Origin: Bolinopsis microptera
Taxonomy: Eukaryota > Ctenophora > Tentaculata > Lobata > Bolinopsidae
Direction: 5' to 3'
Assembly: GCF_026151205.1 (NCBI RefSeq)
Contig: NC_087079.1
Span: 3,863,230 to 3,927,229 of the forward strand
Length of the DNA: 64,000 bases
Both the position numbers and the translations under genes were made by a program. The notes under the pieces were generated by a model that was not told the origin of the DNA, did not search any database, and was given only the letters and a program-made list of their open reading frames with translations. Positions 1 through 64,000 of the stretch are shown here, one piece after another; position 1 is the stretch's first letter; every line of letters starts with the position of its first letter.

Positions 1-14
1 TTGAAGATAAAAAC

Positions 15-1138
15 TTGCGACTAGCACGCATCTTCTGGAACCCTAAGCTTCATAAGAACCCTTACAAGGCGAGGTTCATTGCAGGTGCCCGTTTTTGCGT
101 TACGAAACAACTTAACGTCCAAGTTAACTGTTGTCTGAAACTTTTGAGGAAATACTTCAAGAAATACTGCGAGGCAATCTACAACAACAGCGGTATAAAC
201 ATGTTTTGGAGCATAGATTCCTCAAGTGAATTCCTTGAAGCTATCAAAAATAGCGATGTTTATAATATACAAGTATATGATTTTACTACTCTTTATACCA
301 GATTAGACTTGATTGAAGTAGAGAATATGATTAATGAAGTTGTTGATTTAATATTTTCAGACCGTAATAGATATATTTGTATTTCTAAAAGAGACAGTAA
401 TACATGTTTCTTTTCCAATAAAACCTATGATTCTCATGCCTGCTTTAGTCAAGATGACCTAAAAGAGGCTGTTAAATTTATTATTTATAACACTTATATT
501 ATGTCGTCTTCGGTGGGATTGTATTCATACAAACCAAGGGTATTCCTATGGGTGGAAATTCAAGTTCCCCTATAGCTGATCTCACTGTTGGCAAAAAGGA
601 ATTTAATTATATGAAACGTTTACTTCAGGAAAAGAAAATGGGATTAGCAAAGATATTATCCAATAATAAACGATATGTTGACGATTTATCTATTATTAAC
701 TACCTTTACTTTCATAAATTGATTAAAGATATTTATCCTAATTCATTGGAGATGGAGCGAGCTGGTTCCAATAATAAAATCATTAACTACCTTGATTTAA
801 ATATTAATATTTCCACAGAAGGACTAGAAATATCAGTGTATAACAAAACTGATGATTTTAATTTTCATGTTGTATCCCTTACATTTCCTCACAGTAACAT
901 CCCAACCGAGGTTGGCTACAACGTTTTTTCAAGTCAAGTTCTTAGATATGGTAATGTTTGCACTAGATTGGATATCTTTACCTCCCATCTTCACAAAATA
1001 TTCAAAATTCTAATTGATAGAGGATATAGCCGTGATAGACTGATTAAAGGCATTAAACGTTGTCTGAGGAAATATGATAACGTTTTCAGGAAGTTCGGTA
1101 TTCTAGATGACCGTAACATTATTAAAGAACTCCCCTGA
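15..1138 (+). pseudogene. Penelope-like reverse transcriptase remnant, frameshifted
   Basis: Two overlapping frames together read as one reverse transcriptase. The first (about 15-530) has the KLHK..P..ARFI block and the YDFTTLYT palm motif. The second (from about 536) has GIPMGGNSSSPIADL, the catalytic RYVDD at about 680, NYLDLN and YNKTDDFNF. This motif series is known from Penelope-like and related RTs with a GIPMG block. The switch between frames is at 531-538, so the copy cannot make a full protein. The 5' end lies outside the window and no GIY-YIG endonuclease follows. The RT identity is clear; the exact clade is inferred. Confidence 0.72.
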
Positions 1139-1994
1139 TATGATATCTTTTGATTTATTGAAACACGGGTACTAACTCTGCTAAACTGAACAAATTCTGA
1201 AACTTAGGTGAATAAGTGTACAACGTGCTAAACCGAAGTTTAGACTGACCAGTGAAAATGGGCGAGCGTACCAAGTGTCATTTTAATTAGAAGTTTTAGT
1301 CAGTGATTTATTATTGAAGCTTGTAATTACAATATCTAATGCTCCTATGAATACTTTAATTAATTGTTTGTCCCGTTATTCTTTTTCCTTCCTCTTTTCC
1401 TTGTCATCCCCTTTAGTTTTAAGATTCTTGCTATAAATGGCTACAGCTAACACTATTAATGCTAAGTACCAAACAACAAGTGGGAGGTGGATCGTTGGTA
1501 CCATTAAATCGATTTAACACCGCAATTCCAGTCGCAAGCCTGGGACCACTACTAGCATAGTCACAACATCTACAAAGCTGCCATATAGCCTGACTGACAA
1601 TTTTCTCGACTGACTGACAATGTTTCTTCTTTTTCCCCATTTAGAATACAAAGATTAGTACATTTTAGCTTATGATTAATATTATATTTTTACCTATAGT
1701 TTACCTAGATTAAAAAATATATAAATCTGGAATCTGTTCACACTGTGAACCAGTCCTATAAAAAAAACCTCTTAAATCAAATATTTAAAACGTCTCAATA
1801 ATGGAAATAGTCATACAATTAAGAAATTTACCAAATTCTTAATATCTACCTTAAGAGAAAAATACCTACCTAAGTCAATGTCTACCTGTAATACACTAAA
1901 TATTAGGTTAAATAAATAGGTGGTGGAGTCAGCACACATTTACCAAAATCAAAAACTTTTTAATAGGAGGAACCTGTGGGCCGAGAAGTGAGAA
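1139..1994. other. Spacer, no gene recognised
   Basis: AT-rich DNA between two retroelement remnants. A 69-codon open frame on the minus strand (1431-1640) resembles nothing known to me. The first part may be the 3' tail of the upstream RT element, but no repeat end is visible. Confidence 0.4.
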
Positions 1995-3363
1995 CACTGG
2001 ATTACATTTGTTGAAGGGGATTGTTTTCAAATGACAGCTGCATTATGTCATAATCGCTTGAAGTCCATGCTGAATCATTATAAGCATGTTGCAGCTTTAG
2101 AAGTGCCTTTTTCAGGCGACTTTTAGCAAGGCTAATCTTGTAGGAGTAGTCAAAAAGCTTAAGTTTAGGTGCAATTGTGCTCCAGATTTTTGTGGATCTT
2201 GATATGAAGTCATTAGATGGGAGTTGTGAAATGAGAGTGGTTTCCTTTCTAGAAGATGGCTGATAATTCTGTTGCAGTGATGCTGGGCACCTTAATTTCA
2301 GTATTTTAAAAACTTCCATAAAAGTATGATATGTATATAAATTTTTGAAAGCCAGGATGTTTTGTTGCTTGAAAAGTGGTTTACAGTGCTCTAGTTGGAA
2401 GAATGTATGGTCAAGTGCCTGGCTGTCAAACTCTCTTGTTCTTGCACATGTTAGGAACTTGTTTAGGTATGCCTCTTTATCACCAAAGAGGACCCGTACG
2501 CAGTGCTTCTGAGACAACCAGATACTTGCTGTCCTAAAGAGTGCTGCATCACCCCAAACTGAGATACAATATGTAAGGTGGGATTCAAATAGTGTGTGGT
2601 ATAGGTCTTTATGGAGTTCCTTCGGTACAGAGTCCCTAATTCTATTTAAGGTGGCAGAGGCATAGTTTAACTTTCGTTTAAGTGCTGTTATATGAGGCCC
2701 CCAGGAAAGCTGTTCATCAATAACAACTCCAAGAAACTTTGTTGCTTTGGTTTTTTTAATTGGAAAGCCATCAATATGGAGTTGAAGCGAATCTGGAAAT
2801 TCTACTGGTTTACTAGCCTTTGGTTTAAAATGCATATAACAGCACTTTGACATGTTGATGTGTAGTTTGTTAAGGATCATATACTTTTTTATACAGCTTA
2901 GCAATTTGTTGCCTTTCTCATAAGCTTCTTCTACAGTTTTGCCATTAATAAAAATGTTGGTGTCGTCGGCAAATAGTATGAAAGTTCCTAAATCTGAGGA
3001 ATTGGAAATATCATTTATGTATAGAAGAAAAAGGAGCGGTCCCAAAACAGAGCCTTGTGGAACTCCATATTTAATGATGAGGTTTTCGGATTTTTCATTA
3101 AGGACTTCTGTGTACTGTGTTCTATTTGATAAGTAGCTTTCAATGAGACAGTTTGCATTGCCTCTTATTCCATACCTATCTAGTTTTGTTAGGAGTGTAC
3201 TATGGTCGATTGTATCAAATGCTTTACTCAAATCTATAAATATTCCTAGAACATGGTTTCGTTTTTTTATGCTCTCTTCAATAATCCTAACAGAGTAGTT
3301 AACAGCATATTGTTCCCCCCAGTCCCCTGAGCGTTCCTTTATGATTCGTCTCCCCTCCGGCAA
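1995..3363 (-). mobile_element. 5'-truncated non-LTR retrotransposon, CR1/jockey-like RT
   Basis: The minus-strand frame of about 450 codons encodes a non-LTR RT. Visible blocks in order are LGIFIDLSKAFDTIDH (palm motif A), YGIRG, YLSNRTQ, YGVPQGSVLGPLLFLLYIND, ILFADDTNIF (catalytic FADD), LHINMSKCCYM, and TKFLGVVIDEQLSW with the thumb. Endonuclease and N-terminal RT blocks (the usual GFR..RST) are missing, so the copy is truncated near 3320, as expected for target-primed insertion. The remaining frame is open. The first 25 or so residues after the apparent start do not look like RT and are probably flanking sequence. Confidence 0.85.
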
Positions 3364-3979
3364 CCTCCCCCAGGGTTTTTTAAAAATATGCTTTAGTTAG
3401 GTATTGGGAAAAGGTTAGGGTTCAGATCAGACTAAAGAATGTGTTTAAAAAGTCATGTGACAGTCAAGTGTAGTCTAATCAATTATTGTCTCTATACTGT
3501 CCGGGTGCAGTGCGTAACATTGCCATTTGTCCCCCCCCCCCCCCCCCCAATGAAAAAGGGCAACCAAGTATTCAGTGTTAATACTCCAGAACAGTCTGAG
3601 AACTTCGTTTATCATTCATAGCACACAGGGGCTCATATAGAGTATGAAATCCATGAAAACTGTTTCAGTCCTCTAGTTTGGCAACCTCGTGATGTAATAT
3701 TTTATTAATTGTCTAATATTTTCCTAATTATTATGCTAATGAAGATTATGCACGATACTGAGCTTGGATAAACACCTCTTTCGTTTAAAATCCTCTCATA
3801 GGTAACAATCAATTCTTTGCAGATGTCATGTTCAGATTGCACACCCTATAGGTCGATTTTGTATATCTTGTTACTTTTGTCACATCTTAACCACATGCAG
3901 CACCAACAAGCTAACTAGCTGCAGCTGTTGACATGGTGGATCACATGATCCACCTGAATGAGTTACAGTCTATACATTT
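3364..3979. other. Spacer with poly-C run
   Basis: No coding signal. An uninterrupted C run of about 18 bases sits near 3531-3548. A short near-palindrome, GTGGATCACATGATCCAC, lies near 3935-3952. Confidence 0.4.
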
Positions 3980-6900
3980 TTGGATTCCATTTGGTTTCAG
4001 ATTCTGAACACAATGCACTAAATTCGAGCCATAAAAGTTCTCGACAAAATGGGAAAATCATATTCTCCCAAATATTGACCCATTTTTAGTTTTTGAATAC
4101 GAATTTTCCTGTGCCAAAATTTCACAGTTTTGACCGAATTCTTGTCTAGAAACCAATTAGTCAGTCAACTTTAGATGACATATGACACAATTGATGTGCT
4201 GGAAGTTTGATTCCGGTCGGAGGAAGCTTACTTCAGAAAGCTTTACAAAACGAAAATTCATATTTTCCAATTTCTGTCCCATTTTCAATTATGAAATTTT
4301 CTGAACAGAAATTTGACAGATTTGATGGATTTTTTGCCCAGTGACCAACTAGTCAGCTAACTGAGGATAGTATGAGACCAAATAGAGGTACTGGAAGTCA
4401 AAATCCCCGACAAAATGGGAAAACCATATTCTCGACGAATTTTCCTGGGCCGAAATTTCACAGTTTTGACCGAATTCTTGTCCAGATACCAATTAGTCGG
4501 TCAACTATAGATAGATGGCATATTTCCAACTTATCCCTCAAATCCTCTACTTTAACTACTCCCCAGACAAACCTATTTTACTCCACGTTCATCTCAAAAA
4601 AAAAGTAAAATACAATTTTTTTGTACTCAACTTTTTTCTTTGCATCATCAGCACTCCAACTCATCAGCATTGCTTGCCAAAATCATCACTCGTAATGATT
4701 TATAATTCTACGAAAATCAATTAATTTAACTATATAACTCTAGGTACAGCATGGTGATACCTTATCTTTTGATTTGTTCGGCAGTGTTAGTATCTGGCGT
4801 CAGCGTTTTCTTTCAGACTTCGTTTTTTGTCTGAACTGAAGAATAAAATATTACCTCTCGAATGATCAAAACTACATCAGAAATTGACCCTCAGAAGTCA
4901 AGTAATGGTCGTTTTCAAAAGCTTGGGTAAGCTAATATTGTTAGTTACGCTAAATGGGGATTTTCCTGGGCCGAAATTTCACAGTTTTGACTGAATTCTT
5001 GTCCAGAAACCAATTAGAAAGCTTTACAAAACGAAAATTCATATTTTCCAATTTCTGAACAGAAATTTGACATATTTGATGTATTTTTGCCCAGTGACCA
5101 ATAAATCAGCAAACTGAGGATAGTATGACACCAAATAGAGGTACTGGAAGTCAAAATCCTCGACAAAATGAGAAAATCATATTCTCCCAAATCTTTGAAG
5201 ACGAATTTTCCTGGGCCGAAATTTCACAGTTTTGACCGAATTCTGGTCCAGAAACCAATTAGTCGGTCATAGATGGCGTATGACACAATTGAGATGCTGG
5301 AAGTTTGATTCCTGTCGGAGGAAGCTTACTACAGAAAGCTTTACAAAACGAAAATTCATATCTTCCAATTTCTGTCCCATTTTCAACTTTTCAAATATGA
5401 AAATTTCTGAACAGAAATTTGACAGATTTGATGGATTTTTTGCCCAGTGACCAAGTAGTCAGCTAACTGAGGATAGTATGAGACCAAATAGAGGTACTGG
5501 AAGTCAAAATCCCCCGCAAAATGGGAAAATCATATTCTCCCAAATCTTGTCCCATTTTCAGTTTTTGAAGACGAATTTTCCTGGACTTTCACAGTTTTGA
5601 CCGAATTCTTGTCCAGAAACTAATTTGTCGGTCAACTATAATAGATGGCATATGACACAATTGATGTGCTGGAAGTTTGATTCCGGTCGGAGGAAGCTTA
5701 CTTCAGAAAGCATATGACACAATTGATGTGCTGGAAGTTTGATTCCGGTCGGAGGAAGCTTACTTCAGAAAGCTTTACAAAACGAAAATTCATATTTTCC
5801 AATTTCTGTCCCATTATTTTCCAATTTCAATTTTTTTGCCCAGTGACCAACTAGTCAGCTAACTGAGGATGGTATGAGACCAAATAGAGGTACTGGAAGT
5901 CAAAATCCCCGACAAAATGGGAAAATCATATTCTCCCAAATCTTGTCCCATTTTCTGTTTTTGAAGACGAATTTCCCTGGGCCGAAATTTCACAGTTTTG
6001 ACCGAATCCTTGTCCAGAAACCAATTAGTCTGTCAACTATAGATAGATGGCATATTTCTACACCTCAGACAAACCTATTTTACTCCACGTTAATCTCAAA
6101 ATGTCATCATTGGCATGTCCAGCTGCCAATTTTTTGTCCCATTTTCAACTTTTCAAATATGAAAATTTCTGAACAGAAATTTGACAGATTTGATGGATTT
6201 TTTGCCCAGTGACCAAGTAGTCAGCTAACTGAGGATAGTATGAGACCAAATAGAGGTACTGGAAGTCAAAATCCCCCGCAAAATGGGAAAATCGTATTCT
6301 CCCAAATCTTGTCCCATTTTCAGTTTTTGAAGACGAATTTTCCTGGACTTTCACAGTTTTGACCGAATTCTTGTCCAGAAACTAATTAGTCGGTCAACTA
6401 TAATAGATGGCATATGACACAATTGATGTGCTGGAAGTTTGATTCCGGTCGGAGGAAGCTTACTTCAGAAAGCTTTACAAAACGAAAATTCATATTTTCC
6501 AATTTCTGTCCCATTTTCAATTATGAAATTTTCTGAACAGAAATTTGACAGATTTGACGGATTTTTTGCCCAGTGACCAACTAGTCAGCTAACTGAGGAT
6601 GGTATGAGACCAAATAGAGGTACTGGAAGTCAAAATCCCCGACAAAATGGGAAAATCATATTCTCCCAAATCTTGTCCCATTTTCTGTTTTTGAAGACGA
6701 ATTTCCCTGGGCCGAAATTTCACAGTTTTGACCGAATCCTTGTCCAGAAACCAATTAGTCTGTCAACTATAGATAGATGGCATATTTCTACACCTCAGAC
6801 AAACCTATTTTACTCCACGTTAATCTCAAAACGTCATCATTGGCATGTCCAGCTGCATTGTCAACATTCCCTGCAAACTCAACTTTTTTCTTTGCACTGT

Positions 6901-7240
6901 CAGCACTCCAACTTATCACCAAGCTTGCCAAAATCATCACTCGTAATGATTAATATTTTTACGAAAATCAATAAAATAAACTATATAACTCTAGGTACAG
7001 CATGGTTATACCTTACCTTTTGATTTTTTCTGCAGTGTTAGCATCTGGCGTCAGCGTTAACCAAATCCTCCGACTCCCCGGCTGTCAGCATTTTCTTTCA
7101 GACTTCGTTTTTAGTCTGAACTGAAGTATAAACTATAAAAGATTACCTCTCCAATCATCGAAACTACATCAGAAATTGACCCTCAGAAGTCAAGTAATGG
7201 TCGTTTCAAAAGCTTGGGTAAGCTAATATTTCACGTTTGA
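3980..7240. repeat. Dimeric satellite-like array with flanking duplication
   Basis: The block is built from two related half-units of about 170-200 bases. Half A carries GATGTGCTGGAAGTTTGATT then CTTTACAAAACGAAAATTCA. Half B carries GGTACTGGAAGTCAAAATCC then AAAATGGGAAAATCATATTC. Both halves continue through a TCCCATTTTCA stretch, an AAATTTNACAGNTTTGA stretch and a CCAGNNACCAA stretch, so A and B are diverged copies of one ancestor. B units start near 4365, 5115, 5465, 5865, 6230 and 6595, and the 5874 and 6604 copies are 730 bases apart. A unique flank (4735-4945) recurs at 6979-7235, which indicates a larger duplication. Open frames inside are by-products. Confidence 0.85.
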
Positions 7241-7962
7241 AAATGTTTAACACGCCAATAATTATGACACCCTGCTGTCCAGAGACCCAGTAACTAGTTA
7301 AAAATTAAACTTATCATTATACTTCCCACTACTTTACAAGTTAATGGAATACTTTTTAACCACATCATTGACATCAGGATTCAACCTAAGATATCTATTA
7401 TGTTTCTCTTCGCTGATGACGTAATTGGTTCTTAAAATGTTTCTTAATACTATTTATCCATTACAAAAATAGCATTAATTTTCGATATCATATCTCTCTT
7501 AAATCTCTTCTGATTTAACTTTAAAACATAGACCTGTCTCGGAGTTCTTGCTGCCGGAGAGAGTTTATTTTAGTATGGTTTAGCTCTCTCCGGAGTTCAG
7601 AAATCTTGATCAAACGATGCCTCCAACCTCCACGAGTGTGCTACACTTAGAAACGATCTAGAAGGGTCTTCTTTACTCTGATACGGAATACGCGGCTGTA
7701 AAGATACTGTATAGTGCGCGCAACACGGGCTTATATTTTTAATTTGTCATCTTATCGCTTTAGCTTGAAATTTAAATAGCTGATGGTATAGCTGGCAGCC
7801 GTCTGAGCCGATGTAACTATTTTCCATATCGTCCGATCAATTGTGTTTATTTAAGTACCCAAAGAGCCCACATAGCATATATCTCCTTGCAATTTTACAC
7901 AATACATGGATAAGTACTAAGCAGATCATTCTATAATATCTAATCTACACCCCCAACTAGCG
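7241..7962. other. Intergenic region upstream of ATAD1-like gene
   Basis: No coding signal. A hairpin-forming pair (CCGGAGAGAG near 7553 and CTCTCTCCGGAG near 7583) is present. The ATAD1 promoter should lie here, but no clear core element is seen. A TAG acceptor-like site is 2 bases before the start codon. Confidence 0.35.
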
Positions 7963-10900
7963 ATGCCAAGAACAGTGGACAGGATGTCATTTCTCCGCGA
8001 AATGTTCGTTATTGGTGGCAGCCTGATCATGGCATCTGTAGCCAGCATGCTCTTTGCTTCATATCTCGACGGATTGAAGGATAGGAAGAAAAACAGATCC
8101 TTAGTATGCCAAGTTAGTAATGTCCGCCAAGCAATCTAATCGTATTTTATCTCCGATGTAATGAAATCGAAAGTCTTACTCTACAATATTAATTTTTCAT
8201 AGGTCCATTTTTTCAGAAGTTTCTAGAAATGGGTATTAGAGTTGACGAGTTTGATCTTACAAGACACGAGTTAGCAGTTGCTACCATGGCTGTAGTACCA
8301 TCGTCTATAGATGTGAGTTCTTGTGGGGATACCAGGTTTAAGTACCAGGTTTAAGCACCAGGTTCAAGTACCAGGTTCAAATACCAGGTTCAAATACCAG
8401 GTTCAAGTACCAGGTGGCAGATTCAAGCACCAGGTTCAAGTACCAGGTTCAAATACCAGGTTCAAGTACCAGGTTCAAGTACCAGGTTCAAATACCAGGT
8501 TCAAGCACCAGGTTCAAGTACCAGGTTCAAGCACCAGGTTCAAGCACCAGGTTCAAGTACCAGGTTCAAGCACCAGGTTCAAGTACCAGGTTCAAGCACC
8601 AGGTTCAAGTACCAGGTTCAAGTACCAGGTTCAAGTACCAGGTTCAAGCACCAGGTTCAAGTACCAGGTTCAAGCACCAGGTTCAATTACCAGGTTCAAG
8701 TACCAGGTTCAAGTACCAGGTTCAAACACCAAGTTCAAGTACCAGGTTCAAGTGCCAGGTTCAAGTGCCAGGTTCAAGTACCAGGTGGCAGGTATCATCT
8801 TTTTCAAGAGATTTATTCACAAGATCCAAGTGAATAGTTTGCAATTCGGTCTGCATTATGTAACGATGATAACATGTCACAATCTTCTCAACAGGTCACC
8901 TGGAAAGATATCGGAGGACTTGACAAGGAGATTCAAACCCTCAGAGAAACTATCATAATGCCAATTGTAAACAGCGAAATATTCAGTGGTTCCAAACTTC
9001 TCTCCTTCCCAAAAGGTTGAAATCTTAATGTCTACTGATTTAATCAGACTAAAATGGATTTGTCACATGTTTTATGAGCATATTGCACTCAGTTTTCACA
9101 TTCTATGCCACCGTTCCACTATTAATTTCATCCCAGAACACAATGCCATATTGATTTACAAATCTAAATAATTTAGTTGTAAATCCTGTACCCTAAACCT
9201 TATAGGTACTGGTTTACTGACAAATAACGTGAATTGCAGGAGTATTGTTGTCCGGGCCGCCAGGTTGCGGTAAGACTATGATGGCTAAAGCTATCGCTAA
9301 AGAAAGTGGGTGTATCTTCATAAATGTGGATGTAAGTGTTTAGGTTGTCTGAGCGTATGAACATGATTTGAACTTGTACATTATACAATATACATAGTAT
9401 ATTGTCTTAAACCCTTACATCATTATCTGTATTTAGTTGACTCTGTGCCCCTAACTTGAACCGAATCTAGCTTATAAATCATGAGTTATTGTATAAGATA
9501 TTATAAAATTGGTAGCACAAACACCCCACATAAAGTGACAATATAAACCACATCCAGATAAGTGTGCTACATGACATATATAAACCACACCCAGATAAGT
9601 GTGCTACATGACATATATAAACCACACCCAGATAAGTGTGCTACATGACATGTACGTTGGAGAGTCCCCCAAATACGTAGCTGCTATCTTCTCCCTAGCT
9701 GCGAAACTCAGTGCTTACAGTCCTGTCATCCTATTCATCGACGAAATAGACATTCTTCTCGGGTAATTTATCGAAAATACTTCTGGTGCCCAATAATTTA
9801 CCAAATTTAAAATGGATAGTTGGATTGTGGTAACGTTTACAAAAATATGGAATTTTGAATACATTAAAACATCTTTTTCGTACATCGGAGACTAGAATTA
9901 CCGCTTATTTTCAGTCAGAGGTCAACCCGAGATCACGAAGCCTCTCAGCAGATTAAGTCAGTATTTATGACTAACTGGGATGGACTAATATCATCCAAAG
10001 ATACAAGGATCGTTGTGATGGGAGCTACTAATTTGGTTAGTTTTCATGTTATAATCCGGCACAGCGTGAAACAGAATTTTACAGTAGAACTCCGAATTAT
10101 AATGAAGATTCGATGGGGTTCTATGCAAGTTTATAAGATTTTTATCTCTATCATTCGAGCTGAGATGTCAGATATAGTTTCAATATGGTCTGTTTTATCC
10201 ATATTGGGAAGGTGCCGGTGTTTCTAATTGTCCTGTAATGGTGATCCTTACACTCTGACAAATTACTTAAATTTCAGCCGGATGTGTTGGACGCAGCAGT
10301 GTACAGGAGACTTCCAGTCAGATTCCCTCTGAAACTCCCAAACAAGGCAGCCAGACTGCATATCCTACAGGTGCTGTTAAAAGGTTGGTAGTTCATGGTC
10401 TTTTACATGATAGATTAAAACATCAACATCGTGTCGTTTCTCTTTTCCATCATATTTATTTCATTTTTATTTAATTTTTTTCAGATGAGGACGTAGGCTC
10501 CAACGTAGATTTTTCCCAAATCTCCCTGGCTACAGAAGGAATGTCTGGCTCTGACATAAAGGAATATTGTTCTCAATCTTGTATGGTCCGTTACCGGGAG
10601 ATTTTCAGGTATGTTTGTCACGTGTTATAGTCACGTGTTGTAGTCACGTGCTGTTGTCACGTACGTTTATCACGTGGTCTAGTCACGTGTTATAGTCACG
10701 TGTTGTTATCCAGTTATCACGTGTAGTTGTCACGTGCTGCTGTCACGTGTTATTGTCACATGTTGTCAGTGTCTGATTCCAGTCATATATGGACTGTGTT
10801 TTCTGCTGATAACTGAAATATCGTATTACATTTTTATTTAAGATTAAATTATCTCGCTTGAGTTTTTTCTAAAAATCAAAGTTCAGCCTTGATCCAAATA

Positions 10901-11280
10901 AATTGATAACCTCGCACTAAATTTTTCTTTGTTTATTGTATTCGAACTCAAGCTTCGGGCAAACAAATCAATAATCTAATAAAAGATCTTTTTAAAATAT
11001 CTTGGAGCCTTACCTATGTAAACTTGTAAATTAATACAAGGCTATTACTTAATAAAATAAATAAATAACCCTAATTTTAACTGTAAGTTTTTTACCACCA
11101 CGCAGAGAACAATCCTTGGCGGAGCCCTCCTCCTCCTTCTCCTCCTCAGAAGAGCACTTCGACATGCCCTCTGTCAGACCCGTTAACATGTCTGACTTTA
11201 TTGTTACGTCATCCTTGTTTAACAACGATAAACTCAGTAATCATTTTAGGGACGGTGATGGTGATTTGTTTTTGGACTGA
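7963..11280 (+). CDS. ATAD1: ATAD1/Msp1-like AAA ATPase, nine exons
   Basis: Mitochondrial and peroxisomal outer-membrane AAA ATPase that pulls out mislocalised tail-anchored proteins. Proposed exons are 7963-8112, 8217-8312, 8895-9015, 9240-9331, 9632-9762, 9915-10035, 10278-10383, 10485-10608 and 11106-11280. All junctions are GT-AG and phases agree, giving about 371 residues (human about 361). An N-terminal membrane segment (residues about 15-35) is followed by [10 protein letters not shown], Walker A GPPGCGKT, pore loop MYVGES, Walker B ILFIDEID, sensor 1 VVMGATN, and [12 protein letters not shown] with the arginine-finger region. The family usually has W-Y in the pore loop, here Y-V. Exon 1 could instead end at 8103. 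The exon 5 acceptor lies in a triplicated repeat. No single exon is long, so only the spliced reading reveals the gene. Confidence 0.88.
8331..8787. repeat. 13-base minisatellite in ATAD1 intron 2
   Basis: About 34 copies of a 13-base unit close to TACCAGGTTCAAG, with T/C and A/G variants. Because 13 is not a multiple of 3 and the unit has no stop, all forward frames stay open, which creates spurious open frames. It lies wholly between the exon 2 donor at 8313 and the exon 3 acceptor at 8894. Confidence 0.95.
9541..9652. repeat. 37-base repeat triplicating the exon 5 acceptor of ATAD1
   Basis: Three tandem copies of a 37-base unit. Each has a CCAG acceptor (ending 9557, 9594 and 9631) followed by ATAAGTGTGCTACATGAC. 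Only the last copy runs in frame into the TACGTTGGAGAG coding sequence; the two upstream acceptors would shift frame. Confidence 0.85.
10617..10770. repeat. 13-base minisatellite of CACGTG boxes in ATAD1 intron 8
   Basis: About 11 units near GTCACGTGTTATA, 13 bases each, with one 8-base slip near 10700. Nine units keep the perfect palindrome CACGTG, the E-box core recognised by bHLH proteins in general. Function here is unknown. Confidence 0.9.
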
Positions 11281-12233
11281 TGTTAGGATACGTTAGTTTT
11301 AGTCTTTGTTCAGTCGAGTTCGGTCTGTTTTAGGCTATTTTAGGCTGTTACTGTTAGGTGATAGGTCTATTAAATCTAACCAGGTTTAGGTAATTCTTTT
11401 GTTGAGAATTGCTCAATCAATCCATTTTCTTGCACAATATAAAGCTAAAGAGAGCTAAAGCGTTATATAATCATCCAAGAGGAGCTAGATAATTTGGCCA
11501 AATTCAGACAAGCACAAAAGCAGCAATCTCAAATAAATGTCTACAAAATGTTATAATAGTGATACGATTATGTTATACTAAACAGTTTGTTCATATTTAT
11601 ACAATTTTAAACGATATTTTCTGCAGTTTGTTGTATTATTTATAAATTAAAAACTATGTTTAACATATCTTATTACATTTAAATGGATATCATTGTGCAT
11701 CATCTGATCAGCGTGGTATTAGTATACTCACAATAGTCCGGCCTTTAGTTACCACGGTGTTGAGTTTTTGCGATCCTTTTTGAACTGACTTTTGTCTTGC
11801 ACCCGTTCACACTCAGAGCTCTACGCACTGGGTATTTTTTGTTAGGAACCATTTATATAATAATATAATCGGCAATTTTCAGACCCCCTTCACTCGGAGA
11901 TTACATGATATATGTGAACCTTCTGTCCTTGTGTATAGCTGGAAATTTGGGCAACCACATTAGAATAAAGAAAATTTGTAATGGAATCAGCACAATGTAG
12001 ATGAGACTTTTTTGAATTAGAAACAGCAGAACGTGTAATTGTCAAATTTACCATGCCATAAAAGTGCTCGAATCTTGACCATAATCTGAAATATGGAAAT
12101 TTGTAAATTTCAACTTTTATGACGTCTAGGATATTGCATGCTATGTTCCTAGCATAAGCACCCCTGACTCCTAGAAATTTCCAGGAGTCAAAAGGAGCAC
12201 TTTGGTCTATCTAAATATAATAACTCAGGAACA
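11281..12233. other. Spacer between ATAD1-like gene and BTB array
   Basis: AT-rich, no coding signal. It should hold the ATAD1 3'UTR and the promoter of the first BTB gene. The last bases before the start are CTCAGGAACAATGGC, shared by the other BTB copies. Confidence 0.4.
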
Positions 12234-13841
12234 ATGGCTCCGAATGTGAGTGTACCAATGAATTTTGGTATCCGGTTACTGGACTCTCCAACCCACAGTA
12301 CCCTGGAACTAAAGGCAAGTCAGGGGGCAGTGATACCAGCCAGTTCAGTGATCCTATCTTTCAACAGTCCCGTGATAGATCACATGACCACAACTCTTCA
12401 TCTGACCAGTGTGGATATGGAGGAGTTCAGTGAGGATGCTGTGAGATATTTTATAGATGCTGCCTACTCGGGAGAGAGTCCACCAATATCTAGAGTTCTC
12501 TTTAGAGATATCAACAAATTAGCTAACGTGTTTGAAATGTCATGGCTGGTTACAAGATGTGTTGAACAGTTTGCTGATATTGCTGCAGCTATTAAAGAAC
12601 CGTCTTATGAAGATTTCTTCTTTTTGTTTGGAGAAGCTGCTTTTGTACTGACTAAACTCAAATCTCGAGAAATGGTTGAAATAGCTTTCACAAAGATTCA
12701 ATCCCTGAATGGACAACAAGATTTTATTAGCAGATACTTGGAAAACTTGTCCTATCTGTCTTGCAAACAGCTGGACATGATCATAGAACTTGCCGGAACT
12801 AAAGTTGAATTTGTTGTTAAACCTTTAACTGAACAACTTACAGCAAGTTTGTCTAAAGGAGAAACAGTTGTACCTGCTAACTGTAAATATCTTCTTGAGA
12901 ACTGTGAGTTGTATTTATGTCATCAGAACAACATTGAGATGTTTGAGAAACTGTTTGATGTATTGGAGAAGATTACCAATGAGTCCTTAGCTGATACGAA
13001 ATGGACATTTCAACTCCATAGAAAATCTCTTAAGAGGCGAGAAGATCCAACTAAATCTTTAGTTGGTTCCAGTGCCTCCACGGACCTTTTGAAGGATGTT
13101 AACGTTATACCAAACCTGTTCCACACATTGGACTGCAGTATGCCATTTGATGAAGTTGTTGATTGGTTGGGTAAATCAGAGCAAGTAACCAACTTGATGA
13201 AGTTTTTTGACGGATTGTGGACTTGGATGTTGGTAAATAAGGAAGTTAAAGTTGAGTGTACCAAACAGTTGGTAGACATCTTTTGTAGAATTAAAGAAAG
13301 AAGAATGTGGGATTCCTCTTATAACGGTTGGATTGTTAATTATATACAAAGTACTAATGTTAACGCCGATAGCTTCTTCCAGAACATAGGACATAACGAA
13401 ACATTATGCTCGGGCAGATTTTTTGCAAAGAAATGGGTACTCAAGGAGGAATTTCAAGCACATTACTCGCATAATAGTATTTGTTCAATCTTTTCCAAGG
13501 AAACAAAACTGATGTATCACTACAAACATCCTGCCGTAAAGAACTGTTACAATCAAGGAGAATGTGGTTTTATACTTAAAATTGTCCCTGCTAACGAAGG
13601 AGCTAACGTGGTACTATGCACTGACCCTAGTGATTATTCTGAAAAGGTACATTACCATGAGGCGTTTCAAACTAAAGATTTACATTTACTAGTTGTGAGT
13701 ACTTCCGTAAATAAGATTATTCCATTGAGCTGGTTTGGAAAACCTGAAATCAGAAACGGCCGAGTTAATTGGGATGAACTGAGCAAACTTCAAAGTAGCA
13801 AAGAAGACCTCCGTCTTTATGCAGTAATCAATTTGAAATAA
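12234..13841 (+). CDS. BTB/POZ domain protein, array copy 1
   Basis: Single-exon gene of 535 residues. The first ~120 residues read as a BTB/POZ fold (LELKASQGAVIPASSVIL, then VDMEEFSEDAVRYFIDAAY and VLFRDINKLANVFEMSWL), followed by a BACK-like helical stretch. Proteins of this layout often act as CUL3 adaptors; that role is inferred. The middle holds VVDWLGKSEQVTNL. The last ~150 residues form a conserved block with CGFILK.VPA, LCTDPSDYSEK.HYHE and a Ser-Trp-phe-Gly pattern that I cannot assign. A CAG acceptor-like site ends 5 bases before the ATG. The 5' ~370 bases are nearly identical to the three following paralogs while the rest differs widely. Confidence 0.82.
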   Translation: MAPNVSVPMNFGIRLLDSPTHSTLELKASQGAVIPASSVILSFNSPVIDHMTTTLHLTSVDMEEFSEDAVRYFIDAAYSGESPPISRVLFRDINKLANVFEMSWLVTRCVEQFADIAAAIKEPSYEDFFFLFGEAAFVLTKLKSREMVEIAFTKIQSLNGQQDFISRYLENLSYLSCKQLDMIIELAGTKVEFVVKPLTEQLTASLSKGETVVPANCKYLLENCELYLCHQNNIEMFEKLFDVLEKITNESLADTKWTFQLHRKSLKRREDPTKSLVGSSASTDLLKDVNVIPNLFHTLDCSMPFDEVVDWLGKSEQVTNLMKFFDGLWTWMLVNKEVKVECTKQLVDIFCRIKERRMWDSSYNGWIVNYIQSTNVNADSFFQNIGHNETLCSGRFFAKKWVLKEEFQAHYSHNSICSIFSKETKLMYHYKHPAVKNCYNQGECGFILKIVPANEGANVVLCTDPSDYSEKVHYHEAFQTKDLHLLVVSTSVNKIIPLSWFGKPEIRNGRVNWDELSKLQSSKEDLRLYAVINLK

Positions 13842-14477
13842 ACCATAGATGTCAAATATTTACATATTTACATATTTTGAAAGTGAAGTCCTTGTTCTAC
13901 AAAAAAGGTAAATACTCACTGAACATGAAAAGAATTAAAATATTAGAAGCTTATCCTCTGTACTATTTTGTTCAATCGAGATTCCATATATTATAATTTT
14001 TTAAAAAATAGTTTTATAAATCCTAGCATGCGCTTATATTGGCTTCCAACTTAATCATTGGTAAGTAAGCAGTAAGCAACTGTCTTGTCTAGTAAATAAG
14101 CTTTTGGATTCAATTTTTAATAACCTTTTTACTAGACAATATATGATATTTAAATCATTACTTTAAACGATAAATTTGTTACGTGATTGTTTAGTTGACA
14201 TGGCGGTGCAGTGTTGCACTTCTTTTTATTTTGATTGATTTAAGAACAGTTTTATAACAATTAAATGTACATAATCTGCTCTTTCTTATCTTTAAAGATA
14301 CAATATTTTCAACAATGCCTATGAGTGGAATTCTAGAGGATAGACTGATCGTTTTGTCATAGTTTATTTTTACCTTAACCAGTCGAACCTTAACCAGTCG
14401 AACCTGATCTATTAGTTTTCAATCCCGTTACTATTGTTATTGGCTTGGTTTATACTAATTTTCTTCACTCAGGAACA

Positions 14478-16112
14478 ATGGCTCCGAATGTGAGTGTACC
14501 AATGAATTTTGGTATCCGGTTACTGGACTCTCCAACCCACAGTACCCTGGAACTAAAGGCAAGTCAGGGGGCAGTGATACCAGCCAGTTCAGTGATCCTA
14601 TCTTTCAACAGTCCCGTGATAGATCACATGACCACAACTCTTCATCTGACCAGTGTGGATATGGAGGAGTTCAGTGAGGATGCTGTGAGATATTTTATAG
14701 ATGCTGCCTACTCGGGAGAGAGTCCACCAATATCTAGAGTTCTCTTTAGAGATATCAACAAATTAGCTAACGTGTTTGAAATGTCATGGCTGGCTACAAG
14801 ATGTGTTGAACAGTTTGCTGATATTGCTGCAGCTATCAAAGAGCCTTCCTATCAAGATTATTATTTTTTATTTGAGGAAGCTGCTTTTGTCCTTAGCAAG
14901 CTCAAGTCAAGACAGTTAGCTGAAATTGCCTTTACGAAAATAGGATTATTGAATGGACAAGATGGTTTTATCAGCAGGTATCTAGAAAACATATCCACTT
15001 TGTTTTTTCAACAGCTGGACTTGATAATAGAACTTGCTGGAACTAAAGTTGAGTTTGTTGTTAAACCTTTAACTGAACAACTTACAGCAAGTTTGTCTAA
15101 AGGAGAAACAGTTGTACCTGCTAACTGTAAATATCTTCTTGAGAACAGTGACTTGTATTTATGTCATCAGAACAACATTAAGATGTTTGAGAAATTGTTT
15201 GATGTGCTGGAGAAAATAACTAAAGAATCGTTCACTGAAACAAAGTGGACTCTACAACTAATTCGAAAGTCTGTGGTAAAGCGAGGAAGACAATCTAAAT
15301 CTTTAGTTGGTTCCAGTACCTCCACAGATCGTTTGGAGGACGTTAACATTGTACCAAACCTGTTCCACACATTAGACTACAGTATGACATTTGATGAAGT
15401 TGTTGATTGGTTGGGTAAATCAGAGCAAGTAACTAACTTGATAATGTTTTTTGAAGGTTTGTGGACTTGGATGTGGAAGAATAATAAGTTTAAAGTAGAA
15501 AGTTCTCCTCAGCTGCTGCAGTCAATTTACGAAATCAAAGAAAACAGGAAGTGGAATCGGTTTAGTCAACACTTGTTAAACTTCGACAGACGTGCATTTT
15601 ATAACAAAAGTTTTTTCAGGATTTTTAAATCTGACACACGTTTTTGTTCTTCAAACTATGAACGACAATATTGGATTTCCTATTCTTCACATTCTTCAAA
15701 TTCTTCCTACGGAAGCATCTCTTCTTTATTTGAAGTGAACACAAAAATTGAATGTCTTTGTGGACACCCTAATGCGGAAAATTGTTCTAAACCTGGAAAA
15801 TGTGGATTTATTCTAAAAACAGTTCCTGCTAAAGACGGAGCAAACATTAAACTCTGTACTGACCCTAGTGATTATTCTGAGAAGATACATTACCATGAGG
15901 AGTTTCAAGCTAAAGATATGCACTTTTCTATGTATAGACAATGTGGGGTTTTGTTTAGTAGCGTTTCATTAAGCTGGTGTGGTAGACCAGAATTCAAAAG
16001 CGGAAAGGTATGTTGGAATTTACCTTCAGATACAGATATAAACTATACACAAGGAGTATGGTATGTACGTGTATTAATTTCATTGAGAGATCACAATGCG
16101 TCCGGTACCTAG
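14478..16112 (+). CDS. BTB/POZ domain protein, array copy 2
   Basis: Single-exon paralog of 544 residues. An in-frame upstream start exists at 14445, but the ATG at 14478 is chosen because CAGGAACAATGGC is shared by all four copies. The BTB part matches copy 1 almost base for base up to about 14840. Identity then drops sharply and rises again at the block for ELAGTKVEFVVKPLTEQLTA and around VVDWLGKSEQVTNL. The C-terminal block keeps CGFILK, LCTDPSDYSE, HYHEEF and LSWCGRPE. The distal half is closer to copy 3 than to copy 1, including the stop region CGTCCGGTACCTAGA. The partner of the BTB domain is unknown. Confidence 0.82.
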   Translation: MAPNVSVPMNFGIRLLDSPTHSTLELKASQGAVIPASSVILSFNSPVIDHMTTTLHLTSVDMEEFSEDAVRYFIDAAYSGESPPISRVLFRDINKLANVFEMSWLATRCVEQFADIAAAIKEPSYQDYYFLFEEAAFVLSKLKSRQLAEIAFTKIGLLNGQDGFISRYLENISTLFFQQLDLIIELAGTKVEFVVKPLTEQLTASLSKGETVVPANCKYLLENSDLYLCHQNNIKMFEKLFDVLEKITKESFTETKWTLQLIRKSVVKRGRQSKSLVGSSTSTDRLEDVNIVPNLFHTLDYSMTFDEVVDWLGKSEQVTNLIMFFEGLWTWMWKNNKFKVESSPQLLQSIYEIKENRKWNRFSQHLLNFDRRAFYNKSFFRIFKSDTRFCSSNYERQYWISYSSHSSNSSYGSISSLFEVNTKIECLCGHPNAENCSKPGKCGFILKTVPAKDGANIKLCTDPSDYSEKIHYHEEFQAKDMHFSMYRQCGVLFSSVSLSWCGRPEFKSGKVCWNLPSDTDINYTQGVWYVRVLISLRDHNASGT

Positions 16113-16981
16113 ACGGGTTCTATGTTGTTCTCTGAAGCATGGTTTATAGTGTAAATTATAGTTTAATTAACCGGGAATGATATACTTTACAATACTTATG
16201 CATATTTTTAATGATCAGTAATATCTATGTGAAATTAAGAGAAGTAATCAATAGGCAAATATTCTGGTATAGTTCAATGTAACTGCGCACATAATCTTGG
16301 CTGTATCAAGTGTGTCAGAGGGAGGAAGGGAGGGAGGGAGGGAGGGAGGGAGGGAGGGAGGGAGGGAGGGAGGGAGGGAGGGAGGGAGGGAGGGAGGGAG
16401 GGAGGGAGGGAGGGAGGGAGGGAGGGAGGGAGGGAGGGAGGGAGGGAGGGAGGGAGGGAGGGAGGGAGGGAGGAGGGAGGGAGGGAGGGAGGGAGGGAGG
16501 GAGGGAGGGAGGGAGGGAGGGAGGGAGGGAGGAGGGAGGGAGGGAGGGAGGGAGGGAGAGATTATGATCAGCTCTTAATCTGAATATAACATGAATCTAT
16601 GGTTTTAGAACGTTTTAGTACGGTTTTTATGGTTTTAGGATGTTTTAGTACGGTTAGATGAATAAGATTTTTTTAAATAAATGTATGTATGTCAGATGAT
16701 TACAATGATGTCATAAAATCATTTCATTGCCTTTGTTTTTTCCTCGCTTTTCCGTAAGACAACATCACACATTGGTACAGATTCATTCAGTATAATCTTG
16801 AAAGTCCTTTTTTTGCCGAATAATTTGCATATGTTTTGCAGCAAAACACATATATAAGTAAATTGGCATTATATTCAACAATATACATAAATTATTAGAC
16901 AATAGGAGCAAAACTTGTCCACCTATAGTTCTAATTATTTAATTATATTGTGGAATATTTTATTGATTTAACCCAGGAACA
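16113..16981. other. Spacer between BTB copies 2 and 3
   Basis: Homologous to the spacer at 18602-19253 (shared stretches such as ATAGTGTAAATT near the start and AACATCACACA near 16765), but enlarged by a GGGA microsatellite. This insertion accounts for the difference between the 2504-base spacing of copies 2-3 and the 2272-base spacing of copies 3-4. Confidence 0.7.
16319..16559. repeat. (GGGA)n microsatellite
   Basis: About 240 bases of nearly pure GGGA with a few GGA interruptions. The Gly-Arg-Glu open frames it creates are not genes. Such purine runs can form triplex or G-rich structures. Confidence 0.97.
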
Positions 16982-18601
16982 ATGGCTCCGAACGTGAGTG
17001 TACCAATGAATTTTGGTAGTCGGTTACTGGACTCTCCAACCCACAGTACCCTGGAACTAAAGGCAAGTCAGGGGGCAGTGATACCAGCCAGTTCAGTGAT
17101 CCTATCTTTCAACAGTCCCGTGATAGATCACATGACCACAACTCTTCATCTGACCAGTGTGGATATGGAGGAGTTCAGTGAGGATGCTGTGAGATATTTT
17201 ATAGATGCTGCCTACTCGGGAGAGAGTCCACCAATATCTAGAGTTCTCTTTAGAGATATCAACAAATTAGCTAACGTGTTTGATATGTCATGGCTGGCTA
17301 CAAGATGTGTTGAACAGTTTGTTGATATTGCTGCAGCTATTAAAGAACCCTGTTATGAAAACCTTTTATTCCTGTTTGACGAGGCCGAATTTGTCCTGTC
17401 CAATCTGAAATCTCGAGGAATGGTTGAGATAGCTTTGACTAAGATTCAATCCCTGAATGGACAACAAGATTTTATTAGCAAATATCTAAAAAACATATCC
17501 ACTTTGTCTTCTCAACAGCTGGACTTGATCATAGAACTGGCTGCAACTAAAGTTGAGTTTGTTGTTGAAGCTTTAACTGAACAACTTACAGCAAGTTCGT
17601 CTAAAGGAGAAACAGTTGTACATGTTAACTGTAAATATCTTCTTGAGAACAGTGAGTTGTATTTATGTCATCAGAACAACATTCAGATGTTTGAACAACT
17701 GTTTGATTCACTCGAAAGATTAGCTGTTGGCTCGTATAAACATATGAGTTGGGTATTTCAACTTCTCAGAAAGTCACTTAGAAAAGGAGAGCTTTCTCCT
17801 CCAAAGCACGCAGATTTAGTTCCACGCGAAGACATTCATGCAATTCCGAACTTGTTCCACACATTAGATTGCAGTATAACACTTGATGAAGTTGTTGATT
17901 GGTTGGGTAAATCAGAGCAAGTAACTAACTTGATGATGTTTTTTGAGGGATTGTGGACTTGGATGTGGAAGAATAAAGAGTTTAGAGTAGAAAGCTCTCC
18001 TCATCGGTTGCAAACAATCTATAAAGTCAAAGAAAACAGGAAGTGGAATCGGATTATGGATCACTGGTTAAACTTTGATAGACATGACTTTCAAAAAAGT
18101 AGTTTTTTCGGGATTATTAAAGCTGATCGCAGATTTTGCTCCTCCGCATACGAAAAGGATCGATGGATTTCTCTGAACGGTCAAATTCATTCTTTTTCAG
18201 GTGGCCAGTATTCAAGCATCCTTCTTTTATTCGAAAAGGAAGCGAAAGTGGCGCTCGTTTGTTCAACTACAGTGAATAATTGCTCTAAACCAGGAAAATG
18301 TGGATTTATTCTAAAAAAAGTTCCTGCTAAAGACGGGGCAAACATTAAACTATGTACGGATCCTAATGATTATTCTGAGATAATACATTACCATGAGGAG
18401 TTTCAAGCTAAAGATATGCACTTTTCTATGTATACGATGAAGAATAAATTTACTAACGTTCCATTAAGCTGGTGTGGTAGACCAGAATTTAAAAGCGGAA
18501 AGGTATGTTGGAATTTACCTTCAGATATGAACTGTACACAAGGAATATGGATTGTACACTTATTAATTTCATTGAAAGATGACAATGCGTCCGGTACCTA
18601 G
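16982..18601 (+). CDS. BTB/POZ domain protein, array copy 3
   Basis: Single-exon paralog of 539 residues with the same order: BTB (about 1-120), BACK-like region, linker with WLGKSEQVTNL, and the Cys/His-rich C-terminal block (CGFILKKVPAKDGAN, LCTDPNDYSE, LSWCGRPE). The 5' block differs from copies 1, 2 and 4 by only a few bases. The C-terminal half is closest to copy 2 (ESSP, NRKWNRI, HYHEEFQAKDMHFSMY). Start chosen by the shared CCAGGAACAATGGC context. Confidence 0.82.
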   Translation: MAPNVSVPMNFGSRLLDSPTHSTLELKASQGAVIPASSVILSFNSPVIDHMTTTLHLTSVDMEEFSEDAVRYFIDAAYSGESPPISRVLFRDINKLANVFDMSWLATRCVEQFVDIAAAIKEPCYENLLFLFDEAEFVLSNLKSRGMVEIALTKIQSLNGQQDFISKYLKNISTLSSQQLDLIIELAATKVEFVVEALTEQLTASSSKGETVVHVNCKYLLENSELYLCHQNNIQMFEQLFDSLERLAVGSYKHMSWVFQLLRKSLRKGELSPPKHADLVPREDIHAIPNLFHTLDCSITLDEVVDWLGKSEQVTNLMMFFEGLWTWMWKNKEFRVESSPHRLQTIYKVKENRKWNRIMDHWLNFDRHDFQKSSFFGIIKADRRFCSSAYEKDRWISLNGQIHSFSGGQYSSILLLFEKEAKVALVCSTTVNNCSKPGKCGFILKKVPAKDGANIKLCTDPNDYSEIIHYHEEFQAKDMHFSMYTMKNKFTNVPLSWCGRPEFKSGKVCWNLPSDMNCTQGIWIVHLLISLKDDNASGT

Positions 18602-19253
18602 ATGGGTTCAATTTTATTCTCTGTAGCATGGTTTATAGTGTAAATTTTTATTTAATTAACCGTTAATGATGTACTTTACAATACTTATGCATATTTTTAA
18701 TGATCAGTTATATCTATTTGACATCAAGAAGATTAATCAATAGGCAAATATTCTGGTATAATTCAATGTAACTGCGCACATAATCTAATTACCAGTTAAC
18801 AAAGAACCTTATTAGGCTGTACCAAGTGTGTGAGAGAGAGAGATTACGATCAGCTCTTAATCTGAATTTAGCGTGAATTTATGGTTTTAGAACGTTTTAG
18901 TACGGACTACGGTTAGATGAATGAGATTTTTGAAATAAATGTTTATTATTAAATGTCAGATGATTACAATGAAGTCATGAAATCATTTCATTGCCTTTTT
19001 TTTAGTTTTGTCTTCCTCGCTTTTCCGTAAGACAACATCACACACTGGTACAGATTCATGCAGTATAATCTTGAAAATCCTTTTTTTGCCGATTTATTTG
19101 CATTATATGTTTTGCAGCAAAACACATATAAATAAATCGGCATATTCAACAATACAAATCAATTATTAGAATAATAGGAGCAAAAATTGTCCTCCTATAG
19201 TTCTAATGATTTATTTATATTGTGGAATATTTGATCTATTTAACCCAGGAACA
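18602..19253. other. Spacer between BTB copies 3 and 4
   Basis: A duplicate of the 16113-16981 spacer without the GGGA expansion; a short GAGAGA run near 18833 sits at the equivalent place. No gene is seen. Confidence 0.65.
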
Positions 19254-20846
19254 ATGGCTCCGAATGTGAGTGTACCAATGAATTTTGGTATCCGGTTACT
19301 GGACTCTCCAACCCACAGTACCCTGGAACTAAAGGCAAGTCAGGGGGCAGTGATACCAGCCAGCTCAGTGATCCTATCTTTCAACAGTCCCGTGATAGAT
19401 CACATGACCACAACTCTTCATCTGACCAGTGTGGATATGGAGGAGTTCAGTGAGGATGCTGTGAGATATTTTATAGATGCTGCCTACTCGGGAGAGAGTC
19501 CACCAATATCTATAGTTCTCTTTAGAGATATCAACAAATTAGCTAACGTGTTTGAAATGTCTTGGCTGGCTACAAGATGTGTTGAACAGTTTGCAGATAT
19601 TGCTGCAGCGATTAAAGAACCTTCTTATGAAAACCTTTTATTCCTGTTTGACGAGGCCGAATTTGTCCTGTCCCACCTGAAATCTCGACAAATGGTTGAG
19701 ATAGCTTTGACTAAGATACAATCCCTGAATGGACAGCAGGGTTTCATCAGGATATATCTAGAAAACATAAATTCTCTGTCTTGCCAACAGCTAGACTTGA
19801 TAATAGAACTGGCTGGAACTAAAGTTGAGTTTGTTGTTAAACCTTTAACTGAACAACTTACAGCAAGTTTGTGTAGAGGAGAAACAGTTTTATCTGCTAA
19901 CTGTAAATATTTTCTTGAGAACTGCGACTTGTATTCATGTCAACAGAAACAAAATTCCGTGTTTGTGCAACTGTTTGACGAATTGCAGAAAATAACTGAT
20001 GAATCATTTACTGATACGAAATGGATTTTTCATCTTTATAGGAAGTCATCTGAGAAAAGAGAAATCGGACAAAAAGCTCTTGAATCATCGTCGGCAATTA
20101 ATATTTATGAGGACATTCATGCAATTCCGAACATATTCCAAACATTAGACTGCAGTATGACATTTGATGCCGTTGTTGATTGGTTGGGTAAATCAGAGCA
20201 AGTAACTAACTTGTTGATGTTCTTTGAAGGTTTGTGGACTTGGATGTGGGTCAATAAAAATGCACAAGTTGAGTGTACGGCACAATTTTTAGATAGGGTT
20301 CGTGCAATTAAAAATAATAGAAATTGGGACTCCTTTTGCAGCCGTTGGTCACTTTACGTCAATAATTTAAATATTAACGCAGACCAGTTTTTCAAAACCA
20401 TGAGAAAGGATGATCAGTTATGTTCCAACGATAATAAATGGGGTATAGCAATGAGCAATCAAGTTCAACCGATTTCGCATAATATTTGCTCAATATTTAC
20501 TAACGCAACAAAGTTGATGTTTCACTACAAAAACCCTGCAAAGAATTGTTCCAAATCAGGGAAATGTGGCGTAATCTTAAAAACTGTTCCTTCTAAAGGA
20601 GGAGCTAACATGATACTATGCACTGATCCAAGTGATTATTTGGAAGATATACATTACCATGACGAGGTCGATGCCAAAGACATGCATTTTCTAGTGAAGT
20701 GTAAAAATAAGAATGATCGTATCATTCCATTGAGTTGGTTAGGAAGACCAGTTTCCAAAAATGGTCAGCTTATTTTGAACCTGCTAGATGCGCCTACGCT
20801 TATGAACGAAGAACACTGCAAATTTTTCATTTTGGTGAAGCAATAG
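19254..20846 (+). CDS. BTB/POZ domain protein, array copy 4
   Basis: Single-exon paralog of 530 residues. The ATG at 19254 is chosen over an in-frame start at 19206 because of the shared CCAGGAACAATGGC context. The BTB segment is nearly identical to the other copies. The C-terminal block is the most divergent, reading CGVILKTVPSKGGAN, LCTDPSDYLED and LSWLGRPVS; its NADQFF stretch is closer to NADSFF of copy 1. So the four C-termini fall into pairs (1 with 4, 2 with 3) while the 5' ends are alike. AATAAA follows at 20906. Confidence 0.82.
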   Translation: MAPNVSVPMNFGIRLLDSPTHSTLELKASQGAVIPASSVILSFNSPVIDHMTTTLHLTSVDMEEFSEDAVRYFIDAAYSGESPPISIVLFRDINKLANVFEMSWLATRCVEQFADIAAAIKEPSYENLLFLFDEAEFVLSHLKSRQMVEIALTKIQSLNGQQGFIRIYLENINSLSCQQLDLIIELAGTKVEFVVKPLTEQLTASLCRGETVLSANCKYFLENCDLYSCQQKQNSVFVQLFDELQKITDESFTDTKWIFHLYRKSSEKREIGQKALESSSAINIYEDIHAIPNIFQTLDCSMTFDAVVDWLGKSEQVTNLLMFFEGLWTWMWVNKNAQVECTAQFLDRVRAIKNNRNWDSFCSRWSLYVNNLNINADQFFKTMRKDDQLCSNDNKWGIAMSNQVQPISHNICSIFTNATKLMFHYKNPAKNCSKSGKCGVILKTVPSKGGANMILCTDPSDYLEDIHYHDEVDAKDMHFLVKCKNKNDRIIPLSWLGRPVSKNGQLILNLLDAPTLMNEEHCKFFILVKQ

Positions 20847-20905
20847 GTTCATTTCTTACATTTACAAAAGCGACTGACTAATATTTAGAACCAATCCTTA
20901 TAACA

Positions 20906-20911
20906 AATAAA
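20906..20911 (+). terminator. Poly(A) signal of BTB copy 4
   Basis: AATAAA 60 bases after the stop codon. Canonical hexamer; the cleavage site is not visible. Confidence 0.5.
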
Positions 20912-21279
20912 TATTTGCCACCGATTTTTTGACCAAAATTTATATGAAATAGACCATTATATCAGGTATCTTTATTTGTCTTATAAATTCTAGCACTTTC
21001 ATGAAAGGGATGGTTCTGTAACTGCTAATCATATCTATGTTGTAATTTAAAGTGAATTTTTATCGATTCTGTTAGATTTTGATAATCTTACATTATAATC
21101 AACAATTTATTTTAACAATTTCTCAATTTCTCAATATTTTTAATCCTATTGATTATTTTATTTTGCTGAAACATAAAAACTGTTTTTCCAGTAAAGTATC
21201 AGATTAAAATTTCAAGTTATTATCAAAATAATATTTGCTGGCCCTAATTCTATTAAAGTTGTTATTGCCTGTAGATATT

Positions 21280-24200
21280 ATGATGGTAGCTAAACGATCT
21301 CCCGAGAAACAAGATGTACCGTGCTCTAAGAAGCTGAAAGTAGCTGATGATAATAATAACAGCGTTATAAGAGATAAATCTGAGCTTGAGAAATCTAAAT
21401 CTAAAAAGAAGAATGAGAGTATTCTCATCAATCCAGGTAATAATAGTACGGTATTTTTTACTTTAAAATTGGTTTTGTAACATGTGATATTTTCTAGTCA
21501 ATACGAAACAATACCAAGCCTGTCTTTCAGTCAACTTTTTCACTGGAATTAACTTTTTCCTAAACCGGTGTCTCAAATTCTTCCCTCACTCCAGAACTAG
21601 AAGTAAAGGTGGAAGTGGACCAGATAAGACGGGAGCAGCTGAACTCGAGTGCTAATCTAGTGCGAGTGTTTGCGAGTGAGTGCTTCACTCTGCACTCGCC
21701 CAATGTTATTAGTTACACTCACTGTGGACAGGTTCCTCATATTACTGCTGACCTGTGTTCCTCTGAAGTCAATGGAGGTTCGTGCAAAATGATTATTTTT
21801 ATAAGGTTTCGTTATTTTGATGATCATAGAATTCAAGATAGGCTATGCTAACTCAGTATCGCTTTATGATGGAACGCTTGTGCCATCCTCAGTGACCTTG
21901 TAAGATGGTCATACAAGAAAAATTCAGTCAAAACAGTGAAATTTGGGTCGCGGAAAGCTGAAATTCGAATATGTCCTACCGGTAGGACATACTAAAAATG
22001 TTCATTGCATCAAATATTTCTCCGGATATTCTGCTTCCAGTACCTTGATGGCGACTTTTGTCGCTCTCACCGACCGCACTGATTAGTAACTGGTAAAAAT
22101 TTCAGTCAAAACCGCGAAATTTCTTCTTTCGGTCAAGGCCTTGCTCTTTACTGGTATTCAGTAATGAGGTCCTAATGAACTTGAATGTAATATTTATATA
22201 TTCTTGCTCATCCCTTTTTGTCAGTTTGTGAACATCTCATACGTTTCAGATTTCAGCATCGTCCCCCTACATTCAATATTTAACAGTGTAAAAGTTCTTG
22301 GAAAACTTGGCAAAACACTCTCTCAATTTGTTAATACTAAGAATAAGATCATTCTTAATCCTTTTGACAGGTTTGAAAACTGATTTAGTATTTAAATAAT
22401 GAATATTTACAATTAAGAACTTGCTGATTTACTAATCGGTGGATTGTAAATTACTTTCTCTGCAGTTATAGAATATGTCAATTCCGGTGTGGATGTGAAG
22501 CATATTATTTTGAAACCTGACAGAAATTAACCCCAGAATCAATGTCAGGTGTCAAAAAATATGCTCCACGTCCCCACCAGAATCCACATCTATAAATTGT
22601 AACACCACGATATCCTACCAGTTCAGAGCCATGTGATTTAACCTCTTTTAACGATCAAATGAGTATGTCAGTGTGGGGTAAAGGGGGTAACAAGAAAGTC
22701 ACTTCTAAAGACTACATTGAGATCATCAAGGTTATTTACTTAAGAGGCACATGATTATTTTATCTTTAGTCAGATCTTTTTTACACTTGTCTTGCATTAA
22801 AACCTTGGCTGTTAATTTGAAACTGTTTGGTTTATCAATTCAGCCAGTGTATCTATGTAAAGTCAGATTTTACCTGCTTAATCCCATCTAAAAATGTCAG
22901 GTTTGTCAGCCGGAGATGTTCGTCTCTTTATCAGATGTGGTACCAAGTACAGTCAGTAAGAAGAGAGCTAATAAATCCTGTTATCGAACACTACGATGGG
23001 TAATTTACCATTCGCATTGTAATCTTTTGACCAAAATTGTTTCGTGTCCTCCGACCATCTATCTTGAAGCTATCTGTCAAGTACTACAACTCAATCCACG
23101 ACAATATTACCATATTCTTATCATACTATCGCTCAGAACATAACAAAAGATCCGTACCAGGTGACGGAAGCAATAACGCACTTGTCAGATTCCAATGAGA
23201 TGACGTCACGACTTCTAGCCCCGATCCCCGGATCAGGAGACAGACAGCTGATGATGAAGAGCGCTTACTTACTCGCCACCAGACAAGTCTTCGGGTGCGG
23301 AGCTTGAAACATATTTTTGGAATTTTCATCGTTATAGTGAATTTTATTGGTTTTCCGAATTGAATGGGATTTGAACAAACAGATTTGAACTTTGGATGAT
23401 GCAGCAAGCACTTGTTTGCTGTAGGTTAAAGCACGTGATTGTGTTACATAACCTTTCCAGGTACGTTATAGAAAGAGCAACATTACCCCGGGAGGGGTGG
23501 GAGGATCTGGTTAAAGATATTATCTCGATATTACCTCCTTCTCGACCTGTCTTCATGCTAGGTAAATACTTGGCTGTTTTAAAGAAATCTATGTTCATTT
23601 CATTTGTATGAAATTATAAACACTTTCGTACAATAATTCGGCCGAAACTCTACCTCTACATGCTGGTTTCTCCGATTTACTGGACTATTCCACCCACTTC
23701 TTAATATCTATTTAACGAGCGCCTCCAGTTATCCCATGTATTTCTACCTTCCCTTGAGCCAGAAGCTGAGATTTGACAGCGTGACAGCACATTTAGTTTT
23801 GAGACATGATTTTATGTCAAACATATCATTATAATTTACCCACATTCCGACCTCTAGGAGTCCTGAACGAGTTAGAGATGGTACACGCTCACAACTGTGG
23901 CTGTCACTTTGTGGACAGTTCCTTTGCTCTACACTACTCCAACAAAGGACAGGCAATGGCGCTCAACACACTAAAACCCTCTAAACTACCTGACCCCTCC
24001 CAACTTGACAATCTTACTTCGGAGAAGCCTTCTGAAGATTTCGGGCCTAGTCTTGCCGAGAATGTTCCTCAACAAATCAGTGGTGAGAGTGATAACAAGA
24101 AGAAAAAAGGCAAAGAAACTCAAAATGGGAGAAATCTGATATTTAAAGCAGAAGATTACATACCGACTAAATCACTGACGCTCGATTTAAAATCCCCTGT

Positions 24201-24432
24201 ATACACGAGGCAGTTTTACAAGATGGTTGAAGACTGTCAGTGTTTCTCGTGTACCCGTCATACACGAGGGTACATCAACCATTTGTTGATAACACGGGAA
24301 TTGTTAGCCCCTACTCTGCTTATGTTGCACAATGTTTACCATGTTAGGAATGTAGTGAATGTTGTTAAGATGAAGGTTAATGAGGGTGTTTTAGCAGAAT
24401 ATAAAAAGGAGCTTCAGGAGGTTTTTAGTTAA
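21280..24432 (+). CDS. QTRT2: Queuine tRNA-ribosyltransferase accessory subunit 2, eight exons
   Basis: Non-catalytic partner of QTRT1 in the enzyme that puts queuine into tRNA anticodons, usually at the mitochondrial surface. Proposed exons are 21280-21436, 21595-21777, 22250-22370, 22622-22730, 22910-22999, 23137-23294, 23461-23561 and 23858-24432. All are GT-AG with matching phases, giving about 497 residues. Family landmarks are YTHCGQVPHITADL near the N-terminus, KPEMFVSLSD, and the zinc site C433-x-C435-x2-C438 with H464 in DCQCFSC...LLAPTLLMLHN. The first ~50 residues are a Lys-rich extension with KKLK and KSKSKKK, absent from the human protein as I recall it. The insert between the barrel and the zinc site is also Lys/Ser-rich. 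A GTAG acceptor-like site is 5 bases before the ATG. Confidence 0.87.
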
Positions 24433-25109
24433 GATTTTTTTTTTAGTTAAGGTCTGAGAACTTACTTTTAATATGCTATTTAGTTTTTATGACTCAGTTG
24501 TTAACCCTATTTTTACTGGTATATTGCCTTTTAATAGTTATGCGGCAATCTTCATATACACGTGGGATAGTTTTACTGCCATCATTTTATTAATTTATTA
24601 ACATGCCACAATTTATTAACTGGATATTGACCCGAATTTAATTCAATTTATATACGATAAACTCGCATAAAGTCGCATTTACACACTATTGTTCTATTTT
24701 ACCAAACAATGTATTAACAGATGTTTTTGAAAGCTACTGTTACTACAAACAATCGTATCATTAATATGTTTAAGAATCCTAATGTAATCAGTCGCCTGAT
24801 TTTCTTGTGAAATTTGATTTCGAGATAGAAATTTACCAACAAACTAGGGCATGTGACCGAACTTTTAAGGGGTTCCGGACTCCGGGTGCCCACTGGTGCC
24901 CGCGGGAGAGCAACGCCCATATTTGGTCCAAATTATCCCAAATCATCTTAACATGCTCAAAACCCATGAATTTTCATCAAGATTCGACAATAAATGACTG
25001 AGTCATGAGCTAAAAACCATATGCCCATAGTTGGGCATACGCACCAAATTTGATATCAATTATCAATATTTTTGGATGAGACAAACTTTATATGGAAGGT
25101 AAGCCTTAA
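24433..25109. other. Intergenic AT-rich region
   Basis: No coding signal on either strand. Short open frames near 24714-25001 look like nothing known. Confidence 0.4.
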
Positions 25110-25342
25110 CCCATTAGGGACGATAGGGTCGTTTTTATGACCCACCTTTTCTAGACGAAAAACCAAATTACTAAACGATATAACGAATCTATAGCATATA
25201 TACACAAAATTTATTGGGCTTCATTATATGTAGCCCAATAAATTTTGAGCATATATGCTATAGATTCGTTATAGCGTTTAGTAATTTGGTTTTTCGTCTA
25301 GAGAAAGTGGGTCATAAAAACGACCCTATCGTCCCTAATGGG
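25110..25342. mobile_element. Foldback MITE with TTAA target duplication
   Basis: A 233-base palindromic element with arms of about 113 bases that match almost perfectly. Ends are CCCATTAGGGACGATAGGGT and its reverse complement. TTAA flanks both ends (25106-25109 and 25343-25346), typical of piggyBac and Kolobok-type insertion. It codes for nothing and must be moved by a transposase from elsewhere. Confidence 0.9.
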
Positions 25343-25880
25343 TTAAACTTAAAGCCTATACTACACATTATGTATGATTATCAGCTCAGTATCTATCTAA
25401 CTGTGGATTCTGTGTTCAAATAATCTCAAAAAATGAACAAAATCGCCCATATCTCAGTTCGCGATATTTGCAAAACTGATTTCGCTCAAACCAATAGAAA
25501 TAGAATTCAATAGGGTTTCAATATTTTTACATGAAATTTTCAGAAAAACGTAGAATCGCATTTCGACCTTAAGTTTTAATGTGGAATTGTGATTTAGGCC
25601 TTTAAAAAAATTTGGCGGTCAAATTCTGAAATTTGCCAGGCATTTTTATGGTCATGTCATGGTTCATATCTGTGTTTGGTGACCCACAAGTCATTTGATT
25701 ACATACATTTTAAGCATTTTGCATAGTATTAGTAAACTAGCTTGCAAATCCACACTTTCTCTCAAGGTATATAAGTTTAGCCAACTCTGAAATGAACACA
25801 TGATCGGCAATCGGAGCTGTCTGCTGTACAGATCACATTACCAGTCGACCAAGTTGAAGTTAATAACTGAGTTCCGGTAA

Positions 25881-25982
25881 TGTCATGTCATGTCATGTCA
25901 TGTCATGTCATGTCATGTCATGTCATGTCATGTCATGTCATGTCATGTCATGTCATGTCATGTCATGTCATGTCATGTCATG
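25881..25982. repeat. (TGTCA)20 microsatellite
   Basis: About 20 perfect copies of the pentamer TGTCA. Frames reading Met-Ser-Cys-His repeats here are artefacts. Confidence 0.97.
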
Positions 25983-26974
25983 ATTTGGAATCAACGTCCA
26001 AAAATAAGTCGAAGAAAGTTACTTTCATATTTTATATCCTCTTGGCTCTTAGTCTTAGCCCTTTCACAAGATTTCGCTCTCCTTGGGAATTCGCGCACTG
26101 TAAGTGTAGTTCGACTGTAGTCTGTAGTACGAGACATGTGAACATGAATCTTTCCCTCCGTTTTCAAATTCTGGACAGGTGGGGGTGGGGGGTCTGGGAG
26201 TCGACTGATTTAAGCAGTTGCTCAACAAAGTTTAAACATATTAATATTAACACGATTAAGGAAATTTGCTAAGTTTTATTGTTAATCAAACTGATTTGAG
26301 CTATAAAAATGTTTGCCAAAATTCAAGTATTTTTGCTGTCGTCAGCAATACAAGGCCGACACTCCCTCCCCAGCGCCCCCCCCCCCCCCCCACCCTCCCT
26401 CTCCAGCGCCATTTTCAACGCTCCCATCATACCATTTTAAAACTCTTGCCCTTGGTAAATGATTTAGTAGAAAATAAAAGCGAGAAGGTACAAGGTAGGT
26501 ATTCAATATTCATAGTGAATTCAACTGCTAGCGAAAGAAGGGCCGGATCCTAGTGGTCCACGTAAAACAGCAGGGTTGGTGGATCGATCATGCAAATGGC
26601 TCTATTTGCATGATCCTTTAGAGCTCTCTATCTTGTATGTTGAAATCGCCTCACCATACTCCGACTCGATCCCATTCAGTGGTTTACTTATTTGACCTAA
26701 ATGGAATCAGTGCAGAATTGTTTCCTGCTTCAGCTGACAATGATAAATATTGGCTTTTATATATTTGAAGTGCTCAAATAGCCATCGATTCCACAACAAA
26801 TAAAAGTCGTAGAAAAGCAAGTACCGTTAACCGTACGTTAGATTCATTTCATTTCTTGTGATTTGTACCCAGGATACGAACCAATAAATAGACTTAACTT
26901 TTACTGGCCGGCACGCAGTGAAACTGAAAGTGAAAGACTGTTAGACTTAATCAATTCTGACGGCTTGCACGATT
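25983..26974. other. Region upstream of LDLa-GPCR gene
   Basis: No gene recognised. A C run of about 18 bases lies near 26376. The segment near 25983-26030 resembles the reverse complement of 30235-30292, so it belongs to a dispersed repeat. Confidence 0.4.
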
Positions 26975-29854
26975 ATGCGGATACAGATTATTCTTTTTAC
27001 TTTTCTTGTGGCTACCATCTTCATGATTGATCAACCGGATGACTCTGCCACTATCGGATATGAAGATTTGATGTGCCTGATTGAGGTCAGCCGGCCGGAT
27101 CATGTGGATCCTGATGCAGACTGTGCTTACCTAATATCAAAACTACCGTCCATCGGATATTATGAGCGACAGCTGCAGTGGTGGGAGTGCCAAATTCCAT
27201 CCCAGCACGATAATCTCTTCTCGTGTCAAGTCAACATTGACGTGTTGGGCTCTGACGTGACATTTAAAGATAAATCTTGGCTCTGCGAAATGGAAGATAC
27301 TCGAGTATGTGACGGAACATCACAGTGCGCAACTGACGAATGTCATTGCAAGGCAGAAGACGCAGAAAGAATATCCAGATATTACTTCTACTGCTTCGAC
27401 GGCTCGGGTTGTATTACTTCCGAAAAACTCTGTGATGGAGTGCAACAGTGCAAGGACGGGTCGGATGAGTGCTTCTGTCCTGAAACAGTAGAAATTTTCT
27501 GTCCAATTCCAGACACAACGAGGCAAAACAAAATTTGTACATCTCCTGAACTTTATTGGCGACGATTTGAGACGATCAGCTCTCTTAATTGCTCTGTAGA
27601 CAATGTTCCTGGCAAACTTCAACCTCACCAGCACCTCGTCCAGAATCATTTCAACTACACCTATGAATGTATTTTAAATATATTGGATGAATCAAGCGAA
27701 ATAAAATCAAGAGTCGCAAAAACTTCATTTTGGGATTCTGACGAAAAATACACCTACGTATCCTTGATATGCAAAAACAATTGTAGCGATGAACCAGGCT
27801 TCGGAAAAGGGAAAATGTCACATTTTTGTGACCGCGTAGTTTTCGGACAACTAACTGAACATCAACTGATGACAAAATTGGCCTTCCTTTGTGAGGAAAA
27901 TATGTTTCACGCGAGGGGACAAACTGTCCCCATTGAAGCTATTTGTGATGGCCCACGTGATTGCAAAAATGGAGCGGACGAGATCGGCTGCCCAGGTCGG
28001 TTTTACTGCTCCAACCAAACCTGGGTAGATGAAGAAAAAAAGTGTGATAACGTGAAAGATTGTGCAAACGGACTTGATGAGTGTGAGACTTGCGATTTGG
28101 GGGATTTGTCCTCATCCCAATTCCTCATACGTTCCAAGATAATCCTGTTAGTTACCTCTGTGATGGGGCTGTCGATAGTTTTCCTGAATCTATATGAGGG
28201 TGGACAGTGCTTTCTCGGACAGTCAGCATCAAAGAAGGGAGAGGTTGATAAAATCCTGCGACTCCAAATATTCGTGTATGATGGGTTGATGGGTTGTTAT
28301 CTGTGCTGTGTGGTGCTGGCGGCAATAGTCCTGAGAATGAGAGGAGACTATTGTATTATTGAGAGGGAATGGAGGGCAAGTAAATACTGCTCAGCTCTAG
28401 GAGTCCTCTTCTCATTTTCCTCCCATGGTTCCCTTATTGTTGTAGCTTTTGTGAGTATTCTCAGGTGCTATTATTGCACGGTACTCATTGTGACCAATGT
28501 TAGAAAAAAAGTTGTTGTCTTAGTCTCCGTAGTTATATTTTTGATAAATTCAGCCCATTCTATTGTTCCCATGCTTCCGTTTGCATTCGTCCAAGATATC
28601 TTTCGAACGGAAATATTTTTCTCAAACATTGAAGATAATCCTTTCTTCAGCAGGAATCCCGTGAATGTTTCCCATCTGGACCGAATGTATCAAAACAAGT
28701 TTAAATATGAGAAAAACTCGAACGTGTATGAAGCCTTAGCTGTCTTGAAGAACGTGACCTCAAAGCCACAAATCTTTGATACTATGGAAGTAAGTTACTA
28801 TGGTAACACTGGACTGTGTGTTCACAACATCTTCAAAGCTCAGAGTTCGTACAAAACATACAAGCTGACGTATTTAGCAGTGCTGGTTACTCTACTCATC
28901 GTTGTCGTAGTTACCTACTCTATGATTGTATTGAATGACAGAAAAAACAAAGCAGCAGTGGGTCAAAGTAACGCCAACGGTGATCAGGACAACAATTCCA
29001 ATGCTCTGACGATTAAAGTGGCTCTGATGATCGTAACTCAAATTGTGGGATGGATACCCCTTATCTGCACTACCATATACTTCTACTATATGGACACTAG
29101 TTCAGTCCCTCCTCTAGTATTCGAAATGTTTGCTCTGGTGGTAATACCCATCAACAGTTTTCTGAATCCATTCTTTAATAGTGGGCTGTACAAGAAGGTT
29201 ATTTTGCAAATAAAAATATTGTGCGATCGCGAGGAGGCAACAACTGTTGGCCTTGATAACAACCAAAATCAAGGTGTCGAGATGTTGCAAATAAAAAGAT
29301 TGTGCGAGGGGGCAACAACTGTTGGCCTTGATAACAACCAAAATCAAGGTGTCGAGATGTTGCAAATAAAAAGATTGTGCGAGGAGGCAACAACTGTTGG
29401 CCTTGATAACAACCAAAATCAAGGTGTCGAGATGTTGCAAATAAAAAGATTGTCGGAGGAGGCAACAACTGCAGTTGGCCTTGATAGCAACCAAAATCAA
29501 GGTGTCGAGATGTTGCAAATAAAAAGATTGTGCGAGGAGGCAACAACTGTTGGCCTTGATAACAACCAAAATCAAGGTGTCGAGATGTTGCAAATAAAAA
29601 GATTGTGCGAGGGGGCAACAACTGTTGGCCTTGATAACAACCAAAATCAAGGTGTCGAGATGTTGCAAATAAAAAGATTGTGCGAGGAGGCAACAACTGT
29701 TGGCCTTGATAGCAACCAAAATCAAGGTGTCGAGATGTTACAAAAAGAAAAATGGTGTGAGAAGGTAGCAATTACTAATGAATTTGTTATTATCCATAAT
29801 CGAGGTGCTGAGATTCTCGAAACCCCAACGAACGACACAGAGAATCCAGCTTGA
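26975..29854 (+). CDS. LDLa-repeat class A GPCR with repeat-expanded C-tail
   Basis: Single-exon receptor of 959 residues. A signal peptide (about 1-20) leads into an ectodomain with four LDL-receptor class A modules, at about 100-125, 136-168, 302-341 and 342-373, with CDG...DC/C.DG.DEC signatures. Seven membrane segments follow at about 388-407, 430-455, 470-500, 510-535, 630-653, 678-705 and 712-738. TM6 carries GWIPL and TM7 carries NSFLNPFFN. The TM3 end reads LRCYYC where DRY is usual. A long extracellular loop 2 separates TM4 and TM5. The layout resembles mollusc GRL101 and the relaxin-receptor group, but no leucine-rich repeats are seen. The ligand is unknown. The tail carries about eight 25-residue repeats. 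AATAAA follows at 29962. Confidence 0.85.
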   Translation: MRIQIILFTFLVATIFMIDQPDDSATIGYEDLMCLIEVSRPDHVDPDADCAYLISKLPSIGYYERQLQWWECQIPSQHDNLFSCQVNIDVLGSDVTFKDKSWLCEMEDTRVCDGTSQCATDECHCKAEDAERISRYYFYCFDGSGCITSEKLCDGVQQCKDGSDECFCPETVEIFCPIPDTTRQNKICTSPELYWRRFETISSLNCSVDNVPGKLQPHQHLVQNHFNYTYECILNILDESSEIKSRVAKTSFWDSDEKYTYVSLICKNNCSDEPGFGKGKMSHFCDRVVFGQLTEHQLMTKLAFLCEENMFHARGQTVPIEAICDGPRDCKNGADEIGCPGRFYCSNQTWVDEEKKCDNVKDCANGLDECETCDLGDLSSSQFLIRSKIILLVTSVMGLSIVFLNLYEGGQCFLGQSASKKGEVDKILRLQIFVYDGLMGCYLCCVVLAAIVLRMRGDYCIIEREWRASKYCSALGVLFSFSSHGSLIVVAFVSILRCYYCTVLIVTNVRKKVVVLVSVVIFLINSAHSIVPMLPFAFVQDIFRTEIFFSNIEDNPFFSRNPVNVSHLDRMYQNKFKYEKNSNVYEALAVLKNVTSKPQIFDTMEVSYYGNTGLCVHNIFKAQSSYKTYKLTYLAVLVTLLIVVVVTYSMIVLNDRKNKAAVGQSNANGDQDNNSNALTIKVALMIVTQIVGWIPLICTTIYFYYMDTSSVPPLVFEMFALVVIPINSFLNPFFNSGLYKKVILQIKILCDREEATTVGLDNNQNQGVEMLQIKRLCEGATTVGLDNNQNQGVEMLQIKRLCEEATTVGLDNNQNQGVEMLQIKRLSEEATTAVGLDSNQNQGVEMLQIKRLCEEATTVGLDNNQNQGVEMLQIKRLCEGATTVGLDNNQNQGVEMLQIKRLCEEATTVGLDSNQNQGVEMLQKEKWCEKVAITNEFVIIHNRGAEILETPTNDTENPA
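29204..29815 (+). repeat. 75-base coding tandem repeat in the GPCR tail
   Basis: Seven close copies and one degenerate copy of a 25-residue unit (start LQIKRLCEEATT, end NNQNQGVEM). The first unit continues directly from the helix 8 region after TM7. The unit length is a multiple of 3, so the frame is kept. Antisense open frames here are shadows. Confidence 0.95.
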
Positions 29855-29961
29855 CGTTTGTTTTTCTCTGATAGAGTCATTGCATGGGTTGTTGCTACGT
29901 GACTATTTTCGTCGCTGTTGTTTTCTTCGCATGGTTTTGTCTCCTTATAGTAACAAGTAAC

Positions 29962-29967
29962 AATAAA
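29962..29967 (+). terminator. Poly(A) signal of LDLa-GPCR gene
   Basis: AATAAA about 108 bases after the stop codon. Confidence 0.5.
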
Positions 29968-31825
29968 CTAAAAACTTCTGAAATGATAAACATTTGACAT
30001 ATAAAGAGCTTTTCTATCCTCTAAATAATTTTCATGTGCTATTAATAATAAGTTTCTACTAAATTACTTTCCAAAACCTATGTAATAAGATTTATTTTTG
30101 ACTCACTTTTCTCACTTATAAAGCTAAAAAGATAGAAGTGAATTAACGAATTGCAAATGAGCGCAGAGAGAATATCACGGGCGTGCTAAATCACTCTACA
30201 GTCGATCTTCGAGATTGTTCTAAAAGGGCCCCCGACAGTTGAAATCAACTTCATTCGATGTATTTTCGGACGCTGATTCCTAATCACCCCCCGTGATATC
30301 AGTAGGCCGTGCGCCATCGACCGTAAGACGCGCGCGCTGACCATTGAATGGTTTTTTAGCTCGTACATTATTTCGGAAACAATCAAAAAGTTATACTAAT
30401 CACAATGCTGGCAAGCATTACCGTCGCCCTTATATTCACAATACTATTTACCCCCTATACTATTATATCCCCTTTATTGTTTTCCAGGCATTAAGACTCA
30501 TCGAAAGTAGTTCAGCAGGTATATTTAAGTAAAAAACATTCTAATTCAATGTTAAAGATGACAGGAATAAGAAATAGTTATGTGGAGGTTTTTAAGAAAT
30601 TTGTGCAAAATACGCGCCAGCATGTTATACGAAATTAGGTAAAAAACCCAAAATCGCCATATTCAGGTGCCTTAAAAACCATGTTAAAATTGAGTTAGAG
30701 ATCTGAAACTTTGCAGGGCGTCTAGACCTCGTCCAAATCGACTGTAAAAAAAGTTTCATGTTTCAGGAGTATCGGGAAGTGAGTTTTCTGGAACCCCTGT
30801 TTTACAACAGATTGTCGTGAAGGATATATATATATGTATGTATAGACGCTTTGGCAGTCAATTATAGCCTACATTTAAGTGTCCGTAGAATCAAAAGTAT
30901 AAAAGATACAGTCATTTTGAACCACAGGTTTTAAAGATAATTGTTTATATTTTAGTTTACATTATATCAAAAAATAATTTATCTTCATCATCATCACTTG
31001 ATGACGTCATCAAATTAAGTGTTTTTAAAACTTGATTTTTGACAAAGTAACAACTTTTCAAATCGATTTTAAACCATTAAGGAGTAGTTTTATTCAAAAT
31101 CTGAGGACATTTTCATCTTAGATAATTGTCAAGCATTCTGAAAATCTACCGGAAAAGTTTCTTACTTTGCTCCTTCATAAAGATATTCGCTATTGAAGTA
31201 AGTGCTTTTTTGAAGAATAATTTCTAAAAACACAAAAGTTGTGAATTAGTATTCTCTGGTGTTGGGCCATCCCTTGGGTTGAGGAGCTCAATTTTGCTTT
31301 TTAAAGGTCTAAATTGTGTTATAAGCTAGTTTTAAAGTTGAAAATCAAAAATTTGCACACGTGGGGACACGCCCAATTTGATAGAAAATTGCTAAAATTA
31401 CTGAAAATTGCTGTTTTCACCATTTTTATCAACTTTGGAGTCTCGTTGTGATCCAAGTTCTATATGAAATCTTCTGAAACTTTGCATGCTTATTAAACTA
31501 TATATAAAATACTGCTATGCAAAAATTTACGGTGATTCAATATTGTATCCGCACGCAACGTCCGCTCAAAGTTTGCACGTGCGAAAGGTGAGAATTTTGC
31601 TCATTCGTGATTTCTAATAAATTCTGCTTTCCCACGATATTTAAATGGCATTATATATGAATTTAATGCCAACTTGAATAAGTAAAAAGTGCCATATTCA
31701 GTCAGGTAAAATTTCGAAATCGATGAAATTACCTCCTAATTATTAATATAAATATTAATGAAGTTATGAGTTTACATTTCGGCTTTGTAAATTATCCTGA
31801 CATTATAATCAAAAAGAGATGATAT
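29968..31825. other. Repeat-rich noncoding region
   Basis: No gene recognised. The block at 30183-30225 (CGTGCTAAATCACTCTACAG) recurs in the same orientation at 33150-33190, which marks a dispersed repeat. An AT/GT dinucleotide stretch lies near 30822-30843. Confidence 0.45.
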
Positions 31826-32152
31826 TTGACCAAAACCCATAATCATGGGTAGAGTGTACCGCTGCCAGTGTCTCTCTTTTCCAAACAAAAGGAAATGATA
31901 TTAATTTGAATAACCGTCCGAAAATGCAAATTGATACCGAGAATGAAATCGGTCGCTCGCTTTTTCCAATCAATAAGCTTTATATTACAATTCGTAAGCC
32001 GTGATCGAATGGAAAAAGCGAGCGACCGATTTCATTCTCGGTATCAATTTGCATTTTCGGACGGTTATTCAAATTAATATCATTTCCTTTTGTTTGGAAA
32101 AGAGAGACACTGGCAGCGGTACACTCTACCCATGATTATGGGTTTTGGTCAA
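31826..32152. mobile_element. Foldback element with ~140-base near-perfect arms
   Basis: The left arm (31826 to about 31968) is almost exactly the reverse complement of the right arm (about 32010 to 32152). Ends are TTGACCAAAACCC and GGGTTTTGGTCAA; the loop is about 40 bases. No coding capacity and no certain target duplication. Near-identity of the arms suggests recent origin or gene conversion between them. Confidence 0.88.
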
Positions 32153-33879
32153 TTCCCATATAACAAATTTGTTGAAATTTGGTCAGCTTAAGTAAACATT
32201 TATGTTTTACTGAACCTAAATTAGTTTGAGCAATTTCGATTGTCAACGAATTTCGTTAAATTACGCGACTTTTACCATTTACACCTACTTTTATTTTGCT
32301 CCAAAAGCCGCGCACCATCAAATATGGCACTTAGGCGAAACTCACTGATCATTCCAAAAAGTTATAACAAATTTGGTACTGTGAAAATTCTCACAGTCTC
32401 TAGAAAATAGTTGGAGGACTTCGCCGCTTCGACGCGCCGCGCGAACTAGCATTCTTGCTTCGCAGAGCAACGATCTCGACGGATTGACATCGTCAATAAA
32501 GAAAATAGTGGTACAAAAATTTTGAAAATCTGAGCAAGTTTATTTTTATTGTGCACCCCCTAACATTAGACATATAATACGGTTAAAATGCTCCTCTGCC
32601 GAGATATTTGCGAAAAACTGTCTCGCGATCACGTAATATGACCGTATATAAGGAAGTTAGTCTAATTTCTCGTTAGGGTTAGGGTTTCGGCATATGCTTT
32701 TGTTTAAAAATAAGATTAGGGTTGGGATCAGATTAAAGGGCCGTTATTATGGTTTCGCGAATAGTCGTTCAGTTACTGGGCCGCGCTCAGCCTGTCATTT
32801 CGCCTAATTTCTATTCATATGTTTATGAACATGATGGCCTGAGGTCCCCAGGTAATCGTTCAGGACCAGCTAGAGATTACTGGGCCGCGCTCAGCCTGTC
32901 ATTCCGCCAAATCTATATATGTTAATGAACATAATAGCCTGGGGTCCTCAGGTAAGCTAGAGAACGAGTTGAAAAAGTCGAGTGTAGAGTGATTAATCAT
33001 TATCCAGAACATCAATTATAAAAAATCAAAGTTGCAATTTATATATCTCCAAGGAAAGCTTGTATTACGTCGTGACCCCCAAATTGTCGTTTCACTTAAC
33101 ATTTTTACGATACAGGGGGAGCTGCGCACTCGTAAGCAGCGGGTCGAGCGTGCTAAATCACTCTACAGTCGATCTTCGATATTGTTTTAAAGGCCTGGTC
33201 CCCAGCGCGCGGCGCGCCTGGGTCCCCAGGTAAATCAAGTTTAAGTAAGTACTTTTGAAAAATAATAATAAGCTCAAAAATGCTTTTATCTTTGCTCTAT
33301 CCAGAGCCCTTGCGCTTGTAGTGGCGCGCACCCACCTCCCGCAGCGGCGCGAAAGAACATGGTTAGGTGAACTATTGTCTTAACTTTAATTTTTAATGAA
33401 AAGTAGCTTTTGTTGAAGTGCCTCGAAAATTATTGTATCACGTCGTGACCCCCATCGTCGTTTCACTATGTAATTTACATTTTAAAAGAATTTACCTGTT
33501 AGGATATTATTATACTAGAACACAATTTGACTTTTCGAAAGTTAAAAATTACACATTAGGGTGCATTCAGCTTGGCTGTTGAATGTTGGACGGGACCAGA
33601 TAAAACATTTACAATCTTAAAGGTCTCCTCCTCTAAGAATTTACAATTATGGAACAATTATCATGCAACTGTGATCGCTCATTAACTTCTATGAAGTTAC
33701 ACTGAAGCCCATAAAAAGTTTTGCAAACCGTTAGTTATATAGTACTTTTAGTAGTGCATTTATTTTAATATATTCTATTTTACATTATTATATTTTAGTG
33801 TGACTTCTATAATTTGATTTATCATGTAATTACCATTGATTAATAAATTGCGGCACACGCCACCCTCCACCGTGGGGTT
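32153..33879. other. Noncoding region with short direct repeats
   Basis: A ~85-base unit containing TTACTGGGCCGCGCTCAGCC occurs at about 32772-32855 and again at about 32877-32955. A second motif, CGTCGTGACCCCCA, occurs at 33069 and 33438. GC-rich patches near 33205 and 33315 have no gene. No tRNA or rRNA was recognised. Confidence 0.45.
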
Positions 33880-34953
33880 TCAAATCAAAAACTCCTCGTC
33901 GAGAATGCTGTTGCAGTTGTCGTCAAACTCTTGTAGTTCTGCATCGCTGTCTACATTGTTGACATCTCGCTTGTTCCAATTATTCCTACACTTGCTACTG
34001 ATGTGCCCAAGTCCCGAACATTTGTAACATCTCACCTCACATTTATCAGCCTCATGACCCCTTAAATCCCGCTAAAAGAACTGGATTCTTCCAGGAAGCA
34101 TCCCGTGCACAGACCTTGGTCTACATATATATTAAATTAAACCACACTTCTTACACTTGGTTTTTGATTTGTTGTTTGAGTCCCGATTTTCCGGCTGATA
34201 TTGTTTTTTGTCCATTTGAGATGACTCCCCCTTCTTCAGATAAGGGTTATTTACTGTTCTCTTGAATGTTGGATGTTTACTATACTTAACACTGTTCACT
34301 GTGGCAGACATACTACCATGCATTCCTTGAGCCTCTTTCTGAGCTTGCTCTCTGTTGAGCGCTTCTCTTATGGCTGTTTCCAGATCCAAATCTGTTTTGA
34401 CCAACAGTTCCGATACCAGTTTCTCGTCCTTCAGACCGCACAGAATCTGATCTAGCAAAGCTTCATTATAGTTTGTGCCAAATTCACACTCATTTGCCAG
34501 TGACCTTAATCTTGATATAAAGCTGGCTCCAGACTCATCTGACTGCTGACGTCCACTCCTAAATTTGTGCCTTTGAGCGAATTTAGTAGGTGCCGGTGCC
34601 AGGTGGTCCAATAACAACTTCCTCAGTCTCGGATGGTTCGAGTCAGCTACATTCTCCGGCGCACACAAAGCTTTTAAAAGCTTGAATATTTCAGCATCAC
34701 ATTTAGATATGAACACCGCTACATTCTTTTTTATGATCAAGGTTCGCTCTGCTGCGTTACTGCTGTCTTCTGCTAGGTCCGGCACTGTCCCCATCCAAGA
34801 ATTGGCCAGGGCGTGAAAATCAAACCTTTCTAACCAACTTTTCACGTCCGCCATTAGTGACAGGTTCTCCAACTTGTTTGCCATCTCGTCGCCAGTTGAT
34901 ATAACAAGGAACAGTCTATTTGGAACTAGCCATAAGAGGCTAGGGAAGTTCAT
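33880..34953 (-). pseudogene. Ty3-like retrotransposon gag remnant
   Basis: Minus-strand gag-like frame. It starts near 34953 or at an internal ATG near 34884, reads a helical capsid-like region (SWLERFDFHALANSW, SGASFISRLRSLANECEFG, LLDQILCGLKDEKL), and ends with two CCHC zinc knuckles. The first knuckle is split: CKKCGL near 34140 is followed by an ~80-base insert with a stop, then RGHEADKC near 34055. The second, CYKCSGLGHISSKC, is intact, and the frame ends at 33880. No protease, RT or LTRs were recognised nearby. The gag identity rests on the zinc knuckles plus the capsid pattern. Confidence 0.7.
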
Positions 34954-35880
34954 TGATTAGTAAATATGATTAGTAAATATAACAATATCAATTATAGTAA
35001 TAATACAATATATAACAGGAGCCCTCACTCACCAGCTTTTGAAATTATATCAGCCAAGAGAAAATTTCGTCTATGGTGCACTGAGTGAGGGCTCCTCCTA
35101 AGAGAAATGCGTGTGCTGTCATCAGACCATTTTTTCGGTGTATAAGTTAAAGGTGCTCACTGAGAATTTTAATTAAGAACATTTTTGATGATGTATCATT
35201 ACAACTGAAGGGCAGCCGTCACTCACCAAACCATGGTGTGAATGGTAGTGGCTTTCATTAAAGCAGCGAAAATAACACGAGTGTATATGCCTGGGGTTGC
35301 TTCCCAACTATACTGCAGGGGAATCTGTACCGAAAGGACCGTGGCCGAAATGCAATTAGACAGGGAAATCGGCTCCCCGACTGCGGTCGATCAAATTATT
35401 ATTATTATTACATGTTTCGATTCGATTTTATGGTTTAATTTGCAATTTTGGCTAAAATACTGATGTTTTCCAAATTTGAAATTAGCGGTCAAATTTTTCA
35501 CTTCCTATTCCCAGCCAGTATACTAGATCTAGAGTGTCTCGCTTTAGTATTATTGGTACCTATTCCTCATATCATATTCTCCAAATTTTTGGCTTGTATT
35601 AACCCTTTGTGGGGCTCCCCCTTTTCGTTTTTATTTTAATAAGTTGGCCTTTTATAAAAAAAGGGTGGACCCCCAACCCATGTAGCTGAGACACCTCACA
35701 GCAAGTAGACCAAAATGGCTCTTGCTTGTGAAGGGTGTATCAATAAGTTGGCCTTTGACAAGACTTTAAAAACCAATATTTGCTGAGACGTTGAATTGGT
35801 TCATTTCTATACTCTTTTTACCTCTATCCTACATATTATATCAGTTGCTGGGATAATAATATATAATAACATCTATAAAC
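34954..35880. other. Spacer, no gene recognised
   Basis: A short inverted pair (GAGCCCTCACTCA near 35020 and TGAGTGAGGGCTC near 35082) is present. Open frames at 35242-35639 look like nothing known. Confidence 0.4.
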
Positions 35881-37385
35881 AAAAGAGCACCTAAAGAGGC
35901 TCAGCAAAGTGCTGGCCTATTTACGCTTACGAAGACTCATTCGTTCAATATGTCTCAAAGTAAATAAACTCCTCCATCCTACTCTATCTCTTGCTAAGTT
36001 CACTAAGTTGGTAAAATCATCTTCATTTTTTAAATAAATTTGTCTCTTAAATAGGTCCTTTTTTACAATAATATCATACAAATTAGTCCTGTGTCTACCC
36101 ACTCGTCCCTTTAGTGTTTGACATCCTAGTGTAGCAAATAACAGAGACTGGTAGGCAGGCGTGTCGTTGTCACTGCGTAGAACATGACCTAGCATTGTCC
36201 ACCGTGCCTTTTCCACTCTCTCGGAAAGGGGCCTGGTCTGGGTACGAGCGTAGAGGGCCTTGTTAGATATTGAGCTAGGCCAATAGATGTGTAGGATGCG
36301 CTTGAGGTGCTTCCTCTGAACAACATCTACAGACTCTAGAACATGCTGAGGTACAGCCCAGCAGCAGCAGTTGTACAGGAGCACTGATACTACTAGTGAG
36401 TCGTAGAGTTTGATCTTTCTCTTCTCAGTTATCTGACTCCTCTCTGATCCCTGGCACCACAGCTTGTCAAATGACCAGAAGCAGAGTTAGCTTTATTTAT
36501 CCTATTAGTAACATCCTGCTCTGATCCAAGCTTAGTACCAAGAAGCGTCTCGTTTCTCCACTCCTCTTTTCCTCTTAGTTCATTACCCCACTCGTCACAG
36601 GCACCAACTTCTTCCAAATACACTCTGGTAAACTTTGTCTTTGTGTCATTGACAAAGAGACTCCATTCACTGAGAATATTCTTGGAGATCTGAAAGATAT
36701 CCTGTAACTCCTCCATATCTTCACCAATCTCCTCTACATCGTCTGAATAGCCGGACTCAAGAGGCATGTGGTTATCGGCTATCGGAGGGTTGGGTCTTGA
36801 GGGGAGGACTGCTCTTATGTGCACTACAGCTCCAGCTAGATTGAGGGTAAACAATTTACCAGCTGTGCTGTCTCCTTGGGAGGCTCCTATGTTGAAAGAG
36901 AACATCTCTGAGTCAGTAGAACACACTCTGACTACTAGAGTGGTGTTAGCCATGAGGTATTGTACAAGCCTCAGGTCGTCTCTGGAGCATCCTGCAGCTT
37001 CTAGTAGTCTGATTGTTGTACCTCTGCGGATGGTATTGAAGGCAGCTGACATGTCGATTCTCACTTTGTTCCATTCAAACTCCTTCTTCATTACTACAGA
37101 TATGAGCATGCTCTGTGCCCAAACTAGGTCGGCACAGCTCCTGCCAGCTTTGTAGGCAGCTTGGAACGGTCCGGTGAAGTTGTCCACAGCTCTCTCTATT
37201 CTGTTTAGCACTATCAGTGACAGGATCTTTCTAGAAACATTCAGCAGGGTCAATGGTCGTATCGACTTAACTGGGCCACGAGTTTTACCAGGCTTAGCCA
37301 GTGGTGTGAGGATGCCTGCTCCTATTGCTTCAATGTGAATGTTTTTCTCGAAAGACTCGTTGAACACTTTAGCTAGCTCTATAAT
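35881..37385 (-). mobile_element. Non-LTR retrotransposon RT fragment, frameshifted
   Basis: Minus-strand RT in two frames. The upstream part (37367 down to about 36490) has SIRPLTLLNVSRKILS, RIDMSAAFNTI (motif A), IGASQGDSTAGKLF and GYSDDVEEI, where SDD stands in the usual ADD place. The downstream part (about 36490 to 35917) has the thumb and C-terminal region, including LLYNCCCWAVP, RILHIYWPSSISN and EKARWTMLGHVLRSD. A frame change near 36490 joins SFDKLWC. The 5' end is missing, cut near an (ATA)n run at 37380. The clade is not assigned. It is different from the RT at 1995-3363. Confidence 0.8.
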
Positions 37386-37783
37386 AATAATAATAAATTA
37401 ATGTTTAAATTTTTATACAGCACCAAAAGGTTAAATAATTTAAATTTAACCCTTATGCTCAGCTGTAAATGATACTTAAGTTAACGAGAGTGTGCATCTT
37501 TGCCTTAGGTGAAACAAGAAACTGTTCAGAAAACAGACGTTAAAAACTGTTAATAAAATCGTGACTAAATAAGGCAGATGCACCTAACAAACAGGCTTAG
37601 CAGGTTTTCTAACAGAGGACTTGAGGAAAGGATGATGACTGCAAGAAATCACAGTATGAAACTCATCAGCCTATCAAATGTAAAAATCAGGATAATAAAA
37701 ATGAAATTCCCTAAAATAATAAAAATTCTATAAAAATTCTATAGAAATTCTATAGACTCCAAATATGAATAGTGAACACTGAT
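37386..37783. other. Spacer, no gene recognised
   Basis: AT-rich, no coding signal. It ends with TGAT, which is repeated on the far side of the adjoining TIR element. Confidence 0.4.
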
Positions 37784-39712
37784 CAGCAATAGCAGCAAAT
37801 CTGGGAAAACTTTGAAATACACCACTTTGAAGCATTTGACCACCCCTTAAAAATCACAAATTATGAATTCTAGTAATCTGAATATTTACATAGGTCCAAA
37901 AATGTCATAGCTTCATGATAGTGCAACGAAATAAATCCCAGAACATTTTGGTGCTGAGTTAGGTGGTTAAGTAGTAGAAATATGACTGATTTGTTAGTGG
38001 ACATTTTTTTGTACTTCTAACACTCAAACCCTTACTACACTGAAGATATGAGTGTTACAGTTAAAATTGATGGTCATTATTGAACAGAAACGGTTCATTG
38101 ACACATAGTTGAAGAAAGAAATTAAAAAGGTTAATAAATGTGGTCTGTGGAGTGGTTTATATGTGTTTATGTTACAGTGTACGCGTGCGCGCGCACGCGC
38201 GTACTTAACCATCTGTAGGCCAACATATTTAGTTTATGCTGAATTTCTTTATATATTATGTCACCACTAGAGTGCCCAATACTTTTAGTGAAGGTGTAAT
38301 GTAAAACGGTTAACCACCAACTGTGGTATATCAAAAAAACCCCAAAAGTGTACGCGTGCGCGCGCGCGCTTACTTAACCACCTGGATTGGCACAGCATTG
38401 AGATATCACCATAATTCCAAAAGCAGAGTACACCTTCCAGGTGCCCAAAACTTTTGGCTATGGTCCCAATACCATAAAACCTTAGATGTGGCCATAATGT
38501 GGTTAAAACATGTTGATTTTGGACCTTCGGTCAACAGAAGCCTTCACAAATTAACCATTGTTCAGCACAATCTGACCTTTTGGTGCCTTATTTTGTTTTG
38601 ATATTTGATTATGAGAGATAGCTGAAGGAGAATAAGTGATTTTGAAGATAATGCAACAAAATATGTGGCCGTATGGCGGTTAAAACGACCAAAAACACTG
38701 ATTTTGGTCAATTTTATACCTTTATTAACCATGATGGACGCAACACAGGACTCAGCAATCTTTCTGGTCATATAAATGAGCAGGTAGTTATATCTAGATA
38801 ATGTAGCATGGCCAGCTATAGCTTTACAAAGCTAATATGTGCTCTAAAAATGGTTAATTAGTGCAAATATAGGGTATTTTCGAGACATTTTAACCACCTT
38901 AGCTGCACATTGATCGGAATGCATGAACTTGGGGTCAATTATGCATTTGCAAACAAATATACACTCATTTGGATTGCAAACCATTATCTGAAGTTCATAT
39001 TGTGGTTAATTTTCACTTTAATAGATGACTTGTTCAACAGCCTAGCAAGTAATATAGCCCTTTTAACCACTTTTATGACAACATTTCTTGAAAAATTTTA
39101 TCAAGACCCTTCAAATGTCCTTTGTTGACCATAAAATGTTGACTAAAATCATTAATAATGTTTTGATTGGTGGTTAACAACAAATTTTGACATTTTAACC
39201 ATCTTTTTAGCACTTTTTACGAATATTAACCACCTCAAATCAACCATACTATTAAATTGCACATATTTGTGATAAAAAATTATCATCCATGCACAAATGA
39301 ACAACCACCACTATACATCTATAATCAGAGCAATATTTATAGCTCACCGTTCATCTTCAATTTAACCACCATTAGGACCACAAAATGCCCCACATGAGGT
39401 TTGAAAACTTTTGTGATAGTTGCACCATGATATGATCTCAATATAATGACTACTCAGTTCATAATATCATATCTCAAAATGGTGGTTAACCCTAAAACTG
39501 GTATTTTAACCACCATAGTGGCCACATAGATGACCCATTAACCACAATTATTCAACATAACCGTACTGTAGTGTTTTGTGCACCAGAAAAACATCACTCC
39601 AACATTGAGATTAACCACAATGAGCTGCAACATAATGTTTAAGTCAACATACTCAAATTGTGTGAAAAAAGTCAATGTCCACCAAGTTTCCCCAGATTTG
39701 CTGCTATTGCTG
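37784..39712. mobile_element. TIR element carrying a ~173-base satellite-like array
   Basis: Terminal inverted repeats of about 30 bases start CAGCAATAGCAGCAAATCTG at the left; the right end (39683-39712) is the reverse complement, identical over the first 22 bases. TGAT flanks both ends (37780-37783 and 39713-39716) as a possible target duplication. The interior has no coding frame. From about 38170 it holds diverged units spaced about 173 bases. Each has a GGTTAA and a TTAACC site as an inverted pair, about 20 sites in all. Two units carry alternating CG/TG runs (near 38181 and 38351). The superfamily is not assigned. Confidence 0.75.
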
Positions 39713-39918
39713 TGATGAAAATTAGTTATAATTATTATTTATTCTTAATAGCTAGTAATTTAATCATAATGAAAGTGGACAACAACAGTCCTTGACTCAT
39801 CTTCAGTCATAGTCAAACAATCTCACAGTTCTGAAGATTATCTTTATTGTGTTTTATTAAATTTGTATAATAAATTGGCTTCTTAATTACTTACTATTTA
39901 GTGCAACAAAGCCAAAAG

Positions 39919-41892
39919 ATGTCCTCCAGATCTTTACGCAAAATAAGGGGAGATAAAGATCTAGAAGATATTAAAAACATTTTGAAAACTACATCTCTCA
40001 ATGAGGAAAAAAACCTGCCCACCAAAGCTTCTCAATCTTTAAATGTTTTTGATCTTTTGAACGCTGATTGTTCATCAGATGAGGAAGCAAATGAGGACAG
40101 TCCCGATCATAGTTTAGTTGAAACACCAGTGGCAAAAAAAGCTCAACAAAAAAAAAGAAAGAAGAAAAATAAAAAGAAGCAAAAAAACGAACTCCAGAAT
40201 AATGAAGCTGTTGAACAAGAAGATAACTTTGATGCAATACTGTCTGAACTGGATGCTATTTCCCCCCGAAATTTGGATTCTTCAGTAACAGGAAATATCA
40301 GCACACTTCAAAATTCACTGCAATCCACAACATTGACAGTGATTCGCAAAAATCTGAATGCTGAGAACGAACTCAGACGAATGTTTGGAAGGGAAGCTGT
40401 TGATGAGAACAGAGGGCGTGGTTCTCAATTCAAGAAGAAAAACTACATATTTGCAACACCTAAGTCTAACTGGCCACCCATGACAAAATGTGGTATACAG
40501 ATGGTGGTTGCGAAGACGCAGAGTGGAATAACTTACTTCAAATATGTTCATAGCAAATCAAATTATCAGAATCTCCAACAAATATTTTGGAAGGCATCCC
40601 ATTTGGCAGATCCACATGCAGTCAGGCAAGTTCTGGAAATTCATCCATATCACCTGGATACATTGCTTCATTTAAGTGAAGTATGCAGAGTCAGTGGGGA
40701 TACACAGACAGCATCAGACCTGTTGAATAGAGCTCTCTTTTGTTTGGAAAAAGCCTTTCATCCCAGTTTTAATGTGACATCTGTAACATGCAGATTGGAT
40801 TACAATAGAACAGAAAACAGAGCATTATTCATTGCTCTGTTCCGGCAAATACTTTTTGTGTCGTTGAAGTCTTGCTGGCAGACAGCATTTGAATTGTCTA
40901 AGTTTCTGTACAACCTGTCTCCAGAACAGGACCCTTTGGCTTGTCTATTAGTCATTGATACCCTTGCTCTAAAAGTTGAAGATTACAACTTTGTTTTGCA
41001 GTTTATTGATGAATTCAATCATTCTTTGAAGCTAACAATGCTCCCTAACTTTGCGTACTCATATTCCATTGCCCAATTTTACAAGGAAGTAGTGGATGGA
41101 GTTTCACATGAACATTCAAGTGATTTATTGCAAAAAGCAATTCTAAATTATCCTATGGTTGCCCAACTTATTTGTGAAAAATGTTCCTTTGTCATTGAAT
41201 CAAACTCTCTTTTTGTGATGAATGAAAAAGTACTTAAAAGTCATACCAGGAGCCTTACTCAGCAATGTAAGCTGTATCTAGAGAGGTCTGTTGATCTATG
41301 GAAAGATACTAAGGTAGTTCATTGGTTCAAACATAATGTGGATATTGTGAACACTAATCATGCAGATATGCCAGGATATCAGGAATCCCTGCACCAGAGA
41401 AAAACCGTATTTCTTAGTCCACCCCTCAATGTTATGAGACACATTTTCATCTCTGACATCTCAGCTGTATCGGCTTTATTGCCTAATACAGCATTTGAAA
41501 GCTCGCAAGACCCCCATGATCCAATGCCACCCCCATCTAGTTACTCAGATTACCAACCTGGCACAACAAGACCTAACGCTGGCAATCCAGTAATGGCATT
41601 CATCAACTCTCTCATGCCTGGCTATGACCAAAACACTCAAAATGAACAGGAAATTGGTGGAGTAAACCTGGGTGGCTTCTTGGCTCCTGCTGGCGAGGGG
41701 AACAGAGCAGGGCAATGGGGAGAACAACTGAGAAACATTCCTGGAGATTTTGGGGTCGCCCTTAGGGATATGCTCGCTAATCTTTATATTCAAGATCAAG
41801 ACAATCAGGATGCTATGCCTGAAGTTGTTGATGAAGCTCAAAATGATGATGAGATTGAGAATAGAGAGATTGTGGAGGATGATTTGGACTGA
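39919..41892 (+). CDS. TCF25: TCF25/NULP1 homolog, single exon
   Basis: Predicted 657 residues, close to human TCF25 at about 676. TCF25 (yeast Rqc1) is part of the ribosome quality control complex with Listerin and NEMF. The start MSSRSLRKIRGD matches the family's Arg-rich beginning and is chosen at the first ATG. A Lys-rich tract (KKRKKKNKKKQK) lies at about 80-92. Family blocks include TPKSNWPP, HPYHLDTLLHLSEVCR, CLEKAFHPSFNVTS.TCRLDY, and DPLACLLVIDTLALK. The end has RDMLANLYIQD and an acidic tail. Vertebrate genes have many introns; here none interrupts the frame. A TTTAG acceptor-like site lies 18 bases before the ATG, and AATAAA is at 42147. Confidence 0.93.
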   Translation: MSSRSLRKIRGDKDLEDIKNILKTTSLNEEKNLPTKASQSLNVFDLLNADCSSDEEANEDSPDHSLVETPVAKKAQQKKRKKKNKKKQKNELQNNEAVEQEDNFDAILSELDAISPRNLDSSVTGNISTLQNSLQSTTLTVIRKNLNAENELRRMFGREAVDENRGRGSQFKKKNYIFATPKSNWPPMTKCGIQMVVAKTQSGITYFKYVHSKSNYQNLQQIFWKASHLADPHAVRQVLEIHPYHLDTLLHLSEVCRVSGDTQTASDLLNRALFCLEKAFHPSFNVTSVTCRLDYNRTENRALFIALFRQILFVSLKSCWQTAFELSKFLYNLSPEQDPLACLLVIDTLALKVEDYNFVLQFIDEFNHSLKLTMLPNFAYSYSIAQFYKEVVDGVSHEHSSDLLQKAILNYPMVAQLICEKCSFVIESNSLFVMNEKVLKSHTRSLTQQCKLYLERSVDLWKDTKVVHWFKHNVDIVNTNHADMPGYQESLHQRKTVFLSPPLNVMRHIFISDISAVSALLPNTAFESSQDPHDPMPPPSSYSDYQPGTTRPNAGNPVMAFINSLMPGYDQNTQNEQEIGGVNLGGFLAPAGEGNRAGQWGEQLRNIPGDFGVALRDMLANLYIQDQDNQDAMPEVVDEAQNDDEIENREIVEDDLD

Positions 41893-42146
41893 AACGTTTT
41901 TTAATTTTCAGAATTTTAGTTAAAAACCTATAATTAAGTTAAATTTATGTGCTTTGTTTGTTTTTCTGACCATGGGGAATCATTTTGGATCACATTGATT
42001 CGTTGGTTTAGCTCTAAAATGTAGATTGGTGTTATAATTGATTTGGTTCTTATCGTCATTTAGCATTAATTCTTTTATGATTAATTGAATCAAACTTCGA
42101 CAATTGAAATTGAACTTTCAAATGAAAACTTCAACTTAAATTCTAA

Positions 42147-42152
42147 AATAAA
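42147..42152 (+). terminator. Possible poly(A) signal of TCF25
   Basis: AATAAA about 255 bases after the stop codon, just before the TA-flanked element. Confidence 0.35.
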
Positions 42153-42601
42153 TCATGAAATCATTTGAATCATTGCAAACTTCATATATACCTTACAAGA
42201 AATTTTTGTGGCGGACCAATGTGCGACGACCGAAATTTTGGCGGTCCGAAAATATGGCGAAATTGAACAAAAACCGTCACATTTCGGACGTCACAGAAAA
42301 TAAGGGTATTTTTCATCATTTTGTTTTCTGACACAAAGGAAATTCAAAATTTTCTAAAAATCGGTAAAATCATGTTGAAACAAAATGAAACTTATAAATC
42401 GATTTCTTCATCTTCCTCTAAGGGGTCCGGCTCGAATCTTTCAGTTTCACTTATTGAGTTTGGTATTAAATTGTTTATCTTGACTTAGTCTATAAGACGT
42501 TTATGTTAGCACATAAATGTAATTTATTGTAAATTTAAAACGTATAACTTGACATTAAATTCATCATGGAATATTGTGTTTATTTGTCCCACCATCATAT
42601 C

Positions 42602-43923
42602 ATAGTCTATGTAATAAGCGCCATGAGTTGGCACAGAATTTTTGGCAGTATCGAGATAGCCCGACCACTGGTCCGCGGACCACTGTCCGCGGACCACTGT
42701 CTGCGGACCACTGTCTACCAGATCATATTACTGTATAATAACAGCTCGAGGACGAGCAGGGAACCAGGGACATAGATGCATTACACCCAGGACAGGACAT
42801 GGAGCTCTTTAGGAGGTTTTTCTGGAATAGGAAGTCTCTAGGGAGGCGGTGGGTCCATTAATTTCGTCCATTAGACAGAAGAGTACCATGTCAGGAATTG
42901 GAATAGTTGTTGTTGTTGATGATGGCAACTGATAATACTTCACCAAAAACGAACGACTATATACCACATTTTAATCGTAATCATTTATTTCTTTGAGCAA
43001 TCAATATTATTCGTAACTAATTATATCCGAGAGACCACATTTGAATCGTAATCAATAGTTTTATCCAGTAATTTACTACGCTACAATTAATTATGCTAGT
43101 CGTAACTAATTGCATCCAAGATACCATACATACCATTCATATGATCTGGTAACCAATCAACTATTCACAAACACCTGTTGCTTGATTCAGGGGATACTGT
43201 TATTATACAGTAATATGATCTGGTAGACAGTGGTCCGCAGACAGTGGTCCGCGGACCAGTGGTCGGGCTATCTCGATACTGCCGAATTTTTTGTCTCTGA
43301 TTTTGATAAATTTGGTACCAAAAGTTGCCTTTAACTGTGAATAATGAAAATTCACCGTGTAGCACGATTCGTTGAAATGTATGTGGGCCTCCTGTGCATT
43401 GCAAAAGTGTACTATGGACGAAAAATGGTTAATTTATTGCTTAAAATGCCTATAACTCCTAAAATATTGAATATTTTGAAATAATTCTTACAGAATCGTA
43501 ATGAGCTTAATCAGACGCAACTTTTGGTACCAAAATTATAATATTTAAAGCACCAAATTTTTCGAAAATTTGTTCAAAATTTTACACAAGGGGGGACCCT
43601 TGTGTTCAGATTAAAAACTTTTGAAAAAAAATGCCTTTAAATCTTGAAATATTAGTACTAAAAGTTTCGTCTCGATGAGCTGATTACGATACCATAATAA
43701 CTATGTGATAATAATTTAAAATGTGAAAGTTATAGGCCAAAAACTAAAAATTTGCGCGAAAAAAGCACGCGCGGCGAACAAGCGCCGTGTAGCATTTTTT
43801 CCGAAAATTGCTACACGGTGGATTTATTTTATTCACATTTTTAGACAACTTTTGGTACCAAATTTATCGAAATCGGAGAAAAAAAGTTCTGTGCTCGCGC
43901 TTGGCGCTTATTACACTGACTAT
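42602..43923. mobile_element. Middle inverted-repeat element, interrupted
   Basis: Left arm TGTAATAAGCGCCA near 42610, continuing after the inner insertion through TTTGATAAATTTGGTACCAA and CACCGTGTAGCA. It is matched on the reverse strand by 43788-43923. If the 640-base inner element is removed, the two arms pair over about 100 bases with scattered mismatches. Exact ends and target duplication are not clear. Confidence 0.65.
42644..43283. mobile_element. Inner hAT-like MITE with 8-base target duplication
   Basis: Terminal inverted repeats of about 95 bases begin GGCAGTATCGAGATAGCCCG. They contain a 17-base CCACTGTCTGCGGA-type subrepeat, three copies at the left and two at the right. GAATTTTT flanks both ends exactly (42636-42643 and 43284-43291), an 8-base duplication as in hAT and similar superfamilies. 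No coding frame. Confidence 0.88.
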
Positions 43924-44094
43924 CACTAACTTTTCAAGAACAAAATGAATCGATGAAGTCACAATTATTGGAATAAGCTAAAAATAATGCGACGGATTCT
44001 ATTACGACGACCGAAATTTTGGCGGTCCGAAAATATGGCGAAATTTCGGGAAAACCGTCGCATTTCGTACGTTATAAAAATGTCTTGTAAGGTA

Positions 44095-45522
44095 CTGTTT
44101 ACTTCCCTGACCACATTCAGAATCTTGAATTATTAACAATAACCCTGTGTCTAGGTGTGACCACATGTAGCACCCCCAGTAGCGGTTTCTGCTGAGCAAC
44201 TGTGTGAGTAACTTTACAAAGTTCAAACTGTGGCTGTATGTCGACTTTTTCTTTAATTACTATGAATAAAAGTTTTGTCATATTTTTATTGATTCTTAAT
44301 TATGGTGATTTTTCACGATTAATGATAGAATGATTGCCCATTTAATTACCGTACAACTTTCAATGTTAAAAGTAAACAGCATGAGGATGATTGATCATCT
44401 ACTACAGCTCTATAATATTCTGAACAATCAGTCTATGTCCAGCAGGTTGATTGGACAAAGCACCTTTACTCCGTGTAGTACATGTTTTTCTCGTGTTCAC
44501 CATTCTCATACAACAGTCACTCGCCAGATCTGCCCACTTATTTTATCTGCCCACAAAAAGCCTGACCACATGCACAGTGCTCAGGCTTTTTGTCTTTTTT
44601 CTCCGTTAGGAGTTAAAATAGCGTGGCTAGTTTATTGGTGTTGCGTAGTGGAGGTGCGTTAATGAGCGGCTTTGTCACTCCTGTAATTTGAGCACTTTCC
44701 TTTGTGTTCAGAAACAAAAGGGTAAAATATGTTTATTGACGTAAACAGTGGGCGGTGTTTTAATAGATTTACTGAGCTTTAGTTCTTACCATAAAAGTCC
44801 CCGATGAAGAACCTGCTTCAGTTTTAGCTCGACGTGTTTTATCTCTCATCTCAGACCTCAGAGACGCACTGTCCCATCACCAAATCATCAATGACGATAA
44901 CCAAGTCTATATCATGATTACACACCATTCACACAGTTATCAACAGGAAGGGTCCCTAAAACTGAGTCCAGCTACCACCCTCGAGATGGTTTCCAATTTC
45001 TCCTACCTGTGCTCACACATGCTGAGATAATCAATTAATCAGATGTGTCATTATTGCAATTTGATCGCTTCTGACTTGTTCCGAATTTTCGTTAAGTCGC
45101 CTCATCATTGTCTTGATTGGGGTAATTAGTCGCTTTATAAGGTATAATTAGCCCACAATCCTCGTAAATCATGAGGCACCGTTACTCGTGAGATTAGCAG
45201 CCATCTGGTTCACCTACTGTCTGTTTTCTTATCTCATCATATCTTATCTTATCTACTGGGTGAGGGAGATAACACTTTCTCATTTAATGTTCGTGTTTTT
45301 TAATTACGAGACAATTTTAAAATTGATGAACTTGTGTTTTAATTATTTGTCTCAATAGTCTGCTGTATGTTAAAATCATGTTATGTTCACTGAGCCACAC
45401 CAATCTGTACATTTTACGGTAAATTGGCTTACTTTTATTTGAACCAGTTGCTTTTGAACCATCTCTCCTTTGCCAACCCGTACACTCTGGATCTACCAGA
45501 ACCAACCAACTCCCGGACTCTC
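44095..45522. other. Intergenic region upstream of TMEM64-like gene
   Basis: No coding signal that I recognise. The promoter for the TMEM64 first exon would be expected in the last kilobase. Confidence 0.4.
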
Positions 45523-47078
45523 ATGCCGGACATGCCGGACATGCCGGACACCGCACTGTTAGAGGAGTCTGAAACAGAGGATTCTAAAATAGAGGACTCA
45601 CCAGCAGTGGCAACTAGTGAAGGAGATATCAGTAGCACAGTATGCAGTGGTAACGGAGAGTGTGGTAGAGACACCCTGTATCTAGAGACTCTGTATCTAG
45701 AGGTAGCGCCTCTAATTCCTTCTATCCAAACTCTAGAGAATTCTCCTCCTGTTCCCTCTCTAGTTGAGATTTGTGGAGCGTGTGATGCTGATATCGAGGA
45801 GGAGCCTAACGAGTATAGGTGAACACTCTCTAGATGATTCTAGAACCACCCTCCTGTAGCTTGCATTGCAGCTATCACGTGATTATTTAGTGCACAATAT
45901 TATGCTCTCTCACTGATCCAGATGCTAGGTCATGCTTTAAACTTGTCATATATTATAACAGTTGATTGTGCAGAAGATAACGTAGTATACATTAAGCCAA
46001 TCATTTTAATTATGCGAAACTCGCTGGTGTTAAGCACCGGCCAGTTTTCTAAAGCTAATGCATACTTTAACAGCATGTTGTTTTGCAGATTACCGTTCAC
46101 TATTACCTTGACTTAGCTCTGAGGTGCTTCGTCATTACCCCTTATTTAGATTTTGTACTTCGTTTAACCATTACTGTCAATCACTAAACATAATAGTTTC
46201 TCTAGATGATTATTCTCGTAGGGTGTGACTCGGTTGGAATAATCGCTTCACTTCACGCGGCTACACGTTTGGTTGCGTTTTACATCTTCCAACAACTGTG
46301 ACCACATTCGTTTTGGGTTGTCGGGGTTAATTATAACTGTGTTATTAATCTTGCCGTTAAATAATACATTTTGTGAAGTGGAACTGCTTTTGCCGACGGT
46401 AATTAGCTTTGAAATAGTTCCATGGTAGATGACATCACATGTTTTCTTATTTGCGTACAAATAGCTATTAATGTCCGCAGTAATTCGTTCTTGTAGTTGT
46501 ATTTCTGAATTTTCGCAAATGTTTCTCTCTGATCGGTATTTGTATTGACACCAAGGCACTAAACTTGCAATTATTCCCAGAAATTATAACCTTATTATTA
46601 TCAATATCAATACTTGTTTTACATGATCACTAATCCTATTATAATCGACCATATTTTGGCCTTATCACTGTGATATGCCTGCGGATGTAACGAAATGAGA
46701 GCTTCATTGACACGAATTTACTGCACTGTAGTTTTGTGAGTAAAAATGCAATGAATTTACCTGTGATATAATGCTGCTTAATGCATACTAATGAGCGAGT
46801 GCAGCATAATGAACTATTACTGATGATACAAAAACCCCCCACATAAAAGCATAATATCCTGTACAATGAACTGACTCACTGATGATGTTTCCGGATTGCT
46901 TAACCAAAATACAATGATGATAGCTTATAAATGTCGCTTATTGAATGTCACTGCTTCCCCACACCCCGACATGACAGTAGAACTGATATGATAATATATA
47001 AAACAATACACCCTTACTCCTTGCACAATGCACATGTGAGTGCCTGGTATTGTTTAGATGAAAATGTATACACTATAG

Positions 47079-47122
<44 letters not shown>

Positions 47123-49990
47123 GTGTATTTATCCGCTTCACCATTGCAGTAATCCCACACAACTAAACATTATATTATGCTAAAATTACACTGTAACAAC
47201 TCGGCAGCGCCTCATTACTGTTCACTTTTATCCCGGTGGTATTTCCGAGTGTATTCTGGTTAATGTGACAAGTAATGCTGTTAGCTGCTAATTGCTCACG
47301 GATTGGTGGGGCTAATTAGAGAGGTTGAAATTAACGCAGTTCTTTGTGCCTGCGTATTTAGCCAACATATTTCATTCTAGGCGGGCTTGCTTCAGTTCTT
47401 GTTCCTCGTGTTGTGGTTTTGGGCCTGTTTAGTGTTTATGAAGGCAAGATATTTGATTTTTACGTTCGCATTAAAATTCACTAAATAATAATATTTGAAT
47501 AATCTCGGGTTCTAATTTACAACAAGCTTAATCCAATTGATAACCGGTAGTGCCTTGGTCTAGATAATCACATAATTTACAATTTTACTGTGTCTTATTA
47601 TGCCCGCAGTTCCATTTCCACACTCATTTATTTCTCTTTTACTTGTACAAATACCACTGCTTTACGCCGCCGATTGTACAAAATAGAGGCATTGTGTTGA
47701 GTTGGGCGGCATTATGTGGGTCGTATTGGTTGATATTGAGTCGGGCTATGTAATTTTAACTATTTACTGTTGTACACTATAGTTTTCTACAAACTACAGA
47801 AAGTCGTAAGATCGACCATGTGAAATTATGCTTAGCGTAATATTGCTCCTAATAAATCAGATGATTTTGTAGCGGAGGTTTTAAATATAACGCCGGCGTG
47901 CAGCTCTCTAACATTGTACATAATACGATAATATTAAGATAATCTAAACTGGATTCTAACATTTAGCGACATGACCACCGAGAGTGGGACATAACAGTGA
48001 ATGAACAGACCCGGGACACACCAACAAACATCCCCCATTCCACTCATCACCAACACGTGCTGTCACCCCAGCAACATGCCATCTTGATGTCGCCCTCCTC
48101 CGTTGACAGGTACCGCAAACACCGTCACGTGACGTCATGTGATTTTTGTGACGTCACGTAAATTTGTGACGATGCGTGATGTTGTGACGTCACGTGACGT
48201 TTCAGTTTGGTCGCTGGGATTTTTTTGATCCATTTGTTTTGCTAACTGCTGAATTTTAGCTCTTCGTTGGTTTTAGGCTGTTTGTGATGCGAGACAATTT
48301 CACTTTCATTTTCACCTGGATTTCACATATTGTTCCAGCATGGCTTTTGACTTGTCACTTGAATAATGCTTTGTCGCACTGATGTTTTTAACTTTTAGAA
48401 TTAGCGTACATTTAAAAGATGATATATCTCATCAGGACTTAGCGTACTAGATCTGCTCTGCTTCCTTTTTCATTAAATTTAATTAAGACAATTAGTGCTT
48501 TAAACTAATACGTTTACATATTGTGTTTGTTGTGGCTAGATCGGCTGTTTTAATGTGAAGCATGAAGCACTAGGGTATGAAGCATAACATAATACATATA
48601 ATGTTTTCTCCGTTGACTTAACATGTGCATTTTCCCAAATAACACGTGTTAACTCCTGTGTAACACGTAATTCTCTTCCAGTCAGCTGATGAATTACTGT
48701 GTCCACGAGGAGGAGCTGTTACCACACAATTGTCTTGGACAACAGGTAAAATTCCACAAATACCTCACACATTCCTCACTTGATCTCTCACATTAACCCA
48801 GTTTAGTCATCATCAATTCGATGTGATTGGTTTTAATTTTATCGTGTATGTTTTATCAATTCCAAACGTTTAGTTATTAAAAAGATTTGATCCAGTCACG
48901 AGACTAGCAACTTATCATTTATATCACCTGTTTCAGACCAAGCTTGATCAGTTGGTAGCAAAGAAAACAGCGAACACAAAACGAACATGGAAAGCAGGAG
49001 TTCCCTTCATCCTGTTCCTTATTGTGTGTTGTCTGGTCTTCATATTCTGTAGAGACCATCTTGAGGTGAGTATTTAGAAGAAACTTTGTAATCGAGATGG
49101 TTTATTATTGACGAAATTTCCCCATCCAGGGATACGTCAGTCGAAAGTATTCGTAAAAAATATGGTAACCAATCCTGGTTAGTATCATGATAACCCCCCC
49201 CCCCCCCCCCCCCCCCCCGTGATAACCATCAGTAAGTTTAGACTCAATATTACAACAAAACTATTTACAGGATTTCTTGAACTGGCTGGACGCGTTACCA
49301 AGATGGCAGAGCGGAATAATCTTCGTAGTTCTCTTCACCATCATCTCCCTGCCGGGCTCCTTCGGGTACCTCATCCTCAACATAGCGGCTGGCTACATGT
49401 ACGGTTTCTGGCTGGGCATGCTCATAATCTTCATCTCCGTTACGGTCGGGTCCGTCATCGCGTTTGTCCTGATACGGAAGTGCTTACCCGGATGTATTGA
49501 ACGGCTTTTATCTGACGGTGACGATGCAGCCCTCATAAACCCCATGCTCAGGATTATCGAGGGAAAGAACGGTGTTAAGGTGATCGCACTCTTTAGACTA
49601 ACTCCGCTGCCCTTCGGATTCCAAAACGGTGTGTTCGCCCTCACTGATATTAGCATTTTTAAGTACACGTTCGCAACGTGCATCGGCCTCCTGCCCACTC
49701 AGGCACTGAACACTTATTTTGGAACTACCTTGCGGAGTATAAAGGATGTAGTGAGTAACGATGGTGAGAGTTACATTCTCTTTTCCTTTCAACTCCTTAT
49801 AAGTCTTGTCCTGATGATATTTGTGGCGCGGCTTGCGCGCCAGGAGATCAACAAGTGCAGTGATAATACTGACAAGGGAGACTTGGAGTCGGGCGAGGGA
49901 TTCAAGAAGGGACATTCCAGATCCAAATCTGCTTCTGCCATCCTCATGTCCAAGCAAAAAATAATAAATCAGCCTTCGATTTTTAAATGA
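45523..49990 (+). CDS. TMEM64: TMEM64-like VTT-domain membrane protein, four exons
   Basis: Polytopic protein of the VTT/DedA group, linked in that group to lipid scrambling and, for TMEM64, to ER calcium control. Proposed exons are 45523-45818, 48682-48745, 48937-49065 and 49271-49990, giving about 402 residues (human about 380). The last exon carries the core: FGYLILNIAAGYMYGFWLGM, RLTPLPFGFQNGVFALTD, LLPTQALNTYFGTTLRS and a final membrane segment before a basic tail. Exon 3 holds a membrane segment. The first exon (acidic, with a triple MPD start) is linked by inference: it ends at AG|GTGAAC in phase 2 and splices in frame to exon 2. Alternatively translation starts at the ATG at 48689 in exon 2. 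AATAAA is at 50142. Confidence 0.8.
46248..46559 (-). other. Unassigned open frame inside TMEM64 intron 1
   Basis: A 103-codon minus-strand frame ending NPDNPKRMWSQLLEDVKRNQ. The pattern is reminiscent of linker regions of retroelement polyproteins, but there is no diagnostic motif, so it is probably a decayed repeat. Confidence 0.25.
47081..47118. repeat. (TG)19 microsatellite
   Basis: Pure TG dinucleotide run in TMEM64 intron 1. Confidence 0.97.
48123..48203. promoter_or_regulatory. Cluster of TGACGTCA and CACGTG palindromes
   Basis: Three perfect TGACGTCA sites (CRE core, bound by CREB/ATF factors in animals) and two CACGTG cores fall within 80 bases, 480 bases before TMEM64 exon 2. It could be an internal promoter or enhancer; function is inferred. 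Confidence 0.5.
49194..49218. repeat. Poly-C run in TMEM64 intron 3
   Basis: About 25 C residues in a row, 52 bases before the last acceptor. Length is likely to be unreliable in sequencing. Confidence 0.95.
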
Positions 49991-50141
49991 AATGTTAGTT
50001 TCTAGTCATTTAGCTATCCCTACCATTGTACTGTGCAATTTGTTTTATACTTTCTATGTAATACTGATATAAATCGCATTGGCAACGTTTATATTTTTAT
50101 TTAATGAGAGAGTATAAATATGGTTTAATGATAAAAGCCAT

Positions 50142-50147
50142 AATAAA
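50142..50147 (+). terminator. Poly(A) signal of TMEM64
   Basis: AATAAA about 150 bases after the stop. Confidence 0.45.
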
Positions 50148-51368
50148 TATCTTGATGCTGATACATAGTTTTTGTAAAGGTTTTGATAATGAGTTCGGAG
50201 AAAATCTAGATATAATAGATTGTTGTCGATGGATTGTGCAGTGTTGTATTTCCCAATGTAAGGGAGATCACAAATAAGCTGCGGTTTTTAAATATCATGA
50301 ACATTGATATCTCAATTGAGTGGCTTGGTTAAATCAGTCCTTCGCAGGAATGTGAATCTTGCAGGAATTTGGCTCTTGCAGGAATTTGGCTCTTGTATAT
50401 GATTTGCAGTTTAAAACTCTCTTAATCGTTTGTACGATGTTTCTACTTAGATAGTTGTAATATATTAGTTATATCATTATATTTCTACTGTTAACACTCT
50501 AGAGGCACGGGCTTGGACTCGCTTTTTTTGGCTAATTTTAAGTGTGTGAAATTTCCGGAACTTCCCAATAACTTGTCTTTTTCAATGATCTGTTTAATGT
50601 TTATTTTAGATCCCAATTTTTTTGAAGTAAACTTAATATAACGCGGTGATATTGTTAAAAATGATGATGAATTGTTTTCAAAGGAAGTAAATGGGGTGTT
50701 TAAGTTCGTTTATTAAACTGTCAGTTCACAGTTTTTTCAACATTATAAGTTCTCTTCTCAGGAACAGTAAAATCCTAAATTTTATTTTTTGAAGATATTT
50801 TAATACCATCAGTCTCATAAAATGTTAAAAGTGGTTTTCCATCTTATTATGAATGGAAATCGCAAATAATTACTCGAAATCGCAATTCGCAAGGATGGCA
50901 AAACTTTAAAACTCAACCCTAACCTAATGATCATGGTACACGAATAAGATCACACCACAATAACACAAATAATCGGCTGAATATATATGTTGCCAACATT
51001 GCAGTGCGTCTCTGGTGAAATTGGCAGATATATAGCAACCCAATGTGACACTACACTGTTATAATAATACACACGCTCTTGGTTATAATATGAGACATAG
51101 TGTTAATTACCAGCATATCTCTCGGTCGTGGCTAACCGGAAATGAAAATATTATGGAAAACACCGGTTTGATGATCACGTACCGAACACTTTTGAACTGT
51201 CAAGAACTTAAACACACCATTTTCCTTTTAAACTGTTGAAATTATTTCCTCATTTAATCTAATAATGATTCCAATAATATCAACAAAAACATACTTTTGG
51301 GACGACTTTACCGCATGTTATGGTAATAAAATGGAGGATTTTAAGCGATTATGATAATATGAGGAATG

Positions 51369-51505
51369 CAAATGGGAGCTATGTGAATTATGCTGATAAG
51401 GAATGGGAGTTATGTGAATAATGCTTATAAGGAATGGGAGTTATGTGAATTATGCTGAAGAGGAAGGGAAGTAATGTGAATTATGCTGAAGAGGAAGGGG
51501 AGTTA
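51369..51505. repeat. 31-base minisatellite
   Basis: About four to five copies of a unit near TGGGAGTTATGTGAATTATG followed by CTGATAAGGAA, increasingly diverged toward the right. Confidence 0.8.
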
Positions 51506-52473
51506 CATGGATCACCTTACCAGATAGGACTAGGTTTTAGACAATGTATGTAAAGATGAAGATGTGTTGCACTTTTTTTAGTGCCCGACGTGAGTAGTGT
51601 TAGTGAAAGATTGAAAATGAAGTATTTTATGAAGTGAAAGTGAAATATTTTGTTAATTCGTTCACATGGCATTATCCTATCTCTTCCGTGTTTCGTGTAT
51701 TCGTCGATTTGATACTTAGCAACTCCTTGTTACTTATTTTTGTATTGAACTTTGTTAAAATCTACCTCGTTTGACTGATTTCTTTATAATTTTAAAAGTT
51801 AAATGACCAAGTAGCTAATTAAAATTCGTGTTACTCAAATGAAAAATTATGGCAATTTGAATGAGTAAAGATCTCCAACTTAATTCACTTAATTATCATT
51901 AAACTTCAACTTTAAGTTAATCTATGGTAACTTACACAATATAACAGTACATAGAATCAATACATAACAAACAGCGTAGCAACTAGCCAGGGTAAACTCA
52001 CATGATGATGCCTCAACAATATTACGGATTAAGTTCCATACTTTATTAATTTCCCGAGTAGCTCACTAAGTTATCATTGCCAAGTATACAGTGTTCGCAT
52101 TTTCGTGATTCCGAAATCAAGATTCCTGTACGTGTGGCCAACATAACATTACATGCCAATAATTTAATATGCAATCCCGTACATGCTTCAACAATATGAT
52201 TGGAGCTGCATGAATAATGTGCATATTATGTAATATTATTATAATCTCAGCTACAAAGCTAAAAACACCATTGTGAGCAGGAAGTCTAACCGCCTTAACA
52301 CAAAGCCTTAACAGCAATAATTATGATAATATAATGTAAAGCTCAGTGTGTAACTAACACAACAGGCACTGAATCTAATCAATGGGTCTAGTCATTGGCT
52401 ACTCAGTACACACACACCGCGTGTACAGGATACATAACATAACACTCCATTACAGGCGGTAGTGAATGTACTC

Positions 52474-53100
52474 ATGATCTGTCTACGTCATCACGCCCGA
52501 ACCTGCCCCGGTGCCCGACCTCTTCTAAAGCTTCTCCGACCAGCACGTCAGTCACGTGACAGAGCCATATTATCAGGTTCCACTCCACCACCAGTTCTAC
52601 CTAACTGTAATATATCCAGGTTTTTATCTACAATCCCCGGAAAGGTATATACAGGTATCAGATTACAGCAGGCTACATTACGACATCTGCATACCACACA
52701 TACCGCATTCCACGAACACCTGCCAGAACCCGAGTCCGAGGAGGAAACAGTCCGGATAAACTATATACTTCGGGACGGAACAGTCCGGACAATAGCAGGA
52801 CGGACAGGAGATAACGTCATGTACCTCGCGCACAAGCACGATATTGAGATAGAGGGCGCGTGTGAAGCGAGCCTGGCGTGTTGCACGTGTCACGTGTATG
52901 TGGAGGGTGAGTACTGTGATATGTTGGAGGAGGCGAGTGAGGACGAGGAGGACATGTTGGACATGGCTCCGGAGCTCAAGGAGACCAGCAGATTGTCATG
53001 TCAGATTGTGTTGGAGAGGAAGTTGGATGGGATTACGGTGCAGATACCCAGGATTACTAGGAACTTTTATGTGGATGGTCACGTGCCTCAACCTCACTGA
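52474..53100 (+). CDS. FDX2: Mitochondrial ferredoxin 2
   Basis: Predicted 208 residues. A [2Fe-2S] ferredoxin that passes electrons for mitochondrial Fe-S cluster assembly and heme A synthesis. The N-terminal ~90 residues are rich in Arg, Ser and His with few acids, as in a matrix targeting peptide. The cluster ligands are C130, C136 and C139 (C-x5-C-x2-C in GACEASLACCTCHVYV) plus C176 in SCQIVL. DMLDMAPELKETSRL is the partner-binding region. The ending RNFYVDGHVPQPH is the mark that separates FDX2 from FDX1. The ATG at 52474 is the first in this frame; an out-of-frame ATG at 52464 gives a 3-codon uORF. Single exon; a TACAG acceptor-like site ends at 52455. Confidence 0.94.
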   Translation: MICLRHHARTCPGARPLLKLLRPARQSRDRAILSGSTPPPVLPNCNISRFLSTIPGKVYTGIRLQQATLRHLHTTHTAFHEHLPEPESEEETVRINYILRDGTVRTIAGRTGDNVMYLAHKHDIEIEGACEASLACCTCHVYVEGEYCDMLEEASEDEEDMLDMAPELKETSRLSCQIVLERKLDGITVQIPRITRNFYVDGHVPQPH

Positions 53101-53367
53101 AATTGAGACTTTCTCGGGTTTTTAATGTTTATTTATAGATTTATTGTTTGTTTGAAGGTTTATGTTCTGTGTAGAACCTTTTGTAACTTTTTACTAGCGT
53201 AGGCCGTGCTTTATTTGAGAGCGTTTTGGTGTAAATTATACATTTGATGTAATGTTTCAGTGACCCCCTAATTTATTAAACAGTGCAGCTTATAATACAC
53301 ATTGTAAACCATTTTATTTCACATTCATATTATCACTCTTGTTTCACTAGTAGGAACTACAATATCA

Positions 53368-53373
53368 AATAAA
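53368..53373 (+). terminator. Poly(A) signal of FDX2
   Basis: AATAAA 268 bases after the FDX2 stop and only 58 bases before the DPH7 start, a spacing like that in trans-spliced gene clusters. Confidence 0.5.
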
Positions 53374-53430
53374 TTATAAAAATGTCAAAACTGAAAATTC
53401 GATCCCTTAGTTCCCTTAATCTAGATAAAG

Positions 53431-54360
53431 ATGATAGCCTCGCACAAAACAAAGTACAGTGCAGACAGCATTGAGACAAAACCAGGTGACCAAACCAAGT
53501 TTGCTTGCGCAACATACCAACTAGACTCTAGCGGAACAGAAAGACACGGTAACGTCTCCATTCTAGACTTCCAGGAGAAGTCTGTTAAAGTATCGTCAGT
53601 CCTAGAAACGGGAGGAGTATTGGATCTGTGGTGGAGAGATGAGGGATGTTTGTTGGCAGCATGCGCTTCAGGCGAGTTGCACATGATTGATGTTGATAAG
53701 GACTGTGCGTTAAGTGTGCACAATGTTGCTAAGGTGTCAAGTGATATTTTACTGGCTGTTGACGGGAGTTCTAATACTGTTGTCACCAGTGATACTGCTG
53801 GAATCATCTACTCAATAAACCCAGATAGTTTGGAAATTTCAGTGAAGATAGAGGCAGCACATGGTGCGCAGGGTTGGGGCGCTGAAGTATGGGGTTTAGC
53901 GCTTGACAGGCACGATGTAAACCTGGTTTACAGTGGGGGAGACGACTGTTTGTTGAAGTGCCATGACCTGCGCACCCCTCACACTGTCTCCACCTCACGA
54001 TACCACACCATGGGGGTGTGCTGCATATCCCCTGATCCTGTATCTCCTAACCGGATATTATCCGGAAGTTATGATGAGTTGGTCGTTGAGTGGGATACCA
54101 GGAACTTTAAACAACCCCTCAGAACTGTCAGTGTAGGTGGTGGTGTGTGGCGCATCAAGCGCAGTCCTGACAATATGCATGCGCTTATAGCAGGCATGCA
54201 CAGTGGGTTTCATATCGCGGACTTGACAGAGTTTGCTGTAGCACAGACCTACACAGGACACACATCCCTTGCGTATGGGGCAGATTGGTTAGACCAGGGG
54301 TTTGTTGCTACCTGCTCATTTTATGATAATTTGGTTAACGTTTGGCACAGCGGTGTCTAG
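53431..54360 (+). CDS. DPH7: Diphthamide biosynthesis protein 7, WD-repeat
   Basis: Predicted 309 residues, single exon. DPH7 is the WD40 methylesterase that removes a methyl from the intermediate before the last amidation of diphthamide on eEF2. The sequence shows the Dph7 order of WD blades: VLDLWWRDEGCLLAACASGELHM, EVWGLALDRHDVNLVYSGGDD.LLKCHDLR, RILSGSYDELVVEWDTRN, GGGVWRIKRSP and HTSLAYGADW, ending FYDNLVNVW. The protein is shorter than human DPH7 (about 450), mainly at the C-terminus. The upstream neighbour FDX2 ends 331 bases earlier on the same strand. A CTAG acceptor-like site is 6 bases before the ATG, and AATAAA is at 54479. Confidence 0.9.
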   Translation: MIASHKTKYSADSIETKPGDQTKFACATYQLDSSGTERHGNVSILDFQEKSVKVSSVLETGGVLDLWWRDEGCLLAACASGELHMIDVDKDCALSVHNVAKVSSDILLAVDGSSNTVVTSDTAGIIYSINPDSLEISVKIEAAHGAQGWGAEVWGLALDRHDVNLVYSGGDDCLLKCHDLRTPHTVSTSRYHTMGVCCISPDPVSPNRILSGSYDELVVEWDTRNFKQPLRTVSVGGGVWRIKRSPDNMHALIAGMHSGFHIADLTEFAVAQTYTGHTSLAYGADWLDQGFVATCSFYDNLVNVWHSGV

Positions 54361-54478
54361 TTGGAGCACCCCTTATTAATTATTTGCGGAGTATCGTGTG
54401 ACCAATTTTGGTATTTGTTAAGTTAATTGCTTTTACAGAGATGTACCTGAAGTTTAATTGCTAATTTATTGTTTTAAA

Positions 54479-54484
54479 AATAAA
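54479..54484 (+). terminator. Poly(A) signal of DPH7
   Basis: AATAAA 119 bases after the stop codon. Confidence 0.5.
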
Positions 54485-55547
54485 GTTATTGGGTTCTGAC
54501 AGTTTTTATTTTGTCTTTCACTCCTTAAAATACGAATGGAGATTAAAATTCGCTAAACTTAGATATATGACTGTGGGATATTTAAATGTAAAGTATAGTC
54601 AGAATCATATGAATCATATTCCATCCAAAGGAATATGATTCAACTCTTTATTTTGATAAGTAAGTTTACTCTTTTAAATACTAGTATTTGGTGTAATTCT
54701 AACTTTTTGAATCTGTTCACAGGAAATATTTCCATGTCAAATCGGGACACAAGATCACAATCTGTAAAAGATGAAGTGAAGACTGAGATTCTGGACCATG
54801 TTATCAAGAAGGAGATAAAGACTGAGCTACAGGAAGTCAACGGGAAGTCACATGGTTTTATTTGTCCCACATGTAAAGCTCATTTCCTTTACGATGAGTT
54901 CTTTATTGAACATATTAAAGAACATCATGAGGATGTGGCTAGTAAAAGGATAAATTCTAATGAGCTATTGAGTTCTTCTGGAATATCAGAAAAAGATAAC
55001 AATTCAAAGAATACCCTGCATAGAAGTGAACCTTTTAAATGTGATGTTTGTTCCTTTTCTTGCTCCTACGAATCTCATCTTCTGAGACATCGGAGAATTC
55101 ATACTAATGAAAAGCCATTCAAATGTGAACAGTGCTCATCTGCTTATTCTCGAAAATGTAATCTAATCCGACATCAGCGAATTCACACAGGGTACAATCC
55201 CTACAAATGCAGCGATTGTAAATATACAAGCTCTTCTAAATCAAATCTAGTCTTACATCAGCGAATCCACACCGGTGAGAAACCCTACAAGTGCGATGAA
55301 TGCTCATTTGCTTTCACTCAAAAAGGTAGTCTAGTTAACCATCAGAAAATTCACACAGGTGAGAAACCCTACAAGTGTACAGAATGTTCATATGCTTCTT
55401 CTATAAAATGTAATCTAGTCCAACATCAGAAAGTTCACACTAATGAAAGACCATTCAAGTGTGAACAGTGTTCATATGCTTCTTCTCGTAAACGCCTTCT
55501 AGTTTTACATCAGCGAATTCACACTGGTGAGAAATCCTACAAGTGTA

Positions 55548-58328
55548 CCGTAATCTGGGGTAACTTTGGCCGGTGGGGTAACATTGGTCCAGCATTGAAT
55601 TCCAAGTTTGGGTGTAAACTGTGTGCAGTATAATCAAGTTACATTGTTATCATTGGTTTAAATGATTTGTTTACTCTCTTCTACTCACTTCCTAGTGTTA
55701 TCCTTCCATTTAGTGTACACTGGTACGACTGTAGATCATTATGATTCACCCTTCCTTCGTTTCATCCAAATTGTGTGTTGTCAAAATGGGTCACTTATTT
55801 CATTTCCTGATGTTCTTGCTATTGTTTTGTATTGTTCTATTGATAATTGATTGTTTAAATTGTTTAACTAGCCCAAATTCAGTCGACTGATGTTAAGGCA
55901 ATTACTGTTAATTGGGGTGGCCAATGTTACCCCTGGAAAATTTGAACTTTGGGGCAACTTTGGCCAGGCCAAATTTGCCCCATGGGGTAAATTTGGCCAT
56001 GCCAATGTTGCCCGAAAATAACTTTTTTCTGATTTAATTTCTCTTAGAAATGGTTAGAACCTACCAGAGTAAGAAACCCGGTTCAAGAGGCTATGTTACC
56101 TACTCTGAGGAGACCCTAGAGAAATGCTTGGAAGCTGTCAGGTCTGGCAAGCTCTCACAAAGAAAAGCAGCTCAACAGTTCAACATAGCGAGGAGCACCA
56201 TTCAGAACAAAGTCAAAGGAACGCACAGCAGACCAATCGGGCGGGGCTGTGTCTTCTCTGAAGAAGAGGAGAAGCTGTTCACGGCTCGAATCATAACCAT
56301 GTGTGATTGGGGCTTCCCTATTGGTTTTATGGACCTTAGGATGCTCATATCGTCTTATTTGAAGAAGCAAAGGAGAGTGGAGATTCGATTCAAAGAAAAT
56401 GTGCCAGGAGATGACTGGGTAAGAGGCTTTATAAAACGAAATAAGCTAGCAAACCGTTTAGCCTCGAACATAAAAAGAAGTAGAGCCCAAATATCAAAGG
56501 AAGCTCTTGAACGGTATTTCAACCATCTTAAAAATGAGCTGGAAGGTGTCCCTGCATCAAACATTTGGAACTACGATGAGACAAACCTGACGGACGATCC
56601 TGGTAAGAAAAAATTCATCATGAGAAGGGGGACAAAATATCCTGAGAGGGTTATGAACCACAGTAAAGTGGGAATTTCGATTATGTTCTGTGGTAATGCT
56701 GATGGGCAGATGCTTGACCCATACACTGTTTATAAGGCAAAGAATATGTATCCAGCCTGGATGCAGGGTGGCCCTCCAAATGCCCGCTATGGTTACTCTG
56801 ATTCGGGTTGGTTCGAAGAACGCTCATTCGAGGACTGGTTTTTCTCGCTCGCGCTACCCAGACTAAGGAGGCTTGATGGCAAGAAAGTCCTTATCGGCGA
56901 CAATTTGAGTTCCCATCTCAGTGTAAAGGTAATTGAGGCCTGCAAAGCAAATGACATTTCGTTTATATGTCTTTACCCTAATGGCACCCACCTTCTTCAG
57001 CCACTTGATGTGTCTTACTTTGCACCACTGAAGAAAGCCTGGAAGCATGTTCTTGGTAAATGGAAACTTACTCCCGAGGGGAGACAGCAGGGAACACTTA
57101 ATAAGAAGCAATACCCTCGACTGCTTGCTAAGCTGATTGCAATTCTAGCTTCTGAGAATGGTCCCGAAAATCTCAAGAGTGGTTTCAGGAAATGTGGTCT
57201 TGTACCTTTTGAGCCTGAACAAGTTTACAAGAGCTTGCCCTCTACTGCTTCCAATGAACTTGAACCAACTGAAGCCCTCGACTCATCCCTTCTTGAAGCA
57301 CTGAAAGAGCTGAGGGGTAATAATGCAGAGCTTCCTAAGACGAAAAAAGTGTCCAAGAAGAACAGACTTCATCTGAGTCCAGGTAGGTCAGTCAGTTTGG
57401 TAGAGATACCTGTCGCCACTTCCACCCCACAGCCCATTCCTTCTGGTGTTGATTCTCCAAAATCATCGAAGGAACCAAAATCAAAGACAAAGAAAACCAG
57501 AGGGAGAAAGAAGAATACTGTTTTGAACACAGTCCCTGACTTCGCCACTTCCACCCCACAGCCCATCCCTTCTGGTGCTGATTCTCCAAAATCATCGAAG
57601 GACACAAAATCAAAGACAAAGAAAACCAGAGGGAGAAAAAAGAAGGACACTGTTAAGAACACAGTCCCTGACTCTAACCTTGTGAATCACAAAAGTCAGG
57701 ACTATGTGATTGTGGAATATGAAGGCTCATCATTTCCTGGTCAGATTATCAGTGTTGATGACAATGATGGGGCAGTTGTTTACAGAGTAAGCTGCATGCA
57801 AAAGTATGCAGGCGGAAAAGGCTGGGTTTGGCCAGAAATTGCAGACATAGAGGAGTATCAGGAGGTTAAATCAACCATGAGCCTTTGGTGATAAGCACCC
57901 GGAACACAGGTCGATTCAGAGTCCCCGAACTTGAATCGATCTGGGATAGGCATCTGTAATCGTCAGATATATTCTATGTTCAATGCTAAAAATCATTTTA
58001 TGATAACTGTCTATTTATTTGTTACTTTGGATCGCTTATTTTGATGCATTTATCAACAAATAAACGTGTTATGGGGGTAACTTTGGCCGGCCAAAGTTGC
58101 ACCAGATACATGAGGCCAAAGTTGCCCCTTGCGTGGGTAACTTTGGGCCAGTGATAATTAGTCTGTAATTAGTCATTAATAAATGAGTTACATGATTTTA
58201 AATTGATTAATCCTGTAGTACACATATCAGGGAATGATAAAAACATAACAGTCATCAATTTCAACCAGTCATCTCTGAAAAATTTGAAGTGCCAAAAAAA
58301 ATTGGCACAAAGTTACCCCAAATTACGG
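55548..58328 (+). mobile_element. Complete pogo/Tigger-type DNA transposon inserted at TA
   Basis: A 2781-base element. The left end is CCGTAATCTGGGGTAACTTTG; the right end on the reverse strand is CCGTAATTTGGGGTAACTTTG, one mismatch in 21. TA flanks both sides (55546-55547 and 58329-58330). Subterminal copies of GGGGTAACTTTGGCC and its variants lie at 55913-56015 and 58075-58150 in both orientations, a likely transposase-binding array. It contains one full transposase gene. Confidence 0.95.
56050..57891 (+). CDS. Pogo/Tigger-type transposase
   Basis: Intact frame of 613 residues. Order: psq-type helix-turn-helix (about 15-60, with SQRKAAQQFNIARSTIQNKV), CENP-B-type HTH (about 75-150, ending WVRGFIKRNKLANRLASNIKRSRA), then the DDE catalytic domain. 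Catalytic acids fit D176 (NYDETN), D284 (IGDNLSSH) and D320 (LQPLDVSYF); the last two have 35 residues between them, as in the pogo group. Residues about 455-540 hold a 43-residue unit present twice (STPQPIPSG ... KTKKTRGRKK), each with an AT-hook-like basic core. A last block (VIVEYEGSSFPGQIISVDDN ... KGWVWPE) looks like a separate small fold. All motifs are present, so the copy may be active. Confidence 0.93.
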   Translation: MVRTYQSKKPGSRGYVTYSEETLEKCLEAVRSGKLSQRKAAQQFNIARSTIQNKVKGTHSRPIGRGCVFSEEEEKLFTARIITMCDWGFPIGFMDLRMLISSYLKKQRRVEIRFKENVPGDDWVRGFIKRNKLANRLASNIKRSRAQISKEALERYFNHLKNELEGVPASNIWNYDETNLTDDPGKKKFIMRRGTKYPERVMNHSKVGISIMFCGNADGQMLDPYTVYKAKNMYPAWMQGGPPNARYGYSDSGWFEERSFEDWFFSLALPRLRRLDGKKVLIGDNLSSHLSVKVIEACKANDISFICLYPNGTHLLQPLDVSYFAPLKKAWKHVLGKWKLTPEGRQQGTLNKKQYPRLLAKLIAILASENGPENLKSGFRKCGLVPFEPEQVYKSLPSTASNELEPTEALDSSLLEALKELRGNNAELPKTKKVSKKNRLHLSPGRSVSLVEIPVATSTPQPIPSGVDSPKSSKEPKSKTKKTRGRKKNTVLNTVPDFATSTPQPIPSGADSPKSSKDTKSKTKKTRGRKKKDTVKNTVPDSNLVNHKSQDYVIVEYEGSSFPGQIISVDDNDGAVVYRVSCMQKYAGGKGWVWPEIADIEEYQEVKSTMSLW

Positions 58329-58707
58329 TACAGAATGTTCATATGCTTCTTCTCTAAAATGTAATCTAGTCCAACATCAGAAAGTTCACACTAATGAAAG
58401 ACCATTCAAGTGTGAACAGTGCTCATATGCTTGTTCTCTGAAAGGTAATCTAGTGAAACATCAGCGAATTCACACAGGTGTGAAACCCTACAAGTGTGGA
58501 GAATGTTCATATGCTTCTTCTCTAAAATGTAATCTAGTCCAACATCAGAAAGTTCACACTAATGAAAGACCATTCAAGTGTGAACAGTGCTCATTTGCTA
58601 GTTCTCAAAAAGGTAATCTAGTCCAACATCATCGAATTCACACAGGTGTGAAGCCTTACAAACGCAGTGACTTGAATACGACAGCCCTTCTAAATCAAAT
58701 CTTATAA

Positions 58708-59015
58708 AACACCAACGAATTCATAATGAGAAGAAACGTTAGAAAAGAAGATCAGTTTTAAGTGAAGTCTCACTATTGTTTTTTAGATTATTGATGCTCT
58801 TGCTTGCAAATCTTGTTGAACACCCCAATTTTGAGAGATTTATTTTAGAGTCTCGACAGACATTGAACAGTAATTGTTACCACCTGTTGTTAAGACACAC
58901 GATTATTGTGTGGAAATTGTGTTCTGTAAACTATGCCTTTTAATTCAGATGTACTGCAGGAACATACACTGCTTGGGCCCTATGCAGGGGGACGTAACAT
59001 TTACAGCCGGTAACA
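58708..59015. other. Decayed 3' end of the zinc-finger gene and flank
   Basis: An alternate frame from about 58675 to 58741 still reads the rest of the last finger (SKSNLIKHQRIH) before a stop, so the last finger was lost by a small indel. Confidence 0.6.
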
Positions 59016-59019
59016 TTAA

Positions 59020-61055
59020 AGGACCAGTTAACTGAAAAATTTGTAGTCTCCAATTTGGCTAAGATTTAAATCAGCTGTGACAAACTGGTAAAGAATCGTA
59101 TCGCCGAAAGAACCAACTCTCTAGCGTACGTGTAACGCGTGTTATTGCAATAATAAGCTGTGGCCGCGTTACGTCATAAAGTCCCTCAGTGCGCGCTTGC
59201 ATAGCGTAATACAATGCACAAATGTTTATCATCGTCAATAAAACACGTGTAACTCACTCAAATTTTAGAGTTATGACTATTTCCCTAGTTCTACAAAATC
59301 CTTATAGTTTTGGCTATCACCCTAACTATATGAATAGCTGATTGGATGTACAGTGCTCACGTCAGGATTTTAAACAGTGACATAAGTTCTTGAACAGTGG
59401 CGGGTGAATGTACGGTTAGAAAGTTTCTGCTATTACAAGTTATGTCATATGTGATAATTTTGGATTGTTTTCATTGCTTCATTACAAACGAAGGGAGACT
59501 GTACCGATTATTTTTCCCCAGTACATGAAACTAATACACAAAATAATGTGCTATATATTAAATATAGCTGATCAGAGTGTAACTCTGTAATATAATATTA
59601 CAGTTGTTCGGAAGAATGCGAGCAGTCGAATGGTTCGCTGTAAAAGACATAGTTCCGAGAGCAATTATATTTTTAGCATAGCGAAATTTCTAACTTTAAT
59701 CCACACGTGCCAGACAGTACAGGAGACAAGAAGTCTGGCTATTTTACGGCCGTTCCCATGGGACCATTAGTAGAAGTAGCTCCTATCAGAACGGTGCCGT
59801 GGGAACCGAAAAATACCCGGTCTACTAAATACTGATTGGAGTGTACAGTGTGCGGAGTGTTTTGAATTTGACTTACCTAGTTATCGTCCTACTTGTATGA
59901 TCATAAAATTAAATACCAATTAGTGCAAACGTGTTCAGTCAATCGACCCACTGAACAACTATAGAATTTCCAAGACCCTATTATTCTTTGGCCATATATA
60001 TTACGGCACGATCGATTCTTAGATGGCTAAACGACAAACGTTAATCTATACAATTCTTAAACTATGAGATAGCACTTTAATTTAAAAATACACTTTTTAT
60101 ATTACTCCTGATTTTTACATTTAAATTTTCACGTAAAACATTGTAGCCATAGGTTGATCATGGACACTGACAGCTTAATTTTAGATAATAATGATTTATG
60201 AGTTTCTCTAAAGTTAACTCTAAACTTGTGTAGTCCAGTCATTTATGGACATTTATGGAATTGAACCTGCAAATTTTCGTATACTCACGAAATTTTGCAA
60301 AGACCTTCCCAAAAGTATGAATAAAGGATTTTCGGTTGGAGACATATTGACCACGCCGATATTGACCCAATAACGTAACCGACCCTTTGCTTCTGAAGGT
60401 CGTGGAGACTTCAAAATAGGCTTAAACGAAGCCGCATATGCAAGTTTATATAGGAGTTATTGAGCAACACATGGCCTAAAATCCTTACTTTTCGAGAAAT
60501 TCGCCAAAAACCATTTTGGGCGTGGTGCTGAGCCCATTTTCGATAGGATCGTGATAGAGTCTTTAGACAGGGTGCAAAAGAACCGCAATTAGCATATTAA
60601 TATATGACTTACGAAGAAACAGATGCCTTAAAGTGCATACTTTTTCAGTTATTGGCGAAAAACTGATTTCCGGTTCCAGAAATCATGCAAAAATATGGGT
60701 ATCTCGTAAATTGGGCTATGAAGGCCAAACAGATTTTTGAATGAGTGCAAATTGTGCAGAATGGCCATGTTTATATACAACTTATGAAGCAACATGTACC
60801 CTAAAACACTTACTTTTCGAGTTATTTGGGGGAGAAACATTGTATTATGTCCATTTTTACCTGTAAAATACAGTCTCACGAGCTGCTCTGTGCGCGCAAG
60901 GGACTTTATGACGTCATCGCCAAAATAATACAAACGCTAATTACACGCGTTAGAGAGCAGTTAGAGATTTAGGAATTTCGACTCGTTGCTCAGTTTGCTA
61001 TTTGTCACAATCTGTCAAAATATGAGGATAACTTTTTTTTCAGTTAACTGGTCCT
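59020..61055. mobile_element. 2 kb TTAA-flanked TIR element, non-autonomous
   Basis: Terminal repeats AGGACCAGTTAACTGAAAAA are identical for 20 bases at both ends, flanked by TTAA (59016-59019 and 61056-61059). Weaker inverted similarity goes in for about 200 bases, including a GTCATAAAGTCCCT match near 59173 and on the reverse strand near 60905. TTAA target sites are typical of piggyBac and Kolobok groups. No transposase frame is seen; the interior has short AT-rich frames only. Confidence 0.87.
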
Positions 61056-61279
61056 TTAACAGCCGGTAATGTTTATATTAGACGATGTGGCGTTACTTTT
61101 TAAAGTTTTTATTAATGCTTGTATGTTTCATAATTTATTGCAAAGTAAAGATATTATTTTGTAATCTTAAGATGAATTTATACAAATTATCGATTTTTAG
61201 ATTAAATAGTCTTTAGAACCGTGATTTTGTCCTGCAGAGGGTTTCCCTGCCCCCTTCGAAATAGCTTAATAAAATATTT

Positions 61280-61480
61280 TTGGATTATGAAACCATCCAA
61301 AGGTATATGATTTAAGTCTTTAATGTGATAAGAAAAGTTGTTACTGTTTTAAATACTCGTTTAATTACTTGTATTTAATGTAATTCTAACTTCTTGAATC
61401 TGATTTCAGGAAAGATTTCCATGTCAAATCGGGAGATTTATTGAACATATCGCTGCTCATATTACCAAACATTGTATGTC
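61280..61480 (+). pseudogene. Truncated copy of the zinc-finger gene 5' end
   Basis: Closely similar to 54605-54760: TCCAAAGG.ATATGATT, TGTAATTCTAACTT, a TTTCAG acceptor at 61409 and ATTTCCATGTCAAATCGGGA. The frame then jumps to sequence matching TTTATTGAACATAT at 54902, with the part between deleted, and stops. It shows that the 5' region and acceptor were duplicated with the zinc-finger family. Confidence 0.75.
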
Positions 61481-61930
61481 AAAATTTAAATTTATACATA
61501 TTATCATGAATCTAAGTTCAATTCCACACATACGAGTAAGTACAGTTTCAAAGCAAAATTCAGCAACATCATTTTTTAAACAAACATATTATGTGCCTTC
61601 ACAGTCATTCTGTGATATGTAGCATCCTTTTGTTGTTTAAATGGATGATGTAGACTCTAGAACATGGTGAGACTTTCCATTGGTAATATGCTTAAAGTAT
61701 TTCCATTAAATTATTGTTTAAATCAGCACGTCCTCGTGATCGTAGTAATAGACATTTCATGCTCGTTGTGTGAGCTATTGTCTGCAGTACTCTCATTGGG
61801 GCATGTGATCTCAAGCCTGCTTTCCTGCCACATTTGCCTCGACTGTCTTATGATGTAAATGACTTATAATTTCATGGTCATACAGCTCATATAATATAAT
61901 ACTGACTTTGTTATTTTGAAGCTTAAGTCC
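61481..61930. other. Spacer before the second zinc-finger gene
   Basis: No gene recognised; an open frame at 61664-61858 has no family features. The promoter or first noncoding exon of the next gene may lie here. Confidence 0.35.
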
Positions 61931-64000
61931 ATGGCTGACCGTGACAAAATGGGAAGAAATCATAGCTGTGATACTGATGAGAAGGTTTGTTTATCATTGC
62001 TAGCGCTATAATTTTATAATAAAGTTTGGTAAAATATGACAGTTGAATTATTTTAGAGGCTTAGTAGGTAAATGTTGCAATATCTAGACCATCTAGAGAG
62101 TTATTAATTAGTTTGTACCTAAAAATAATAACGACATGGACCCCCAAAATTATTGTGCACATTTTCTTAAACAAAATTATTTTGCACGTTTTTCTTAAAC
62201 ATGACGCTCTCTAGTAGTATACCTTGTTTTACACATTATAGTTCTAGTGAATAGATTTTCACTCCGCAGGATTTGGGTTTGACAGTTGGGCAGCAGGTGA
62301 CTGCTAATCCTTTTCGGGATAAGATAGAGTACCAAGCAACCATCCTACGCTGCGTTAAGGTATGCACAATAATAATAATATTAAGTACTTTTTGTGAGAC
62401 TTTTTGTGAGACCATTTTATTCCACTTGTTGTCCAGGCGACTGGCTTGAAACCTAACCAATTTTTAATGACAATATTCATAATAAGATAGTGCAAATTAT
62501 TTACACTTATTTCAGAGGGGCATCTTTGAACTACAGTTCGATGATGTTTGCTGCAACGTGTCTAGAAAATATATAAAGCTGATAACAGGTGAGATATGTA
62601 TACTATCGGCTAGGCCTCCTTTTAAAATAAAAATTGGGTAAATGAGTTAACAATTTTGCGATCGTTGAATTAAAAGTAAAACGTGTTATTATCAGTTTAG
62701 ACCTTTAAACCTTTAGACATTTATTGACAAATAACTGTAAATGTAATATAGTTTTTAAGTTTATGTATGAATTGTTTCCAAATTTCAAGAAACATATGCA
62801 TTTCAGATCAAACGACAGACGAGACCGGATCTGTAATGGATGGTCCAGCTGAAGACAAGACCAGATCTTTAATGGATGGTCCAGCTAAAGACGAGACTGG
62901 ATCTGTAATGGATGGTCCAGCTGAAGACGAGACTGGATCTGTAATGTGTGGTCCAGCTGAAGACGAGACTGGATCTGTAATCGATGGTCCAGCTAAAGAC
63001 GAGACCGGATCTGTAATGAATGGTCCTGCTGAAGACGAGACCGGATCTGTAATGTGTGGTCCAGCTGAAGACGAGACTGGATCTGTAATCGATGGTCCAG
63101 CTGAAGACGAGACCGGATCTGTAATGAATGGTCCTGCTGAAGACGAGACCGGATCTGTAGTGGATGGTCCAGCTGAAGACGAGACCGTATCTGTAATGGA
63201 TGGTCCGGCTGAAGACAAGACCGGATCTGTAATAAATGGTCCTGCTGAAGACGAGACCGGATCTGTAATGGATGGTCCTGCTGAAGACGAGACCGTATCT
63301 GGAATGGGTGGTCGAGCTGAAGACGAAACCGGATCTGTAATGGATGCTCCGGCTGAAGGCAAGACCGGATCTGTAATCGATGGTCCAGCTGAAGATAAGA
63401 CCAGATCTGTAATAAATTGTCCTGCTGAAGACAAGACCGGATCTGTAATGAATGGTCCTGCTGAAGACGAGACCGGATCTGTAATGGATGGTCCTGCTGA
63501 AGACGAGACCGTATCTGTAATGGGTGGTCGAGCTGAAGACGAAATCGGATCTGTAATGGATGGTCCGGCTGAAGGCGTGACCGGATCTGTAATAAATGGT
63601 CCAGCTAAAGACGAGACCGGATCTGTAATGGGTGGTCCAGCTGAAGACAAGACCGGACCTCGAGAAAACGACAATAAAGCTAATAAGCAAATGAGTTATT
63701 CTGGAATTTTAGAGAAAGAGAACAATTCAAAAAAAAACCCATATGAAGGTAAACCATTTGAATGTAATGTTTGTTCCTTCTCTTCCTCCTCCGAACCTCT
63801 TCTTCAGAAACATCTTCTGAAACATCTTCTGAAACATCAGAGAGTTCATACTAAAGAAAAACCTTTCGAGTGTGAACAGTGCTCATATGCTTGTTCTTAT
63901 AAACATCATCTAGTTTTACATCAGCGTATTCACACTGGTGAGAAGCCCCACAAGTGCAATGAATGCTCATATGCTTGTGCTCAAAAAAGTGGTCTAGTCC
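61931..64000 (+). CDS. Zinc-finger protein with Tudor-like N-terminus and 12-residue repeats, partial
   Basis: Proposed exons are 61931-61984, 62270-62359, 62516-62588 and 62807 to beyond the window, all GT-AG with matching phases. Exons 2-3 encode a small barrel-like unit ([20 protein letters not shown], then [22 protein letters not shown]) that resembles Tudor or chromo-barrel folds; this assignment is tentative. Exon 4 opens with about 23 copies of a 12-residue repeat ([12 protein letters not shown]), then a linker ([14 protein letters not shown]) matching SSSGISEKDNNSK of the gene at 54734, then C2H2 fingers from about 63757 ([24 protein letters not shown]). The first finger has LLKH doubled by a 12-base repeat. 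The 3' end is outside the window. Long minus-strand frames across the repeat are shadows. Confidence 0.75.
62810..63660 (+). repeat. 36-base coding tandem repeat
   Basis: About 23 copies of a 36-base unit (GACGAGACCGGATCTGTAAT then GGATGGTCCAGCTGAA), kept in frame as 12 residues. Variation is mostly at a few positions (Met/Ile, Asp/Asn/Gly/Cys, Pro/Arg, Glu/Lys). Confidence 0.95.

Follow-up and report, generated by a model that had tools for sequence, protein, structure and literature searches.

How did a run of zinc fingers in the ctenophore Bolinopsis microptera come to be broken by the reading frame of a transposase, and how long ago did this happen? The question arises within a stretch of 64,000 nucleotides of contig NC_087079.1 (assembly GCF_026151205.1, positions 3,863,230 to 3,927,229), here called the window, whose positions are counted from its first letter. 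The answer that we hold, with little hesitation, is that a pogo-type DNA transposon has inserted into one member of a ctenophore C2H2 family that has been duplicated both locally and segmentally.

The element and the interrupted exon

The element is 2,781 bp long and lies on the forward strand at 55548 to 58328, between two copies of the target dinucleotide TA (55546 to 55547 and 58329 to 58330). A search for repeated ends places its 21-bp terminal inverted repeats (TIRs), CCGTAATCTGGGGTAACTTTG and CCGTAATTTGGGGTAACTTTG, at 55548 to 55568 on the forward strand and 58308 to 58328 on the reverse strand; they differ at one of the 21 positions, and no other match with three or fewer mismatches occurs in the window (mean of 100 shuffles, 0.00). 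Inside them, at 56050 to 57891 and in the same orientation as the zinc-finger gene, is an uninterrupted frame of 613 amino acids plus stop. Its product has an HTH_psq DNA-binding domain at residues 19 to 57 (56104 to 56220; Pfam E 2.6e-11, 43.5 bits with a cut-off of 20.4) and a DDE_1 endonuclease domain (PF03184) matching Pfam over residues 209 to 355 (56674 to 57114; E 2.4e-19, 70 bits with a cut-off of 22). The catalytic triad, assigned by eye as D176, D284 and D320, is of the DD35D type, 35 residues separating the last two; D176 lies N-terminal of the Pfam match, and the acidic residues align with their counterparts in a second pogo-like family, also from this genome and described below. 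A single solved structure matched the transposase, the psq domain of LCoR (E 0.0017). CENP-B_N, HTH_Tnp_Tc5 and BrkDBD were absent from the Pfam matches at a nominal limit of E 10, a limit at which HMMER's own filters discard most matches above about 0.1. The preliminary description, made from the letters of the DNA, had read this as a complete pogo transposon with an intact transposase and TIRs differing at one base; all of that stands, and only its extent, given as 55541 to 58340, needs trimming by the few flanking bases that it takes in.

Both ends of the element carry arrays of a GGGGYAACTTTGGCC-like motif in the two orientations, seven copies on the left (55557 to 56014) and five on the right (58074 to 58319), the last of which overlaps the right TIR. 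At three or fewer mismatches, 12 of the 14 matches in the window fall inside the element, and none of 100 shuffles reached 14; the exact GGGGYAACTTTGGCC occurs at four sites in the genome, all of them within this element, and its reversed control at none. These subterminal arrays are candidate transposase binding sites. In a cut-and-paste cycle of the kind that we envisage, the psq helix-turn-helix would bind the TIRs and the motif arrays, and the DDD active site would excise the element and reinsert it at a TA, here one in a coding exon of a C2H2 gene.

The exon in question consists of a 5′ part at 54734 to 55547, with seven matches to the finger pattern, and a 3′ part at 58331 to 58707, which holds the remainder of a split finger, three further fingers, a degenerate last finger and the stop, both parts on the forward strand. 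As the DNA now stands, the exon frame runs into the element and ends at a stop codon at 55631 to 55633, giving a frame of 299 residues (54734 to 55633), the last of which are element-encoded. If the two parts are joined at one TA, the frame stays open for 396 residues, reads ...GEKSYKC-TECSYASS... across the junction, and contains 11 C..C(12)H(3)H matches, of which seven precede the insertion, one is split by it and three follow. The TA lies within TGTACA; it spans the boundary of a Cys and a Thr codon, and in the eighth match it falls after the first cysteine and before the second. That the insertion sits in a zinc-finger exon, and that its removal restores the frame, had been noticed in the preliminary description and is borne out here. 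Unless the element were lost or spliced around, the most that the present allele would make is a protein with seven finger matches followed by a tail that the transposon encodes.

An element-free inverted duplicate and the age of the insertion

Is there a version of this gene that the element never entered? About 45 kb away lies an inverted duplicate of the locus, in which the window from about 52286 onward corresponds to C8 from position 3972944 downward; the duplicate sequence that was compared extends just 90 bases outward past C8:3972944. It holds the same WD-repeat neighbour, which we take to resemble DPH7, and the same finger gene, at C8:3966756-3968677, without the element, and none of the element's sampled 40-mers was found in the 9.5-kb stretch of duplicate. 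Five collinear blocks (matches of at least 85% identity and at least 200 columns) join the two copies, at 98.0, 91.1, 90.6, 96.8 and 95.2% identity. The blocks that flank the insertion include the finger array and are the ones at 91.1% and 90.6%, values that we attribute to gains and losses of fingers within the array. Elsewhere the copies are closer. The 3′ stretch shows 2 differences in 285 aligned sites (9 gap columns), the side of the WD gene 9 in 833 (2 gap columns), the opening part of the exon, extending into its first fingers, 18 in 520, and an overlapping block 15 in 444 (12 gap columns).

The sequence expected of an empty site, the 14-mer AAGTGTACAGAATG, is present in the duplicate at 5355 to 5368 of the 9.5-kb stretch. 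The finger that bears it has the best right flank of three candidates in the duplicate (204/220), with a left flank of 77/100, and global alignment pairs the insertion with a neighbouring finger instead; moreover AAGTGTACAGAATG is common in this finger cluster, occurring at 12 of 75 loci, several of which overlap. Because the finger arrays have been reshuffled, the exact counterpart of the split finger in the duplicate is uncertain. A practical consequence concerns the PCR comparison of individuals that the preliminary description proposed: finger primers could pick up the element-free copy at C8:3.967 Mb, which would pass falsely for an empty allele.

On the simplest reading of the local sequence, the inverted duplication most likely came first and the insertion second, since the duplicate lacks the element and contains the joined-site sequence. 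Two processes could complicate this order. Gene conversion may blur the sequence of insertion and duplication, and, as the counterpart finger is uncertain, the duplicate may have lost an element through turnover of its finger array. The near identity of the TIRs is no clock by itself, for a DNA transposon may insert with TIRs that already differ. The preliminary description called the insertion young, and the element-free duplicate and the small divergence of the parts outside the finger array support it: it was right about structure and reasonable about age.

Might the element-free copy instead be the other haplotype, misjoined in inverted orientation during assembly, and so the empty allele itself? 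The outer arm of the 57-kb inverted repeat is 98.0% identical over 2,284 columns, within the range that two haplotypes in an outbred marine animal could show, and several insertions differ between the arms. The finger exon itself, however, is only 91.1% identical, and between the arms the inner zinc-finger genes diverge more (for example 86.8% for 3935241-3936379 versus 3960579-3959432) and have differing finger arrays, as fits paralogues. Because the inner genes differ to this extent, a misassembled second haplotype is the less likely reading, one to which we give roughly the weight of a long shot, and duplication remains our preference.

A different age would follow if the element had been fixed here long ago and the fingers beyond it were dead sequence. 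The degenerate last finger and the scarcity of sister copies in the genome might be quoted for this, but the element-free duplicate has that finger and its stop too, so both were there before the element came; Cys and His persist in all four matches from the split finger onward, and the duplicate is element-free although divergence in parts beyond the finger array is just 1 to 3.5% or so. We regard an old insertion as very improbable. Slightly less probable still is splicing of the insertion as a new intron, with a near-complete finger protein still made: a donor-like G/GTGAGA is present in the linker upstream, and joining 55526 to a TACAG acceptor (58334) where the element ends on the right leaves the frame open to the natural stop, but the split finger would then be without its linker and first cysteine, the sequence leading up to the acceptor is by eye poor in pyrimidines, and G/GTGAGA is the ordinary coding of such linkers.

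With a recent insertion into one of two duplicates as the favored account, one would like to know whether the other copy is sound. Two in-frame stops interrupt the duplicate finger gene, one within the first standard finger and the other within the last complete one, so that both gene copies look damaged.

Relatives in the genome

The preliminary description had proposed a genome search for further copies with the same TIRs. The genome covered here was of 264.65 Mb, and the copy counts are lower bounds. At the DNA level there are at least one full copy, the element in the window, and at least two pieces on C12, both of which end short of the TIRs; one aligns over 365 bases with 19 differences (14 nonsynonymous and 5 synonymous) and one gap, and the other over 251 bases with 4 differences (2 nonsynonymous and 2 synonymous). 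The closest kin of the element are thus fragments only, and its mobility is putative. Searching with the TIRs themselves, at three or fewer mismatches, gave 10 sites, two of them the element's own ends, versus 12 for the reversed control; sites on C4 and C11 are similar in end sequence, with no exact 14-base inverted repeat within 3 kb around them. A protein search with the transposase found at least 10 stretches, including the window element and three on the two C12 pieces. None of these DNA, protein and TIR searches supports a high-copy family or MITEs.

A second pogo-like family is represented by long open frames at C1:22243791-22245674 and C13:9480976-9482859, which were 32% identical to the window transposase in the protein search; its protein and the window transposase share 33% of amino acids over 418 columns. 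The two copies differ from one another at 18 of 2,489 aligned sites, with 7 gap columns. Like the window element, this family combines HTH_psq with DDE_1 and has a repeated GGGGTAA-type motif near its left end; unlike it, the family has a motif of its own, GGGGTAAAACGGACC, and two long copies. Searching the genome with the second-family protein found at least 18 stretches, 10 of them with stops, among which are the window element and one C12 piece. Judged from these matches, pogo-like transposases are resident in the B. microptera genome as several lineages, many of them decayed, which argues against contamination.

What of an outside source? Base composition is uninformative about a foreign origin (42% G+C in the element, 38% in the window), and third-position G+C is 0.45 in the element versus 0.48 and 0.36 in two host frames. 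Neither a viral vector nor microbial relatives appeared when viral and bacterial/archaeal contig collections were searched in a manner sensitive to close relatives only.

An observation of another kind comes from the same genome. An aequorin probe gave 56 matches, of which 55 were without a stop and 51 near the full length of the probe, many in tandem arrays. The one photoprotein examined matches the ctenophore photoproteins berovin (E 1e-118) and mnemiopsin (E 2.1e-117), and the best hydrozoan one, obelin, at E 1.2e-18, a contrast that marks the host as a ctenophore.

Placement among pogo elements and host range

Where does the element belong among known pogo transposons? The comparison that follows is one of domains, triad and target duplication with published descriptions. 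As described by Gao et al. in 2020 (PMC7386202), members of the pogo superfamily, which belongs to the IS630-Tc1-mariner transposons, have a TA duplication, short TIRs, an N-terminal helix-turn-helix and a DDE_1 transposase with a DDD triad. The present element has the TA duplication, both TIRs, DDE_1 with a DDD triad and an N-terminal domain of a listed type, and its length and transposase size fall within the published ranges. It departs from the elements in that account in its ctenophore host and in having HTH_psq alone together with a TA duplication, and the text available of Gao et al. makes no mention, for pogo, of dense subterminal arrays in two orientations. Fot and Fot-like elements, in the account of Gao et al., share HTH_psq and DD35D with it, but Fot duplications are mostly TAA and Fot-like ones TAAA; the TA found here is a minority state in Fot. 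Passer elements (PMC9976928) have DD35D, a TA duplication and TIRs shorter than 30 bp, as here; their intact transposases are of 400 to 500 amino acids, versus 613, and they carry BrkDBD and/or HTH_Tnp_Tc5 according to Gao et al., neither of which Pfam listed for the window transposase at a limit of E 10. For Tigger and pogoR, the CENP-B_N and/or HTH_Tnp_Tc5 that mark them were likewise unlisted at that limit.

Gao et al. covered the host range of the entire superfamily at the level of phyla, and the text available gives pogo as absent, among invertebrates, from Ctenophora and Cephalochordata (PMC7386202). On that statement, the superfamily is a known one but Ctenophora appears to be a new phylum of hosts for it. 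The survey used a tBLASTn cut-off of 1e-100 and excluded truncated elements (PMC7386202), and because of this strictness a divergent pogo lineage could have escaped it. Ctenophora also lies outside the hosts given in the consulted portions of a 2022 survey, which covers the Tigger family only, and of a 2023 paper, which covers the Passer family only (PMC9976928); the word "Ctenophora" never occurs in the main text of Dupeyron et al. 2020. Those portions of the Mnemiopsis genome papers and of a choanoflagellate transposon survey that were at hand contain nothing on ctenophore pogo, and a literature search confined to titles and the starts of abstracts, with most subscription journals and Repbase outside its scope, turned up no ctenophore pogo element. 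Other work, again from partial texts, does connect ctenophores with transposons and zinc fingers: one study, on factors derived from transposons, reports that FLYWCH has expanded in ctenophores, and a study of chromatin loops reports DNA transposon insertions in more than 90% of M. leidyi distal-loop promoters and names ctenophore-specific C2H2 tethering proteins.

What might all this mean? A fuller scenario, on which we are evenly divided, is that pogo elements of two or more HTH_psq lineages have lately been mobile in ctenophores; that the window copy, nearly solitary and intact, is a recent arrival, perhaps through horizontal transfer, which disables one gene of a C2H2 cluster that duplicates fast; and that the inverted empty copy could serve as a template for repair after excision. 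Otherwise, for a transposon to land in one of several redundant, clustered finger genes is an ordinary event, and the host phylum and a duplicate informative about age are more notable than the insertion itself. The element-free duplicate offers a natural comparison of before and after for an insertion in coding sequence, and a complete, uninterrupted ctenophore pogo, with distant and partly decayed relatives beside it, would change the map of pogo hosts at the base of the animal tree.

Further insertions at the two arms

A short way downstream of the pogo element lies a second DNA transposon, which spans window 59020-61055 (2,036 bp), has the inverted ends AGGACCAGTTAACTGAAAAA and is bordered by a TTAA duplication, a sign by which it would be piggyBac-like. 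The duplicate locus, the inverted and pogo-free copy of the finger-gene locus, has an empty TTAA site in its place. The left end of this transposon recurs at 98-100% identity at no fewer than 38 further genome sites, among the 40 of 373 candidates that were scored. The other arm, within the 9.5-kb stretch L054, has insertions of its own. One, lying between the WD-repeat gene and the finger gene (reverse-complement positions 834-2824), is an element of 2 kb whose ends are GGGCGATTTCA/TGAAATTGCCC; another is a frame that by eye appears to encode a LINE-like reverse transcriptase (5049-6418).

A second HTH_psq/DDE_1 family

The genome holds another, distantly related pogo-like family, with two long open copies, at C1:22243791-22245674 and C13:9480976-9482859, that differ from one another at 18 of 2,489 aligned sites. 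Close to the left end of this family GGGGTAAAACGGACC is repeated.

Repetitive frames and gene arrays

At window 12168-20846 lie four tandem frames (starts 12168, 14394, 16967 and 19170), which we take to be BTB-like. Compared by eye, their N-terminal thirds are almost identical and their C-terminal parts more diverged, as if the frames had been homogenised at one end only. A repetitive frame occupies window 62808-63695 and beyond; its 12-residue repeat was seen by eye in the antisense reading. In the other arm a repeat that by eye resembles this one precedes the fingers in one open frame.

Elsewhere in the genome are 56 photoprotein-like matches, 55 of them without a stop, at C1 22.00 Mb, C2 11.25-11.27 Mb, C3 3.4 and 3.8 Mb, C5 17.01-17.03 Mb and C13 11.08-11.09 Mb. 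Many stand in tandem arrays, in which neighbours are usually ~0.94-1.03 kb apart. Together these matches make up a large gene set of bioluminescence type.
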